Positions 1 to 64,000 of a stretch of 64,000 nucleotides of DNA are shown in pieces. The stretch spans positions 1 through 64,000 of the forward strand of contig WGLU01000005.1 in the NCBI GenBank assembly GCA_016125375.1. The letters are read 5' to 3'. This DNA comes from Pseudomonadota bacterium (GTDB taxonomy: Bacteria; Pseudomonadota; Alphaproteobacteria; UBA1280; RI-95). A program made the translations under genes and the position numbers. The stretch's first letter is position 1. Every line of letters starts with the position of its first letter. The notes beneath the pieces are model-generated. The model was not told the origin of the DNA. It did no database searches and saw only the letters and a list, made by a program, of their open reading frames with translations.

Positions 1-655
1 CAAACGTCACCGCAATAATCGGCACCGGCGGCTTGGCACCGCACATGCCAACAACCTTGACCGTCGGCTCCTCCCACTTGAAACAGTCGTCCCAGTTCAT
101 CGTCTCCTTGAAATTCGCATCACTCTCGCTGCCCAGGCCATTATCCGCTGCGCAGCTGGTCCCGCCCTGAGCGTTCAGGTACTGGTTCGGGTTCACGTGT
201 TCGCCATTCAGGAGCGTTTCAAAGTGAAGGTGCGGACCCGTACTGGCACCGGCGTTGCCGCAGGCACCAATCTGCTGCCCTTGTGACACTGTTTGGCCAG
301 GGGTGACACTCCGCCCGCTCAGGTGCAGATAACGGGTTACCAGACCGTTAGCGTGTTGGATGCTAATCGTACTGCCGCTGGAACCAACGACTGTCCCGCT
401 CTGGAACGCGCGAATGGGCGAACCCAGACTACAGGCAATATCCTGTCCCGCATGAAGGTGCGAGTTACAATACCTGCCGGGGTTAACGCCTCGGGCGCAC
501 AGGCTTTGGATGGGACCGCGTGTCCCATAGCCGCTGCTCAGGCGGCCATCGGCCGGCATGCTGCCGCTACAATCGCCGGAGGTTGAACTTTCGGCCGCGT
601 AGGCATTGGCGGACAAGCCGAGGAGGAGTGCAAGGGCGAGGGACAGATGTTTCAT
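1..655 (-). CDS. Secreted M23 (LytM-type) metallopeptidase, 3' end outside window
   Basis: Minus-strand translation from ATG at 655: MKHLSLALALLLGLSANAYA signal peptide, then HLHAGQDI...GPHLHFE, the M23 zinc-site motifs. Confidence 0.85.
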   Translation of the reverse strand, partial: MKHLSLALALLLGLSANAYAAESSTSGDCSGSMPADGRLSSGYGTRGPIQSLCARGVNPGRYCNSHLHAGQDIACSLGSPIRAFQSGTVVGSSGSTISIQHANGLVTRYLHLSGRSVTPGQTVSQGQQIGACGNAGASTGPHLHFETLLNGEHVNPNQYLNAQGGTSCAADNGLGSESDANFKETMNWDDCFKWEEPTVKVVGMCGAKPPVPIIAVTF

Positions 656-668
656 GGGTCACCTTGGC

Positions 669-1217
669 CTATTGGGTTTCTGTGTACGTCCCGTCGGAGG
701 CGCGTACGTACACAATATTACTGAGATAGTTGGTTTTACCTGCAGACTCTTCGGTGCGGGTTTGGTCCATAATCAGGTTTGCTTTACCAGTGGGCGTGTC
801 CCGCACGAAGAATACCTGATTGGCCCTGCCCGAGTAGAGAACACGGAAGGTCTTGCCGTCCTGATCATGGAGCACATCGACCTGACAGCCCGCAATGCTG
901 CACGTCTTGGCGGTAGCAACCATGACGATGTACTCGTTGGTGCCGTCGCCGTCCATGTCTTCTGAGTAGGCGGTGATGTTGACGTATTCCTGACCGGCCG
1001 TGACGGGTTTGTAGAAGTCTTCCAACCGCTTTTGTGCCATGCCCATACTGAACTCGCCTAACAGGACAGGCTCGATAATGGGTTGTTCCACTTTCTGATT
1101 CAGGCCACTCAGGGCTTGAATGGGGTCAACGACAATACCGTATTCCGGCATTTCCAGCGCTGTTGCAGGGGTGGCCGCAACGAGCGCCAGTGCGAGGGCA
1201 CAAAGGCGGTTTTTCAT
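669..1217 (-). CDS. Secreted hypothetical protein
   Basis: 182 aa ORF with signal peptide MKNRLCALALALVAATPATA; 13 bp from the M23 gene on the same strand. Confidence 0.75.
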   Translation of the reverse strand: MKNRLCALALALVAATPATALEMPEYGIVVDPIQALSGLNQKVEQPIIEPVLLGEFSMGMAQKRLEDFYKPVTAGQEYVNITAYSEDMDGDGTNEYIVMVATAKTCSIAGCQVDVLHDQDGKTFRVLYSGRANQVFFVRDTPTGKANLIMDQTRTEESAGKTNYLSNIVYVRASDGTYTETQ

Positions 1218-1249
1218 CTGAAAACCCTTTAGTTTTAGGTTGTTATGCC

Positions 1250-2137
1250 TTAGAAGGTCTTGACCTTGCTGCAGTCTACCTTACGCTCGCGGAGTTTGGC
1301 ATTCAGCATCTCCAGCGACTGTTGCAGCTGTTTGACGGCAAAGGTCGAGTCGTTCTTGAACTGCTGGTCTTTGGCAGCGTTCAGCGCGGTTGCATGGTCA
1401 ATGACCTTAGTTCCCTGCGGTAGGGCACAGAAGCCGCCGCGAATGAAGTTCTCATCACCGCGCTCACGGCCGGAGCCTTTGTCAGATATGCGCAGGTTAC
1501 CGCCTAGAACAGCAAAGCAGGCACGGTAGGTCTGGCTGGTTTTTTGGCAGGCGGGGTAATACCCTTCAAGCTGGAAGCTGCTGAGCGGGCGCTCGCAGCT
1601 GGGCGACATAAAAGTGGTCGCTTCGGTTTCCGGGTCGTTTTTGCCAACACCGCGCTTACATACCTGAGTTTGGCCAGGGATAAAATCGACGGTCTTCGCC
1701 TGTGCATGACGGTTGTTGCCGTGTTCATTATCTCCGGCAGCCGTGTTCTGTTCAGCTGTCAGGTCAAAGGTGGCAACGCCGGTCTGGCAATTGATTTTGA
1801 ATGCGCGGGGGCCTTGTTCATCACACTCGTGCAGGTATTTTGTAGGTTGGACAACGGTGTGATCGTACGTATAGCCCGATCCTGTCAACGGACAGGAGTC
1901 ATAGCCGGCAGCTTGTTGTGGAAAACCTTCAGGCAGGTAGGAAAATCCTTCGTGCGCAATGGTGGTCAGCGCAGGGTTTGTTTTGGCAGCGTTCTGCACA
2001 ACCTGTGCATTGGCGAGCCCGTTCTGGATGTGTTTTTGTGTCAGACACAGTTGCGTGTCGGTTTCGTCGGCGTGTGCGGTGCTCATACAGGTCGTTACAG
2101 CAGCGGCACACAAGAAAGTTGCGATATAGCGGTTCAT
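1250..2137 (-). CDS. Secreted cysteine-rich hypothetical protein
   Basis: ORF with signal peptide (MNRYIATFLCAAAVTTCMSTAHA) and many Cys in the mature part; co-directional with the two genes above. Confidence 0.75.
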   Translation of the reverse strand: MNRYIATFLCAAAVTTCMSTAHADETDTQLCLTQKHIQNGLANAQVVQNAAKTNPALTTIAHEGFSYLPEGFPQQAAGYDSCPLTGSGYTYDHTVVQPTKYLHECDEQGPRAFKINCQTGVATFDLTAEQNTAAGDNEHGNNRHAQAKTVDFIPGQTQVCKRGVGKNDPETEATTFMSPSCERPLSSFQLEGYYPACQKTSQTYRACFAVLGGNLRISDKGSGRERGDENFIRGGFCALPQGTKVIDHATALNAAKDQQFKNDSTFAVKQLQQSLEMLNAKLRERKVDCSKVKTF

Positions 2138-2301
2138 CAAAACGTTCCCCTAAATAACGTGCATTGATGTGTACAGTTCAAACGGCATTGTTACGCAAAG
2201 TAACATAGAGAGTCATATGGTGCGTTCTTGGAACACGGTCAAGCCATTATGTGGTTTTTCTGCGCTGATGGTAAAGGTATCTTTTTGAAAAACAACAAAA
2301 A

Positions 2302-2327
2302 AAGACCGCTCCCGAAGGAGCGGTCTT
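2302..2327. terminator. Intrinsic terminator hairpin
   Basis: aagaccgctcc-cgaa-ggagcggtctt with A/T tract. Confidence 0.85.
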
Positions 2328-2336
2328 GACGATTCA

Positions 2337-3629
2337 TCAGCTTGCACGGGGCTTGCTGGGGGTTGTGCGCTTGCCGTAGATACGGTTCCAGCGCTCCATG
2401 CGGTAGCGCCAGACTTCCGGCTTGAAGCGCTGGTCCCAGGCTTCCACCACGGTGATGATGATCTGGTTCAGCAGCGAGATGATCGGCAGAACCAGCAACA
2501 TCCCGACGAAACCGCCCATCACCTCGCCTGCGAACAGGCCAAGATAGACCCACGCATCGCTCAGGTGCAGCTTGCGGCCGATGATGTGCGGCGCAAGGAA
2601 CTTACCTTCGATGGCGAAGCCGCCGCCGAAGATGAGCAGGGTGGTGATGTAGGGTTCCCAACCCTGGCTGAGTTGCAGTTCGAAGGCCGTGACCACCAGC
2701 GAGACCAGACCGCCGAGCGTCATCCCCGCGAGCGGGAAGATGCACAGCAGGCCGGCGACGAAGCCGATGAGGAAGCCCAGCGGCAGGCCGGCGATGGTCA
2801 GCGCGAAGGCGTAGTACAGCGCCATGATGAAGCAGACCGTGAACTGTCCCTGGAACAGCTCCACGTACGACTTGCTGATGCGTTTCAGCAGCTTGGTGAC
2901 GTACTTGTCGGCCACATCGGGGGTGAAGCGGTGGAACGTCCGCAGGATGCCTGCGTTAAAGTCTTCCCACTTCAGGAGCATGTAATACGCCACGAAGGCG
3001 ATGATGAACATCTCCATCACCAGATGGGCGACGGTCATTGCCAGCGCGGTCGCGATGTTGGCCAGCGTCGTCAGCAGGTTGATGCCGTCGCCGGCATACT
3101 CCTTCAGGAACGACAGCTGCGAGAGCATCTTGACGATATCCGCATTGAGCGTCACGTCGATGCCGCCGTACTCCTTCAGCAGCGGATGGAGGTCCGTGTT
3201 GAAGTAAGCCACGAACTGCGGCCAGTACATCTCCAGCTTGGGCTGCAGGCCCAACAGGTCGCTGACCGTCTGGGTCAGGCCGTAGGAAATGACCGTCAGC
3301 AGGAATGCCAGCGTGCCGAAGACCATGATGGCTCCGAACAGACCGCGTGACATGCGGAACGGCAGGTCGTGCCGCTTGCGGATGAGGGGGCGCCACGCAA
3401 AGCGCAGTTTGCCCTCGTCGGTGTACCGGTACCACGGAATCAGCGGCGGCCGCCAGGGACCGATGAACGGGTTTTCCATCCACCGCACGGGGCGGTAGCA
3501 GAGGAATGCCACGAACATGCTGATCACCGGCAGCACGATGAGCTGCGGGTACCACAGGATGAGCGGGAACGCGATGAGTGCCATCAAGGCATACGACACC
3601 ACGTACCACATCATGGGAGGCTTGGACAT
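2337..3629 (-). CDS. AI-2E family (PerM-like) transporter
   Basis: 431 aa from ATG at 3629 with SD aaggag; multi-TM, C-terminal GFVAGLLCIFPLAG...GGGFAIEGKFLAPHIIGRKLHLSDAWVYLGLFAGEVMGGFVGMLLVLPI typical of the family. Confidence 0.85.
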   Translation of the reverse strand: MSKPPMMWYVVSYALMALIAFPLILWYPQLIVLPVISMFVAFLCYRPVRWMENPFIGPWRPPLIPWYRYTDEGKLRFAWRPLIRKRHDLPFRMSRGLFGAIMVFGTLAFLLTVISYGLTQTVSDLLGLQPKLEMYWPQFVAYFNTDLHPLLKEYGGIDVTLNADIVKMLSQLSFLKEYAGDGINLLTTLANIATALAMTVAHLVMEMFIIAFVAYYMLLKWEDFNAGILRTFHRFTPDVADKYVTKLLKRISKSYVELFQGQFTVCFIMALYYAFALTIAGLPLGFLIGFVAGLLCIFPLAGMTLGGLVSLVVTAFELQLSQGWEPYITTLLIFGGGFAIEGKFLAPHIIGRKLHLSDAWVYLGLFAGEVMGGFVGMLLVLPIISLLNQIIITVVEAWDQRFKPEVWRYRMERWNRIYGKRTTPSKPRAS

Positions 3630-3763
3630 AGGCCCACTCCTTGTGTGTTGGAGGAGAGATGAAGAAAAAGCACGAAAAAGATGAGGCATAATAAGCCGTG
3701 GGGCACATATGGGGGAGTTGGGGAGCAAGTTAAAGCGCTATTTTGCAAAAAAATGTATACAGC

Positions 3764-3792
3764 TTGCGTTGGCTGTTGAATCCGCTTATACA
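3764..3792 (+). promoter_or_regulatory. Sigma70-like promoter for the 3875 gene
   Basis: TTGCGT-17 nt-TATACA followed by a CT-rich leader. Confidence 0.55.
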
Positions 3793-3874
3793 GGGGGCAG
3801 ATCAGTATCTGGTTTTCTTCTTCCTTTTCCCGTCTTCACTCTTTAAGTCGTTCCTAAAAAAGGGATGCATTGTC

Positions 3875-4552
3875 ATGAACAATCATCTGAAGAACAGCTT
3901 CGGCATCGGCACATTGCTGCTGATGCATCTGGCTGCCGGTTGCACCGCTTTTGCCGTGGGCGGTACGCCTGTCGTTGCGCTGCCGCTGATGGCGGTCGCC
4001 TTCATGATGGTCCGCTATTCGGTCCTCAGCGACACGATAACCGTCGGCACCAACGGTCTGGCCGCCTTTATGGGGGCTGCGCTGTCATTGGTCCTGTCCT
4101 ACGAGGAAGGTGTATCGTCCGCCCTGCATGCCGTTTCCGGCATCGTCGGCGGTATCATGGGCATTATTGCCGTGGTGCTGTACGTCGTCATCATGGGCGG
4201 CGTCATTTTCCAGAGCAAGTCGCTCTATCAGGATGGCTCGTTGGCGCGTGAGCTCCAGATGCTGGCCGACCTGTGGGTGAAAGCTGTGCCCGCTCTGCGC
4301 TGGGCGAGCGACCGCATCGCCACGGCCTACGAGCGTCAGCTGCCCACCAAGGGTACCGCCGCCAAGAACGAAGTGGCTGAGCTGCGTGCCGCGCTGGAAG
4401 CCGCCAATGCCCGCATCGACGCGCTCGAGAAGGCACGCCGTGAGGATGCCATGCAAGCCCTGTCCGATATGGGGCAGGAGATGGACCTCAGTGGCCGTAT
4501 CAGCGACATCGAATCCGTGCTGACCAAGCCCCAGCAGGACAAGCTCGCCTAG
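3875..4552 (+). CDS. Membrane protein with C-terminal coiled coil; ends at UAG with in-frame continuation to 4594
   Basis: From ATG at 3875: hydrophobic N-terminal half, then ELRAALEAANARIDALEKARRED coiled coil; TAG at 4550-4552, then AREAREKNPMVKD-TGA. Confidence 0.7.
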   Translation: MNNHLKNSFGIGTLLLMHLAAGCTAFAVGGTPVVALPLMAVAFMMVRYSVLSDTITVGTNGLAAFMGAALSLVLSYEEGVSSALHAVSGIVGGIMGIIAVVLYVVIMGGVIFQSKSLYQDGSLARELQMLADLWVKAVPALRWASDRIATAYERQLPTKGTAAKNEVAELRAALEAANARIDALEKARREDAMQALSDMGQEMDLSGRISDIESVLTKPQQDKLA

Positions 4553-4608
4553 GCCCGTGAGGCCCGCGAGAAGAATCCGATGGTCAAGGACTGACCTCAC
4601 ATGCGACA

Positions 4609-4631
4609 AGCCCCCGCGACCGCGGGGGCTT
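4609..4631. terminator. Intrinsic terminator
   Basis: agcccccgcg-accg-cgggggct followed by ttttctttg. Confidence 0.85.
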
Positions 4632-4649
4632 TTTCTTTGAAATTAAAAG

Positions 4650-4678
4650 TTGAAACCGCCGTCTTGCGGCCCCATAAC
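4650..4678 (+). promoter_or_regulatory. Sigma70-like promoter for K+ channel gene
   Basis: TTGAAA-17 nt-CATAAC followed by CT-rich leader 4687-4740. Confidence 0.55.
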
Positions 4679-4758
4679 ACGCGGGTGTTTTTATCTCTTT
4701 TTTCTCGTTTCTTAGCTCTTTTTCTTCTTCCTGCGTCCCTCAACACGGAGCAAGTCCA

Positions 4759-6693
4759 ATGCTGTTTCAGCGTCTTGTTCACTGGCACCGCAGCCGCGTT
4801 CGGCGGCTCACGGTCCGTGGTCTGTACAAGGACTTCATCATCACCTTCCTGTGGTTCCTCGCCGTCGCGGGGCTTCACACCATCGCCATCCGCGAGCTCG
4901 AGGGCAAGTCGTTCTTCGACGCGCTGTGGCTGACCTTCACCACCTTCACCACCGTCGGCTACGGCGACCACTATGCTGCCACGCTGTTGGGCCGTCTGGC
5001 CACCATCGTGCTGGGCTATCTGGTCGGCATCGGCCTCATGGCCAAGCTGCTGGGCGACTTTGTTGCCCTCCGAGCGGAAATCCGTGTCGCGTTCATCCGC
5101 GGCGTCCGGCACCGCAAATGGGAGGAGCATCTGGTCATCCTCGGCACGGTCAAGACCGATGACGTGGCCTACCTCAAGCGCCTGCTCGACGAAATCTGCC
5201 AGGAGCAGGAGTTCGCCGACAACCCGCGGGTGCTGGTGAGCAACGCCTATCCCGACGGTCTGGACGACAGCCTGCGTTCGCGCGGACTGGAACTGGTCAA
5301 CAAGGATCCGACCACGCTGGACGGTCTGAGCATCGCCCGTGTGGACGAAGCTCGCGCCGTTCTGGTGCTGGCGCCGGATGCCTTCGAGCCGGCTTCCGAC
5401 GGTCAGGTGGACCTCATCCTCAAGAAGCTCAGCAACTTCCGCCTCAAGGGGCGTGTGGTTGTGGAGAGCGTCGCCGAGGAGAACCGTGACGTCATGCGGC
5501 GTCAGGGTGAGCGCATCAACCAGCCGGTGAGCATTGTCCGCCCCATGCGGGTGGTGCCCGAGGTGACGGCAGCCGCCATCATCACGCCGGGTATCGAAGT
5601 GCTCATCGACGAGGTCGCCGACCAGAAGGGCGAACACGTGGTGCGTGCCAACGTGGCCTGCGCCATGAACTGGGGTACGATTCGTGACCGTCTGCATACG
5701 GCGGGCATCGGTACGCCCATCGCCTACGTGGATGCCGAGCGCGACTTCCAGGGTTCGGAATGGATCGAACGTGCGGTGCTCAGCGATGCGGCGATCAACG
5801 CCAAGGCGCTGTTCATCCTCATGTACGACGGCGTGCATGCGTCGGACGCCGAAATCGCCAAGGTGCTGGGGATTCCCCTGCAGCCGACGGCGGTGACGGT
5901 ATCCAGCGCGGATGCGCCGGTGGTCATCATCGGCCGCCCGGCCTTCAATGGTGACGGCTTCCTGACCAATCTGGTGACCGAGCTCAACGCCCACCCGTCC
6001 TTCGCCCAGCGCACCAAAGTGCTGGTGTCGGACAGCTATCCCGACGGCCTGCCCAAGGCGATGACGGATGCCGGCATCCTGCTGGTGGCGGGTAACCCCA
6101 CCAAGCGTGAGGTGCTGACCCAGGCGGGCGTGCAGACGGCGCACACGGTGTTCATCACCGCGCGTAACGCCTTCGAGAAGAGCTCCGATGGTCGGACGGT
6201 CCTCATCATGGACATTCTGGCCGATCTGGGCACCACGGCTCACCTGCTGGTCGAAGCGGTGGACGACGACAACCGCGAAATCCTCCGGGGTCAGGGCGAA
6301 GCCCTGAGATCGGTGGGTATGCGGGGACTCGGCATCATCCGCCCGGCCCGTAACCAGAGCGAAATCGCAGCCGCGAGCATCATCAGCCCCGGCTTCGAGG
6401 TCATCTACGAGGATCTGGTCACCCGTAAGGGCTGCGCCATCGTCCGCGTGGATGCGCCTGTCCGTGGCAAGACGCCCGGCGAGGTGCGTGATCTGGTCGA
6501 AAGCAGCGTGGGTGCCACGCCGATTGCCTACGTGGACGTCAACAAGGCGTTCTTCGGCGGCGAGTACGTGGTCCAGCACATGGATGTTCACCCCGAAGTG
6601 AACGCCAAGGCGCTGTTCCTGATGTTCCCGCCGCACACGGCGGGTATCGGTGCCAAGGTCGCCCGCCTCAAGCGGGAACTGGCAAGCGCCTGA
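4759..6693 (+). CDS. Two-TM potassium channel with tandem RCK/TrkA-like regulatory domains
   Basis: 644 aa; selectivity filter TTFTTVGYGD between two hydrophobic segments; two internally homologous C-terminal halves. Confidence 0.85.
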   Translation: MLFQRLVHWHRSRVRRLTVRGLYKDFIITFLWFLAVAGLHTIAIRELEGKSFFDALWLTFTTFTTVGYGDHYAATLLGRLATIVLGYLVGIGLMAKLLGDFVALRAEIRVAFIRGVRHRKWEEHLVILGTVKTDDVAYLKRLLDEICQEQEFADNPRVLVSNAYPDGLDDSLRSRGLELVNKDPTTLDGLSIARVDEARAVLVLAPDAFEPASDGQVDLILKKLSNFRLKGRVVVESVAEENRDVMRRQGERINQPVSIVRPMRVVPEVTAAAIITPGIEVLIDEVADQKGEHVVRANVACAMNWGTIRDRLHTAGIGTPIAYVDAERDFQGSEWIERAVLSDAAINAKALFILMYDGVHASDAEIAKVLGIPLQPTAVTVSSADAPVVIIGRPAFNGDGFLTNLVTELNAHPSFAQRTKVLVSDSYPDGLPKAMTDAGILLVAGNPTKREVLTQAGVQTAHTVFITARNAFEKSSDGRTVLIMDILADLGTTAHLLVEAVDDDNREILRGQGEALRSVGMRGLGIIRPARNQSEIAAASIISPGFEVIYEDLVTRKGCAIVRVDAPVRGKTPGEVRDLVESSVGATPIAYVDVNKAFFGGEYVVQHMDVHPEVNAKALFLMFPPHTAGIGAKVARLKRELASA

Positions 6694-6706
6694 CAAACGA
6701 ACGAGA

Positions 6707-6730
6707 GCCGCCCCTTCACAGGGGCGGCTT
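6707..6730. terminator. Intrinsic terminator
   Basis: gccgcccc-ttcaca-ggggcggc followed by ttttttt. Confidence 0.85.
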
Positions 6731-6733
6731 TTT

Positions 6734-7420
6734 TTATGTTCGCTGGCCTGTCAGCATGTCGCGCTTGTGGCCGAAGCCACGCACTTTATGCACGTCAAAT
6801 CCTGCATTTTGCAAACCGCGTCGTACAACCCCTGCCGCTGTAAAGGTTGCAAACGTACCGCCGCACGGGGTGAGTCTGGCCATGTTTGTGAAGAGGTCAT
6901 TTGTCCACATATCCGGATTTTTGGCGGGGGCGAAGCCATCCAGAAACCAAGCGTCCACAGGTGATGTCCATGACGGCAGGGCGCTGGCAGTATCTGTAAA
7001 ATCAACACGCAGCGTCACATTATTGTGAACCATAGGCATACCGGCCAGCAATGCGGGATAGGCTTCCAGCAGCGGACGGGTCCATGTGCCAAGTTCCGGC
7101 CAGAGTGCTAGGGCTTTGGCCATATCCTCCGGCGTCAGCGGGAACTTTTCCACGCTTATAAAGTTGAGGCGCTGTTCGGGGCTGGCGGTTTGTTGCCACA
7201 ACTGCCATGCGGCAAGGAAATTCAACCCAGTACCAAATCCGGTCTCGGCAATAGTAAACGCAGGTGCGTTCTGCCAGCGTGCGGGTAAGCTGTTGCCTGT
7301 TAAAAAGACATGACGTGTTTCATCCAGCCCGCTTGCGCGTGAAAAATACACATCGCCGTGGCTTTTGCTCAGAGGTTGGCCGTCGTCTGTCCAATCCAGT
7401 TTGGCGTATGTGTGCGTCAT
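6734..7420 (-). CDS. MnmD-type (MnmC N-domain) tRNA 5-methylaminomethyl-2-thiouridine methyltransferase
   Basis: YAKLDWTDDGQPLSKSHGDVYFSRASGLDETRHVFLTGN...ETGFGTGLNFL...DAWFLDGFAPAKNPDMW motifs. Confidence 0.85.
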   Translation of the reverse strand: MTHTYAKLDWTDDGQPLSKSHGDVYFSRASGLDETRHVFLTGNSLPARWQNAPAFTIAETGFGTGLNFLAAWQLWQQTASPEQRLNFISVEKFPLTPEDMAKALALWPELGTWTRPLLEAYPALLAGMPMVHNNVTLRVDFTDTASALPSWTSPVDAWFLDGFAPAKNPDMWTNDLFTNMARLTPCGGTFATFTAAGVVRRGLQNAGFDVHKVRGFGHKRDMLTGQRT

Positions 7421-7488
7421 AATGCTTTGCTGTACTCATGCCTTTAGGTATCTTAGCTCCCGCAAGCTTTAAGGAAAGGACAGCACAC

Positions 7489-8244
7489 ATGCAACAGCTT
7501 TGTGTATTGGTAACAGGTGCAACAGCCGGTTTTGGCGCAGCAATCGCCCGCCGCTTTGTAGCTGAAGGTCACAAGGTTATTGCGGCGGGGCGCCGTAAGG
7601 ACCGTCTGGAAGCGCTGGCTGCCGAGTTAGGGCACAGCCTGCTGCCGCTGCAAATGGATGTGACCGACCGTACAGCGGTTGATACCGCTCTGCACACGCT
7701 GCCCGCAGGTTTTGCCAAGATTGACGTTCTGGTCAATAACGCCGGTCTGGCTTTGGGGCTGGCGCCGGCGCATCAGGCCGATATGGACGAATGGGATACC
7801 ATGATTGCCACCAACATCTCCGGCCTTGTCTACCTGACCCGTCAACTCCTGCCGCGTATGGTTGACAGTGGTAAGGGGCATGTCATCAATATCGGCTCCA
7901 TTTCCGGTAACTATCCGTACCCGGGCGGCAATGTGTACGGGGCTACAAAAGCTTTTGTGCGCCAGTTCTCGCTGAATCTGCGGGCGGACCTGAACAGTAC
8001 CGGTGTGCGCGTGACCAATATTGAGCCAGGCATGGCAGAAACAGAATTCTCCATCGTGCGCTTTGGTGGTGACAAGGATAAGGCCGGTACCGTTTATAAA
8101 GGGGCAGAACCTCTGACGGGGGATGATATTGCCGAAGCCGTTTACTGGTGCGCAACGTTGCCCCCGCACGTGAACGTTAACACACTGGAAGTGATGCCAA
8201 CCCGTCAGGCATTTGGGCCATTTGCCGTACATAGAAAGGTCTAG
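7489..8244 (+). CDS. SDR family oxidoreductase (YdfG-like)
   Basis: VTGATAGFGAAIARRF; NNAGLALG; YGATKAFVRQFS; IEPGMAETEFS. Confidence 0.9.
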   Translation: MQQLCVLVTGATAGFGAAIARRFVAEGHKVIAAGRRKDRLEALAAELGHSLLPLQMDVTDRTAVDTALHTLPAGFAKIDVLVNNAGLALGLAPAHQADMDEWDTMIATNISGLVYLTRQLLPRMVDSGKGHVINIGSISGNYPYPGGNVYGATKAFVRQFSLNLRADLNSTGVRVTNIEPGMAETEFSIVRFGGDKDKAGTVYKGAEPLTGDDIAEAVYWCATLPPHVNVNTLEVMPTRQAFGPFAVHRKV

Positions 8245-8247
8245 GAT

Positions 8248-8625
8248 ATGATTGGTTTTACCTCTGTTATTGGTTTGTTCTTTACCGCGCAGGTGCTTAT
8301 TTTCTCCGGCGTGCTTTTTATCGCGGGCAAGTTCCTGCCCACTGCTTTGGCAGATGTTTATGTAGGCGTGCCTACTTTTGGGCGTCTTCTGATAATGATT
8401 ATTCTGTGTAGTGCGCCTGCCAACTTGCTCATTGCAAAGGCTTTCCAAGTGGCACCGGCATCTCTTGCCAGTGCGGTTAACATGGCCAGCGTTGTTTTGT
8501 TCAGCGTGGGTGCTGCGTTGTTGGTGGATGGTGTGCGCCTGAACTGGCAGATTGTCGCTGCCACAGCGCTGGCGCTGGTCGGTTCCGTATGGGTTGTGTA
8601 TGCCATGAAAAGCACAGGTGCTTGA
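8248..8625 (+). CDS. Small EamA/DMT-like membrane protein
   Basis: 125 aa, four hydrophobic segments; starts 3 bp after SDR stop. Confidence 0.6.
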   Translation: MIGFTSVIGLFFTAQVLIFSGVLFIAGKFLPTALADVYVGVPTFGRLLIMIILCSAPANLLIAKAFQVAPASLASAVNMASVVLFSVGAALLVDGVRLNWQIVAATALALVGSVWVVYAMKSTGA

Positions 8626-8686
8626 CATCTGAGCCCTAGGCCCCATATTGACCCAAAGTTTTGTGTAAATGTAAGGAAGATGCGGT

Positions 8687-9130
8687 ATGAAACAGGTTCT
8701 GGTAATGGTGGCTTTGGCGGCGGCGTTTGCTGCCCCGGCACAGGCCCAGACTGCACGCTTTTATGGTGATCGGGGTTATTTGAGCAATACGGGATATACG
8801 CGTTATCCGGCTTACCGCCTGACGGCTGATCGCTATGTAAAGGTCCCGCTCAATCGTACCGGCAGCATCAAGGAATACCGTGTCCGCCCGACCAACTACC
8901 AGTGTGTTCATAACTATGGCCGCCGCTATTCGCCCAATCTGTCCCGTCTGGCCTTCCGCGCGGAGGAGATTGACAGTGAATTGGGATTCCAGGGTTTTGA
9001 GAACGTATCCCTGCGCAGTCAGCGCTTTGTAGCCGACAACCGGGATACTATGGTTTGCCGTAGCGGCTACCGCCTGACCACACCCGTGAACGGACGCCGT
9101 GCCCGCGGGTATTTCTACGGCCGCCAGTAG
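8687..9130 (+). CDS. Secreted Tyr/Arg-rich hypothetical protein
   Basis: Signal peptide MKQVLVMVALAAAFAAPAQAQ; SD aaggaag. Confidence 0.7.
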   Translation: MKQVLVMVALAAAFAAPAQAQTARFYGDRGYLSNTGYTRYPAYRLTADRYVKVPLNRTGSIKEYRVRPTNYQCVHNYGRRYSPNLSRLAFRAEEIDSELGFQGFENVSLRSQRFVADNRDTMVCRSGYRLTTPVNGRRARGYFYGRQ

Positions 9131-9134
9131 CGGC

Positions 9135-10283
9135 CTAGTTGTCGATAAAGACCAGTTTGCCGTTCTTCAGGCTCAGGGCAATTTTGCCATCCATCAGCCT
9201 TTTCAGGGCGCTGCCGACCAGCGCGTAGCGCCAGCCTTCCGACAGTGGTGACGGATTGCCTTGCAGGAAAGCTTCCAACTCGTCTGTGCTGGCAATCAGG
9301 TTGGGCGTGACGTTAGCCTCTGACGCCACATGGCGCAGATAGAGCCCAGCAAGGGCCGAGACGGCACTATCCACCTCATCAGCCGGGGCGCGGTTCGGCA
9401 GTTTAATGAGCGCTTCCTTCGGCAGGGCATTCACCTTGTCAAAAATCTGCAAAATCTCGCTGCCGTATTTGTGCAGAATCTCATGCGGGATACCGCGCAG
9501 GTTGGTGATTTCATCCAGTGTCATAGGGCGGGCATGGGCAAGGGTTGCCATTGCCTCGTCCCGCAACAGCATGCTGCGCGGCTTGTTGACCTCGCGTGCG
9601 AGGGTATCGCGCCAGACGGCCAGTTCTTTGAGGGCGGTCAATGTGCGGGGTGACTTGTCGCGGATGCGGATGCTGCGCCAGAGTTTATCCTCCGACGGGG
9701 TTTGGATGATGGAATCCTTCAAGCGCTGCTCTTCTTCCTGCAGCCAGTCGTTACGGCCTTTCTGTTCCAGCTGTTGGCGGATCTGCTTGAAGACGGGCCG
9801 CAGATAAATCACGTCATCCAGCGCATAGCCGATTTGCGCATCGGTGAGGGGGCGACGCTCCCAGTTAGTCATCTGCTGACCTTTGCTGAGGTTCTTGCCA
9901 ACAAGGTGCTGGACGAGGTTCGCAAAACCGATCTGGTGGCCAAGGCCCAGTGCCATGGCGGCAATTTGCGTATCAAAGAACGGCTCAATCACATTACCCG
10001 TCAGTTGGAAGAAAATCTCCAAGTCCTGCTTGCCGGCATGGAAGACCTTCAGGCGTTGCGGCTCAAGCAGCAGGGCTAACAGAGGGGTGAGGTCTATATC
10101 TTTGGCCAGCGGGTCGACGGCTGCAACCACATCATCAGTTGCCAGTTGAATCAGGCACAGGTGCGCATGATAGGTTTTTTCGCGCAGAAATTCGGTGTCT
10201 ACGGCAATGTAATCGCTCGGGCTCAGGTCTGTAACCAGTTTTGCCAGCTCGGCGTTGGTCGTAATCATGCGCTGCTGGGTCAT
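9135..10283 (-). CDS. rnd: Ribonuclease D
   Basis: YIAVDTEFLREKTYHAHLCLIQLA; HAGKQDLEIF; DTQIAAMALG; NWERRPLTDAQIGYALDDVIYL; HRDC region. Confidence 0.93.
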   Translation of the reverse strand: MTQQRMITTNAELAKLVTDLSPSDYIAVDTEFLREKTYHAHLCLIQLATDDVVAAVDPLAKDIDLTPLLALLLEPQRLKVFHAGKQDLEIFFQLTGNVIEPFFDTQIAAMALGLGHQIGFANLVQHLVGKNLSKGQQMTNWERRPLTDAQIGYALDDVIYLRPVFKQIRQQLEQKGRNDWLQEEEQRLKDSIIQTPSEDKLWRSIRIRDKSPRTLTALKELAVWRDTLAREVNKPRSMLLRDEAMATLAHARPMTLDEITNLRGIPHEILHKYGSEILQIFDKVNALPKEALIKLPNRAPADEVDSAVSALAGLYLRHVASEANVTPNLIASTDELEAFLQGNPSPLSEGWRYALVGSALKRLMDGKIALSLKNGKLVFIDN

Positions 10284-10427
10284 GCGCGCTCCTCTTTTAA
10301 GTACTTGACCTGTTATAACCTTTTGTCCGTCGCGAATAAAGATGCTTTGGCGGTGTTTGTATCTTTTCGCAGATGCGGTACACTGAATCTTAATAAAATA
10401 ACATAACCACAAAAGAGGCATCAGGGC

Positions 10428-11075
10428 ATGAGCGGAATTGTGATAACGGTAGCACAGCAAAAGGGCGGGGCGGGTAAAACCACGCTTGCCATTCATTTGG
10501 CCGCAGCTTTTGCAAAACTGGGTAAATCCACCCTGCTGTTCGATACCGATCCGCAAGGCACCTGCCGTCAATGGCATGCCGCCCGTAAGAACGACGATAT
10601 TGGCCTGATTGCCACATCCGGTTGGCGTTTGGGCAAAGACCTGACAATGGCGCGTGATAATAACGACATCGTGATTATCGACAGCCCGCCGCATGCTGAA
10701 CTGGATGCCAAAGTGACTATCCGCAGTGCCGACCTCGTGGTGCTGCCCATGCAGCCGTCGCCTGCCGACCTGTGGGCTATCCGTGAGACTGTCAAAATCG
10801 TTACGGACGAGAAGAAACCGTCCATGGTTGTACTTAACCGTGTTGTCCCCCGCGCCAGCATTACGGATGAAGTACGCGAAAAGCTGATGATGATGGACAT
10901 TCCCACCGCCAAGACAACAATTGGCAGCCGTGTCCTGTTCGCCCAGACGATGAGCGAGGGGAAAACCGTTCTGGATGTGGCTAAAAACCCATCGGCAGAG
11001 GAGGTAATGGCACTGGTGAAAGAGATTGCCGTCAAGCTCGGGATGCCGCTGGGCAAGGTGAAGAAATCTGCCTAA
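10428..11075 (+). CDS. ParA/MinD-family ATPase (orphan)
   Basis: Deviant Walker A QQKGGAGKTTLAIHLA, FDTDPQG, IIDSPPH. Confidence 0.9.
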   Translation: MSGIVITVAQQKGGAGKTTLAIHLAAAFAKLGKSTLLFDTDPQGTCRQWHAARKNDDIGLIATSGWRLGKDLTMARDNNDIVIIDSPPHAELDAKVTIRSADLVVLPMQPSPADLWAIRETVKIVTDEKKPSMVVLNRVVPRASITDEVREKLMMMDIPTAKTTIGSRVLFAQTMSEGKTVLDVAKNPSAEEVMALVKEIAVKLGMPLGKVKKSA

Positions 11076-11092
11076 GGGTATGACAAAATAAG

Positions 11093-11117
11093 AAAGACCG
11101 CCCATCAGGGCGGTCTT
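11093..11117. terminator. Bidirectional terminator hairpin
   Basis: aaagaccgccc-atca-gggcggtcttt between convergent genes. Confidence 0.8.
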
Positions 11118-11122
11118 TCACG

Positions 11123-11845
11123 TTAGGCGGCGATGTCGTGCGCGATGCCGGTGAGGTCCGAACGGACTTCGGCAGCGTGCGACGGATCACAGGACATGTA
11201 GAGCTTGAGCTTGCCGAAGCGGACGGTCATGCGTGTCTTGAGCATGAACATGGCCTCCTTGGGGGAAAGCGCATGCCCCAGCGGCAGGGCCTGAGTCTGT
11301 TCGATGGCACTGCGTGCCATCTTGAGCTCCTGCTCGGTGAAGAGCAGAGGTGCCACATCGCTGTACAGCTCGGACGGATCACGCAGGCGCTCCAGCACAT
11401 GCGAGAGGGCGAAGTCGGCCTTCAGCTGCGTGCCGAAGGTCAATTCGCTGGCGCCCAGCTGTTCCTCGACCAGCTTGCGGATAAGCTGCGGGTCGAAGCC
11501 GCTGAGCGTTGCCGCCTGAGCCAGCGAAACGCCGATGACGTTCTCGCGGTGGATGTTGGCGAACCAGGGCAGGATGTCGCGGGCGATGGCCTTGCGGCGG
11601 TCGGTCCACGTCTCGTCCTTGTTCAGCTTGCCATACACGGACTGCTCCAGATATTCCAGATGCTGGATCAGCACACCCAGCGCTATGCCGGAATGAAGGT
11701 CGCTGGGCTTGATGCGCCCGGGGACAATCAACAGGCTTTTGGGCTGTCCGGCCAGTGCTTTGGCCTTGATGTGCGGCAGATGATGCAGCAGGGATTCGAA
11801 CGTCAATTCCTCGCCAAAGGCGATACGGAAGAAGATCGGGTTCAT
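11123..11845 (-). CDS. Hypothetical cytoplasmic protein
   Basis: 241 aa ORF from ATG at 11845 preceded by ggag SD and CT-rich leader. Confidence 0.75.
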   Translation of the reverse strand: MNPIFFRIAFGEELTFESLLHHLPHIKAKALAGQPKSLLIVPGRIKPSDLHSGIALGVLIQHLEYLEQSVYGKLNKDETWTDRRKAIARDILPWFANIHRENVIGVSLAQAATLSGFDPQLIRKLVEEQLGASELTFGTQLKADFALSHVLERLRDPSELYSDVAPLLFTEQELKMARSAIEQTQALPLGHALSPKEAMFMLKTRMTVRFGKLKLYMSCDPSHAAEVRSDLTGIAHDIAA

Positions 11846-11916
11846 GGTGAAAGTCTCCAAGAGAGGAAGAGGGAACGAAAGATGTGACGGATAAACCGTT
11901 ATCATTCAAAGTAAGA

Positions 11917-11946
11917 ACAGCCGCCCGAACGTGCAAGGGCGGCTGT
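11917..11946. terminator. Hairpin/terminator
   Basis: acagccgccc-gaacgtgcaa-gggcggctgt. Confidence 0.7.
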
Positions 11947-11965
11947 GTGTTTTTTAAGCAGTGGC

Positions 11966-13801
11966 CTAGCGGCCTTCGGGTGGCGAGCTGGAGCCTTCAG
12001 GCTCTTGGCTCTGCGGCGGGTTATTACCGTATGCGCGGGATTCGTTCATTTCTACAATCTTCATTGCAGTTTTGGCCACGCGGCGGGAATGGTAGTAGAT
12101 TCGTTGCAGTTTATCAACAATATCCATCTCTACGGCGAAGGTTTTAACGCGGTTCTTCTCTTCTGCCACAAGGCGGGTGGTTTGGTGTTTGAGCGATGCG
12201 TTGACCAGCTTTTTCATATCCACTTTCATGTCAATCACACGCATGGCAGCGGCTTTATTCAGGTCGGTAATGGCAAGCAGGCTGTCTTCTACCGCGCTAT
12301 GCACAACCTGATGCAGCGTGATGAGCATTTGTGCCGTTTTCTCGCTCACGACTACGTTGTTGCTCTGGCGGCGCAGCCCCAACTGGACAAGGTTGACCTC
12401 GATAAGATCACCAATACTTTCCAGATGGTGGGTCGCCTCCATCATGCCCATCAGCTCAACGGTCTGGCTGTCGCTCAGGGTCGTTTTGCTGATTTTGCCC
12501 AGATATTCGACGATATGCCCGTAAAGAGAATCCACATCCTCGTCCTGTTGACGCAGATTCTTGAGGTCAGTAGGAGTGCCTTCCAGTACGGCCATCATGA
12601 TGGTCCGCATCATTTCGCTTACTTCACGGCCCATGCGGCGGAGTTCGCTGCGGGCAGCATTCATGGCCAGCGAGGGCGTGGGCAGCAGGAAGTCATCCAG
12701 AAACTTTGGCTGAATTTCTTCATCGTCCAGCGGCTTGTCCGGAATGGCAACCGTCAACAGGCGTGCAATCTGTGCCGTAAAGGGCAGGAACATCAGTGCT
12801 ACCACTATGTTGAAGATGGTGTGGGCGTTGGCAATCTGGCGAGGCAGGACCGCAGCATCTGCGGCAGCGCCTGTAAGCCCGTCAGGTGCTCCGGGGGATA
12901 TCTGCACGACAAGGTCGATAAAATACGTGGTCAGTGGCAGCATGATGGCAACACCAATCGCCTTGAAAGCTACGTTAGCCACAGCAGCACGCACAGCCTC
13001 GCGCTGTTTGCCGATGGCGGCAATGCCTGCGGTAAAGCAGGTACCGATGTTTGCGCCGAACATCAGCGCCATACCAGCGTGCATATCAATCAGCCCCTGT
13101 GAGCCGAGGGCGATGGCTACTGCGAGCGTCGCCGCGCTGGAATGCACCAGTGCCGTGAAGACGGACGCTACCAGAATCCCGTAGAGCGGGTCGCTCATAT
13201 GGCGCATCAGATCCAGGAACGGCGGGTAGAGGCGCAGAGGGCCCATACTGGCGCTCATCATGGAAATACCGTAGAAAATCAGGCCGATACCCAGCAGTGC
13301 GTGACCCAGCTGGTTTTTATTTTCTTCTTTGTACAAAAAGGTCATCAGCCAGCCAATGGCGACAGGAATCAGGGCGTAGGCACCCAGATTAAATGCCAGC
13401 AACTGGGCTGTGATGGTTGTACCAATCCCGGCACCCAGAATGGCACCGATGGCTTGCGCCAGCGACATCAGTCGGGCGGAAATAAAGCCGATGAGCAGCA
13501 CGGTTGTGACCGTGCTGGATTGCACAATGGCTGTTACAAATGCGCCTGTGAGCAGACTAAGTAACCGTGTACGGGTGACGCGCCACAGGACGAGGCGCAT
13601 CTTCTCCCCGGCAATAATTTTGAGCGCGGCGCCCATTTTATCCAAGCCATACAGGAACAGGGCCATACCGCCGAAAAGGCCGATATTCAGCTGAATCCAG
13701 TCAATCGTGTCGGCACCATCCTGCGCACTGGCAGACGTGGCGATAAAAACAAGGGCGGCAGCAAGCAGGGCACCGAGCAAGCGCGGTTTAGTCACGGGCA
13801 T
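11966..13801 (-). CDS. Na+/phosphate cotransporter family with C-terminal PhoU-like domain
   Basis: GGMALFLYGLDKMGAALK; TAIVQSSTVTTVLLIGF; ALVHSSAATLA repeat; helical PhoU-like C-terminus. Confidence 0.9.
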   Translation of the reverse strand: MPVTKPRLLGALLAAALVFIATSASAQDGADTIDWIQLNIGLFGGMALFLYGLDKMGAALKIIAGEKMRLVLWRVTRTRLLSLLTGAFVTAIVQSSTVTTVLLIGFISARLMSLAQAIGAILGAGIGTTITAQLLAFNLGAYALIPVAIGWLMTFLYKEENKNQLGHALLGIGLIFYGISMMSASMGPLRLYPPFLDLMRHMSDPLYGILVASVFTALVHSSAATLAVAIALGSQGLIDMHAGMALMFGANIGTCFTAGIAAIGKQREAVRAAVANVAFKAIGVAIMLPLTTYFIDLVVQISPGAPDGLTGAAADAAVLPRQIANAHTIFNIVVALMFLPFTAQIARLLTVAIPDKPLDDEEIQPKFLDDFLLPTPSLAMNAARSELRRMGREVSEMMRTIMMAVLEGTPTDLKNLRQQDEDVDSLYGHIVEYLGKISKTTLSDSQTVELMGMMEATHHLESIGDLIEVNLVQLGLRRQSNNVVVSEKTAQMLITLHQVVHSAVEDSLLAITDLNKAAAMRVIDMKVDMKKLVNASLKHQTTRLVAEEKNRVKTFAVEMDIVDKLQRIYYHSRRVAKTAMKIVEMNESRAYGNNPPQSQEPEGSSSPPEGR

Positions 13802-14300
13802 CGCCCTCCATCAGTGCGGTAACTTCCGGCCCTTTGACAATGGTGACGGGGATTTTGGCGCGCTGGACAATTTTCAGCGACTTGGAACCAATCAGCCACG
13901 CCTTAATGCCGCGACGTCCGTGGCTGCCCATGATAATCATGAAAGTTTCCAGCTTTTCAGCCACTTCCAAAATACGCTTGGAGGGAATTCCGGGTACCAG
14001 CATGGTGGTGAGGTTCTCAAGGGCTGCTACGTGGGGATGTTCGGCCCGCACGTCTGCCACAAACTTATTCATCATATCTTCGGCCACCTCATCCATGGTG
14101 CGGTTGCCGTTCTCGCTGGCATAAAAGCCGGGAGCTGTTTCCGGGTCGTGCACCACATGCAGCAGGGTAATAGGGTGTTTCATACGCTGGGCAACTTCGG
14201 CAGCAAACACAAGTGCAGCCCGGGAGTGGCTGGTAAAGTCGGTCGGTACAAGGATCGGGCCGCTCTGGCGCAAGTGTTTGTGTGTGATGACAGCGTTCAT
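13788..14300 (-). CDS. Universal stress protein family
   Basis: ILVPTDFTSHSRAAL...IIMGSHGRRGIKAWLIGS; 14 bp overlap with the transporter start. Confidence 0.88.
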   Translation of the reverse strand: MNAVITHKHLRQSGPILVPTDFTSHSRAALVFAAEVAQRMKHPITLLHVVHDPETAPGFYASENGNRTMDEVAEDMMNKFVADVRAEHPHVAALENLTTMLVPGIPSKRILEVAEKLETFMIIMGSHGRRGIKAWLIGSKSLKIVQRAKIPVTIVKGPEVTALMEGDARD

Positions 14301-14377
14301 AACAGGCTATATGTCCTTATTTTTAAGGAGGTTAATAGATAACAGTACCACGCGGGAGTGTGCTTGTGTAGCGCCCT

Positions 14378-15289
14378 TTAGTGCGGTAGCGCACGGCGCA
14401 GGGCTTCATCAAGGTTGGGTACCTTAAACGTATAGCCGTTTTTTTCAAGAACTTTCGGCAGAACCGGGGCACCACCGAGCAGCAGTTCCTGCCCCATTTG
14501 TCCGAACAGGGTTTTCACAACAAGCTCGGGCATGCTCAGAAGGCAGGGACGGCCAAGCAGCTGGGCGAGTGTCCGGCTGAAGCGCGCATTGCTTACCGGG
14601 TTGGGGGAAGTGATGTTGACAGCCCCCTTGTAACGGGCATCCGTTATGAGTGTGCTGATCGCTGCGACGGCATCCTCCAGCGCAACCCAGCTCATTGTCT
14701 GTTCACCGTTGCCCATAGGGCCGCCAAGGCCCAGCTTGAATGGTGGTAGCATCTGCGCCAGTGCGCCGCCATCACCCAGGGCAACGCCCATGCGAGCGTG
14801 TACGGTGCGGATATCCATTTCTTTCAGGGGCTGGAGGTGGTCTTCCATCGCTTTGACGAGGTCCGATGCAAAACCCTTACCCTTGGGAGAGGCCTCATCT
14901 ACAGGCATTAAGCTGTTGCCGTAATAACCAATGGCGGAAACGCCGATAAAAACTTGCGGACGATTTTCCATCAGGCTGATTTTTTCTGCCAGCAAACGGG
15001 CAGAGGCGATACGGTTGCGCATCATATATTTTTTATAGGCAGGCCACCAGTACCGACCAATTGTGGGGCCAGCGAGATGCACAACAGCATCAGGTGCCAG
15101 CTGCGCCAGTTTATGGCCATCGAGCTCATTGTCATCCGGATTCCAGAACAGGGCGTTGTCCGCTGCGGCGTGATGGATGTTGCGCGTGGCAATCAGGACA
15201 TGGTGCCCCTGTTGTTCAAGGTGGGTAGTCAGGGCTGTACCAATAAAGCCATTCGCACCGGTAAGCAGGATTTTCAGGGGTGCCATCAT
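14378..15289 (-). CDS. TIGR01777-type NAD-dependent epimerase (YfcH/SDR39U1-like)
   Basis: ILLTGANGFIGTALTTHL; VHLAGPTIGRYW; IGYYGNS; C-terminal PLLGGAPVLPKVLEKNGYTFKVPNLDEALR-like tail. Confidence 0.88.
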   Translation of the reverse strand: MMAPLKILLTGANGFIGTALTTHLEQQGHHVLIATRNIHHAAADNALFWNPDDNELDGHKLAQLAPDAVVHLAGPTIGRYWWPAYKKYMMRNRIASARLLAEKISLMENRPQVFIGVSAIGYYGNSLMPVDEASPKGKGFASDLVKAMEDHLQPLKEMDIRTVHARMGVALGDGGALAQMLPPFKLGLGGPMGNGEQTMSWVALEDAVAAISTLITDARYKGAVNITSPNPVSNARFSRTLAQLLGRPCLLSMPELVVKTLFGQMGQELLLGGAPVLPKVLEKNGYTFKVPNLDEALRRALPH

Positions 15290-15410
15290 AGGGTGTCCGC
15301 TAAAATTGCTTGTTTTCGCTTGTATGGCGTATCATATAACACATGTACGGGTTTTTGTACCCGAACCATCTCTCGTTCCTGTTTCCCATCTCTTCTCTCT
15401 GGAGGGTCCT

Positions 15411-16133
15411 ATGACCGATATCTTCAACCGCAAACCGCGGGAGTCCGGTGTGCGCGAGCATCCCGCTCCTCCCAAGGAAAAGCCGACGCAGTACGCGCAT
15501 GACAAGTTCATGAAGGTGCTGGCGTTTCTGCTGTATCTGGCGGCGTTCGCTGTTGTTGGCCTGATGGCCTTCAGCGTCGGATCCCGCGGGACCGGCTACT
15601 CGCTGAGCAACGCGATGGTGGATCCGTACCTCCATCTGGCGTACATCTACGGCGCGTTCCTTGGTGCCTGCGTGGTGTTGGTGCCGCTGTTCTTCATCAG
15701 CCGGCTCCTTCGCAGCAAGACCATGGGCTTTGACCGGAAGCTCCTGATGGGCTTTCTGGCCTGTCTGTCGGTGGCCGCCCTGTGCGTGCTCCGTCAGCTG
15801 TTCTGGGTCAAGTTCCTGACGATGCTGCCGCAAGGCGCCTTCCTGACGTTCTATCCGGCTATGTGGTTCGTGTTCCTGACGTGGCTGGCGCATACGATCT
15901 ATCGTACGCGTTATCCGCTGAAGGGCTACTACCGCGAAATCAGCGTGACCTACAGCGTGGGTTCGTCCGGTATGTTTCTCACCTGGATGACGACGTTGCT
16001 GGGCCTCTGCTCCGGATACGACTTCTACTTGGGCAATACCGCTATGGCGTGGTTGTCCACGGGTCTGTTGGTCCTGTTGGCGGTGGTTGTGTCTCGACAC
16101 TACCATCATCGCTGGATGATCCGTCAGGCGTAA
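15411..16133 (+). CDS. Multi-pass membrane protein, hypothetical
   Basis: SD ggaggg + ATG at 15411; several TM segments; own terminator. Confidence 0.75.
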   Translation: MTDIFNRKPRESGVREHPAPPKEKPTQYAHDKFMKVLAFLLYLAAFAVVGLMAFSVGSRGTGYSLSNAMVDPYLHLAYIYGAFLGACVVLVPLFFISRLLRSKTMGFDRKLLMGFLACLSVAALCVLRQLFWVKFLTMLPQGAFLTFYPAMWFVFLTWLAHTIYRTRYPLKGYYREISVTYSVGSSGMFLTWMTTLLGLCSGYDFYLGNTAMAWLSTGLLVLLAVVVSRHYHHRWMIRQA

Positions 16134-16149
16134 CCTGCACAAACGAACG

Positions 16150-16177
16150 AGGCCGGGGGGTGAAAACCCCCCGGCCT
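16150..16177. terminator. Intrinsic terminator
   Basis: aggccgggggg-tgaaaa-ccccccggcct + tttt. Confidence 0.9.
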
Positions 16178-16195
16178 TTTGTCGTTTGTCCCGAG

Positions 16196-16849
16196 CTACA
16201 GCAAGGGGCTGAGGTGTAGCAGAGCCAGCAGGGCCAGCAATGGTGCCGTGGTGAGCAGGCTGTCGAGCCGGTCGAGTACTCCGCCGTGGCCGGGGATGAT
16301 ATGGCTGCTGTCTTTGATGTTGAAGTGACGCTTGACGCCGGACTCCAACAAGTCGCCGGCAATGGAGGCCAAAGCCAGTGGCACAGCCCACAGTGCCATC
16401 CCCGTCAGGGAAGCGCCCAGCACATGGCCGAGTGTAAGGCTAAAGACAATGGCAGCCAGCAGGCCGCCGACAGCACCGGAGATGGTTTTATTCGGGCTGA
16501 TTTGCGGCGCCAGTTTGGGGCCACCGACGGTACGTCCGGTGAAGTAGGCACCAATATCTGCACTCCAGACGATGCCCAGCAGCCAGACGATGTGCCATAG
16601 ACCGCTTTCGGGCAGCAGGCGCAGCCAGACAAGGGCAACGCACGGCACGACCAGATAGGGAACGCCGGCAGCCAGCCACTTGAGGCTGCGGCCGCACATG
16701 CGTTGCCATTCCCAGACCATCAGAATGAAGGCGAGGGCAATCAGAGCGGTCAGCCAAACGCCACCTGCATAGATGGCGGCAACAGCTATCGGTGCCAGTA
16801 CGGCAGCCGATGCAATACGTTGTGACAAGTTTGATGAGAGAAACGTCAT
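16196..16849 (-). CDS. cdsA: Phosphatidate cytidylyltransferase
   Basis: C-terminal signature SIAGDLLESGVKRHFNIKDSSHIIPGHGGVLDRLDSL. Confidence 0.93.
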   Translation of the reverse strand: MTFLSSNLSQRIASAAVLAPIAVAAIYAGGVWLTALIALAFILMVWEWQRMCGRSLKWLAAGVPYLVVPCVALVWLRLLPESGLWHIVWLLGIVWSADIGAYFTGRTVGGPKLAPQISPNKTISGAVGGLLAAIVFSLTLGHVLGASLTGMALWAVPLALASIAGDLLESGVKRHFNIKDSSHIIPGHGGVLDRLDSLLTTAPLLALLALLHLSPLL

Positions 16850-16865
16850 GCGGCTACCTTTTTTC

Positions 16866-17444
16866 TCAAGGTTTCCAGAAGGGGTTTATGAGGGCAGTTA
16901 GTACATGGTCGCGCCACGTGCCGTCAATCAGTAAATAGTCCTTGGCCAGACCTTCCTGTTGGAAGCCGAGCGAGCTTAGCAGTTTGGCGCTGCGGTCATT
17001 GTGCGGCATGTAAGCCGCGCGAATACGGTGCATGCTTTGCACACGAAACATGTATTTGATAGCTTCCGCCAGTGCTTCGCGCATGATGCCTTGGCCTTCG
17101 CTTTCAGCATCCAGAGAGTACCCCACACGGCAGCTGTATGATGACCCTCTATTTATGTTCATAAAGTTAATACAACCAAATACTTGTTCTGATTTATTCA
17201 TTTTTATGATGAAGGAATAATAGATGTCCTTCCGGTGAGCCTCTTGAGCAGAAGCAACGCGGCTGTTCCAGTAGGGGAGCGTGTAAAAATCATCCGGACG
17301 CGTCGGTTCCAGAGGCTCAAGCCGTTGGCGGTTTTTCATGTAGTAGAAGTGCAGGGCTGCAGCATCATGGGGTTGCGGCAGGCTTACGCGTAGCCGTTCT
17401 GTATGCAGGGTAAGTTCTGTCGGCTCGGTACTGAACAATCCCAT
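16866..17444 (-). CDS. GNAT acetyltransferase (RimJ-like)
   Basis: LTLHTERLRVSLPQPHDA...GYSLDAESEGQGIMREALAEAIKYMF. Confidence 0.85.
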   Translation of the reverse strand: MGLFSTEPTELTLHTERLRVSLPQPHDAAALHFYYMKNRQRLEPLEPTRPDDFYTLPYWNSRVASAQEAHRKDIYYSFIIKMNKSEQVFGCINFMNINRGSSYSCRVGYSLDAESEGQGIMREALAEAIKYMFRVQSMHRIRAAYMPHNDRSAKLLSSLGFQQEGLAKDYLLIDGTWRDHVLTALINPFWKP

Positions 17445-17445
17445 C

Positions 17446-19665
17446 TCAGGCTCCCGGTCGGGCACGCAGTAAACGGCTGGCGTTTGCCACTACAGTGATA
17501 GAAGACAAAGCCATCGCCGCGCCTGCAAAGACAGGGTTCAGCAACCAGCCTGTGAATGGGAACAAAATACCTGCTGCCAGCGGAATACCCAGCGCGTTAT
17601 AGCCAAAGGCTCCCCACAGGTTCTGACGGATGTTCAGCATAGTCGCTCGGGAAAGATTGATGCCTTCCAGCACGCCGCCTAGGTTACCACTGGCAAGCGT
17701 GACTGGTGCGCTTTCCATAGCCACACCGGTACCGCCACCGATGGCAATGCCTACGTCTGCCTGTGCCAGTGCAGGAGCATCGTTAATACCATCCCCAACC
17801 ATACAAACAACTTCACCTTTTCCTTGTAATTCCTTGATAAAATTAATCTTATCTTCAGGTTTTGCGTCGGCTTTAATACGCGTCAAACCAACAGAACGGG
17901 CGATAGCCGAAGCTGTTTTTTCCCGGTCGCCGGTCAGCATAATCGGGGTGATGCCTAAGCGGGTGAGTGCCGCCACAGCATCCTTGGCATCCGTCCGCAG
18001 GGTGTCTTCCAAAGTGACCAGTCCGGCAGCTTCACCGTTGACGGCAACAGCCACCAGACCCGCAAGTGGAGTGTGGTGTTCGTCCAGTTTTTCCAATTCG
18101 GTGGTTGTGACATTGTGGCTTTGCAGATACTTGAGGCTACCTGCCAGTACGGTGTGCTTGCCCACGCGTGCGCTAATGCCGCCACCTGCGGTACTGTTGA
18201 AGTTTTTGGCTTGATCCAAATGCAACTCGTCTTCGAGTGCCTTGTGCACAATGGCGCGGCCAACGGGGTGTTCGCTACCCTGTTCTGCGGTAGCCAGGAG
18301 GGTGAGTAAAGTTTTCTCGGTCCATTTGCCGAGGGTGGCAACGTGAGTGACGGCTGGTTTACCGTGGGTGAGCGTGCCTGTTTTATCAAAGACGACAGTG
18401 GTCACATTGCCGAGGCGCTCCAGCGCATCTGCGTGGCGGATGAGGAGTCCACGCTGTGCTGCCTGTCCAATGCCTGCCATGATTGAGATTGGTGTCGCCA
18501 ACCCCAGAGCACAGGGACAGGCGATAACCAGCACGGCAAGGGCTGTTGTAAATGCATAGGGCAACTGGGGGGCAGGACCAATAAGCCACCAAATGGCAAA
18601 GGTCAGGAGCGCGATACCGGTCACACCCAGTGCAAAATAGCCGGCGATCGTATCTGCCATGCGGCCGACCGGTGGTTTGGACGCCTGAGCCTGCTTTACC
18701 AGTTGTGACATTTGCGTAAGTACCGTCTGACGGCCCACCGCCGTTGCAGTTACCAGCAGGGATCCGCTCGTATTCAGGGTACCGGCATGTACTTTGTCAC
18801 CAATTGTTCGGGTGACGGGCAGGGGCTCGCCTGTCAGCATTGCTTCGTCGATATCGCTCGTACCATCGGTTACTGTACCGTCTACCGGAATACGGTCGCC
18901 GGGGCGGATGCGTACTACCATGTCGACCAGCACCTGAGCGGCGGGCACTTCTTTTTCCACACCATCTTTGACCACAATTGCGCGCGGTGGCGCCAGATCC
19001 AACAGTGCGCGGATGGCGGCTGTTGTTTTTGTACGCGCCTTGCGCTCAATCACGTGACCGAGGTTGACCAGACAGAGCACAATCAGTGCAGCTTCCAGAT
19101 ACACGTGACGGGCCTCCGGCGGAACGCTGTCCGGCATGGCCACGACCACAGCACTGTAAATCCAGGCGGCAAGGGTGCCCAGGGCAATCAGCGTATTCAT
19201 GTTGGCATGTGCACGAATGGCCTGACGGGCTGCATCCACATACATGTGCCCGCCACTGTAAACCATTATGGGAAGTGCCAGCACAATCAGTACGGTCCAG
19301 ACCGGGTCAAATGCCTGCATTACATGCATGGGCAGTACGCCAAGCCAGCCCAGTGGCATAAGCGGCAAGCCTAACAGGCCGGGCAGGATGACTTTGAGGA
19401 CATGAGCATCATGGCTGTGGTCATGGGCGTCGTGATTATGGTGCTCATCGTCGGCGGGACGGGCTTTGTAACCTGCCTTTTCTACGGCGCTGACGAGGGC
19501 GGCCGCATCGGGCTTGGTGTCTGTGGTGATGATGGCGCAATGGTCCGCCAGACTTACGGATGCATCCGTTACGTGAGATGCGGCCTTAAGAGCTTTCTCG
19601 ACGCGACTTACGCAGCCGCCGCAGTTCATGCCGTCAATCGTGAGTTCTATGGTGTGTTTGCTCAT
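17446..19665 (-). CDS. copA: Copper-translocating P1B-type ATPase
   Basis: HMA GMNCGGCVSRVEKAL; CPCALGLATP; DKTGTLTHG; MVGDGINDAPAL. Confidence 0.92.
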   Translation of the reverse strand: MSKHTIELTIDGMNCGGCVSRVEKALKAASHVTDASVSLADHCAIITTDTKPDAAALVSAVEKAGYKARPADDEHHNHDAHDHSHDAHVLKVILPGLLGLPLMPLGWLGVLPMHVMQAFDPVWTVLIVLALPIMVYSGGHMYVDAARQAIRAHANMNTLIALGTLAAWIYSAVVVAMPDSVPPEARHVYLEAALIVLCLVNLGHVIERKARTKTTAAIRALLDLAPPRAIVVKDGVEKEVPAAQVLVDMVVRIRPGDRIPVDGTVTDGTSDIDEAMLTGEPLPVTRTIGDKVHAGTLNTSGSLLVTATAVGRQTVLTQMSQLVKQAQASKPPVGRMADTIAGYFALGVTGIALLTFAIWWLIGPAPQLPYAFTTALAVLVIACPCALGLATPISIMAGIGQAAQRGLLIRHADALERLGNVTTVVFDKTGTLTHGKPAVTHVATLGKWTEKTLLTLLATAEQGSEHPVGRAIVHKALEDELHLDQAKNFNSTAGGGISARVGKHTVLAGSLKYLQSHNVTTTELEKLDEHHTPLAGLVAVAVNGEAAGLVTLEDTLRTDAKDAVAALTRLGITPIMLTGDREKTASAIARSVGLTRIKADAKPEDKINFIKELQGKGEVVCMVGDGINDAPALAQADVGIAIGGGTGVAMESAPVTLASGNLGGVLEGINLSRATMLNIRQNLWGAFGYNALGIPLAAGILFPFTGWLLNPVFAGAAMALSSITVVANASRLLRARPGA

Positions 19666-19693
19666 ACCTGTCCGCCAGAGTTGTCGGTTTTAC

Positions 19694-19722
19694 TTGTCAT
19701 ATCACCGCATGCCGTTTATAAA
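19694..19722 (+). promoter_or_regulatory. Sigma70-like promoter for the 19796 gene
   Basis: TTGTCA-17 nt-TATAAA. Confidence 0.6.
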
Positions 19723-19795
19723 GCAGGCGCGTGATATTTGCGCATCTTACACCCTTTACGTTTTTTCACCAAACCTGTCAAAGAGAGGCCATAAA

Positions 19796-21574
19796 ATGGT
19801 ACATCTCGGTATTGGGATCGCCTTCGCGATCCTTTTCGGCATCTGCCTGATGGGGCGTGCGAGCAGCGTGGCCACGGCTATCCTGTCCATGTTCGCCGGC
19901 GCCGTCTGGGCGGTGCTCAGCTACTGCTTCCTGCCCACGTTGGCCTGGGGGTTCGGCGGCATCCTGATGATGCTGTTCGTCAACAGCCTGGCCGGCACGA
20001 TTGTCGGTTCGATTGTCGGCGAGCGCATCAGCAGCATCGGCGTCCTCAAGACGCTGATTATTGCGGTCATCGCCCTCGGCGTGCCGTTCTTCTCGTCCAG
20101 CCCGATGTTCAACTCCGGTGAGTACCGCGAGTTGCTCGGCCCGGTCAAGGACTCGACGTTCGACAAGGACGTCGCGCCCGTAGACATCGGCGAAGTGCGC
20201 ACGGTCGATCAGGATCTGGCCAAGCGTCTGGGCGAAAAGCGCCTCGGCGAGGATGCGGGCCTCGGTTCCCGTGTGGAACTGGGCACGATGAACATCCAGG
20301 TCATCAACGGCACCTTCACGGTCCGTGACCAGAACGGCCAGCTGACGCACGTGTCGTTCCATAACGAACTGGTCTGGGCGGGTCCGCTCAACCACAAGTC
20401 GTTCTGGAAGCAGAACAGCAACGACAGCACGCCGGGTTTCATCCTCGTGTCGGCCACCGACCAGTCCAAGGTCTACATGGTGACCACCGACAGCGAGGGT
20501 AATCCCCTCAAGCTGCATTACCTCCTCAGCGGGGGTTACTTCAGCAAGTACCTGCCGCGCCATCTGTACAACAACGGCTACATGTCGGTCGGTCTGGACG
20601 ATTTCTCGTTCGAGATCGGCGACGACGGCCGTCCGTACTGGGTGGTGACCAAGTACGCCAAGCGTGTCGGCTTCAGCGGTGATGACGCGACCGGTGTGGT
20701 TGTGGTGGATGCCCAGACGGGCGCCATCAAGGACTACAGCATCGCGGACGCACCGTCATGGATCGACCGTATCCAGCCGGAGAGCTTCATCACCGAACAG
20801 CTCAACGACTGGGGTGTCTACGTGCACGGCTACTGGAACACGTGGTTCGCCGGTCAGGACATCCTGAAGACCACGCCGGGCATGAGCCTGGTGTATGGTT
20901 CGGACGGTCGTTCGTACTGGTACACGGGTATCACCTCGGCCGGTTCCGATCAGGGTACTGTCGGTTTTGTGCTGGTGGATACCCGCACCAAGCAGGTGTT
21001 CTGGTACAAGGTTGCCGGTGCCAACGAGGCGGCTGCTGCCGCGTCTGCGGCCAACGCACCGGGTGTGAAGGAGGCGGGCTATGCCCCCACCAATCCCATC
21101 CTGTACAACGTGGCCGGTCAGCCGACGTACTTCACCACGCTGAAGGGCAACGACGGTCTGCCGAAGATGTTCGCCTTCATTTCCGTCACCGACTATACGG
21201 TGGTGGGAACGGGCAGCTCTCCGGCGCAGGCGTTGCGCAACTATCAGATCGAGCTGGGCCGCAAGAAGGGCGTCTCGGCGGATGGTCTGGTGGACCGCAA
21301 GGTGATCGAGGCCACAGTGGCCGACATCACCAGCGAGGTGGTCGACGGCAACACCTTCTACTACCTGCGTCTGCAGGGCTTTGCGGGGAAGGAATTCTTC
21401 GCGACGTCCCAGGGCCAGCTGGTGGAGCTGAAGTGGACCAAGGTTGGCGATTCGGTTCGCCTCATCTTCGATGAGGGTGAGTCGCGGTCGGTCAACATTC
21501 TGGCGTTCGACAATCCGGCGCTGGACCTGGTCAAGCTCAATAACGAAGCGGCGTTGCGCAGCAACGCCGAGTAA
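19796..21574 (+). CDS. Large membrane-anchored protein (multi-TM N-terminus, ~450 aa soluble domain)
   Basis: 592 aa; hydrophobic first ~100 aa; repeated DGRPYWVVTK/DGRSYWYTGI followed by VVVDAQTGAIKDY/VLVDTRTKQVFWY. Confidence 0.75.
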   Translation: MVHLGIGIAFAILFGICLMGRASSVATAILSMFAGAVWAVLSYCFLPTLAWGFGGILMMLFVNSLAGTIVGSIVGERISSIGVLKTLIIAVIALGVPFFSSSPMFNSGEYRELLGPVKDSTFDKDVAPVDIGEVRTVDQDLAKRLGEKRLGEDAGLGSRVELGTMNIQVINGTFTVRDQNGQLTHVSFHNELVWAGPLNHKSFWKQNSNDSTPGFILVSATDQSKVYMVTTDSEGNPLKLHYLLSGGYFSKYLPRHLYNNGYMSVGLDDFSFEIGDDGRPYWVVTKYAKRVGFSGDDATGVVVVDAQTGAIKDYSIADAPSWIDRIQPESFITEQLNDWGVYVHGYWNTWFAGQDILKTTPGMSLVYGSDGRSYWYTGITSAGSDQGTVGFVLVDTRTKQVFWYKVAGANEAAAAASAANAPGVKEAGYAPTNPILYNVAGQPTYFTTLKGNDGLPKMFAFISVTDYTVVGTGSSPAQALRNYQIELGRKKGVSADGLVDRKVIEATVADITSEVVDGNTFYYLRLQGFAGKEFFATSQGQLVELKWTKVGDSVRLIFDEGESRSVNILAFDNPALDLVKLNNEAALRSNAE

Positions 21575-21583
21575 CAGGCATTG

Positions 21584-21607
21584 TGCCGCTCCCTTCGGGG
21601 AGCGGCA
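21584..21607. terminator. Intrinsic terminator
   Basis: tgccgctccc-ttcg-gggagcggca + poly-T. Confidence 0.9.
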
Positions 21608-21649
21608 TTTTTTTTATCCGTTATGCACGGGTTTGTGTATGCTGGGGCT

Positions 21650-22489
21650 ATGAAGTTTCTTTTTGCTCTCAACCTGTTGCTGGCTGCCCTGATGTATGGC
21701 TTACCTGCGCATGCCATTACGGATGAGGGGGCGCCTCTGCAAATCGTCAACAGTGAAATAAAAGACGGTGTGCTCGAGGTAACCGTAGATGCTGGTACGA
21801 AAGGCGATGTGCCGGAACGGGTTACGCTCCTGACCCAGCGCGGCCAGGGCTATGTGCATGCCGAGCTAATAGATAAACAACGCTCCTGCGAGCTCCTGTG
21901 CGGTGATGATCAGCCCCAGACCTGCCACGTTGTCGCCATTTACAAAGCAAAAATCGCCGGATATGTAGGTCAGGTGTATGCCGCTTTGCCGTATCTGGCG
22001 CAGATCAGCAAGCAGGAGGTTATCGACCCATTGCAACACCCGTCACGCCTGCCCAAGAATTTGCGCGGCCATGTGGGCAAGACTGTCTTTACTCCCATGT
22101 ATCCCAATGATCTGGCGCTGCGCCTGCAAGGATGGGATTTTGATACGGACAGCGTCCTTTTCGACTACAAATACAAGGGTAGTGAGGGGCCATTTGAGGC
22201 TGCCCGTGTGCCGGGGTGCGGTATCTTCGGTCAGGACCGCTTCCTGAATGTCGACTGTGGGGATAACCTTTCCCTGATGTTTGAGGATGACCACCTCCTA
22301 TTGGTCAGCTTTGCCGATTATGGGCGGGCGGTTGCCAAGATCCTGCTGGGGTTCGAAATGAATGGAAAACGGCAATATCTGGTGCGTATCGGCCTTAAGT
22401 CAGAGGAAGTTATCGGCCTTTTGGAGCCGGATGAGAGCGGTGGCTGGATTTTGCGGTTGCGCCCTGCCGATTACCCCAAAATGTGCTAG
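21650..22489 (+). CDS. Secreted hypothetical protein
   Basis: Signal peptide MKFLFALNLLLAALMYGLPAHA. Confidence 0.7.
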   Translation: MKFLFALNLLLAALMYGLPAHAITDEGAPLQIVNSEIKDGVLEVTVDAGTKGDVPERVTLLTQRGQGYVHAELIDKQRSCELLCGDDQPQTCHVVAIYKAKIAGYVGQVYAALPYLAQISKQEVIDPLQHPSRLPKNLRGHVGKTVFTPMYPNDLALRLQGWDFDTDSVLFDYKYKGSEGPFEAARVPGCGIFGQDRFLNVDCGDNLSLMFEDDHLLLVSFADYGRAVAKILLGFEMNGKRQYLVRIGLKSEEVIGLLEPDESGGWILRLRPADYPKMC

Positions 22490-22555
22490 CTGGCCAGCGG
22501 CGCGCAGGAGCGCTATACTGACCACCAGAGAAAGACAATAAAGGACCAGCCCGTT

Positions 22556-22969
22556 ATGGACAGCGCGTCGATTCTGCTAGAAGGAATTGTCACGAAAGCC
22601 CAGTCGCCCGACCGGGGGCTTGGCGATGTGGCCGAGCTGCTGCCGTACTTCCGCGAACAGGGGTTGGATTTAAAGGGGTTTCATCCTGATCCACTGGTAG
22701 TGTCCATTGCACCAAAAGCCATGCTGCTAAAAAAACCACTGTCCGTTTTTAAAAACGTGCGCTGGAGCACTGGCCGTGTGGGCGATGTCTCGTTTTTCCC
22801 CTGCAAAATGACCTTTCAGGGCATGCCGTTCTTTGGTTTTGTCTACATTGACCATAGCGCTGTGCCGGACAGTAAGAGCATCCGTATCATTGCGCCGCCA
22901 ATTGCACTGATTAAGGCGGATATGCAGATTCTTGTCGAAATTGATGCGCAACGCGCCAGTGTTGCCTGA
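22556..22969 (+). CDS. Hypothetical protein
   Basis: 137 aa ORF preceded by aaaggac; co-directional with next gene. Confidence 0.65.
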   Translation: MDSASILLEGIVTKAQSPDRGLGDVAELLPYFREQGLDLKGFHPDPLVVSIAPKAMLLKKPLSVFKNVRWSTGRVGDVSFFPCKMTFQGMPFFGFVYIDHSAVPDSKSIRIIAPPIALIKADMQILVEIDAQRASVA

Positions 22970-22983
22970 GTGAGGACTTCCCT

Positions 22984-23616
22984 GTGCTGACCGCTTACGA
23001 AAAAGAACAGCTGGAAAAGACCATTGAGAAGATAGAAGGGCAGACGGCCGGAGAGCTTGTTGCGGTGATTACCCGCATGAGCGACCGCTACCTGTATATT
23101 CCCCTATTGTGGTCTGCCTGCGCTGCTCTTGCCTTGCCTGCTTTTGCTGTGTGGCAGGCGCCATACATGACTTTCGGGAATGTGTATCAGGTTCAGGTAC
23201 TTATTTTCATCGTCCTTGCCATGCTGCTGCGCTGGCCCCCGTTACTGATGCCGCTGGTACCCAAAGGCGTTCGTACCGGGCGCGCTGCACGTTATGCCCG
23301 CCAGATGTTCGTTGAACTGGGACTGCATGATACCCAACACCGGGGTGGTGTGATGGTTTTTGTATCCGATGCAGAACGGCATGTGGAAATTATTGCTGAT
23401 AAAGGTATCGCTGCTTTGGTGCCGCAGACCGTATGGCAAAGCATCTTGGATGATTTTGTCGCGGATATCCGTGCCGGTGAGTTGGCGAACGGCTATGAAA
23501 AAGCCCTCCAGCGTTGTGGCGCTGTTTTGGTGCAGCACATGCCTGCCCGCAGCCGGTCCGAGGCGTTCCAGCGTCTGCCAAATGCGGTTGTGGAACTGGA
23601 CGCACCGCTGGACTGA
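22984..23616 (+). CDS. TPM-domain protein (GTG start)
   Basis: AYEKEQLEKTIEKIEGQTAGELVAVITRMSDRY...VELGLHDTQHRGGVMVFVSDAERHVEIIADKGI. Confidence 0.82.
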   Translation: MLTAYEKEQLEKTIEKIEGQTAGELVAVITRMSDRYLYIPLLWSACAALALPAFAVWQAPYMTFGNVYQVQVLIFIVLAMLLRWPPLLMPLVPKGVRTGRAARYARQMFVELGLHDTQHRGGVMVFVSDAERHVEIIADKGIAALVPQTVWQSILDDFVADIRAGELANGYEKALQRCGAVLVQHMPARSRSEAFQRLPNAVVELDAPLD

Positions 23617-23620
23617 GGCA

Positions 23621-24595
23621 TTAATCGCCCGTTAATCGGTTGAAGCTCACCCGGGTAATATGTTTGCCCGGATGGGCTTCGTCCATTTTGATACCCCAGA
23701 GCGGCTTTAGCGACGGTCCGTGCGCGCTGTAACGCATATCAACGATAATGCTTGGGTCATCCGGCATGCGGGTTGTCAAACCATCCGCAAACCACTCAAA
23801 ACGTGTCAGGTCGTGGGCGAGGGGGCTGCCTTCCGGAAGGCTAGCGGCAAACGCCGCGGCATCAAAATAAGGGGCAGCGCCGCCTGCTGCGATTTCCGGG
23901 CTGGCAAAGGGGCGGTAGCGCATGCCATCCACATACAGCATGTCACCGCTTTTGTAGACAGAGCGCCAGCTGAACATCTTATTTAGACCCATGAGCAAAG
24001 GCATGACACGCCCATGTTCAACGTGCTGTCCACGACTGCTGGCAAGAGCCTGCTGTGCTGCCATCAGTGTATGGTGTTGCCACGCGCCGAACGCCATCCA
24101 CAGGCTGGCGAACAAAAGGCTCCAGCGTGCCCATTTTGCGTGACAAGTTTTCAGCGTTACGAACATACCAATAAGCAGCGGTACCGTATAAAAGGGGTCA
24201 ATAATCGCGATGGCATCCCATGAAAAGCGGGTATCTGCAAAAGGCTGGAATAACTGTGTGCCATAGGATGTAAACGCGTCCAGCAGCCCGTGTGTCGCAT
24301 AGCCGATGGTTGAGAACAAGACCATATCGCGTAGATTGTGGCGCTTACGGGTCACGAGCGAGCAGAAAATGCCGACCAGTACGCCACCAACGGGGATGAA
24401 GGCAAGCGAATGGGTGAAATGGCGGTGATACTCCAGGCTCAGGAGCGGGTCGCTGCCGGAGCGGATAAGAACGTCAAGGTCGGCTGCCATGCCACCAATC
24501 CAGCCTGCCGCAGCGGCAAGTTTAAGGTTGCGGTTACGGCGTGTAGAGCTTTGGGCAACAGTGGCGCCCAATACGCCCTGGGTGAGTGGATCCAT
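23621..24595 (-). CDS. YdjM/LexA-binding-type membrane-bound metal-dependent hydrolase
   Basis: MDPLTQGVLGATVAQ...GWIGGMAADLDVLI...YHRHFTHSLAF...GYATHGLLDAFTSYGTQLFQPF. Confidence 0.88.
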   Translation of the reverse strand: MDPLTQGVLGATVAQSSTRRNRNLKLAAAAGWIGGMAADLDVLIRSGSDPLLSLEYHRHFTHSLAFIPVGGVLVGIFCSLVTRKRHNLRDMVLFSTIGYATHGLLDAFTSYGTQLFQPFADTRFSWDAIAIIDPFYTVPLLIGMFVTLKTCHAKWARWSLLFASLWMAFGAWQHHTLMAAQQALASSRGQHVEHGRVMPLLMGLNKMFSWRSVYKSGDMLYVDGMRYRPFASPEIAAGGAAPYFDAAAFAASLPEGSPLAHDLTRFEWFADGLTTRMPDDPSIIVDMRYSAHGPSLKPLWGIKMDEAHPGKHITRVSFNRLTGD

Positions 24596-24702
24596 GAGGA
24601 GTTTTTTTCCGCTTTGGGGTTGACCTGAAAGATATATCTTATACTCTCCGTCTATCAGTCCAAGAAGATTAAAATCTGAAAAGTTCCGAGGGGTTCTATC
24701 GA

Positions 24703-25629
24703 ATGCGTTACCTTGTTGCCAGTACATGTTTGTGCCTTGTGCCTGTCCTTTCTGCCCATGCTGTGGTGCCTGCTGATGCCGCCACGTCATTAAAAGCTGC
24801 TCTGGCAACAGGTAATGATTTTGTTATTCAGGCGACACGCGACGCTGCCTCGGCCAAATACCCGGACCATGCGCAGGAAATTAAACTTTACGACGGTAAA
24901 GACGCAGCCGAGCCAGCCCCACAGGTAGCACAGGCAGAAAAAACCGCAACACCCGCACCTGCTACAGAAGAAAAAGCCAAGAATTGGGGTGGTGATGTTG
25001 AGCTGGGTGTCAATCTGCAACGTGGTAACACCATCCAGCGCGATATTCTGGCAGCAGCCAAACTTAACTATGATATTGACCAGTGGCGCCATACATTTAC
25101 CACTAAAGCCAACGCTGCTTACGAGAATGGCCGCCGAACGGAAGAAGATTACCGCTTTGGCTGGCAGACGGCCTATGATCTAGACGCGCGTCAGTATGTC
25201 TTTGGGCAGGCGGAATACGTTAACGATATGTTCTCCGGTTATAATTACCGCGTAACGGAAGACTTTGGTTATGGCCGCTTCCTGATTAAGAACGACCGGA
25301 TGAAGCTTAAGGCACAGGCCGGTATCGGTGGCCAACATACCGAAGAAATGCTTGCCAATGGCCGCGAGCAGACAAGCAGCGAGTTCATTCTCAAACCGTT
25401 GGTCGGTTTTGACTGGAAGATCAACGACCGTCTGGACTTTACCTCAGAAGCCAAATCCACCATCGGTAAAGAGGTAGTGGTCAGCAACTTTGAGGCAGCG
25501 TTGAAAACCGGCCTGGCAGAACACCTTGCCGCCAAGCTCAGCTTTGAGCTGGAGCATGTAAATCAGGTGCCTTACGGCAGCAATAAGACCGATACTACAA
25601 CAGGTCTGAAGCTGGTTTATGACTTTTAA
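24703..25629 (+). CDS. DUF481 (YdiY-like) outer membrane beta-barrel protein
   Basis: Signal peptide; WGGDVELGVNLQRGNTIQRDI and alternating beta pattern to C-terminal KLVYDF. Confidence 0.82.
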   Translation: MRYLVASTCLCLVPVLSAHAVVPADAATSLKAALATGNDFVIQATRDAASAKYPDHAQEIKLYDGKDAAEPAPQVAQAEKTATPAPATEEKAKNWGGDVELGVNLQRGNTIQRDILAAAKLNYDIDQWRHTFTTKANAAYENGRRTEEDYRFGWQTAYDLDARQYVFGQAEYVNDMFSGYNYRVTEDFGYGRFLIKNDRMKLKAQAGIGGQHTEEMLANGREQTSSEFILKPLVGFDWKINDRLDFTSEAKSTIGKEVVVSNFEAALKTGLAEHLAAKLSFELEHVNQVPYGSNKTDTTTGLKLVYDF

Positions 25630-25642
25630 TCGCCAAACAAAA

Positions 25643-25664
25643 ACCCCCAGCTTGCGCTGGGGGT
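25643..25664. terminator. Intrinsic hairpin
   Basis: acccccag-cttgcg-ctgggggt. Confidence 0.75.
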
Positions 25665-25670
25665 CCTCCG

Positions 25671-26051
25671 TTATTTGATGCCGTCGCAGTAGGTATCGTT
25701 CGAGAGGCGGCCCGATTTGACGATTGCCGTAACGGCAGAGCCATCGGCAATTGCATCGTACTGGCTCTTGCTCACCGTGCAGGTGACGGCCGGACCAGAG
25801 ACGAGTTTCACGTCGAACGTCCATTTGTCAGGGTAGTGAGTCGTGGTGGGTACCATTACCTTGCCGGCCATGATCATACCGTGGGTGGTATGGGCTGCGG
25901 TGAAGGTGCGGCCTGTGACCGTACCGGGTTCGGGATGCGTGTCGACACCGATGGAATCGATGGCGACGAACACCAGAAGCCCGATGATAGCGGCAACAGC
26001 CGCAGCACAAAGCCAGAGAATACCCAACAGGATTTTGTCTGCGAGGTACAT
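25671..26051 (-). CDS. Single-TM hypothetical protein
   Basis: 126 aa, N-terminal TM, soluble domain. Confidence 0.65.
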   Translation of the reverse strand: MYLADKILLGILWLCAAAVAAIIGLLVFVAIDSIGVDTHPEPGTVTGRTFTAAHTTHGMIMAGKVMVPTTTHYPDKWTFDVKLVSGPAVTCTVSKSQYDAIADGSAVTAIVKSGRLSNDTYCDGIK

Positions 26052-26229
26052 GTTCGTAACCTTTCAGGTCTGGAGATGGGAAACGTAAGCCCGCCGGATT
26101 TGTATCAAGCGAGGATGCAACAGTGCATGCATATTATGTGGGTTGAATGTGGAAACGTTACAAGAATCCACGCATTGACTATAAGTAATGATAAGATGTT
26201 CAGAACTCTCATACATTCTTGAAAAGGGC

Positions 26230-27504
26230 ATGCCGATGGCGCTTGGGCAATATCTGTCACTGGTTAAAAACTATGGGCGTTTTCTGGCTTTCGGGGCATG
26301 GCATTCGTTTTACTCGGGGCTGGGGCAAACCTACCTCGTTTCGCTGTTTGTACCGTTCATGCGGGATAAGTTTGGCGCATCGGTTGCCGAGTTTGCGTTG
26401 TATTACTCCTTGGCTACTTTATGCAGCGCGTTTGTTCTGCCGATTGTTGGGGCGTGGATCGACCGGATGAACCTGCGTTTGTACAGTGCCTTGAACGGTG
26501 TGCTGGCTGCAACGGCCTGCTTGGTTACGGCATACGCGCCCTCTATGCCAGTTCTGTTATTCGGCGGCCTCAAGCTCGAGCCGTTTGCCATTCTGGGGTT
26601 TTTCCTGTTGCGCTTGTCCGGTCAGGGGCTGATGAGCCATATCTGCTCGACATCTATTGGCCGTTATTTTGGTAAAAATCGCGGTAAGGCCTCGTCTGTG
26701 AGCGATCAGGGCCACTCACTGGGGGAGGTGCTCCTGCCGCCACTCGTGGTCATGCTGCTTGCTGCATATGGCTGGCAGATGACTTACGTGATTATTGGCT
26801 TGTCCTGTCTGCTCTTGTTCCTGCCTGTTTCTCTAGCGCTGCTGCGCCAAGACGATGATTTCCAGCACCCGGGCCGGACGGCTGAAACGGAAGCGCACCA
26901 GGAAGCCGAGGAGCACTGGACGCAGAAACAACTGCTCGCATCGCCCTATTTCTACATGGTGATGCCGTTGGCTAGCATGGGCGCTTTTACCCTGACGGCG
27001 CTGTTCTTTCTGCAAGTCACCATTGCTCAGGGCAAACTCTGGGATGATTTCTGGCTGGCGCACTGGTTTTTTGTTTTCCCGATTTGTGTGTTTATCTCCA
27101 GCCTTTTGGTTGGTCCGCTGATTGATACCATCGGTGCCCGGCGGATATTCCCTTTCCAAGTGTGGCCGCTGGCGCTGGGGGTGCTGCTTCTGGGCATAAC
27201 CGATAATCCCTATATCGTACCGGTATACTTTGCTTTCTGCGGTCTTTCCGTGGGTATGAGTAAAGGAGTGACAGGTGCCATGTGGGCAGAGGTTTACGGT
27301 ACACGGCATTTGGGCGCCATCCGGAGCGTCGCCTCTACCATTATGGTTTTTGCAACAGCTGTTAGCCCTGTGTTGTGCGGGGTTCTGCTGGAACGTGGTG
27401 TGAGCATCAATACGTTGCTAATGGGCATGGCTGGCCTGATTGTCAGTACATCGGTTCCAGCATTATTGGCACCCTTGCCCCGTCGCCGTGGTCGTGCCGG
27501 ATAG
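26230..27504 (+). CDS. MFS transporter
   Basis: Twelve-TM pattern; SGLGQTYLVSLFVPFMRDKFGAS...SDQGHSLGEVLLPPLVVML; SD aaaaggg. Confidence 0.85.
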   Translation: MPMALGQYLSLVKNYGRFLAFGAWHSFYSGLGQTYLVSLFVPFMRDKFGASVAEFALYYSLATLCSAFVLPIVGAWIDRMNLRLYSALNGVLAATACLVTAYAPSMPVLLFGGLKLEPFAILGFFLLRLSGQGLMSHICSTSIGRYFGKNRGKASSVSDQGHSLGEVLLPPLVVMLLAAYGWQMTYVIIGLSCLLLFLPVSLALLRQDDDFQHPGRTAETEAHQEAEEHWTQKQLLASPYFYMVMPLASMGAFTLTALFFLQVTIAQGKLWDDFWLAHWFFVFPICVFISSLLVGPLIDTIGARRIFPFQVWPLALGVLLLGITDNPYIVPVYFAFCGLSVGMSKGVTGAMWAEVYGTRHLGAIRSVASTIMVFATAVSPVLCGVLLERGVSINTLLMGMAGLIVSTSVPALLAPLPRRRGRAG

Positions 27505-27581
27505 ACTTTAAGCCTTGAGGCGGGGGAGAATCGTTCCCATATAAAAGGGTGAGCAAAAAAAACAGGAAGGCCCACCCGACC

Positions 27582-28373
27582 ATGACATTCTGGCTCACAT
27601 CTCTGGCTGACGAGGCGCAGCACCATCCAGACAAGGAACTGGCCAAATGGGGCCGCGAAGTTGCCGTGGGGCATGCCAAGACGCTTGGCGAATACAAAGA
27701 TTATCTGACAGGTGCCACGCATGCGCACCAGACGTTCTTCCGGGGCGCCGAGGCAGAGGCACGTGCCGACAACGACACATTGCTCGCCGACAGTATGCAG
27801 GTATTTGCGGAAGCAGCCGCTAGCAAGGCACGTCTGTTCGATATGCTGGAGCAATATCCGCATCTGGACGAGAAAGGCCGTCAAGCCCTGAAGGACGAGC
27901 TTGCGCATGTCTATAAAACAGCAATTGCCGAGGCTGACCGCTGGAACACCATGAGCCGCGATGCCTATGATGAAACGCGCCAGTTGGCCTTACCAGCATT
28001 AAAGGAAGACCGCTTCCGTCAGGTATCAACGCCCATGCGGCAGGATCTGAGCAACGGTAAATATTTTGATCAGGAATACCGGCACGAGTTTGCCCGCCAT
28101 GTGAATGATGTGTGCACACAGGCGGTTGAGGTTGTCGACAGGGTGCACGACGATGGCGGTTGCTCCGGGGCAACCTACATTGGCGCACGCGAGTCATTGG
28201 ATAATGGAGGCCCATTGGAGGCATCGCTCCATTACTATGCCCGTCAGTTCTCGGTCCGGCAGATTGGCCTGATGGCGCGGGACGTAGACCAATTGCTGTC
28301 CCACAGTCAGGAACACGGCATCGAGGTGCCGTATATCCCAGCGCACAGGCATTCACGGGAGCGTGCCAGCTAG
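27582..28373 (+). CDS. Hypothetical alpha-helical protein
   Basis: 264 aa ORF from ATG at 27582. Confidence 0.65.
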   Translation: MTFWLTSLADEAQHHPDKELAKWGREVAVGHAKTLGEYKDYLTGATHAHQTFFRGAEAEARADNDTLLADSMQVFAEAAASKARLFDMLEQYPHLDEKGRQALKDELAHVYKTAIAEADRWNTMSRDAYDETRQLALPALKEDRFRQVSTPMRQDLSNGKYFDQEYRHEFARHVNDVCTQAVEVVDRVHDDGGCSGATYIGARESLDNGGPLEASLHYYARQFSVRQIGLMARDVDQLLSHSQEHGIEVPYIPAHRHSRERAS

Positions 28374-28436
28374 CCACTTGTTGCCATAGATACCTGAGCG
28401 GGGTCATACTGTCCTCAAAGTAACGGAGGATTGTTT

Positions 28437-29183
28437 ATGACCCCGCTTTTTATTGCAGGTCTTGTGGGCAGTGTACTGGTAACAGCGTTTTTGTCCGGCA
28501 TTTTCGGTATGGCCGGCGGGCTGATTCTGATGGGCATTCTGGCTGCGGTGTTGCCGGTCGGTGCGGCGATGATTCTGCACGGGGTGACACAGATGGCCTC
28601 CAACGGCTGGCGTTGCTGGGTCTGGCGGGAGCATATCCAGCTGGATGTGTTGCGCGGTTATCTGATATCCGCCCTGTCTTGCGTCGCGCTTTTTACCGCA
28701 GTTCACTTTACGCCGGATAAGGCCATCGTCTTTATTTTCCTCGGGCTGCTGCCATTTATTCCGTATGTTCTGCCGCCAAAACTGATGCCGGACGTGAGCA
28801 AGCCACTTGGGCCCTATGTGTGCGGATTTCTGGTCACCGCGTTACAGCTCACCGCCGGGGTATCCGGTGCCATGCTGGATGTCTTCTACGTGCGCAGTCC
28901 GCTAACCCGTCATCAGGTTGTAGCAACCAAGGCCTTTACCCAGACCATAGGTCACTTTCTTAAGCTTATCTACTTTGGCACGCTGGTGGACATGGGCGGG
29001 GATGTGTTCCTGCCGTGGTGGATTTACGCCGTGTGCATCGTGACAGCCATGACCGGGACTACACTGGCCAAGGGCGTGCTGCACCGTATGGATGACAAGC
29101 AGTTCCGCCGCTGGAGCCAGTGGGTTCTAAATGGTATCGGGCTGGTTTACCTAGCCAAAGCCGCCACAATGCTTGTGCGTTAA
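28437..29183 (+). CDS. TauE/SafE-family permease
   Basis: GLVGSVLVTAFLSGIFGMAGGLILMGILAAVLPVGAAMILHGVTQMASN. Confidence 0.85.
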   Translation: MTPLFIAGLVGSVLVTAFLSGIFGMAGGLILMGILAAVLPVGAAMILHGVTQMASNGWRCWVWREHIQLDVLRGYLISALSCVALFTAVHFTPDKAIVFIFLGLLPFIPYVLPPKLMPDVSKPLGPYVCGFLVTALQLTAGVSGAMLDVFYVRSPLTRHQVVATKAFTQTIGHFLKLIYFGTLVDMGGDVFLPWWIYAVCIVTAMTGTTLAKGVLHRMDDKQFRRWSQWVLNGIGLVYLAKAATMLVR

Positions 29184-30433
29184 GCCTTGGTGGGCTTGTC
29201 TGCTTTCGGGATCATGCGCCCAATCGTGACACCCTGTACCAGAATCGAGAAGGCAACCACAACGTATGTCATGGTCAGGATGACCTCACGTTCCTGACTT
29301 GGCGGCAGGGACAAAGCCATCGCAACCGACAGGCCGCCGCGCAGACCGCCCCATGTCAGGACAGTAAAGGCGCCTTTGCTGAACTTGCGGCCGCCCATCT
29401 TGAGCAGCGACATGGTTACACCCACAGCCAGCGCGCGGGAGAGCAGTACAACCGGCACGGCCAGCAGGCCCGCGTACAGGTAAGCACCCTGAATGTTAAC
29501 GACCAGAATCTCCAGTCCGATAAGGACGAAGAGGGAGGCAACCAGAATCTCGTCCACCAGCTCCCAGAAGGTATCGATGTGGCGGCGCGTGGTTTCGGAC
29601 ATGGCGTATTGGCGGCCATGGTTCCCAATCAACAGGCCCGTGACGACAATGGCAATCGGGCCGGAGGTATGCAGTGCCAGTGCAAGGCTGTAGCCGCCCA
29701 GTACAAGGGCAAGAGTCACCAGAATTTCCACAGAGTAGTTATCAATACGGCGCAGAACTTCAAAGCCTATCCAGCCGATAACCAAACCCAGCAGAATACC
29801 GCCACCAGCTTCAAGCAGGAGCATTTCGCTGATGTGGCTGAATGTAGGAGCCTGCTCACCTGTAGCAATGCCCAGAATGACCAGGAACACAACAACGCCC
29901 ACGCCGTCATTGAACAGGGACTCGCAGGATACTTTTGTTTCCAGCGATTTGGCGGTGCCTACCCGTTTCATAATGGACAATACGGCAATCGGGTCGGTGG
30001 GCGAAATCAGTGCGCCGAACAGAAGGCAGTACATCAGCGGAATCTCAATGCCCAGATGGCTCAGGGCGTAGTGGCTGCTGTAGCCGACAAAGAATGTTGA
30101 AATAACGACACCGAGAGTCGCGAGCAAAGTGACAACAGCCCGCTGTTCCAACAGGTCGCGCAGGTTTATGTGCAAGGCGCCTGCGAAAAGCAGGGCGCTT
30201 AGCATGCCGTCCATGAGCACCTTGTTGAAGTCGATTTTATTGAGGATATTGGTCGCCCAGAAGAACAGGTTCTCGTCATAACCCATGTTGTTGGCGAGCA
30301 GAATGACCATGGAGCAGAGCATGGAAATCAGCATCAGGCCGATTGTGGTAGGCAGGCGGATAAACCAATGGTTGATAACCGCAAAAGTGGCCACCAGTGT
30401 CATGAGAATCGCAAGAATATCGAAAGCGTCCAT
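29180..30433 (-). CDS. CPA1-type Na+/H+ antiporter (NhaP-like)
   Basis: GALISPTDPIAVLSIMKRVG; CESLFNDGVGVVVFLVIL; TWGGLRGGLSVAMALSLP. Confidence 0.92.
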   Translation of the reverse strand: MDAFDILAILMTLVATFAVINHWFIRLPTTIGLMLISMLCSMVILLANNMGYDENLFFWATNILNKIDFNKVLMDGMLSALLFAGALHINLRDLLEQRAVVTLLATLGVVISTFFVGYSSHYALSHLGIEIPLMYCLLFGALISPTDPIAVLSIMKRVGTAKSLETKVSCESLFNDGVGVVVFLVILGIATGEQAPTFSHISEMLLLEAGGGILLGLVIGWIGFEVLRRIDNYSVEILVTLALVLGGYSLALALHTSGPIAIVVTGLLIGNHGRQYAMSETTRRHIDTFWELVDEILVASLFVLIGLEILVVNIQGAYLYAGLLAVPVVLLSRALAVGVTMSLLKMGGRKFSKGAFTVLTWGGLRGGLSVAMALSLPPSQEREVILTMTYVVVAFSILVQGVTIGRMIPKADKPTKA

Positions 30434-30585
30434 CAGGCAGAAAGTCCTTTTGTCTTTTATGAGGGCCATTGTTGCCTTTCGGGGCAGGGAGCGCAATAAA
30501 AAAGCACTTTAATTGGGGTTGAAATATACCTTGAAAAGGCGTAGTAACTATGCCCGTTATGCAAGAGAACCAGAGGTGACGAAGA

Positions 30586-30978
30586 ATGTACAAGCAGGTG
30601 TCCGACTCGATAGAAATCGCGGTCCTGCCGGAGTATCTGGAAGAGCACTCCGACCCGGAAGCCCAACACTTTGTCTGGGGTTACACCATCCATATCCGCA
30701 ACCTTGGCAAGCAAAGCGTACAGCTGCTCAACCGGCACTGGAAGATTGTTGATGCGCAGGGGCGCGTTGAAGAGGTTCATGGTGCGGGCGTTGTAGGTGA
30801 ACAGCCGACATTGCGCCCTGGTGAAGAGTTCGCCTACAGCAGCCATACAGTGCTGCGTACGCCCTCCGGCTTTATGGCAGGAAGTTATGATCTGATAGAC
30901 GCAAGGGGAACATCGGTGCAGGCCGAGATTCCGGCATTCTCGCTTGATTGCCCTGATGACATTATCACCATCAACTAG
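30586..30978 (+). CDS. apaG: ApaG protein
   Basis: HFVWGYTIHIRNLGKQSVQLLNRHWKIVDAQGRVEEVHGAGVVGEQPTLRPGEEFAYSS. Confidence 0.94.
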   Translation: MYKQVSDSIEIAVLPEYLEEHSDPEAQHFVWGYTIHIRNLGKQSVQLLNRHWKIVDAQGRVEEVHGAGVVGEQPTLRPGEEFAYSSHTVLRTPSGFMAGSYDLIDARGTSVQAEIPAFSLDCPDDIITIN

Positions 30979-30980
30979 TA

Positions 30981-31007
30981 ACAAACCCCGCCGATAGCGG
31001 GGTTTGT
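30981..31007. terminator. Bidirectional terminator
   Basis: acaaaccccgc-cgata-gcggggtttgt. Confidence 0.85.
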
Positions 31008-31020
31008 CATTTCATACGGC

Positions 31021-31293
31021 CTATTTGCCTAGCAGCCGTTGAGCCTGTTTCACTCCAAACCGCACAGCAGCCTTGGCATCGTCCAGCTCGCCACCAATGC
31101 CGCCGCGCTGGCCCTGCATGGCAGCAATCTTCTTGTCCGTATTGTAATTGCTCAAGGCGTAAATTGCCCACAGTGCGGCGGGCAGCCAGCCGACCATCGT
31201 AATTTGCAGGACAAGGCAAATGATCGCAGCAAGGGGGCGTCCGATTGTTAGGAACAGGACGGGCGGAAGAAATATTGCGAGCAACAAACGCAT
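31021..31293 (-). CDS. YqaE/Pmp3-family small membrane protein
   Basis: LLAIFLPPVLFLTIGRPLAAIICLVLQITMVGWLPAALWAIYAL. Confidence 0.88.
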   Translation of the reverse strand: MRLLLAIFLPPVLFLTIGRPLAAIICLVLQITMVGWLPAALWAIYALSNYNTDKKIAAMQGQRGGIGGELDDAKAAVRFGVKQAQRLLGK

Positions 31294-31326
31294 GGGGCGT
31301 GGTATCTCCTGAAGTTGATGATTTTT

Positions 31327-32562
31327 TTATTCAGTATAGTCCAAATCTTTATGAATGGTCTCGTTCAGGCGCCAAAGGGCAATGGCTGAAACAGCAAACA
31401 CAACAACCCCAACGATAATGGCGGCGTGATTAATGGCAATGCCTGTTGCCTTGAGCGCACCGAATGCAGCGGTCATTGGCACAACGGAACCGCGGACAAA
31501 ATTGGGGACCGTGGTTGCAGCTGTCGCGCGGATGTTTGTGCCAAACTGTTCCGCTGCAATGGTGACAAAGACCGCCCAATAACCTGCGCCAAAGCCCATC
31601 ATCAGACACATGGTGTAATACCATGTCGCACTCATCCCCGGGATGGTGAGGTAAATCAGGCAGGCTGTTGCCGTAAATGCCATGAATACGGCGACGATCT
31701 TGCGGCGGCTCTGGAGCATCTGGCTACCAAAACCGCTGATGAAGTCGCCAAAGATAAGACCTGTGTAGCACAACATGACAGCGTTACCGGCAGAAAGTTC
31801 CGCATCAGCCCCCATCAGTTTGCCCAGTTCTGGTGCCAGAAAAATAGGCAGGGCTGCCACATACCAGATAGGCACACCAATCAGGATGCAGCTCAGGTAA
31901 CGGCTGAAACGCTGCCATGATGAAAACAGTAGTAAAAAGTTACCCCGGCCAACGGTATGGGCTGCCTTAACGGCATCAAACATGCCGGATTCCATGACTT
32001 TCAGGCGCAGGACCAGTAGGGAAAGACCCATAACGCCGCCGGCAATATAGGCCGTATGCCAGTCTGCATATCGGGCAATCATGCCTGCGGCAATAGCACC
32101 GGACACACCCACGCTTGCGACAATTGCAGTGCTCAGGCCACGCTTGTCCCGTGGAATGACCTCGCTCACCAGCGTAATACCGGCACCGAGTTCCCCAGCC
32201 AAGCCCACCCCGGCCAGGAAGCGCAGAACCGCATAAGATGTCACGTCTGTAACATAGGCGTTGGCAATGTTGGCGATGGAATAGGTAATGATGGAGCCAA
32301 AAAGGACACTCAAGCGGCCCTTACGGTCCCCCATAATACCCCACAGGATGCCGCCCAGCAGCATACCGATCATCTGCATGTTCAGCAGGTGCAGACCCAC
32401 ATCAGCCAGTTGCGACTCGGGCACCCCGATATCCAGCAGACTTGCACGGCGCACGATACCAAAAAGCACAATGTCGTAAATATCTACAAAGTACCCGAGC
32501 GCGGCCACAATCACAGCGGCGTTTAAAACGTCACGGCTGCACATCTGCTTGAGGGTGTTCAT
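31327..32562 (-). CDS. MFS transporter
   Basis: GIMGDRKGRLSVLFGSIITYSIAN; RFLAGVGLAGELGAGITLVSEVIPRDKRG. Confidence 0.9.
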   Translation of the reverse strand: MNTLKQMCSRDVLNAAVIVAALGYFVDIYDIVLFGIVRRASLLDIGVPESQLADVGLHLLNMQMIGMLLGGILWGIMGDRKGRLSVLFGSIITYSIANIANAYVTDVTSYAVLRFLAGVGLAGELGAGITLVSEVIPRDKRGLSTAIVASVGVSGAIAAGMIARYADWHTAYIAGGVMGLSLLVLRLKVMESGMFDAVKAAHTVGRGNFLLLFSSWQRFSRYLSCILIGVPIWYVAALPIFLAPELGKLMGADAELSAGNAVMLCYTGLIFGDFISGFGSQMLQSRRKIVAVFMAFTATACLIYLTIPGMSATWYYTMCLMMGFGAGYWAVFVTIAAEQFGTNIRATAATTVPNFVRGSVVPMTAAFGALKATGIAINHAAIIVGVVVFAVSAIALWRLNETIHKDLDYTE

Positions 32563-32699
32563 CTTTTCCTATCATCCTTTCCATAAAAAGTGGGCTTTTA
32601 TAGCATTGTGCGGGTCACGGGGACAAGGGGTTTATCCCTGCTGGTCTGGCAGGGGTGAATCGGCTAAGATAGTGCGCGCAAAACAAATTGGGGTCGCTT

Positions 32700-33263
32700 A
32701 TGGCGCATCCGCAACACCAGCCAACGGAACATGAAACGCTCGACGTGCTGATGCGCCGTGCGCTGGCAGGTGATAATGCCGCCTATGCGCTGGCATTAAC
32801 ACAGATGGCGCGCCTTGCCCGTGCTGTTGTAGGTGCCAAAATCCAACATCCCGAAACACAGGAAGATGTTGTGCAGGACATCCTGCTCAGCGTGCATCAG
32901 GCCCGCCATACGTGGGATGGGGAGCGTCCGTTCAAGCCCTGGTTTTACGCCATTGCCCTCTACCGCATGCTGGATAGTCTGCGCAGCCACTACCGCAACC
33001 GTGAAGACACGCTGGATGATCCGGCGCTGTTTGATACTTTTGCCGCTCCTGTAACCGAAACGGGGGGGATAAGCGAATCGCTGGATAGAGCGCTGAAGAG
33101 CCTGCCGGAACGTCAGCGGCAAATTGTCATGCTGATGAAGGTGCAAGGGTTTAGTGCGCAGGAGGTAGCAGTACGGCTGGGGATGAGTGTTTCTGCCGTT
33201 AAAGTAGCGGCACACAGGGCCTATAAACAGCTCCGTGACGTACTGGAGAGTGAAGATGAGTAA
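32700..33263 (+). CDS. ECF-type RNA polymerase sigma factor
   Basis: QEDVVQDILLSVHQARHTWDGERPFKPWFYAIALYRMLDSLR; LPERQRQIVMLMKVQGFSAQEVAVRLGMSVSAVKVAAHRAYKQL. Confidence 0.93.
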   Translation: MAHPQHQPTEHETLDVLMRRALAGDNAAYALALTQMARLARAVVGAKIQHPETQEDVVQDILLSVHQARHTWDGERPFKPWFYAIALYRMLDSLRSHYRNREDTLDDPALFDTFAAPVTETGGISESLDRALKSLPERQRQIVMLMKVQGFSAQEVAVRLGMSVSAVKVAAHRAYKQLRDVLESEDE

Positions 33264-33900
33264 GAAGAACACCCAGAACCTGATTCAGCAGCTGGCTGCA
33301 CAGTCAGATGCGCCTGTGCGCAAAATGCGGCATCCTGCTGTTGTCGGCGCTTTCCTGTCGGTCTTCTCAGGGCTGTTTGTTATGTCCAGCGTCGCGTTGC
33401 TGGGCATGCGCACAGATATTGCCGCCATGCTCCACATGCCGCTTTTTGGTCTGGAGGTGATACTTGCGCTGCTGACCGGTGTGTTCGGCATGTTTGCCGC
33501 CAACTGGCTGGCGATACCTGATATGCGCCAGCAAAGATGGGTCTGCTGGTTGCCGTTCATTACATTTGCCGGTTTGACAGCGATTATTCTGCGTCGTTAC
33601 TTCGTCATGCCAACGGATGCCTTTACGCCAATCGGTATTGGGCACTGTTTCCCGGCAGTCGTGCTGGTGGCTATGGTACCGGCTATTGTGCTGGTTATCC
33701 ATATGCGGCGCATGGCGACCGTACATGGCAGACTGGCAGCCGTGGTTGCGTTTCTCTCGGCATTGAGTTTTGGCTATATCCCTGCGCGGGTCATGTGTCC
33801 TGTGGACGAGTTTTCGCACCTGTTAACCAACCATTTGGGGCCGCTGTTGCTGGCCATCCCGTTGGGTATGTTCCTCGGTTACCGCTTGTTTCGCTGGTAA
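33256..33900 (+). CDS. NrsF-like (DUF1109) six-TM anti-sigma factor
   Basis: 8 bp overlap with sigma gene; multi-TM; GIGHCFPA and RVMCPVDEFSHLLTNHLGPLL conserved-type motifs. Confidence 0.85.
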   Translation: MSKKNTQNLIQQLAAQSDAPVRKMRHPAVVGAFLSVFSGLFVMSSVALLGMRTDIAAMLHMPLFGLEVILALLTGVFGMFAANWLAIPDMRQQRWVCWLPFITFAGLTAIILRRYFVMPTDAFTPIGIGHCFPAVVLVAMVPAIVLVIHMRRMATVHGRLAAVVAFLSALSFGYIPARVMCPVDEFSHLLTNHLGPLLLAIPLGMFLGYRLFRW

Positions 33901-34400
33901 TGGGCGAGGAGTGTGCCGCGCTCGTTGAGTTGCTTGATGCTGACAAGACTGAGCTCGGATGGTAGTTCCAATCCACCAAAAAGGCTGATCCCGCTGCCAA
34001 AATAAATCGGCTCAATGGTCTGATAGACCTCATCCACCAGCCCTGCATTCATGCATGTACTGTAGACTTGGGCCCCGCCGAGCACGGCAATCTGCTGGGC
34101 GCCTGAATGTGCGACCAGATCGGCAAGGGGCGTATGGGCCGGGTTGACAAGGGTGAGGGTGTCATGGACCTTCTGCGGCGCAGTCACTTTGCCTGTCAGG
34201 CACAGGCATGGGTATTTGCGCATTTCTTCCTCATGCAGGTCGTAGCTGGCGCGGCCAATGATGCTGAGGTCCATCTGCCCCATCATGGCCAGAAAGTGCC
34301 GCTGGTCTTCCTTGCTGCTCCAGCTGAAAGAGTGCTGATCCGCATTACGGGCAATAAAACCGTCCGCGCTGGTTACAGCAAGCAGAATGAAGCGGGCCAT
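33879..34400 (-). CDS. DHFR/RibD C-terminal-domain reductase
   Basis: LLAVTSADGFIARN...SIIGRASYDL...IAVLGGAQVYSTCMNAGLVDEVYQTIEPIYFGSGISLF. Confidence 0.88.
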   Translation of the reverse strand: MARFILLAVTSADGFIARNADQHSFSWSSKEDQRHFLAMMGQMDLSIIGRASYDLHEEEMRKYPCLCLTGKVTAPQKVHDTLTLVNPAHTPLADLVAHSGAQQIAVLGGAQVYSTCMNAGLVDEVYQTIEPIYFGSGISLFGGLELPSELSLVSIKQLNERGTLLAHYQRNKR

Positions 34401-34403
34401 GGG

Positions 34404-35399
34404 TTAGTGGCCGCCGTCTGCTTTCTCTGCCGCTTCGCGGGCGATTTTTTCCATTTTGTTTTCTTTGTCGACCAACACTTCAAAGTAGCCGACAACACGG
34501 TTTTTCTGGCGCTCCAGCTGGACAACGCCATAAATATCCGTCATCAGCTGGCGGCGCAGAATGTTGATAGCGGTTTCGGTCGTATCACCGTTCAGCATGA
34601 CGCGGTTGATAACGGCATCGAGTGCGCCTTTAGGATCGTTGGCGTGGATGGTTGCCATAGAGCCTGCGTGACCCGTGTTAATGGCCGAACAGAAGGTGAA
34701 AGCGTTCTCTTTACGGATCTCGCCCAGCAGAATACGGTCAGGGCGCATACGCAGACAGGCGTTCAGCAGGTCGGTTACCCCGCCGGACGTTGTGCCGTCT
34801 GCCTTGGTGAACTCACCAAAAACAAGGGGAACCCAGTTTTCGTGCGGGACGCGCAACTCGCGAACGTCCTCCAGCGTAATCAGACGCTCGTCTTCCGGGA
34901 TGTACTGGATGAGGGCATTCATAAAAGTGGTTTTACCCGAACCCGTACCGCCGGATATAAGCAGGGTCTTGCGGCGTTTAACTGCATCGATAACGGCTTT
35001 TTTGTCTTCTTCCGGGAAAACGAAGTCATCCAGAGTCAGGGGGCGCTCCTTGTGCAGACGCAAGGTCATGGAGAACTTTTTGTCATTCTGCTTGCCACCC
35101 ACGAACTGGGCACGATGCCCGCCGGGAAAACGGATGGAGACGATCGGGTTAAGCGTGTCGTACTTCTGACCTGTTTTGGCAGCCAGCAAACGCAGAACGT
35201 TTAGCAGGGTTTCAAAGTCCAGAACTGGGTCGTCGACAAAGCTCCAGTCGCCGTTGTAGTCCTCAAAGCCGATGCGACCCGGCTGGTTGATGACAATTTC
35301 CTTAAGGTTGGCAATCTTTTCCGGTGTCATGTACTTGAGAATAGGCTCCATCACCTCTTTCTCGCGTGGGCTAAAGACGTAATCGTTTTCGACGGCCAT
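34404..35399 (-). CDS. VirB11-like secretion/conjugation ATPase (orphan in window)
   Basis: LLISGGTGSGKTTFMNALI; TLEDVREL; LRMRPDRILLGEIR; NTGHAGSMATIHAND. Confidence 0.9.
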   Translation of the reverse strand: MAVENDYVFSPREKEVMEPILKYMTPEKIANLKEIVINQPGRIGFEDYNGDWSFVDDPVLDFETLLNVLRLLAAKTGQKYDTLNPIVSIRFPGGHRAQFVGGKQNDKKFSMTLRLHKERPLTLDDFVFPEEDKKAVIDAVKRRKTLLISGGTGSGKTTFMNALIQYIPEDERLITLEDVRELRVPHENWVPLVFGEFTKADGTTSGGVTDLLNACLRMRPDRILLGEIRKENAFTFCSAINTGHAGSMATIHANDPKGALDAVINRVMLNGDTTETAINILRRQLMTDIYGVVQLERQKNRVVGYFEVLVDKENKMEKIAREAAEKADGGH

Positions 35400-35491
35400 A
35401 GGCTTCTCCGGCGCTAATAACATTATTTGTATTTTGTTAATAGCTTATCGTCTTTTACGCCAAAACGCACGCACCGATTCCTGACCTTTCG

Positions 35492-35944
35492 TTAATGACG
35501 GCTGCCGCCCATCGGCCATTCAGCCAGAACAACCGGCAACTCGTTCAGACGCTCGATTTGAACGTCGGTGATGCCTTCCACAGCCGGGTAGCCGAGGCTC
35601 ACATAAACAGCGCGTCGGCCTTGCATGGCTTTGCCGTTGCGGATGATTTGCGAGAAGGGTTGGATTTCCTGCGCATCACCAAAGAATACGACAACATCAA
35701 AGCTGAAGGCATCGCTGAGCATCAGGCAGTCATAGGCATTGTCACAGAAGGTCAAGTGCATATGGTGGCGTGCTTTCAGCCGTGCAATCTGGCGCTGTGT
35801 AAAGCTATTGGCAGGAGCCACGGCCAGCACTTGTACAAGCTTGGGACGCTTGATGGCACTACCTTGTCCCGATTTGGAACGTTTTTGTGTACCAAAAATG
35901 GTTTTGTTTTCAGTGGTTTTAACTTGAAAGCCTTTGGTTTGCAT
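35492..35944 (-). CDS. Hypothetical protein
   Basis: 150 aa ORF from ATG at 35944 with SD aaagga. Confidence 0.65.
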   Translation of the reverse strand: MQTKGFQVKTTENKTIFGTQKRSKSGQGSAIKRPKLVQVLAVAPANSFTQRQIARLKARHHMHLTFCDNAYDCLMLSDAFSFDVVVFFGDAQEIQPFSQIIRNGKAMQGRRAVYVSLGYPAVEGITDVQIERLNELPVVLAEWPMGGSRH

Positions 35945-36038
35945 GGGTTTATCCTTTCTGTTGTGGGTTTTTCCACAACAATAAAGCCGCAAGACGGATG
36001 CCATGCGGCCAAAAGGATAAAAAATCAAAAGGGGTAGG

Positions 36039-37031
36039 TTAGGCGGGGTCCCGTGGGATTTCGAAGTAGGTGTACTGCTCTTTCTCGTCTGCTTTGAAGG
36101 CGACATTACCGACTTCAAGCGGACGCCCTGTATTGGGGTCAACAATCACAAATGTGTTGTCGTAAACCTTCAACGTGTAGTCCGTATCCCGCGGCTGGAT
36201 GGCCAGGCCGATATAGATACGGTCTTTCAGATTAAGTGTAATCATACGCATCTGCGGGTAGAGCGCACGCATAATGGCACCGTAGACAGCTGCTTTGCTG
36301 GCGTAGCTTCCCCTGTTCAGGGTCATGGTGCTCAGTGGCAGGGTAAAACGCGTAAAGCCCTTCTTGGGCGAGGGGATGGTCTGTACCAGTCCGGCTACAA
36401 AGTTGGCCATGCTGCGGTCACTGGCCGTACCGACTTTTTTGTTCAGTTCGGGTACCAGAGGTGTAAAAAACTTGGCATATTCGTGTGATACACGGGCAAC
36501 GTCGGGCACCAATTGGTCGTAGGGCCCCATTGTGACCATGTTTTCCTGCATATACTCGTACATGGTACGCTGGCGCAGATTCTCGAGCGCCGCAACCATC
36601 CGGTCACGTTCGCCCTGTGTTTTAAAGTTACCGTAGACTACCAATCTGTCCGCATCGTCAAACTGAACTTCCAGCCCCATGCGGTGCTTGTAGCCCTTGG
36701 CGTAACGCTGGATAGCCATGTGCACCCGTTTGCGCATGTGTTCGATGCCAGACTGGTCAAAATCAAGGGCGGAGGCCAGCACGTTTTCTTTCGGCATGAC
36801 AAAGCTCAGATTCTGGTCCGTATCGTACTGGTCTTTCCATTGGTACGTATAGGTGACGGTTTCCTCACCCGGGTCCATTTTGAAATCGGTTTGCTGGGCT
36901 TGTGCGCTGGCGGCACCGAAAAAGAACCCGGCAGACAGGGCGAGGGTACCGAGGATGGCAAAGTGTGTGCTGCGTTTTCTAATCACGCGCGACCTCTTGT
37001 TCTTCCTTACGGGATTCTTATGGTGTCGCAC
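36039..37031 (-). CDS. Secreted hypothetical protein
   Basis: 330 aa, basic N-terminus then FAILGTLALSAGFFFGAASAQAQ signal. Confidence 0.7.
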   Translation of the reverse strand: MRHHKNPVRKNKRSRVIRKRSTHFAILGTLALSAGFFFGAASAQAQQTDFKMDPGEETVTYTYQWKDQYDTDQNLSFVMPKENVLASALDFDQSGIEHMRKRVHMAIQRYAKGYKHRMGLEVQFDDADRLVVYGNFKTQGERDRMVAALENLRQRTMYEYMQENMVTMGPYDQLVPDVARVSHEYAKFFTPLVPELNKKVGTASDRSMANFVAGLVQTIPSPKKGFTRFTLPLSTMTLNRGSYASKAAVYGAIMRALYPQMRMITLNLKDRIYIGLAIQPRDTDYTLKVYDNTFVIVDPNTGRPLEVGNVAFKADEKEQYTYFEIPRDPA

Positions 37032-37091
37032 ATTAACGTCCCGCTATCAGTTTAAAGTATGTCTGATAACGGGATGGAAATCAAAGCAAAC

Positions 37092-37991
37092 TCACGGCCG
37101 TTTTTTAGGCTTGAAGGTTTTATGGCGTCGTTCAATGAACTTGAATATCTCTGTCGCCACATCAATTCCTGTAGATCTTTCAATGCCTTCCAGACCAGGA
37201 GAGGAGTTGACCTCCAGCACGACAGGGCCTTTGTTGGAGCGCATCAGGTCAACACCGGCTACGCTCAGCCCCATAACCTTGGCGGCTTTTTCCGCAGTCT
37301 GTTTTTCCTCCGGCGTCAGGCGTACATTGTGGGCAGTGCCGCCACGGTGCAGATTGGAGCGGAAATCACCGGCGGCCGCGCGGCGTTCCATGGCTGCAAT
37401 CACTTTGCCGTCAACAACAAAGCACCGCAGGTCAGATGCATTGGCCTCTTTAACGAATTCTTGTACCAGAATGTTTGCGTTGATGCCCATGAAGGCCTCG
37501 ATCATACCCTCGGCGCTTTTCTTGCTTTCGGCCAGTACCACGCCGATGCCCTGTGTGCCCTCAAGCAGTTTAATCACGTAGGGTGAGGCACCAATCATGT
37601 TCAACAGGTCCGGAATATCGTCCGGGTAGTGGGCAAAGCCGGTCATCGGCAGGCCGATGCCCTTACGGGACAGGAGTTGCAGGGAGCGCAGCTTGTCGCG
37701 GCTGCGGGAAATCGCAACAGATTCGTTCACCGGCATCACGCCCATCATCTCGAACTGACGCAGCACTGCCGTACCGTAAAAAGATACCGATGCCCCGATA
37801 CGCGGAATCACTGCATCGTAGCCGTCCAGTGTTTTGCCTTTGTAGTGGATGCTCGGGTTATCGGTAGCAATACTCATGTAGCACTGCAAGGTATTGATAA
37901 CGTGAACGGTATGGCCGCGCTCTTTACCGGCCTGCAAGAGGCGCTTGGTGGAATAGAGTTTGGGATTGCGCGACAGCAGGGCAATTTTCAT
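37092..37991 (-). CDS. rimK: RimK-type alpha-L-glutamate ligase
   Basis: [39 protein letters not shown]...[18 protein letters not shown]...[14 protein letters not shown]. Confidence 0.94.
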
Positions 37992-38015
37992 TTATGGCAA
38001 CAGCCTTTTTAGGGG

Positions 38016-38516
38016 TTAGTCGTTTGACAGGTAAGCGGTTTGCGGCTCGTCTTGTAACAGGTATGAGCGGCTGGAGCAAACAACAAAACGCTTCTTAAGG
38101 CTCATGCGGCCAAGCAGCATACGGTAACGCATGTTCAGGCGGTTGGTCAGAGTCAGGTCAATGGCCCATGTTTTCCCGCCCATTTCCAGCGACGTGCGGA
38201 TGACGTAGCGCTCCTGCCCCTTGCCGGAGGAACTCTTGATAATCCGTTTTTCTACAACCGGCGCCTCACACGTGACCTCTACAGATTTGTCATACTGAGC
38301 CGGGTGCACAACAAAACGTACATAGGCAGCGCCATCGCGCTCGAAAGGGGTAATTTTCATGGCGTGCAGCGTGGCATAGTTCGCCCCGGTATCCAGCTTG
38401 GCTTTTATCTTGGGCAGGCCAAGTTCCGGCAGGCCGACCCATTCCCGCCAACCTGCGGTTTGCATCGGCTTGGGTGTGCGCTTTTTGGCCACGGTTTTAA
38501 CGGCTTTAGCAGTCAA
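38016..38516 (-). CDS. rimB: RimB-like retropepsin-type ATP-dependent Zn-protease family protein
   Basis: WREWVGLPELGLPKIKAKLDTGANYATLHA with catalytic DTGA; RYRMLLGRMSL; adjacent to rimK. Confidence 0.85.
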   Translation of the reverse strand: MTAKAVKTVAKKRTPKPMQTAGWREWVGLPELGLPKIKAKLDTGANYATLHAMKITPFERDGAAYVRFVVHPAQYDKSVEVTCEAPVVEKRIIKSSSGKGQERYVIRTSLEMGGKTWAIDLTLTNRLNMRYRMLLGRMSLKKRFVVCSSRSYLLQDEPQTAYLSND

Positions 38517-38596
38517 AAGGGTGTCCTTTACTCGTCCGTTTACACTGGCGGTATTATAAGTACCTGTACGGACTCGACAAGTTTTTTATACATCCC

Positions 38597-39388
38597 CTAC
38601 AGGTTCACCAGCAGCTTGATGGCGGTAATCACCAGAAAAGCTGCCAACATACGCCGCAAGATATGTGCAGGTACCTTCTGCGAAGCCTTGGCACCCCATC
38701 CGGCGCTGAAAAGGGTAACGCCGCCAATCAGGGCGACAGCAGGCAGGTTCACGTAGCCTATCGTTAGCGGCAGGTGAGTGTCGATGCCGTGCCCGGCTAC
38801 CATAAAACCGACAATCCCCGGTACGCTGACAACAACGCCAAAGGCCGCTGCTGTGCCAATTGCCCGTTTGACAGGGTAGTGACAGGCCGTCGCAAGGGGA
38901 ATGACGACAATACCGCTGCCGATGCCCATCAGGCTGGCAATGGTACCTACGGCCAGCCCGGCCGGACGTCGCCATTTTGCCGAAGGAAGGGCTTTGGCAA
39001 GCTTCAGCTTCTCCCAGGCCAGCAGCAACGCGAGCACCAGCGCCATTCCTGCAAAAAACACCGTAAGCTGGTGCCCGTTGATGAGTTTGACAATCACACT
39101 TCCCAGCACAACGCCTGCCACGATAAACGGCGCCATTTCCTTGAAGATTGGCCAATCCACCTGTTGGTGCCTGTTATGCCCCCGTGCCGAAGCGATGGAG
39201 GTAATCATAACCGTGCCAAGGGATGTGCCAACGGAAAGGGGCATCAGCACGGTATCCGCTACGCCTAAATGTTCAAAAACCATGTGCAGAACGGGGACAA
39301 CAACAATGCCGCCGCCGATACCGACCATACCGGCAATAAAACCCGTAATCAGGCCGGTGCCAAGCAGAACGAGCGCAAGGTATATCAT
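38597..39388 (-). CDS. TauE/SafE-family sulfite exporter-like permease
   Basis: GFIAGMVGIGGGIVVVPVLHMVFEHLG; GTIASLMGIGSGIVVIPLATACHY. Confidence 0.9.
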   Translation of the reverse strand: MIYLALVLLGTGLITGFIAGMVGIGGGIVVVPVLHMVFEHLGVADTVLMPLSVGTSLGTVMITSIASARGHNRHQQVDWPIFKEMAPFIVAGVVLGSVIVKLINGHQLTVFFAGMALVLALLLAWEKLKLAKALPSAKWRRPAGLAVGTIASLMGIGSGIVVIPLATACHYPVKRAIGTAAAFGVVVSVPGIVGFMVAGHGIDTHLPLTIGYVNLPAVALIGGVTLFSAGWGAKASQKVPAHILRRMLAAFLVITAIKLLVNL

Positions 39389-40023
39389 GCTTTGATCGCA
39401 TCCGGCTGGTTGTCGGGGTGGGCGGCAATAAAGGCCGGGTGTTTTTCCAGCGTTGTATGGATGCGCATGACGGTGGGGTAGTCAGCCATCGGGCAGTCAA
39501 AACGCAGGGCGTTGTACACCTGCGGGACCAGGCAGGCATCCGCTAACGTGATGGTATCGCCAAAACAGTACCTGCCAGCTGTCTGGCGTAACTGTGCTTC
39601 CAGCGCTTTGAAGCCCTCGGCAATCCAGTGGCGGTACCACTGCATTTTCTTCTCTTCGCTCAAGCCCATTTCGGTCGTCAGGTACTTGAGCAGACGCAGG
39701 TTGTTGACCGGGTGCATGTCGCAGGCAACGGTCTGGCACAGGGCGCGTACACGGGCGCGGTCGGCTGCTTTGAGAGGCAACAGGGCCGGGGTGGGGTGCG
39801 TTTCTTCCAGATATTCCAAGATGGCCAGTGACTGGATGAACATGCCTTCATCCGTTTTCAGGCTGGGCACGGCACCCAGCGGATTGCGGGCCAGATTCTC
39901 CGGGCTGCGCTGCTCCCCCTTGATCAGGTTGATGGGGATAAGGTCGGCGGACAGATTCTTGAGGCCGAGGACGATGCGCACACGGTAGGCAGTCGAGGAG
40001 CGCCAGTAAGTGAAAAGTTCCAT
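39385..40023 (-). CDS. maiA: Maleylacetoacetate isomerase / zeta-class GST
   Basis: YWRSSTAYRVRIVLGLKNL; IQSLAILEYLEETHP; CLVPQVYNALRFDC. Confidence 0.92.
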   Translation of the reverse strand: MELFTYWRSSTAYRVRIVLGLKNLSADLIPINLIKGEQRSPENLARNPLGAVPSLKTDEGMFIQSLAILEYLEETHPTPALLPLKAADRARVRALCQTVACDMHPVNNLRLLKYLTTEMGLSEEKKMQWYRHWIAEGFKALEAQLRQTAGRYCFGDTITLADACLVPQVYNALRFDCPMADYPTVMRIHTTLEKHPAFIAAHPDNQPDAIKA

Positions 40024-40196
40024 ATCAGGCTCGCTTTTTTAGGCTTGTTGGCCCATATTATAGATGAAAGCAGGTGAATGTCAGTAATGTCATTCCACTT
40101 GTTGGTGACAGGTTACATAAAACTGTGCATGGGCGGCCGTCCGCCATATCCGTTTTATACCCGAGTCGCCTATGCACCAAATTAAGGACAGGGACA

Positions 40197-40529
40197 ATGG
40201 ACGCGACCTATGGTCTGAACGTGAACAACGCCATACTGGGGGCCTAGTTCCCGCAGTTGTTCGGTTCTTCTGCGCTGTCCAGCGTGTTTACCGAGTCCTT
40301 CCTGCCTGTTCTGGGTGCCAGCTCTGGCGAGCAGAACCTGTTGAATGCCTTCAGTGACTACTCATCCGGTGCACTGCTGTCCGATCAGACGCTCTTTGGT
40401 CTGTTTAATTCGACAAGCGGTATTGGCACAAGCGGGGATAGTCTGTATGCAGCGCTTAGTAGTGCCTACAGCACACAACAGTCGTCACTGGCAGATTTGC
40501 TGGGCAGTCAGCTAGATATTTCTGCCTAA
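40197..40529 (+). pseudogene. Small low-complexity ORF interrupted by in-frame UAG at 40245-40247
   Basis: SD-like aaggacaggga + ATG at 40197: MDATYGLNVNNAILGA-TAG-FPQLFGSSALSSVFTESFLPVLGASSGEQN...DLLGSQLDISA; frame otherwise open to 40529. Confidence 0.5.
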
Positions 40530-40546
40530 GGCGTCGCGCCGGTTTA

Positions 40547-41560
40547 TCAGGCGGCTTTAACGCCGCCTTTTGTTTTGCGCACCTTCTGCTCGATGGCACC
40601 AAAAATACTGCTACCAGTTTTATCAAGCATGTCAATTTTCACGCTGTCGCCATCTTGCAGCCAGGGAGTTTTGGCAGCACCGTTCTTGATGGTTTCAATC
40701 ATGCGGATTTCTGCAATGCAGCTGCTGCCAACATCGGCATCACCGCTGTCGGTGATGTTGGCAACCGTACCGCTGCCGACAATGGTGCCTGCGCTCAGAT
40801 TACGTGTTTTCGCACCGTGGGCAACCAATTGGGCAAAATCAAAGGTCATATCCACGCCTGCGTTCGGGTGGCCGAAGGGTTTAGCGTTAATAAAGCTCAG
40901 CAGGGGCAGGTGGACTTTGTTCGCCGACCATGCGTCACCCAGTTCGTCCGGCGTGACAGCAATGGGGGAGAACGCACTTGCCGGTTTGCTCTGAATAAAG
41001 CCAAAGCCCTTGGCCAGTTCGTCTTTTGTCAGGCCGCGGAGGGTTACGTCGTTGACCAACATGAGCAGTTTGATGTGCCCTGCTGCTTCTTCCGGCGTTA
41101 TGCCCATCGGCACGTCGTCTGTGATAACGGCAACTTCGGCCTCAAGATCCAGACCCCATGACGGGTCTTGTAGGGGAATATCCTCATGCGGAGCCAGAAA
41201 ACCATCGGACAAACCCTGATACATCAGCGGATCGTGCCAGAAGCTCTCGGGCAGCTCCACACCGCGTGCCTTGCGGACGAGTTCGACGTGTTTGACGTAG
41301 GCACTGCCATCCAGCCACTGATAGGCGCGGGGCAGGGGCGAGGCCAGTGAGGGCAGGTGGAGCGTAAACGCATCCGCACGTTTGCCTGCGTTCAACTCGT
41401 CATACACGCTTTGCAGGCGCGGGGAGGTGTCGGTCCAGTGTTCCAGTGCCTGTTGCAGGGTTGGGGCAATACCATTGACCTCTACTGCTCTGGTCAGGTC
41501 TTTGCTGACCACAATCAGTGTACCGTCGCGACCGCCGCGTTTGAGTGTTGCCAGTTTCAT
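40547..41560 (-). CDS. Fumarylacetoacetate hydrolase family protein
   Basis: LPRAYQWLDGSAYVKHVELVRKARG; DLEAEVAVITDDVPMG; SAGTIVGSGTVAN. Confidence 0.9.
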   Translation of the reverse strand: MKLATLKRGGRDGTLIVVSKDLTRAVEVNGIAPTLQQALEHWTDTSPRLQSVYDELNAGKRADAFTLHLPSLASPLPRAYQWLDGSAYVKHVELVRKARGVELPESFWHDPLMYQGLSDGFLAPHEDIPLQDPSWGLDLEAEVAVITDDVPMGITPEEAAGHIKLLMLVNDVTLRGLTKDELAKGFGFIQSKPASAFSPIAVTPDELGDAWSANKVHLPLLSFINAKPFGHPNAGVDMTFDFAQLVAHGAKTRNLSAGTIVGSGTVANITDSGDADVGSSCIAEIRMIETIKNGAAKTPWLQDGDSVKIDMLDKTGSSIFGAIEQKVRKTKGGVKAA

Positions 41561-41634
41561 GAAGGCTTCTCCCTGCAAATCATGTTGTGGGGCAAAGTAT
41601 GGCGGATTTATCTGAAAAGGCAAGGGATTGTCCC

Positions 41635-41663
41635 TTGACTATGTTAAATGAAATGCTTATCTG
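41635..41663 (+). promoter_or_regulatory. Sigma70-like promoter
   Basis: TTGACT-17 nt-TATCTG followed by CT-rich leader. Confidence 0.6.
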
Positions 41664-41739
41664 GGATGCACTGTACTGCATCTTGTTCTCGCGTTTCCTA
41701 CCCCAGAAACTAGAAGCTCCCAAACCGATGGAGATACCC

Positions 41740-41988
41740 ATGATGGAGCTCTTTTTCCTTCTGCCCGTGATTGCGCTTGTCGTCTGCACGGGAATCGGCT
41801 TCTTCCGCCCGGCATATGCCGTCGGGCTGGCGCTGATCTTTCTGGTGCTGAGCATGTCGCTCGCATCCGGTGCGCGTGAGGGTGGTCTGGCCTTGTTGCC
41901 GTATATCGCTCTCAGCGGAGCCGCCGTCTACACGACGCTGGTTCAGCTCATCACGTACCACATTGCCCGCCGCGGCAAGAAGGACTGA
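41740..41988 (+). CDS. Small membrane protein (possible start also at 41728)
   Basis: MMELFFLLPVIALVVCTGIGFFRP..., three TM segments, own terminator. Confidence 0.7.
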   Translation: MMELFFLLPVIALVVCTGIGFFRPAYAVGLALIFLVLSMSLASGAREGGLALLPYIALSGAAVYTTLVQLITYHIARRGKKD

Positions 41989-41998
41989 ACAGTCGACG

Positions 41999-42020
41999 GC
42001 CCCCTCCGCAAGGAGGGGGC
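41999..42020. terminator. Intrinsic terminator
   Basis: gccccctcc-gcaa-ggagggggc + ttt. Confidence 0.85.
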
Positions 42021-42100
42021 TTTGCTTTTTATCCCTTTTAATTTTGTGGATTTTGTGTTCCCCTGATGGGGTTGATAAGACAAAAATAAGGAGGCATGCC

Positions 42101-42361
42101 ATGTCTACCCACGACCTCGCGACCGAATTCCCGCAGTTCAAGGAAGCCATCCACAAACTTAAAATCGGCAACCCGCACTTTGCCCGCCTGTTCGATAGTT
42201 ATCATGAAATTGACAAGCAAATTAACCGTATTGAACAAGGGGTAGAGGCGCACAGCAGCACCTTTGAAGAGGATCTGCGCAAGCAGCGCATGCAGTTGAA
42301 AGATGAGCTCTATGCCATGATGACCGCAGCTACGGACGATAGCTGCGAGTCCTGCCAGTAA
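42101..42361 (+). CDS. DUF465/YdcH-family small protein
   Basis: FPQFKEAIHKLKIGNPHFARLFDSYHEIDKQINRIEQGVE; SD aaggagg. Confidence 0.9.
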   Translation: MSTHDLATEFPQFKEAIHKLKIGNPHFARLFDSYHEIDKQINRIEQGVEAHSSTFEEDLRKQRMQLKDELYAMMTAATDDSCESCQ

Positions 42362-42367
42362 CCGAGA

Positions 42368-42388
42368 AACGCCCGCATGTGCGGGCGT
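42368..42388. terminator. Bidirectional terminator
   Basis: acgcccgc-atgt-gcgggcgt. Confidence 0.8.
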
Positions 42389-42390
42389 TT

Positions 42391-43950
42391 TTATATTTGT
42401 ACCTCTGCCACCTTGGGGGCTTCGTCCTCATTCGGAGCGTTCTGGACCTCCTGTGCAGGAACATTCTCCGGCTCTGCTGTTTTGAGCGGTTCTTCCCACT
42501 TGAGCAGGAACACCGAGTGCAGGCCTTCAAACCCTTTCAGCTCCCGTTCGGGTAGGGCCTCAAACGTATAGCCCTCTCCGGCGAGTTGGGGGGGGACGTC
42601 TTCGGCCACAGCAATTTCCCGTGCGCCTGCATTTGGCAGAACGCGGGCTGCCATGTTGACCGGCGTACCAAACATGTCGCCATCCATATAAACGGGCTCG
42701 CCCGCGCTGATGCCAATGCGGAGGTTGAAGGCACGGTCGGGCATGGACACATCGAACAGGTCAATGCCTTTGTGCATCGCCATGGCCGCTTTGACTGCTT
42801 TGCCAACACTGCTGAAGGCGCACATGATGCCGTCACCCGTGTGTTTGACTTCCTTGCCCTGATAGGAGGCAATAGCACCGCGGACAATTTCGTTATGGGC
42901 GTGGACAACATCCTTCATCCAGGCGTCGCCGTACTCCTGATGGGAGCGGGTGAAGCTGACAATGTCAGTAAACAGAATCGCACCGACGCGCTGATCCGGC
43001 GCTGCAATGCTGTCAAACTCGTCCCACAGCTCCATAGCTTTAACGATGCCCGTATCCCCCATAGGGGCTGCGAACAACCGCTGGCCTGCTCCTTCACCGC
43101 GTTGAATCATGGCCGCATAACGTGGATAGGCATTATATTCAGGCATCAATGACCAGCTGCGATGGATGCTTGCCGGCATGAGCGACAGGCCGCTCATCAT
43201 CGTGGCAACCTCATTTTTCAATTCGTCTTCGGGCAGGTTATACAGGGCGGCCAGTGTTTTGGACGTACCAATCAGGTAAAGCAGCAAGCCAAAGTGGGTG
43301 TCGCCTACCATGGCGCCGGCCTCGTCCGACCAACGCGCTTTGCGGCCTTCGTTAAAGACACGGGCAATGGCCGCTTTGGCTTTGAAAAGGTTATCCTTGT
43401 ACTGTTTGGTACCCGGTTTGACAGACTGCTCGTCACTCTGGTTTTGCATATAAAGCAGGTAGGCCGTCACGCCTGAAACAATAAGGCCGAAGACCGTAAA
43501 GCCTGCAGCAGTGGCAGCAGAAGCCCCGAATAAGGCCAGGAATGGGAAAAGCAGGATACTCAATCCCACACCACCGCTGAGGATCATATAGTGCAGCGTA
43601 AATGCAGGCGCAGCGTCCTGTTCGGCGGGCTGGTGGGCAGCGGCAGGTTGCCGTGCCGTGGCTCCCTTGGGCACGTGTTTGACAACCTTTTTGTCTTCGT
43701 ACAGGTTGGCCTTGCGTTTACCGCTCAGGTTGGCCATCACGTCGTTCTGTTTGACGGCCTTGCCTTCCTGCGCCTTGGTGTAAATGACGCTGTCGTTTTT
43801 GCTCCAGATAACACATACGGCCCGCTCTCCGCTCTTGAACAGGTGGTTGGCCTCGGCAATGGCGGCATCTTTCTCGCGCTCGTCAAACATGCGAACGAGC
43901 TGCCAGTTGTCGCCTTTTAATATGCAGACTTCGTAGCCACCGTCGCTCAT
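42391..43950 (-). CDS. Membrane-associated class III adenylate/guanylate cyclase
   Basis: GAILFTDIVSFTRSHQ, KEVKHTGDGIMCAF, FGTPVNMAARV (metal Asp pair and Asn/Arg present); TM segments in the middle. Confidence 0.88.
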   Translation of the reverse strand: MSDGGYEVCILKGDNWQLVRMFDEREKDAAIAEANHLFKSGERAVCVIWSKNDSVIYTKAQEGKAVKQNDVMANLSGKRKANLYEDKKVVKHVPKGATARQPAAAHQPAEQDAAPAFTLHYMILSGGVGLSILLFPFLALFGASAATAAGFTVFGLIVSGVTAYLLYMQNQSDEQSVKPGTKQYKDNLFKAKAAIARVFNEGRKARWSDEAGAMVGDTHFGLLLYLIGTSKTLAALYNLPEDELKNEVATMMSGLSLMPASIHRSWSLMPEYNAYPRYAAMIQRGEGAGQRLFAAPMGDTGIVKAMELWDEFDSIAAPDQRVGAILFTDIVSFTRSHQEYGDAWMKDVVHAHNEIVRGAIASYQGKEVKHTGDGIMCAFSSVGKAVKAAMAMHKGIDLFDVSMPDRAFNLRIGISAGEPVYMDGDMFGTPVNMAARVLPNAGAREIAVAEDVPPQLAGEGYTFEALPERELKGFEGLHSVFLLKWEEPLKTAEPENVPAQEVQNAPNEDEAPKVAEVQI

Positions 43951-44177
43951 CTTGTGTCCCGTTATTGCTGCGTCATTTTTTTTAGTGTCTTGGGCGAAAA
44001 TCAAATCAGAACCATCTTCGCCTAATATTATGGAGGTGCGTATAAGAAATTACATGACGGCGCGCTGAAATCATTGTGATTCACGGACGTACATGATACT
44101 TTCGCGATGTTATGTTGTCTAAACGTTCCTGTTTCTCCCGTTTTTGATCTCAATGGGTTTTGAAGGAGTACGCATTC

Positions 44178-44948
44178 ATGACCGCGTTTTTACCGCATCT
44201 TGTGTTCTACGTAAGTTTTGCTGTGGCTATTGTGGCTGCGCTGGTGATTAAACCCGTTGCGCAGGACAAGACATTCCATAACTTTGCCGATACGCGTCGG
44301 TTGTTTGGCATCCCGAACATCGGCGATGTTGTTTCTAACGGCCTGTACACGGTTATTGGTGTCTATGCTTTGATCCAGCTGTTCTGGGGGCCTTTGGGGG
44401 CCTCGTTTGCAAGCTGGCAGATTATGGCGCCGTATGTGGTGTTTTTCGGTGGTGTTGCTTTGCTGGGCATTGGGTCCGGCTATTACCACTGGAACCCCAA
44501 TAACCAGACCCTGTTATGGGACCGTCTGCCAATGGTCATCACGTTCATGGCCCTGCTGAGTGCGCTGCTGGCGGACCGGGTAGATGCCTCTTTGGGCATT
44601 TGGTCGCTATTGCCGTTGCAGATGTTCGGTCTGGGCACTGTCGTCTGGTGGCATATGACCGAGCAACGCGGGCAGGGCGACCTGCGCCTGTACGGCGTGG
44701 TGCAATTCTATCCTTTGCTGATTATGCCGGTGTTGGTGTTGATAACGCCAGCAGGGACATGGTTCGGCGGCCTTGGTTTTTGGCTGTACCTCGGATTCTA
44801 TGGTCTGGCCAAACTGGTGGAATGTCTGGACAAGGCTATCTACCGTCTGACTGGTCGCATCATCAGCGGGCACACAATCAAGCACCTTTTTCTGGCTTGC
44901 GGCCGTTTGAGCATCCTCTATATGCTTTTGCAGGCCGCCGCGCGTTAA
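44178..44948 (+). CDS. Alkaline ceramidase-like / CREST superfamily membrane protein
   Basis: FADTRRLFGIPNIGDVVSN; GSGYYHWNPNNQTLLWDRLPM; SGHTIKHLFLA; seven hydrophobic segments. Confidence 0.75.
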   Translation: MTAFLPHLVFYVSFAVAIVAALVIKPVAQDKTFHNFADTRRLFGIPNIGDVVSNGLYTVIGVYALIQLFWGPLGASFASWQIMAPYVVFFGGVALLGIGSGYYHWNPNNQTLLWDRLPMVITFMALLSALLADRVDASLGIWSLLPLQMFGLGTVVWWHMTEQRGQGDLRLYGVVQFYPLLIMPVLVLITPAGTWFGGLGFWLYLGFYGLAKLVECLDKAIYRLTGRIISGHTIKHLFLACGRLSILYMLLQAAAR

Positions 44949-44950
44949 AT

Positions 44951-44980
44951 AAAAAAGCCCGCCATTCGGCGGGCTTTTTT
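44951..44980. terminator. Bidirectional terminator
   Basis: aaaaaagcccgcc-attc-ggcgggctttttt. Confidence 0.9.
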
Positions 44981-44996
44981 GCGTGGACAGGCAGCC

Positions 44997-45476
44997 TTAG
45001 GCGGCGGTACCCATCATTTTGGCTTTTACCTTGGCGGGAATCGGCTTCAGGGAGCCCTCGCCTTCCAGCACAACAGTACCGTCAGCGGCTTCGCACCAGG
45101 TTTTGTACCAAACGGTGTTGGTCTCTGCGTCGACCTTGCTCACTTCGGCAATAGCCTTGTACGGCTTGTCGAGGTAAACAGGAGCTTTGAAGGTGTTGTT
45201 CTGCATGGTCCAAACCGCGCCGAGGCCCGGTGTGTCCATACCAAAAATGCCGGAGAACTTGGCAACCGAGATCATCCCGTGGGCAATCTGTGCCTTGAAG
45301 ATGGTGGTTGCAGCGTACTCGGGGTCGTGGTGAACAGGGTTCCAGTCACCGGAGATTTCAGCAAACTTGCGCACATCGTCGTAGCTGACGGTGTAGTCGC
45401 GCACAAAGCGGTCGCCTACTTTCATGTCGGCAATCGTCAGGCACTGGCGGGGTTTTTCAGGGGTCTTGGCAGCCAT
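44997..45476 (-). CDS. MaoC-family (R)-hydratase
   Basis: MKVGDRFVRDYTVSYDDVRKFAEISGDWNPVHHDPEYA...IAHGMISVAKFSGIFG. Confidence 0.92.
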   Translation of the reverse strand: MAAKTPEKPRQCLTIADMKVGDRFVRDYTVSYDDVRKFAEISGDWNPVHHDPEYAATTIFKAQIAHGMISVAKFSGIFGMDTPGLGAVWTMQNNTFKAPVYLDKPYKAIAEVSKVDAETNTVWYKTWCEAADGTVVLEGEGSLKPIPAKVKAKMMGTAA

Positions 45477-45548
45477 TGCGGTGCTCCTTGTTTGGGTTAA
45501 GGCCATGGCATTGTACGCCATGGCCTTTCCCAACTCAACGAAAAGGCT

Positions 45549-46151
45549 TTACCTCCGTGCGGGGTGCGGGCCGTAGAGGTTGAAGACATGACCTTTGATG
45601 CCATACAGCGGGGTCATGTAGGGCGGGAGTGTGCGCATCAGGATGCGGGTGTACATGTGCACATAACGCTCGCCCTGGTCGGTGGTGACGCGGATGACGG
45701 CAAAATAGGGCTTTTGCGGCCAACGGGCGTTGTAAACAACGACCAGCTCCACATCGTCAAAGCCCAGTTCCTTCAGGGCCGCGTAGGTTGCCACGGACAC
45801 ATCGTCACTGTCGACAGGAGTCTGGGCGCCGATGTACGCTTCCGGCGTCATCCATACGTCAGGGTCCTCGTCGTAGTTGATGCGTGCCTTGGCAATCACA
45901 TCCAGCATGCGCAGCTGCACAGCTAGCAAAGCCATATCGTCGGTCTTGCCTTTTGTGAAAGTACGCAGTTCGGACATCATATGCTGCCACGCCGGATCAT
46001 CCGGGTTGTGGCGGCCCATGGAGTCGTCCCATTTACGCATGTGCTCGGGCGTATAGCTGTACCGCGGCACCAGCGGGTCGGAATGAACAAGGGTTGCCAT
46101 CAGGCAAAGCGCTGCTGCCAGCAGCGTGGTCAGGAGGTTGCGGATTATCAT
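45549..46151 (-). CDS. Secreted transglutaminase-like (BTLCP/LapG-like) protein without catalytic Cys
   Basis: Signal peptide; MRKWDDSMGR...WMTPEAYIGAQTPVDSDDVSVATYAALKELGFDDVELVVVY; paralogous to 46291-46971. Confidence 0.6.
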   Translation of the reverse strand: MIIRNLLTTLLAAALCLMATLVHSDPLVPRYSYTPEHMRKWDDSMGRHNPDDPAWQHMMSELRTFTKGKTDDMALLAVQLRMLDVIAKARINYDEDPDVWMTPEAYIGAQTPVDSDDVSVATYAALKELGFDDVELVVVYNARWPQKPYFAVIRVTTDQGERYVHMYTRILMRTLPPYMTPLYGIKGHVFNLYGPHPARR

Positions 46152-46256
46152 GGTAAGTCACACTGGGTAAGGTGAGCCGTAGAAAAAGGGAGGAGTTAGC
46201 GTGCTTATTTAGGGGCATAGCACCGGGTATGTCAACGGCCGGGGGTAAAAAAGCAC

Positions 46257-46284
46257 AAAGGCCACGGTAAATACCGTGGCCTTT
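46257..46284. terminator. Terminator hairpin
   Basis: aaaggccacggta-aa-taccgtggcctttt. Confidence 0.85.
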
Positions 46285-46290
46285 TGCACT

Positions 46291-46971
46291 TTACTCGTTT
46301 GTCTGTGGGGGGCGCCTGACGATGCGGATATTTTCCGTCGTGAGGACAAGACGCGGCTGGTAGTTGGCAGGCAGCTCCAGCAGGAGGACCTTTTGCCCCC
46401 GTTCCAGATAGCTGTACCCGGCCGAGGTACGCACCCGCGTGACGATAAAGCCTGTCTTACCGGTGGCGGTTGTACGCCAGCCGCTCATCAGGGCGACATC
46501 GTCAAATCCCATTTCTTTCAGGCCAAAGTAGGCGGCAATGGCAAAGTCCACATCGCGGATCGGGCCGCGGGTCGTGGCAAACTCTGCCGGCGTCAGCCAT
46601 CCTTTCGGGGCCGGATATTCAGGCCATACGTAACGCGGGCTTTCCATGGCATGCAGGCGCAATTGCAGGGCCAGCACACGTTCATGATCTCGCATCGATT
46701 GGCTGCGTGTTGCGACTTCGCGCAGCTGCAAACGCCACGACAAGGCAGCAGCCCCGGCGGGGTCGTAGCGGTGCAGCACGTCATCCCATTGCTGGATGCG
46801 GCTGGTCGGTATGGGACCCGTCATTTGCAGGGTTTGGGCCTGCGCTGGTGTGAGCAAAGCCCACACGGCAAAGAACAAAAGCACAGGCAGGCTTTTCAGC
46901 CCGCGCCAAAGCGTATCGGCCATGGCGGCATCCTTGCTTGGAGTGAGGTAGGAAAAGGAAAGGGCAATCAA
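46291..46971 (-). CDS. Secreted transglutaminase-like (BTLCP/LapG-like) protein without catalytic Cys; start may be at 46923
   Basis: IQQWDDVLHRYDP...GWLTPAEFATTRGPIRDVDFAIAAYFGLKEMGFDDVALM; Cys absent from GDCED position. Confidence 0.65.
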   Translation of the reverse strand: MIALSFSYLTPSKDAAMADTLWRGLKSLPVLLFFAVWALLTPAQAQTLQMTGPIPTSRIQQWDDVLHRYDPAGAAALSWRLQLREVATRSQSMRDHERVLALQLRLHAMESPRYVWPEYPAPKGWLTPAEFATTRGPIRDVDFAIAAYFGLKEMGFDDVALMSGWRTTATGKTGFIVTRVRTSAGYSYLERGQKVLLLELPANYQPRLVLTTENIRIVRRPPQTNE

Positions 46972-47130
46972 TGTGATATGAATGTTTTTAGCGTGCTTTT
47001 ACTGTCTTGCCTACACAAAAATATCCCCCGATTGTGCGTGTGCGAGGGGCTTTGTGCAAAAAAGCGGTTGTATACGGCCTTATGTGCTAACCTTGAGCCG
47101 TGTTTCCAACATCAAAACGAGGGTAAACCC

Positions 47131-48318
47131 ATGTCCACAGCCGAAAACATTGTCATTGTTGGTGCAGCCCGCACGCCTATGGGCGGCTTTCAGGGTGAGC
47201 TTGCTGCTAAACAAGCCTACGAGCTGGGCGCGCTGGCTATTGGTGAGGCGCTGAAACGCGCAGGCGTGGACGGCGCTCAGGTGGCGGATGTTTACATGGG
47301 CTGCGTGCTGCCCGCAGGGCAGGGTCAGGCACCGGCGCGTCAGGCTGCGCTCGGCGCTGGCTTACCCAACAGCATCCCCTGCACAACCGTGAACAAAATG
47401 TGCGGCAGCGGCATGAAGGCCACCATGCTGGCTTACGACCAGCTCAAGGCTGGCAACGGCGATGTGCTGGTCGCCGGCGGGATGGAAAGTATGACCAATG
47501 CGCCGTATCTGCTGCCCAAAGCGCGCGGCGGCTACCGTATGGGTCACGGCCAGGTCATTGACCACATGTTCATGGACGGGCTGGAAGATGCCTACGACCG
47601 TGGCACGCTGATGGGTGTGTTTGCCGAACAATGCGCCCAGCATTACCAGTTTACCCGCGAGGCGCAGGACGCCTTTGCGCTGGCCTCCATCACCCGCGCG
47701 CAGAAGGCTATTGCAGATGGTACCTTTGCGGCGGAAATCGCCCCGGTGGAAGTCACCGACCGCAAGGGCACGGTAACGGTTGAGCATGACGAGCAACCCC
47801 GCACCGCGCGGCCAGATAAAATCCCGACCCTTAAACCTGCCTTCGCCAAAGACGGTACCGTTACCGCCGCCAACGCCAGCTCCATCTCCGACGGGGCAGC
47901 GGCGCTGGTACTGATGCGCGAGAGCGATGCCATTAAAGCAGGCCGCAAGCCGCTGGCGCGCATTGTCGGCCACGCCACCCACGCGCACGAGCCGGGCTGG
48001 TTTACCACCGCCCCCGTTGGCGCTATGCAGAAACTGGCCAAAAAAGTGGGCTGGAACCTCAAGGATGTTGACTTGTTCGAGATTAACGAGGCCTTTGCCG
48101 TGGTTACCATGGCCGCTATGAAAGAGCTGGATCTGCCCCACGACAAGGTGAACGTCCACGGCGGTGCCTGTGCGCTGGGTCACCCCATTGGCGCGTCCGG
48201 TGCGCGCATCATCGTTACCCTGATGAACGCGCTGGAAAAATACGACCTCAAACGCGGTGTGGCATCGCTGTGCATCGGCGGCGGCGAAGCGACTGCCGTG
48301 GCCATTGAGCGTATCTAA
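47131..48318 (+). CDS. Acetyl-CoA C-acetyltransferase (thiolase)
   Basis: VGAARTPMGGFQGELA; NKMCGSGMKA; NVHGGACALGHPIGASGARI; CIGGGEATA. Confidence 0.95.
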   Translation: MSTAENIVIVGAARTPMGGFQGELAAKQAYELGALAIGEALKRAGVDGAQVADVYMGCVLPAGQGQAPARQAALGAGLPNSIPCTTVNKMCGSGMKATMLAYDQLKAGNGDVLVAGGMESMTNAPYLLPKARGGYRMGHGQVIDHMFMDGLEDAYDRGTLMGVFAEQCAQHYQFTREAQDAFALASITRAQKAIADGTFAAEIAPVEVTDRKGTVTVEHDEQPRTARPDKIPTLKPAFAKDGTVTAANASSISDGAAALVLMRESDAIKAGRKPLARIVGHATHAHEPGWFTTAPVGAMQKLAKKVGWNLKDVDLFEINEAFAVVTMAAMKELDLPHDKVNVHGGACALGHPIGASGARIIVTLMNALEKYDLKRGVASLCIGGGEATAVAIERI

Positions 48319-48330
48319 GGAGCGCATGCC

Positions 48331-49464
48331 ATGTATATGACTGAAGAACACAAAATCATCCAGGATATGGCGCACAAGTTTGCGCAGGAGCGCATTGCGC
48401 CGGGCACCTCGGAGCGGGACAAGCACGAGACCTTCCCGAAGGATATTCTGACTGAAATGGGTCAGCTCGGCCTGTTGGGCGTTGTGGTCAACCCCGAGTG
48501 GGACGGCGCGGGGATGGACTATGTGTCCCTCTCGCTGGTGACGGAGGAAATTGCCGCGGCTGACGGTGGCCTGTCGACCATTCTGTGTGTGCAGTCGATG
48601 GTGGAAGCGGTGATGATGTCCGCCGCCAGCGACGCGCAGAAAGAAGAGTGGCTCAAGCCTCTGGCACGGGGCGAAATGATTGGCGCCTTTGGCCTGACCG
48701 AACCCCATGCGGGCTCCGATGCCGCCAACCTCAACACCACGGCGGTCAAGGACGGCGACCATTACATCATCAACGGTGCCAAGCAGTTCATTACCTCCGG
48801 CAAATACGGCGACATGACGATTGTGTTCGCAATGACCGACAAAGCCGCGGGCAAAAAAGGCATGAGTGCGTTCATCGTTCCGCAAAACACCCCGGGGTAC
48901 GAGGTCACGGCGCTGGAAGATAAAATGGGCCAGCATTGCAGTGATACCGCCGCGCTTGCCTTTACCAACATGCGCGTGCCCGCCGCCAACCTGCTGGGCA
49001 AGGAAGGGGAGGGGTATAAAATCGCCCTGTCCAACCTCGAGGCGGGGCGGATTTCCGTCGCCTCCCAGTCCCTCGGCATGGCGCGCGCGGCTTACGAGGC
49101 TGCCGTGGCCTACGCCAAAGAGCGCATTGCCTTTAACAAGCCGATTATCGAGCATCAGGCCGTGGCCTTCCGTTTAGCTGAAATGGCCACCAAACTGGAC
49201 GCTGCCCGCCTGATGGTGCACCGCGCGGCCTATATGCGCGGCAAGGGCATCCCCTGCCTGAAAGAAGCCTGCATGGCCAAGCTGATGGCGACAGAGGCGG
49301 CAGAGCAGATTTGCCACGACGCCATCCAAACGCTGGGCGGCGCGGGCTATACGGCTGATTTTCCGGTCGAGCGCATCTACCGCGACGTCCGCGTGTGCAA
49401 GATTTACGAAGGCACCTCCGACGTGCAGAAAATCGTTATCAGCAACGCCATCGCGCGGGGCTGA
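48331..49464 (+). CDS. Acyl-CoA dehydrogenase
   Basis: GAFGLTEPHAGSDAANLNT; AFNKPIIEHQAVAFRLAEMA; QTLGGAGYTADFPVERIYRDVRV. Confidence 0.95.
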   Translation: MYMTEEHKIIQDMAHKFAQERIAPGTSERDKHETFPKDILTEMGQLGLLGVVVNPEWDGAGMDYVSLSLVTEEIAAADGGLSTILCVQSMVEAVMMSAASDAQKEEWLKPLARGEMIGAFGLTEPHAGSDAANLNTTAVKDGDHYIINGAKQFITSGKYGDMTIVFAMTDKAAGKKGMSAFIVPQNTPGYEVTALEDKMGQHCSDTAALAFTNMRVPAANLLGKEGEGYKIALSNLEAGRISVASQSLGMARAAYEAAVAYAKERIAFNKPIIEHQAVAFRLAEMATKLDAARLMVHRAAYMRGKGIPCLKEACMAKLMATEAAEQICHDAIQTLGGAGYTADFPVERIYRDVRVCKIYEGTSDVQKIVISNAIARG

Positions 49465-49467
49465 TCA

Positions 49468-49941
49468 ATGATTTTATGGACTCAGGGCCAGATACTTGCC
49501 GCCATACGGTCAGGCAACGCCGACCAGCAGCGCAGAGACGTGATGACTATGCGGCTGCTCGGCTGGGTGGCACAGTTGTTTTTTGCGACGCTGTTCTGGT
49601 TTGTATTAACAGGCCTGTTCCTCAACGTGTTTGACCCTGCGTTGGTTTTTGGCGCGCTTTTGTTGCCGTCCATCGCTTTTTATCTCACCTGTCTGCTGCT
49701 GGGATATGTGGGTAAAACAGGTCTGGATGTTCATGCCGCGCAAATAGAGGCCGAAATGCAGGGCCAACCGGCAGAGGTGAGGGCGCGCCTGAAAAAAGAG
49801 CGCATCCTGAAAGCCTTGGGCGCTGCTCTTGTGTGTGCGGCCCTCACGTTCGGTTACTTTATGCCGTTCTTTCAGGATCATGCGGTAAAAGTGCACAAAA
49901 CCCACAAAGTTAAAAAACAGCACAAGGACGTAAGCCAATGA
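49468..49941 (+). CDS. Membrane protein, hypothetical
   Basis: 157 aa, TM segments; ATGA overlap with next gene. Confidence 0.7.
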   Translation: MILWTQGQILAAIRSGNADQQRRDVMTMRLLGWVAQLFFATLFWFVLTGLFLNVFDPALVFGALLLPSIAFYLTCLLLGYVGKTGLDVHAAQIEAEMQGQPAEVRARLKKERILKALGAALVCAALTFGYFMPFFQDHAVKVHKTHKVKKQHKDVSQ

Positions 49942-50387
49942 CCCGCACTATGCAGAATGCCCGCCCCAAGTTTGAAGAACTGCCAGCTGAGAAGCAAAAG
50001 CAGATGCTCCAGATGTTCAGAATCATGGGGCTTGTCGACATCCTGCTTATTGGCGGCGCGCTGTGGTTTGGTATTGCCAATATGTATGTAAAAAAGTTTG
50101 ACGCATCCCTGATTGGCAGTCCTCTGCAGGTGCCGCTGATGTATCTGGCTGGTGCGACAGCATGTTTTGGTTTAATCGGCTGCATGGGCCTTTTTATGCT
50201 GGTCGATATGGCTGAGTTGAAACAGCTGAAGAAAAGCGGCTACTCGGCGCAGGAAATTACACAAAAGCAGCAGCAGATTGCGCGACGCCGTGGCTTCCAG
50301 TGTGCTCTGGCATTTGTGGTGGGTATTGTGTGGCTGATATCCCTGATGCCGGTCCTGCACGCGGCTGCACAAAGCATGTACCGCTAG
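49938..50387 (+). CDS. Membrane protein, hypothetical
   Basis: 149 aa, three TM segments. Confidence 0.7.
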   Translation: MTRTMQNARPKFEELPAEKQKQMLQMFRIMGLVDILLIGGALWFGIANMYVKKFDASLIGSPLQVPLMYLAGATACFGLIGCMGLFMLVDMAELKQLKKSGYSAQEITQKQQQIARRRGFQCALAFVVGIVWLISLMPVLHAAAQSMYR

Positions 50388-50412
50388 GCTTAACAGAGGT
50401 AAGGAGAGCACC

Positions 50413-51324
50413 ATGACACCCGGTCAAAAGCTGAAAGCGGCCCTTAAGGCAGAAAAACCGCTCCATCTATTGGGCATCCTCAACCCGTATATGGGCATGC
50501 AGGTGCAGGCAGCCGGTTTTAAGGCTGCGTATGTGAGCGGTGCAGGGCTGTCGTACTTCAATTACGGTGTGCCGGATGTGGGTGTTGTTGCGCTGGAAGA
50601 GGTCTGCTATGAGGCCAAAAAAATCACCCGCATTGTCGATATCCCTATCCTTGTCGATGCCGACACCGGCTGGGACGATGCCCAGAAGACGGTAGAGGCC
50701 TTTATCGCCAGCGGCATTGCCGGCCTTCATCTGGAAGACCAGACCGAGGACAAACGCTGCGGCCACCTCGACGGTAAAAGCATTGTGGGTACGGAGGAGA
50801 TGTGCGCGCGCATCCGCGCCGCTGTGAAAGGTAAAACCAGCGGCAAAGTTAGAGATGCCGACTTTATGGTGATGGCGCGTACCGATGCCTTTGCCCTGGA
50901 GGGGATGAACGGCACCATCAGCCGCATGCAGGCCTATGTCGAAGCCGGTGCCGACGCCATTTTTGCCGAGGCCATGACCGACCTTAAACACTACGACCAA
51001 ATCCGCGCGGCACTCGGGCCTAATGTGCCGCTATTGGCCAATATGACGGAGTTCGGCAAGACCGAGCTCTATACCCGTGACCAACTGGCAAAACACGGCG
51101 TGGATATGATGCTCAGCCCCGTTACCCTTGCACGCAGCATGCACGGTGGCGTGTTCGACTGGCTGGGAGATATCCGCACCAAAGGCAGCACACAGCAGCT
51201 GGTGGACGGCGGTCAGCTCAAGCCCCGCAGCCGTTACAGCGATTTGCTGGATTACGACCCCAAGACCGATAATCGTGATACCATTCTCGCTCGTTTGAAT
51301 GCACGCCTGTCGGAGAAGGATTAG
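50413..51324 (+). CDS. prpB: Methylisocitrate lyase
   Basis: AAYVSGAGLSYFNYGVPDVGVVALEEV; IPILVDADTGWDDA; LHLEDQTEDKRCGHLDGK. Confidence 0.92.
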   Translation: MTPGQKLKAALKAEKPLHLLGILNPYMGMQVQAAGFKAAYVSGAGLSYFNYGVPDVGVVALEEVCYEAKKITRIVDIPILVDADTGWDDAQKTVEAFIASGIAGLHLEDQTEDKRCGHLDGKSIVGTEEMCARIRAAVKGKTSGKVRDADFMVMARTDAFALEGMNGTISRMQAYVEAGADAIFAEAMTDLKHYDQIRAALGPNVPLLANMTEFGKTELYTRDQLAKHGVDMMLSPVTLARSMHGGVFDWLGDIRTKGSTQQLVDGGQLKPRSRYSDLLDYDPKTDNRDTILARLNARLSEKD

Positions 51325-51328
51325 AACC

Positions 51329-51868
51329 ATGACTGCCCATGCCCACCACAAAAAACCGACCGGACTGGAAATACGCCAGATGGTGTTGGATGATTTGCCT
51401 GCGGTTTATGCCTTGGGTGAGAAGCTCTTCCGTGCAGGCGACGCGCCCAATCTGTACCGTACATGGACCGACTATGTTCTGGTGGATAGTTTCTCCGCCG
51501 ACCGGGACTTCTGCCTTGTGGCGGAGCTGGAGGGGGAGGTTATCGGCTTTGTACTGGGCTATACCTATACAAAACGGCGCAACAGCTGGACCTACGGCTA
51601 TCTGGAGTGGATGGGCGTGGCACAGGAATGGAACAGCCACGGCGTTGGCCGGGCACTGGTGGACAGTCTGACCCGCCTCTTCCGGGAAGAGGGGGTTCGT
51701 ATGATGATTGTGGATACCGAGGCCGAGAATCACCGCGCCATTGATATGTTCCAAAAGCTCGGCTTTAACCATCCGGTCGAACATGTGTACATGACCCGCG
51801 TGCTCAAACCGTCCCCCGCCGCCAAGGCACCCAAGACGAACCTGCCAAACGAAGGAGTAAACGAATGA
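51329..51868 (+). CDS. GNAT N-acetyltransferase
   Basis: LEIRQMVLDDLPAVYALGEKLF...GYLEWMGVAQEWNSHGVGRALVDSL. Confidence 0.88.
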   Translation: MTAHAHHKKPTGLEIRQMVLDDLPAVYALGEKLFRAGDAPNLYRTWTDYVLVDSFSADRDFCLVAELEGEVIGFVLGYTYTKRRNSWTYGYLEWMGVAQEWNSHGVGRALVDSLTRLFREEGVRMMIVDTEAENHRAIDMFQKLGFNHPVEHVYMTRVLKPSPAAKAPKTNLPNEGVNE

Positions 51869-53001
51869 CAACGACCAAAAAAACCGGCGGTCTTGCCGGT
51901 ATTGTTGCAGGACAAACCGCAATTTCCAGCGCCGGTGGCGCACACGAGCTGCGTTACCGCGGCTACAGCATTTATGACCTCGCCGCCAATTGCTGCTTTG
52001 AAGAGGTCGCCTACCTGATTGTTTACGGCCACCTGCCCACCCAACAGGAGCTGGACAGCTACAAAAAACGCCTGCGTACCCTGCGGGATATTCCGGACGA
52101 CCTGAAGTCCGTTCTGGAGCTGGTTCCGGCCTACGCCCACCCGATGGATGTGCTGCGTACCGCCACGTCTTTCCTCGGTAATCTGGAGCCTGAGCAGGAT
52201 GCCCGCGACCACTACGCCATTACCGACCGCCTGGTTGCCGCATATCCGGCCATGTTGCTGTACTGGTGGCATTTCAGCCAGAACGGCGGCAAACGCATCA
52301 CGTGCGTGACCGATGCCGACGGCGTGGCCGACCACTTCCTGACGCTGCTGCATGGTAAAAAGCCCAGCCCGCTGTTTACAAAAATGATGAACATCTCGCT
52401 GATCCTGTACGCCGAGCACGAGTTTAATGCCTCCACCTTTACAGGCCGTGTCATTACTTCCACCCTTCCGGATTTCTACTCCCCCGTCGTCGGTGCCATC
52501 GGCGCCCTGCGCGGCCCCCTGCATGGTGGTGCCAACGAGGCTGCTATGGAACTGATTGAGAAGTTCGAAACCGCAAAAGAAGCCGACAAGGGCGTGCGCG
52601 GCATGCTGGAGCGCAAAGAGCTGATTATGGGCTTTGGTCACCGCGTGTACACCACAGCAGACCCGCGCAATATTGTGATTAAGAAGTGCGCGAAAGAACT
52701 GGCCGATGCGATGGGCGATACCACGCTCTACCCTGTGTCCGAAGCCATCGAAAAAGTCATGTGGGACGAGAAGAAACTCTTCCCGAATCTGGACTTCTAT
52801 TCCGCCTCCACCTATCACCTGATGGGCATCCCGACCCCGTTGTTCACGCCCATTTTCGTCATGAGCCGTATCACCGGCTGGGCGGCGCACTTTATCGAGC
52901 AGCGCGGCAACAACAAGCTCATCCGCCCCGGCGCCGACTATACCGGCCCTGGCGCGCTGGACTTTGTGCCCATGGACAAGCGCACGGGCAAGGTGGCTTA
53001 A
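51865..53001 (+). CDS. prpC: 2-methylcitrate/citrate synthase
   Basis: GLAGIVAGQTAISS...LRYRGYSIYDLAANCCFEEVAYLI; GPLHGGANEAAMEL; GFGHRVYTTADPR. Confidence 0.92.
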   Translation: MTTTKKTGGLAGIVAGQTAISSAGGAHELRYRGYSIYDLAANCCFEEVAYLIVYGHLPTQQELDSYKKRLRTLRDIPDDLKSVLELVPAYAHPMDVLRTATSFLGNLEPEQDARDHYAITDRLVAAYPAMLLYWWHFSQNGGKRITCVTDADGVADHFLTLLHGKKPSPLFTKMMNISLILYAEHEFNASTFTGRVITSTLPDFYSPVVGAIGALRGPLHGGANEAAMELIEKFETAKEADKGVRGMLERKELIMGFGHRVYTTADPRNIVIKKCAKELADAMGDTTLYPVSEAIEKVMWDEKKLFPNLDFYSASTYHLMGIPTPLFTPIFVMSRITGWAAHFIEQRGNNKLIRPGADYTGPGALDFVPMDKRTGKVA

Positions 53002-53013
53002 CGCATTAAAAAA

Positions 53014-53036
53014 TCCCCCTTCCATGTGGAAGGGGG
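53014..53036. terminator. Terminator hairpin
   Basis: tccccctt-ccatgtgga-aggggga. Confidence 0.75.
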
Positions 53037-53047
53037 ATAACCGATTG

Positions 53048-53329
53048 TCAGGTGTTGGCGCTGTACTTGCCGGTGCCGCGGCTCATGCCGGCGGTGACCA
53101 CCTTGGTGGTGTCGCCGGAGGCCCGGAAGCCCAGGCTGTTGCTGGCGGCCGCCACGACTTCGGCCTGGCTCGTGGCCTTGGAAATATCGACGCCGCTATC
53201 GGCGAGGAGCTGGCCCGCTTCGCGCACGTCCGCGTCTTCGAACTTGACCGGCAGGCGGCCGACAAAGCCGCCGACGTGACGGGTGAGCGTACCCTTGGGG
53301 AGCTGGAGGAGGTCCATCGGTGTCTCCAT
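53048..53329 (-). CDS. Small hypothetical protein (start 53329 or 53317)
   Basis: METPMDLLQLPKGTLTRHVGGFVGRLPVKFEDADVREAGQLLADSGVD..., strong G/C third positions. Confidence 0.6.
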   Translation of the reverse strand: METPMDLLQLPKGTLTRHVGGFVGRLPVKFEDADVREAGQLLADSGVDISKATSQAEVVAAASNSLGFRASGDTTKVVTAGMSRGTGKYSANT

Positions 53330-53414
53330 GAAAGGACAGTCAAACGGTAAGGCAAAAAAGCAGGGTGAGGCCTTCCTAACACCCGCAGGGATGAAAGTCA
53401 AAGGAGGAAACCGC

Positions 53415-53753
53415 ATGACCCCCATCAACTGGGCGGATTTTGAGAAGGTGGAACTGCGCGTCGGTACTGTGCTGGCGGCGGAGGCATTTCCGCAGGCCCG
53501 CAAACCGGCCTACATTCTGACTGTCGACTTTGGACCGGAAGTCGGCACACGTAAGTCCAGTGCCCAAATTACCGTGCATTATTCGCCGCAAGACCTTGTG
53601 GGTAAACAGGTGGTAGGTGTGGTAAACTTTCCCCCGAAGCAGATTGGTCCTATCATGAGCGAATGCCTCGTGACAGGCTTCTACCGCGAGGATGGCAGCG
53701 TGGTGCTTGCCGTTCCCGACAAAACCGTGCCCAATGGCGCCAAACTTGGATGA
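53415..53753 (+). CDS. csaA: CsaA-like tRNA-binding-domain protein
   Basis: FEKVELRVGTVLAAEAFPQARKPAYILTVDFG...KQVVGVVNFPPKQIGPIMSECLVTG. Confidence 0.9.
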   Translation: MTPINWADFEKVELRVGTVLAAEAFPQARKPAYILTVDFGPEVGTRKSSAQITVHYSPQDLVGKQVVGVVNFPPKQIGPIMSECLVTGFYREDGSVVLAVPDKTVPNGAKLG

Positions 53754-54100
53754 TGACAGTGAACCGACACCCCGTCCTGCCCGACAGCCCATCCTTGCGC
53801 GATGTGCAGGACTACGTGCGCCAGATAAAGGACCTGCGCGGCTTTACCAATACCGACCCGGTACCCGACTGTGTGCTGCTGGGGGAAGAGGTGGGCGAGC
53901 TGTTCAAGGCTGTGCGCAAGGCGCGCAAAGGCAGCATGGTGGATGAGAACAGCACGGCCGGCGATTCGGTTGCCGAGGAAATTGCCGACGTTCTGATTGT
54001 GCTCTCGGGCATTGCTAATATTTACGGCATCGACATGGAACAAGCCCTGCGTGCCAAAGAAGAAAAGAATAAAACACGGGTCTGGAAAATCGTTTCCTGA
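53750..54100 (+). CDS. MazG-like nucleotide pyrophosphohydrolase
   Basis: LLGEEVGELFKAVRKARKG...EEIADVLIVLSGIANIYGIDMEQAL. Confidence 0.85.
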   Translation: MMTVNRHPVLPDSPSLRDVQDYVRQIKDLRGFTNTDPVPDCVLLGEEVGELFKAVRKARKGSMVDENSTAGDSVAEEIADVLIVLSGIANIYGIDMEQALRAKEEKNKTRVWKIVS

Positions 54101-54122
54101 CTCTAACCAACAGAAAGTGACC

Positions 54123-54596
54123 ATGATGAAACTTTTCGTTACCTCCTTGCTGGCCCTGACTGCCGCCCTGAGCGCCCATGCGCAGGACGCAGCCCAGAAG
54201 TCTGAGTGCGTGGATACTGCCCGCCAGTTGCAGAAGATGATGAACCCGGGCGACCAACTGGCCGAGATGCAAAAATCCATGTCCCAGGGAGCTCCCGAAG
54301 AGCTGCGCCCCATCGTGACGCAGGTTGTTGGCGAAGTGATGGAGCCGTTGATGCCCAAGCTCGAAGAGCAGGCCTCCGTCCTGATGGCAAAACACTTCAG
54401 CTGTGAAGAACTGGACAAGATTAAAGCCTTCTACGAAACGCCTGAAGGCCAGTCCATGATTACCAAAATGCCCGGCTTTATGGCCGATGTAGGCGCTTTC
54501 AGCCAGAAAGAAATCATGGCTGCCATGCCGACCATCCAAAAGCGCGTCAAAGAGCTGATGGATGAGCGCAAACCGCATGAGCCGATTCACCGCTAA
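54123..54596 (+). CDS. Secreted DUF2059-family protein
   Basis: Signal peptide; HFSCEELDKIKAFYETPEGQSMITKMPGFM. Confidence 0.82.
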   Translation: MMKLFVTSLLALTAALSAHAQDAAQKSECVDTARQLQKMMNPGDQLAEMQKSMSQGAPEELRPIVTQVVGEVMEPLMPKLEEQASVLMAKHFSCEELDKIKAFYETPEGQSMITKMPGFMADVGAFSQKEIMAAMPTIQKRVKELMDERKPHEPIHR

Positions 54597-54622
54597 TCAA
54601 CTCTGGTTAAAGGATAAACTGT

Positions 54623-56101
54623 ATGAACGCGCAAGCCGCTCTTAAGGATACTGCCATGCACGCCAATGTGGATGTGAACGTACGCCCCGCACCGGACGAG
54701 GTGCTGACCAAAATCGCCGATTATGTGGCCAAGGCCGACATTAAAAGCGCCGAGGCTTACGATACCGCCCGCAACTGCCTGATAGATACCATCGGCTGTG
54801 GATTGCTGGCGCTGCGCTTCCCCGAGTGCACAAAGCATCTGGGGCCTTGGGTGCCGGGCATGACGGTGCCAAACGGCGTACACGTGCCGGGCACGCAGTT
54901 TATCCTCGACCCCATCAAAGCCGCGTTCGACATTGGCTGCACCATCCGCTGGCTGGATTATAACGACACATGGCTCGCTGCCGAATGGGGGCACCCGTCG
55001 GATAACCTGGGCGCCATTCTGGCCTGCGCAGAATATGTCAGCCGTAAGAATCTGGCTGAAGGCAAAGAGCCGCTGAGCATGCGCGAGGTGCTCACCGCCA
55101 TGATTCTGGCGCACGAGATTCAGGGTGTACTGGCGCTGGAAAACAGCTTCAACAAGGTCGGCCTCGACCACGTGGTGCTGGTTAAAGTTGCCTCCACCGC
55201 TGTAGCGACCAAGCTGCTGGGCGGTACCCGCGACCAGATTGTGGACGCAGTGTCCCAAGCATGGGTAGACGGTCAATCCCTGCGCACCTACCGCCATGCG
55301 CCGAACGCAGGCTCCCGCAAGAGCTGGGCAGCGGGCGATGCCACCAGCCGCGCCGTGCGCCTTGCCATGATTACCCTGACGGGTGAGATGGGCGTACCCG
55401 GTGTGCTGACGGCACCAAAATGGGGCTTCTACGACGTGCTGTTCAAAGGTAACAGCTTCAAGTTCCAGCGCGAGTTTGGCTCGTATGTGATGGAGCAGGT
55501 ACTGTTTAAAATCTCCTTCCCGGCCGAGTTCCACAGCCAAACGGCGGTTGAGGCTGCCATTAAACTGCACCCACAAGTGACAGGTAAGCTCGACCAGATC
55601 GAGAAGGTTGTTCTGACCACGCACGAGGCTGCTATCCGCATCATCAGCAAAACCGGCAAGCTTTATAACTACGCCGACCGTGACCACTGCCTGCAATACA
55701 TGGTGGCCTGCGGGATGATTTTCGGCGACCTGATTGCCGAGCACTACGAGGATGACGTTGCCGCCGACCCGCGTATCGACGCCCTGCGTGATAAAATGGT
55801 GGTGGAAGAAGACACCCGCTACAGTGCCGACTATCACGCACCGGACAAACGTTCCATTGCCAACGCCGTGCAGGTGTTCTTTAAAGACGGCAGCAAGACC
55901 GAGAAAATTGAAATCGAATACCCCATCGGTCACCGCCGTCGCCGTGCGGAGGGCATCCCCGTGCTGGAGCGCAAGTTCCGCAACAACCTTGCAACGCGTT
56001 TCCCCAAAGGCCGCGTAGAAGCTATCTACAGCCTCTGCAAAGACCAAAAGAAGCTGGAGGCCACATCCGTAACCAGCTTCATGGAGCTGTTTGTGATTTA
56101 A
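54623..56101 (+). CDS. prpD: 2-methylcitrate dehydratase
   Basis: MmgE/PrpD fold; [45 protein letters not shown]. Confidence 0.94.
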
Positions 56102-56111
56102 GGAAAGACCG

Positions 56112-56711
56112 ATGAAACATCTAATCACCGCTGTTCTTCTTGCTGTTTCTGCCGCCGGCCTGAGTGCCTGCGGCGGGGCCGTGTTTCGTCCTGTCCAATT
56201 TGCGTTCGAGGATCGGAGCAGTGACCGCCAGATAGAGGATAACCAGATTGATCTGGCCATTCTTGACCGTCTGCGCAAAGTGGATGCCAGCCTGCTGCTG
56301 GATACGGATGTCGACGTATGGGAGGGGCGTGTGATGCTCACCGGTACTGTAGACAGCAAAACCAAGAAGGTGAAAATAGAGCAGATTGCCCAACAGGACG
56401 GGCGCATCATCTCGCTCTATAACGCCTTGCAGGTAACCTCTATTGCCGATGTCGAGGCCCGCAGTACGGCTCGTAAAGCCGCTGATAAAGCCGGGCAATC
56501 GCTGAGCGACTTCTGGGTCGAGCAGAAAATCGGTGCGCACCTGTTGGGTACCAAGGATGTGGCTGCGGTTAACTACCGCTGGCGTTGCGTTTATGGTCAG
56601 GTCTACGTGATTGGCCGGGCATCCACATCGCAGGAAAAACAGCGTGTGCTGGAAGTTATCCGCACAACAACGGGCGTAGAGCGTGTGACCGAATATATCT
56701 GGGTCAAATAG
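56112..56711 (+). CDS. BON-domain lipoprotein
   Basis: Lipobox LSACGG; two BON-like repeats (VDVWEGRVMLTGTV; RCVYGQVYVIGRA). Confidence 0.88.
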   Translation: MKHLITAVLLAVSAAGLSACGGAVFRPVQFAFEDRSSDRQIEDNQIDLAILDRLRKVDASLLLDTDVDVWEGRVMLTGTVDSKTKKVKIEQIAQQDGRIISLYNALQVTSIADVEARSTARKAADKAGQSLSDFWVEQKIGAHLLGTKDVAAVNYRWRCVYGQVYVIGRASTSQEKQRVLEVIRTTTGVERVTEYIWVK

Positions 56712-56735
56712 CCGCTACTGGCTAAAAGAGAGAGA

Positions 56736-56754
56736 ACGGGCTTGCAACGCCCGT
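56736..56754. terminator. Terminator hairpin
   Basis: acgggc-ttgcaac-gcccgt + tttttc; overlaps candidate -35 of the next gene. Confidence 0.8.
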
Positions 56755-56769
56755 TTTTTCTATTATAAC
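56742..56769 (+). promoter_or_regulatory. Candidate nadD promoter
   Basis: TTGCAA-16 nt-TATAAC then CT-rich leader 56776-56808. Confidence 0.45.
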
Positions 56770-56826
56770 CTCAGACAGTCTTTCTTCTTCTCTCCTTCCT
56801 TTTCCCCCGAAGCCTGTGAGGCTGTT

Positions 56827-57474
56827 ATGGCGAAAACACGTACCGTGGGGATTTACGGCGGGTCATTCAATCCCGCTCATCTGGGCCACCGCGAGCTGGC
56901 AGAAGAGGCCTTGCGCCTGTTGCAGCTCGACGAAGTGTGGTTCATGGTTTCCCCCCAGAACCCGCAAAAGGACAAGGAGGGCATTCTGCCCTTCGACCAC
57001 CGTGTGCACATCTGCCGTCTGACGGTCAAGGATATGGCACACGTGCAGGTCAGCACGTTCGAGCAACACCTGCCGCCCGGCCCCAGCCGGACCTGTAATC
57101 TTCTGGCGGCGTTGCGTCTGGCCTATCCGCACATCCGGTTTGTCTGGATGATGGGGGCCGATAACTGGCGCCATTTCCATACCTGGAATGGCTGGCAAGA
57201 GATTGCGGCCAACCACCCCATTGCCATCTTTGCCCGCGTGGGTGATGCCACGACGGCGCAAACGGAGGCGGGGCACATTCTGGCAGCGCATCAGCGCATG
57301 CCGGATGCGCCATGGGATGGGACGCCCGACTGGCGTTGGGTGGAAGGTAATATCCGCGAGGTCTCTGCAACGGCTATCCGCACCCAGCTCCTGCAAGGCG
57401 CTGACGAGGTGGATAACGTCGCGGACGGCGTGGTTGCCTACCTGCGCACGCACGGCCTGCTGACACGCCAATAA
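56827..57474 (+). CDS. nadD: Nicotinate-nucleotide adenylyltransferase
   Basis: VGIYGGSFNPAHLGHRELAEEAL; WMMGADNWRHFHTW; VSATAIR. Confidence 0.95.
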   Translation: MAKTRTVGIYGGSFNPAHLGHRELAEEALRLLQLDEVWFMVSPQNPQKDKEGILPFDHRVHICRLTVKDMAHVQVSTFEQHLPPGPSRTCNLLAALRLAYPHIRFVWMMGADNWRHFHTWNGWQEIAANHPIAIFARVGDATTAQTEAGHILAAHQRMPDAPWDGTPDWRWVEGNIREVSATAIRTQLLQGADEVDNVADGVVAYLRTHGLLTRQ

Positions 57475-57480
57475 AAACGA

Positions 57481-57502
57481 AAGGGAGCCGCAAGGCTCCC
57501 TT
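57481..57502. terminator. Terminator
   Basis: aagggagcc-gcaa-ggctccctt + tttt. Confidence 0.85.
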
Positions 57503-57522
57503 TTTTATGTCGTATCAAGAAC

Positions 57523-57548
57523 AAAACCCCCGCCGGAGCGGGGGTTTT
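57523..57548. terminator. Terminator
   Basis: aaaacccccgc-cgga-gcgggggtttt. Confidence 0.85.
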
Positions 57549-57568
57549 GCTTAACAAGTACGTGGCAC

Positions 57569-57775
57569 TTAGGCCAGACGGATGTTCACCGCGCTGGTAC
57601 GGCCGCGGTTCTCTTCCAGATCGTACTGAACGGCTTGGCCGTCATCCAGACGGTCCAGACCTGCTTTTTGCAGGGCGGAGATGTGAACGAACACATCGTT
57701 ACCACCTTCAGCAGGCTGAATGAAACCGAAACCTTTGGTGGTGTTGAACCACTTAACTTTGCCAGAAAAACTCAT
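57569..57775 (-). CDS. Cold shock protein
   Basis: GKVKWFNTTKGFGFIQPAEGGNDVFVHISALQKAG. Confidence 0.95.
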   Translation of the reverse strand: MSFSGKVKWFNTTKGFGFIQPAEGGNDVFVHISALQKAGLDRLDDGQAVQYDLEENRGRTSAVNIRLA

Positions 57776-57991
57776 GTATTTAATCCAATTACCTTAAATT
57801 AGTGTGCCCCGTTACCGAAGCGGCGTTTTGCGCTTGACGAAGACGATCTACTCAAGTGCTGAATAGATTTATGTTCATTCCCAATCTAAATGCAAGGGAA
57901 ATTGCGTGCGCATCTAAAAATAATTTACCATAAAACAGGTGTGGTCATGTGCAAGGCACTGAAAAATATCATAAACAAGCTTAAATGACAA

Positions 57992-58013
57992 AAGGCACCC
58001 CGAAGGGTGCCTT
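57992..58013. terminator. Terminator
   Basis: aaggcaccc-cgaa-gggtgcctt. Confidence 0.8.
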
Positions 58014-58030
58014 GAACGCTTGTCTGCCCT

Positions 58031-58354
58031 TTAGAAGGCAGGTTGGAACGGAACACGCTCCGCCGTGCCCCATTTGGTGGGCTCGGCTTGCAGGTCGGGC
58101 TTGCTGCCCACTGCAACGGGGAACTCGTGCACGGTGCCACTGGCATCCGCAACCGCGTAGATGACGTGCACCACCGCGCCCATGCCGTTGGCATGGTAGA
58201 TGGTCTCGGTCACCGTCGGCGTGGCGCCGGTCAGCAGCAGCATGCGGTAGAACGCTGCCATGGACGGGCCATTGGGGTCGCGGGTGCTGTCCTTGTGCAG
58301 GGTGTGCAGGCGGGACAGGGCATCGGTACTGACCGTGCGCAAAACGGTGTTCAT
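58031..58354 (-). CDS. Hypothetical protein
   Basis: 107 aa ORF, SD aggag, CT-rich leader. Confidence 0.65.
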   Translation of the reverse strand: MNTVLRTVSTDALSRLHTLHKDSTRDPNGPSMAAFYRMLLLTGATPTVTETIYHANGMGAVVHVIYAVADASGTVHEFPVAVGSKPDLQAEPTKWGTAERVPFQPAF

Positions 58355-58410
58355 AGAGGAACTCCTGTAGAAATCGTAAAAAGGGAGGGAAGGTACTGTG
58401 AACAGTAGGC

Positions 58411-58442
58411 ATTAAATAGGGGCTGACACGTGAGCACGTCAA
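58411..58442 (-). promoter_or_regulatory. Candidate promoter of the 58354 gene
   Basis: Minus strand TTGACG-18 nt-TATTTAAT. Confidence 0.5.
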
Positions 58443-58468
58443 CCCCCATTCTTGTTCTTGCTTCTATC

Positions 58469-58930
58469 TTACGGTTCGCCCGTATTGCTGCCAAAGTTAC
58501 ACAGCATCTGGCCCGGAAGGGCCGGATTCGGCTCCCACGTGCCGCCGTACAGGGTGCAACTGTTCTGGGCGGACATCTGTGTTACGGGTCGGCAATACCC
58601 GCTGCTGCAGGTCACCGTCGGCTGAGGACTTTCCTGCCCTGCGGCACAGTCCATCGTCTGCCCTTTCTCGGCGAACATCGCTTTAAGACCTTCAGCCGAG
58701 GTGGTATTCACCGCAAACCAGCAGCTGCCGCAAGTATTTTGTACCAACGTGCAGTCAGCATCTGTTGCGCACGTCTGCTGGGCATCGCTCAACGCGACGT
58801 TCGGATTCACCCGGGATTGTGTTGTCGTCCAGTCGCCGCACACCCACGGGTGCACGCTCGGCGTCGCCACGGGCTCAAATGCCTGCGCCGTCAGCGGCAG
58901 AATCAGGGGGATAAAAAGGGCAGTACGCAT
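58469..58930 (-). CDS. Secreted cysteine-rich protein
   Basis: Signal MRTALFIPLILPLTAQA; about 11 Cys (CATDADCTLVQNTCGSCW...). Confidence 0.7.
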   Translation of the reverse strand: MRTALFIPLILPLTAQAFEPVATPSVHPWVCGDWTTTQSRVNPNVALSDAQQTCATDADCTLVQNTCGSCWFAVNTTSAEGLKAMFAEKGQTMDCAAGQESPQPTVTCSSGYCRPVTQMSAQNSCTLYGGTWEPNPALPGQMLCNFGSNTGEP

Positions 58931-58948
58931 GGGACAAACTCCAAAAGT

Positions 58949-58974
58949 TAAGACCGTGCATGGGCACGGTCTTA
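58949..58974. terminator. Terminator hairpin
   Basis: taagaccgtgc-atgg-gcacggtctta. Confidence 0.75.
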
Positions 58975-59003
58975 AGTATAGGGTAAGGTCGCGTGCCCTG
59001 CAA

Positions 59004-60152
59004 TCAGCACCCCAACTGGCGGCTGATGACAATACGCTGCACTTCGGAGGTGCCTTCGCCGATTTGCAGAATGCGCTGGTCGCGCCAGAAGCGCTCCACA
59101 TCGTACTCTTTCATCAGGCCATAGCCGCCGTGGATCTGGATGGCGGCATCGGTCACGCGGCCGGCCACCTCGGTGCAGTAGAGCTTGGCCATCGCGGCCT
59201 CTTTGGTGTAGGGCAGGCCGGCGTCGCGCATTTTGGCAGCGTGGTACAGGAACACGCGGGCGTGCTCGATTTCTGTCGCCATATCCGCGAGCTTGAAGGA
59301 GATGCCTTGGAACTTGCTAATCGCCTGGCCGAATTGCTTGCGCTCTTTGGCGTAGGCCAGTGCCAGCTCAAACGCCCCTTGTGCGGCGCCCAAGCCCATA
59401 GCGGCAATGCCCAGACGGCCATAGTCCAGCGCGGTCAGCATCTGGCGGGAACCGCCACCAATCTCGCCGACAATGGCATCATCTTTTACTTCTACGTTGT
59501 CAAAATACACTTCCGCCGTGTCGGACGCGCGCCACATCAGTTTATGCTTCATGGGCTTGACGGTCAGACCCGGTGTGCCTTTTTCCACAATAAAGCAGGT
59601 CAGCTCGGGCTGCCCGTCTTTACGGGTGCCGGTGCGGGCTTGTACGGTCAGGCCGCCGGAGAGCTCGTTCGCGACGTTGGTAATAAAAATCTTGGCGCCG
59701 TTAATCACCCAGCCGCTATTGGTTTTGGTGGCAGTAGTCTCGGTGCTGCGGCTGTCGGATCCGGCATTCGGCTCGGTCAGGCCAAAGCCCCACAGCATTT
59801 CGCCCGTGCACATTTTGGGCAGGTATTTCTGCTTCTGCTCTTCGGTGCCGAACAGGTAAATGGGTCCTATACCGATGGAGTTGTGCGCGGTGATGGTTGC
59901 ACCTTGCGAGCCATCCACGCGGGAGACTTCTTCCATCGCAATCACGTAAGACAGGGCGTCCATGCCGTGGCCGCCATATTTAGGGTCGATGGTCATGCCG
60001 AACAGACCCATCTCGCCCATTTTTTTGGTCAGTTCTGGTGAGAACTTTTCTTCTTCGTCCAACTGGCGGGCAACGGGCTTGATTTCACCTTCCGCAAACT
60101 TGCGGATGGCATCGCGGATCATTTTATGTTCTTCGTTCAAAAAGGTGTCCAT
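59004..60152 (-). CDS. Acyl-CoA dehydrogenase
   Basis: WGFGLTEPNAGSDSRSTET; QIHGGYGLMKEYDVERFWRDQRILQIGEGTSEVQRIVISRQL. Confidence 0.95.
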   Translation of the reverse strand: MDTFLNEEHKMIRDAIRKFAEGEIKPVARQLDEEEKFSPELTKKMGEMGLFGMTIDPKYGGHGMDALSYVIAMEEVSRVDGSQGATITAHNSIGIGPIYLFGTEEQKQKYLPKMCTGEMLWGFGLTEPNAGSDSRSTETTATKTNSGWVINGAKIFITNVANELSGGLTVQARTGTRKDGQPELTCFIVEKGTPGLTVKPMKHKLMWRASDTAEVYFDNVEVKDDAIVGEIGGGSRQMLTALDYGRLGIAAMGLGAAQGAFELALAYAKERKQFGQAISKFQGISFKLADMATEIEHARVFLYHAAKMRDAGLPYTKEAAMAKLYCTEVAGRVTDAAIQIHGGYGLMKEYDVERFWRDQRILQIGEGTSEVQRIVISRQLGC

Positions 60153-60175
60153 GGGGCTTTCCTTTCTTTGCGGGG

Positions 60176-63100
60176 TTAAGCACTTTTGCTCGTAATGTTC
60201 ACTTTTACGCTGCCTTTGGGGGCTGCGGGGTGACGGAAGGTTTCCAGCAGGATTTGCTCGCGTTGTTTGGCACGCAGGAGGTGTTTTTCCTTCACGTGGC
60301 CATAGCCGCGAATATGCTCGGGGATACTGGCCAGCTCAACCGCAACAGCGTGGTTGGCAGGGCTAAGCTCAGCGCAGACCTCGGCCACCATGGCCATGTA
60401 GTCTTTAATCAGCTTGCGCTCGGTTTTACGCTCTTCCGTGTAACCGAAAACATCCAGCGGCGTACCGCGCAGGAGCTTGAGCTTGGCCAGAATGCCGAAC
60501 GTTTTCAGCATCCACGGGCCGAAGGTCATTTTCTTCAGGTGGCCTTCCTCGTCTTTGGCGGCCAGCAGGGGCGGTGCCATGTGGAAGGTAAGGCTGTACT
60601 TGCCTTCAAACTGGGCGTTCAGTTTTTTGAGGAAATCGCCGTTGGTGTACAGGCGGGCAACTTCGTACTCGTCTTTATACGCCATCAGTTTGAACGCGTA
60701 GCGGGCGACGGCCTCGGTCAGTGCGGTGGTGCCTGTGTCCATGGCTTTGGCTTCTACCGTGCGGACGTGCTCGACCACCTTGGCATACTCGGCAGCATAG
60801 GCGCTGTTCTGGTAAGCGCTCAGGTAGCGCATCCGTTTTTCCAGCATCTCGTCCAGCGTGGCGGAAATCGGCTCACCGGCTTCTTCCAGCGCGTGCAGCG
60901 TCGGGCGGACGGCAGCCTCCACGGCCTTAATGTCGTGCGCGGCAAGGCGACCCCAGTTAAAGGCCATTTTATTGTCGTTAATGGCAACGCCGTTGAGCTC
61001 GACCGCGCGCATCAGCGCTTCCAGCGAGAGGGGCACCAGACCTTTTTGCCAGGCGTAGCCCAGCACAAACATGTTGGTGGCAATGGCGTCGCCCATCAGC
61101 GTTGTGGCCAGCGTTGTGGCGTTCACAAAGTTGGCGTCTTTCCCCAGCGTGTCGGCAAGCTCTTTAACAATGGCCTGCTCGTGGAAATCCACATCCGGGT
61201 TCAGCGTAAAACCGGCGGTGGGGCTGATGTGGCTGTTGATGACCGCTTTGGTACGGCTTGCGGCGATTTTAGACAGCGCAGCGGCGTTGTCGGCCACCAC
61301 AATGTCGCAGCCGAGCAGCACGTCGGTGGCGGCGGTGTCGATGCGGACGGCGTGAATATCCGCCGGCGTTGGTGCCAGCTTGATGTGGCTCATGACTGAG
61401 CCGTTCTTTTGCGCCAGACCTGTCTGGTCGAGGACGGTGACGCCTTTACCTTCAAGGTGGGCGGCCATGCCGACAATCGCGCCGATGGTAATAACACCTG
61501 TGCCGCCAATGCCGGTGACCAGCATGTTGTAGGCACCTTGCAACTGCGGGATGCTTGGCGCGGGCAAGTGGGCGAAGGTGGCATCGGTTGCTTCCGAGCC
61601 GGCTTGCGACGAGCGGATTTTACCGCCATGGACTGTGACAAAGCTGGGGCAGAAGCCCTTGAGGCATGACATGTCCTTGTTGCAACTGGATTGGTTAACT
61701 TGCCGTTTTCTGCCGTATTCTGTTTCTAATGGCTCGACGGACACGCAGTTGGACTGCACGGAGCAGTCGCCGCAGCCTTCGCACACGGCGTCGTTGATGA
61801 AGGCGCGTTTTGGTGGGTCAACCAATTGATTTCTTTTGCGTTTTCGGCGTTTTTCGGCGGCGCACATCTGGTCGTAGATGATGACGGAAACGCCCGGCGT
61901 GTCGCGCAGTTGCTTTTGCACGGTTTCCATATCGTCGCGGTGGTGGAAAGTCGTGCCTTTGGCAAAAGCCTTGCGATCCGGGTACTTGTTCGGCTCGTCG
62001 CTGACCACGGTAATGGTCTTGACACCTTCTGCTGCCAGTTCTTGACTGATCTGTTCGACGGTGAGGTTACCTTCCACCGGTTGGCCGCCGGTCATGGCAA
62101 CGGCGTCGTTATAGAGGATCTTGTAGGTGATGTTCACCTTGGCAGCCACGGCCTGACGGATGGCCAGGAAGCCGCTGTGATAGTAGGTACCATCGCCGAG
62201 GTTGGAGAAGACGTGCGGCTCGTCCGTAAACGGCGCGTGGCCAACCCAGTTGACGCCTTCGCCGCCCATGTGTGTGATGATTTGCGAGTTGCGATCCATC
62301 CACTGCACCATGTAGTGGCAGCCGATACCGGCAACTGCGCGGCTGCCTTCCGGCACCTTGGTGGAGGTGTTGTGTGGGCAGCCAGAACAGTAGTAGGGCA
62401 GGCGGACGACTTTGTCCGCGTGTTTTTTGAGTTCCTGCTCGCGTTTTTCCACCAGTTTGAGGCGGTTTTGGGCTTCTTTGTCGGTTGCGGTCTTGCCGAG
62501 GCGGGCAACCAGCGCGCGGGCAATCTGCGTGGGGGTGAGCTCGCCGTAAGCGGGGAATTGCTCGGCGCCTGCATCGTCACGCTTGCCGGTGATTTTGGGC
62601 AGCTTGCCGTCCATGCCGTAGAGCACGTCTTTGAGCTGGCTCTCAATCAGGTCGCGTTTTTCTTCGACCACCAGGATCTCGCTCAGGCCTTGGGCGAAGG
62701 CGCGCGCGCCCTGTGGCTCCAGCGGCCAGACCATGCCGACTTTATAAAGGCGGATGCCGAGTTGCTTGGCGGCTTTCTCGTCGATGCCGAGGTCATCGAA
62801 CGCTTGCAACACGTCGCTGTATGACTTGCCCGTGGTGATAATCCCGAAGGTTGCCTTGGGTGTGTCGTAAACCGTGCGGTCAATTTTATTGGCGCGGGCA
62901 AAGGCCAGCGCCGCCTCGATTTTAGGATAGAGGCGTTTTTCCTGTACCTGCGGGGGGTCGGGCATGCGGATGTGCAGGCCGCCCTCTGGCATCTGAAAAT
63001 CTTTGGGGGTAACGGTTTTGATGCGGTCGATGTCAATTTCCACGCTGGCGGAGCTTTCCACCACTTCGGTCACGCACTTCATGCCGACCCAGCACCCGGC

Positions 63101-63694
63101 GTAGCGGCTCATTTCCCAGCCCAGAACACCGTAGTCCAGGTATTCCTGCAGGTCTGCAGGGTGCAGGACGGGAATCATGGCAGCCATCATGCTCTGGTCG
63201 CTCTGGTGGCCGAGGGTGGAGGACACGCAGCCGTGGTCATCGCCCATAACGGCCAGTACGCCGCCGTTTTTGCTGCTGCCGGCAGCGTTGGCGTGGCGCA
63301 GTACGTCCATCGAGCGGTCAACGCCCGGGCCTTTGCCGTACCACATGCCAAAAACGCCGTCGTAACGCGCGCCGGCATACAGGTCGGTCTGCTGGCTGCC
63401 CCAAACGGCGGTGGCGCCCAGATCCTCGTTAATGCCGGGGGTAAAGGTGATGTGGTTATTCTTCAGGTGTTTTTTTGCCGACCAGAGCTGCTGATCCAGC
63501 CGCGCCAGCGGCGAACCGCGGTAACCGGATACGAAACCTGCTGTGTTCAGTCCTTTTGCCGTATCGCGCTCGCGCATCAGTAACGGCAGGCGGACAAGGG
63601 CCTGTGTGCCGGTAATGAAAATACGGCCCTTGGTCAGGGTGTATTTATCATCCAGCGTGGCGTTCAGCAGGTGTTTCGGGGCGTTCTTGGCCAT
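60176..63694 (-). CDS. Fused indolepyruvate:ferredoxin oxidoreductase family protein
   Basis: 1172 aa; GFVSGYRGSPLARLDQQLW; CSGCPHNTSTKVPEGSRAVAGIGCHYM; CEGCGDCSVQSNC; C-terminal TGIGGTGVITIG gamma domain. Confidence 0.93.
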   Translation of the reverse strand: MAKNAPKHLLNATLDDKYTLTKGRIFITGTQALVRLPLLMRERDTAKGLNTAGFVSGYRGSPLARLDQQLWSAKKHLKNNHITFTPGINEDLGATAVWGSQQTDLYAGARYDGVFGMWYGKGPGVDRSMDVLRHANAAGSSKNGGVLAVMGDDHGCVSSTLGHQSDQSMMAAMIPVLHPADLQEYLDYGVLGWEMSRYAGCWVGMKCVTEVVESSASVEIDIDRIKTVTPKDFQMPEGGLHIRMPDPPQVQEKRLYPKIEAALAFARANKIDRTVYDTPKATFGIITTGKSYSDVLQAFDDLGIDEKAAKQLGIRLYKVGMVWPLEPQGARAFAQGLSEILVVEEKRDLIESQLKDVLYGMDGKLPKITGKRDDAGAEQFPAYGELTPTQIARALVARLGKTATDKEAQNRLKLVEKREQELKKHADKVVRLPYYCSGCPHNTSTKVPEGSRAVAGIGCHYMVQWMDRNSQIITHMGGEGVNWVGHAPFTDEPHVFSNLGDGTYYHSGFLAIRQAVAAKVNITYKILYNDAVAMTGGQPVEGNLTVEQISQELAAEGVKTITVVSDEPNKYPDRKAFAKGTTFHHRDDMETVQKQLRDTPGVSVIIYDQMCAAEKRRKRKRNQLVDPPKRAFINDAVCEGCGDCSVQSNCVSVEPLETEYGRKRQVNQSSCNKDMSCLKGFCPSFVTVHGGKIRSSQAGSEATDATFAHLPAPSIPQLQGAYNMLVTGIGGTGVITIGAIVGMAAHLEGKGVTVLDQTGLAQKNGSVMSHIKLAPTPADIHAVRIDTAATDVLLGCDIVVADNAAALSKIAASRTKAVINSHISPTAGFTLNPDVDFHEQAIVKELADTLGKDANFVNATTLATTLMGDAIATNMFVLGYAWQKGLVPLSLEALMRAVELNGVAINDNKMAFNWGRLAAHDIKAVEAAVRPTLHALEEAGEPISATLDEMLEKRMRYLSAYQNSAYAAEYAKVVEHVRTVEAKAMDTGTTALTEAVARYAFKLMAYKDEYEVARLYTNGDFLKKLNAQFEGKYSLTFHMAPPLLAAKDEEGHLKKMTFGPWMLKTFGILAKLKLLRGTPLDVFGYTEERKTERKLIKDYMAMVAEVCAELSPANHAVAVELASIPEHIRGYGHVKEKHLLRAKQREQILLETFRHPAAPKGSVKVNITSKSA

Positions 63695-63862
63695 GACAGC
63701 CTCCTTAATCAAGGTCTTTTTTGCCCCCTAGATATACCCGAAAGTTCGGCACTTTCAAAACACTCTCCATGCTGCGGTGCGTTATGGGGGGATGGATGCT
63801 TGTCCACCTGCGCCGGATAGGGTATACGGAACAAACAATTATGCAAAATACAGGAGAGAGGC

Positions 63863-64000
63863 ATGGCCGCCCAAAGGAACAGTTCCAAAAAGGTTATTTT
63901 TGCCGCACTGGCAGGTAACCTGCTGATTGCCGTCACCAAGTTTGGCGCTGCTTTTGCGACAGGGAGCTCGGCCATGCTGAGCGAGGCTATCCACTCGCTG
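63863..64000 (+). CDS. Cation diffusion facilitator family transporter, 3' truncated by window edge
   Basis: [46 protein letters not shown]. Confidence 0.85.

Follow-up and report, generated by a model that had tools for sequence, protein, structure and literature searches.

Two Neighbouring Genes for Putatively Exported Paralogues

The window, a stretch of 64,000 nucleotides that was analysed as a whole, carries two neighbouring genes, P0001 and P0002, whose features are collected in Table 1. Both open reading frames (ORFs) were found on the minus strand, at the place that an earlier note on this DNA had given. That note had read P0002 from a TTG at 46971, which gives a protein of 226 aa; we favour the ATG as the most likely start, judging from the AAGGA just 5' of it and from the compact, clean signal peptide, ending in AQA, with which the shorter protein begins. 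By inspection, the N-termini of both proteins are basic-hydrophobic with plausible cleavage sites, and both form an N-terminal helix in the AlphaFold (AF2) models, and P0001 and P0002 are putatively exported. The two proteins are 29-30% identical (E about 1e-17), and the GC content at the three codon positions (0.62/0.40/0.74 for P0001 and 0.64/0.49/0.70 for P0002) is like that of ordinary genes of the window.

Table 1. Features at the P0001/P0002 locus (positions in the window; P0002 residues in the numbering from TTG 46971).
Feature	Position	Strand	Description	Basis
P0001	45549..46151	-	200 aa; putative signal peptide and predicted BTLCP-fold domain without catalytic triad	ORF, profile-profile comparison, AF2
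P0002	46291..46923	-	210 aa from the probable ATG start; putative signal peptide and predicted BTLCP-fold domain without catalytic triad	ORF, hhalign, AF2
P0001 V113-D-S-D-D117	45801-45815	-	GDCED site; Cys replaced by Ser115, D114 kept, E replaced by D116	alignments, survey
P0001 F150	45702-45704	-	catalytic His position, within YFAVIRV	alignments, survey
P0002 I138-R-D-V-D142	46546-46560	-	GDCED site; Cys replaced by Asp (D140), calcium ligands lost	alignments
P0002 F175	46447-46449	-	catalytic His position, within GFIVTRV	alignments
Terminator-like hairpin	46257..46284	-	12-pair stem, listed by the terminator scan; 3' of P0002, between P0002 and P0001	
GC-rich inverted repeat with short T run	45501..45530	.	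downstream of P0001; possible terminator (weak)	read in the sequence, absent from the terminator scan

The description of the two proteins as paired holds in the sense of a tandem duplication and fails in the sense of a shared operon: none is evident, and because a terminator-like hairpin follows P0002 each gene is probably transcribed as a unit of its own. A long plus-strand ORF opposite P0002 (46276-48318) corresponds to a thiolase gene that is extended in frame on its upstream side; this gene likely starts near 47131 and therefore would not overlap P0002. The neighbours identified by profile are a MaoC dehydratase, a ceramidase-like protein and an adenylate/guanylate cyclase, and the thiolase and an acyl-CoA dehydrogenase were named from their sequences, not by profile. 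Among the neighbour genes examined there was no adhesin, type I secretion system (T1SS) or LapD/DvhD-like gene, so that the locus does not show the suggested co-occurrence with genes for RTX adhesins or LapD-like proteins; such systems lie elsewhere in the same genome.

Relation to LapG

Against the family models the two proteins score low. Pfam PF06035 gives 13.2 bits for P0001 and no match for P0002, both below the gathering cut-off of 27 bits, and the NCBIfam LapG model NF045674 gives the two proteins 12.8 and 13.2 bits (cut-off 320). Profile-profile comparison (hhalign) between the two proteins by themselves and 11 canonical BTLCPs reached a probability of 97.7% (E 1.9e-12, 150 columns); taken singly, P0001 matched these 11 proteins at 95.7% (E 9.6e-9) and P0002 matched canonical BTLCPs at 95.3% (E 2.3e-8). 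An HMM of BTLCPs from the same class recovered the two proteins at E 1.1e-6 and 1.6e-5. When the PDB was searched by sequence, a profile of the pair with two relatives found LapG (4u65 at 3.5e-12 and 4fgo at 1e-11), and a profile of the pair only found LapG 4u65 at just E 0.14. These sequence comparisons confirm P0001 and P0002 as remote homologues of the BTLCP/Peptidase_C93 (LapG) proteins, well above chance.

The AlphaFold models have a mean pLDDT of 88.9 for P0001 and 85.2 for P0002; their alignments included canonical BTLCPs, with sequences supplied by a scan of viral contigs with such proteins, and the models are to some degree pulled toward the LapG fold. In Foldseek, LapG chains take ranks 1-6 for both models and LapG 4fgo is the best PDB match of each, with a superposition on LapG that is globally loose (TM about 0.38-0.58). 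As modelled, both proteins have the transglutaminase-like fold of LapG, and the profile and structure check that the earlier note had proposed points to LapG by both routes. An unrelated fold is rejected on the profile-profile result for the pair together with the LapG chains that top the Foldseek ranking.

The pair shares with LapG, a calcium-dependent periplasmic cysteine protease (4fgo, 4u65; NF045674) and its best match in both structure and sequence, a putative export signal, the transglutaminase-like fold as modelled and the W-x-TP-x-E scaffold motif, and conserved scaffold positions (W100, P103, D117, L126 and G130) are retained despite the loss of the triad. It differs from LapG in that all triad residues are lost, in P0002 the calcium ligands too, and in that it has no T1SS, adhesin or receptor gene as a neighbour. 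P0001 and P0002 belong to the BTLCP superfamily by descent and, with the defining triad absent, not to the LapG protease family in function.

The Active Site

In canonical BTLCPs the catalytic motifs follow in the order GDCED, H-A-V/I and L-D-N/S. The motifs that had been quoted for P0001 (VDSDD and F150) and P0002 (IRDVD and F175) are exact. The accompanying statement that GDCED holds both the Cys and the Asp of the triad is right for the Cys; the flanking D and E are calcium ligands, as D316 and E318 on either side of the Cys are in DvhG (PMC13090378). The Asp of the triad comes further downstream, within LDN/LDS. Nothing recognisable as this Asp motif is present in P0001 or P0002. At the predicted calcium-ligand positions P0001 has D114 and D116, the latter in place of E, and P0002 has R and V. 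The register of P0002 at the nucleophile is uncertain by up to 2 residues, and P0002 is without any Cys regardless of the register chosen.

P0002 has no cysteine and P0001 has one, confined to its signal peptide, so the mature proteins are Cys-free and cysteine-protease chemistry is therefore excluded. A Cys-His-Asp triad supplied from elsewhere in the protein, which the earlier note had named as one finding that would overturn its reading, was looked for and is ruled out in the same way, with no Cys in either mature protein to provide the nucleophile. In relatives, mutants at the Cys, at the His or at the D and E flanking the Cys have lost activity: DvhG C317A and D316A/E318A are inactive (PMC13090378), HvyA C192S/A and H226Q/A are non-functional (PMC4241560), and LapG C135A gives no cleavage (PMC3032545). 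From the loss of the triad we predict that neither P0001 nor P0002 would cleave an adhesin at its N-terminal retention module. The core of the earlier proposal, secreted LapG/BTLCP-like paralogues that lack the catalytic residues, is supported by the profile comparison, the structure models and the Cys-free mature proteins.

Orthologues and Loss of the Nucleophile in the BTLCP Family

No orthologue of P0001 or P0002 was found in 60 relatives, which include all 5 order-mates, or in 385 genomes of the class; only remote BTLCPs were recovered, and among the genomes searched the family of the source genome is represented by that one genome. The sole match in a scan of GTDB contigs was one canonical Sulfurimonas LapG adjoining a giant repeat protein. 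Scans of viral contigs with an alignment of the pair and two paralogues from its genome, or with the intact LapG of that genome (L002) alone, gave no match. Relatives of BTLCPs are encoded on sixty contigs of the viral catalogue (IMG/VR, L182-L241), and almost all of them read GDCED.

A survey of 136 distinct BTLCPs was assembled by fetching a subset of the listed matches from searches over the class, the widest covering 385 genomes; since some of the profiles used to collect the set contained the Cys-less proteins, its proportions are approximate. The Cys-His-Asp triad is intact in 117 of the 136, and the Cys is replaced in 13. These 13 comprise four proteins of one genus (GDSED or GGSRD, with His and Asp retained), two proteins like them from another family (GDSED, with His changed to Arg), and single proteins or pairs: L010 and L171 (both in genome G164), L023 (G383), L001 (GDDED, from the same genome as the pair), L051 (GDRED), P0001 and P0002. 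All three triad residues are lost in four of the 136 (L010, L023, P0001 and P0002), and across the 10 genomes of its family L010 is not conserved. G164 carries two different Cys-less BTLCPs, L010 and L171 (GDSED; one of them also without His and Asp), plus a canonical one. In L051 (601-1131, genome G012) GDRED stands for GDCED, with His and Asp kept.

When P0001 and P0002 were included in the tree they came out as each other's sisters. Their branches are very long, at 2.5 and 3.9 changes per column, and because of this the tree gives no placement for them. Without them, L001 groups with the four-genome Cys-to-Ser set (support 83/78, not starred), and the starred branches require four or more changes of the Cys; in an AU test a single origin of all Cys-less proteins was not rejected (p 0.10). 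Since the GDSED/GGSRD proteins with which L001 clusters are encoded in secretion operons in another family, loss of the Cys appears to be recurrent in the BTLCP/LapG family, a single origin being formally unrejected. When 399 genomes of the phylum were searched for the pattern GD[S/D/A/E/Y]ED[FY]A, with serine covered by TCN codons only, L001 was the one BTLCP found.

Lap-Type Loci in the Same Genome and in Another Genus

The genome that encodes the pair also has one intact, canonical LapG, L002 (GDCED, His and Asp). It lies between HlyD and an HD-GYP protein in a Dvh-like operon (L040:7419-14440, G000:C7), a run that also includes an ABC transporter bearing a C39-like domain and an OmpA-domain protein. 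The genome has in addition a Cys-less LapG (L001:1459-2238, G000:C9) that reads GDDED, keeps His and Asp and lies directly upstream of a PAS/HD-GYP protein (receptor L039:6983-9085). A 1429-aa protein without a Pfam match and a TPR protein adjoin L001.

In the other genus (L043, L044, L045 and L046) a Cys-less BTLCP with GDSED or GGSRD sits in an ABC-HlyD-BTLCP-dCache/PAS/HD-GYP operon in four cases, where the domains were identified by profile in a single genome (L044) and assigned in the others from position and size. A canonical LapG lies by a second dCache/PAS/HD-GYP receptor gene a few kilobases from the Cys-less operon. These operons resemble the DvhG/DvhD arrangement of Desulfovibrio (PMC13090378), and the genome of the pair likewise has LapG-like proteins beside HD-GYP receptors; DvhG is active and calcium-bound (PMC13090378), whereas P0001 and P0002 are unlinked to receptors and non-catalytic. 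Lap-type machinery through which a dead LapG could work is thus present in the genome of the pair, but the pair is unlinked to it.

The Cys-less LapG-like proteins L001, L013, L016, L020 and L033 lack the nucleophile as the pair does. Unlike the pair, they keep His and Asp and, except for L016 (GGSRD), both calcium ligands; they adjoin HD-GYP receptors, and T1SS genes accompany four of the five, whereas the pair adjoins neither. They are also far less diverged, with E values of 1e-41 to 1e-49 for the operon proteins against 1e-6 and 1e-5 for the pair. HvyA, a BTLCP that controls the Caulobacter capsule (PMC4241560), resembles the pair as a soluble exported BTLCP-domain protein that need not be in a Lap operon, and differs in requiring C192 and H226 for its function (PMC4241560), neither of which the pair has.

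Discussion

Taken together, we consider it probable that P0001 and P0002 are tandem, exported and catalytically dead members of the LapG/BTLCP group that have been kept as non-catalytic periplasmic binding proteins. They would share an ancestor that was itself a BTLCP, would have lost the Cys-His-Asp triad, and may then have been retained as binders that use the former substrate or receptor cleft. P0001 may still have a calcium site, and P0002 would have none. We infer that they act by binding and not by cutting. Candidates for the partner are a Lap-type adhesin, a receptor and some other protein of the envelope, and the locus points to none of them. Proteins of this superfamily fold that have lost catalysis and now serve for scaffolding or binding are well known in eukaryotes, where menin, Rad4/XPC and EPB42 are inactive transglutaminase/papain-fold proteins (PMC10318531); these are mostly eukaryotic and functionally unrelated to the pair, and the likeness is an analogy only. 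In the open-access literature searched, which gives partial coverage, we found no description of BTLCP/LapG pseudoenzymes.

A more specific form of this explanation, whose likelihood is contained in that of the general one and does not add to it, makes the two proteins decoys or regulators in a Lap/Dvh adhesin pathway. They would occupy the adhesin cleavage region or a periplasmic receptor domain and so tune the active LapG encoded elsewhere in their genome. Family resemblance and the Lap systems elsewhere in the genome, namely L002 and L001 beside their HD-GYP proteins, make such a role possible, as do the four GDSED/GGSRD relatives in secretion and receptor operons; however, the genes in the window are unlinked to Lap loci and far more diverged than those relatives, and P0002 is without the calcium ligands that LapG needs to be active. 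We regard this specific role as rather unlikely.

Less likely still, the pair could be functionless paralogues in decay, early pseudogenes whose frames are open by chance. The very long branches and the absence of an orthologue across the order fit such a course, and the dead proteins could be drifting. Decay accords poorly, however, with two intact ORFs that have signal-peptide-like N-termini, a Shine-Dalgarno sequence before P0002 and GC values at the three codon positions typical of coding DNA, or with scaffold residues common to both copies that survive at only 29% identity. An enzyme with another catalytic set, for example with S115 of P0001 as a Ser nucleophile and further residues from elsewhere, is very improbable: the Ser does stand exactly at the Cys position and the superfamily has non-canonical triads, such as the Cys-His-Ser of vasohibin (PMC4866520), but the His position is Phe in both proteins, the Asp motif is absent, the nucleophile position of P0002 is Asp, and C192S kills HvyA (PMC4241560).

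If P0001 and P0002 are indeed dead proteins kept for binding, we may tentatively place them in a wider picture, which we hold to be speculative. Loss of the nucleophile would have made a recurrent class of exported LapG/BTLCP pseudoproteases, some associated with secretion systems and HD-GYP receptors and others, like the pair, fully dead and independent, which might act by binding and not by cutting to control the retention of adhesins or other processes in the envelope, e.g., by shielding the adhesin cleavage site or by competing for the c-di-GMP receptor. LapG is the biofilm-releasing protease, and proteases of its type decide whether bacteria stay attached to a surface or leave it. The survey of Cys-less BTLCPs points to operons in which this can be tested, and if the non-cutting copies act as decoys or adaptors, they would constitute a regulatory layer that is missing from current models of Lap and c-di-GMP control.
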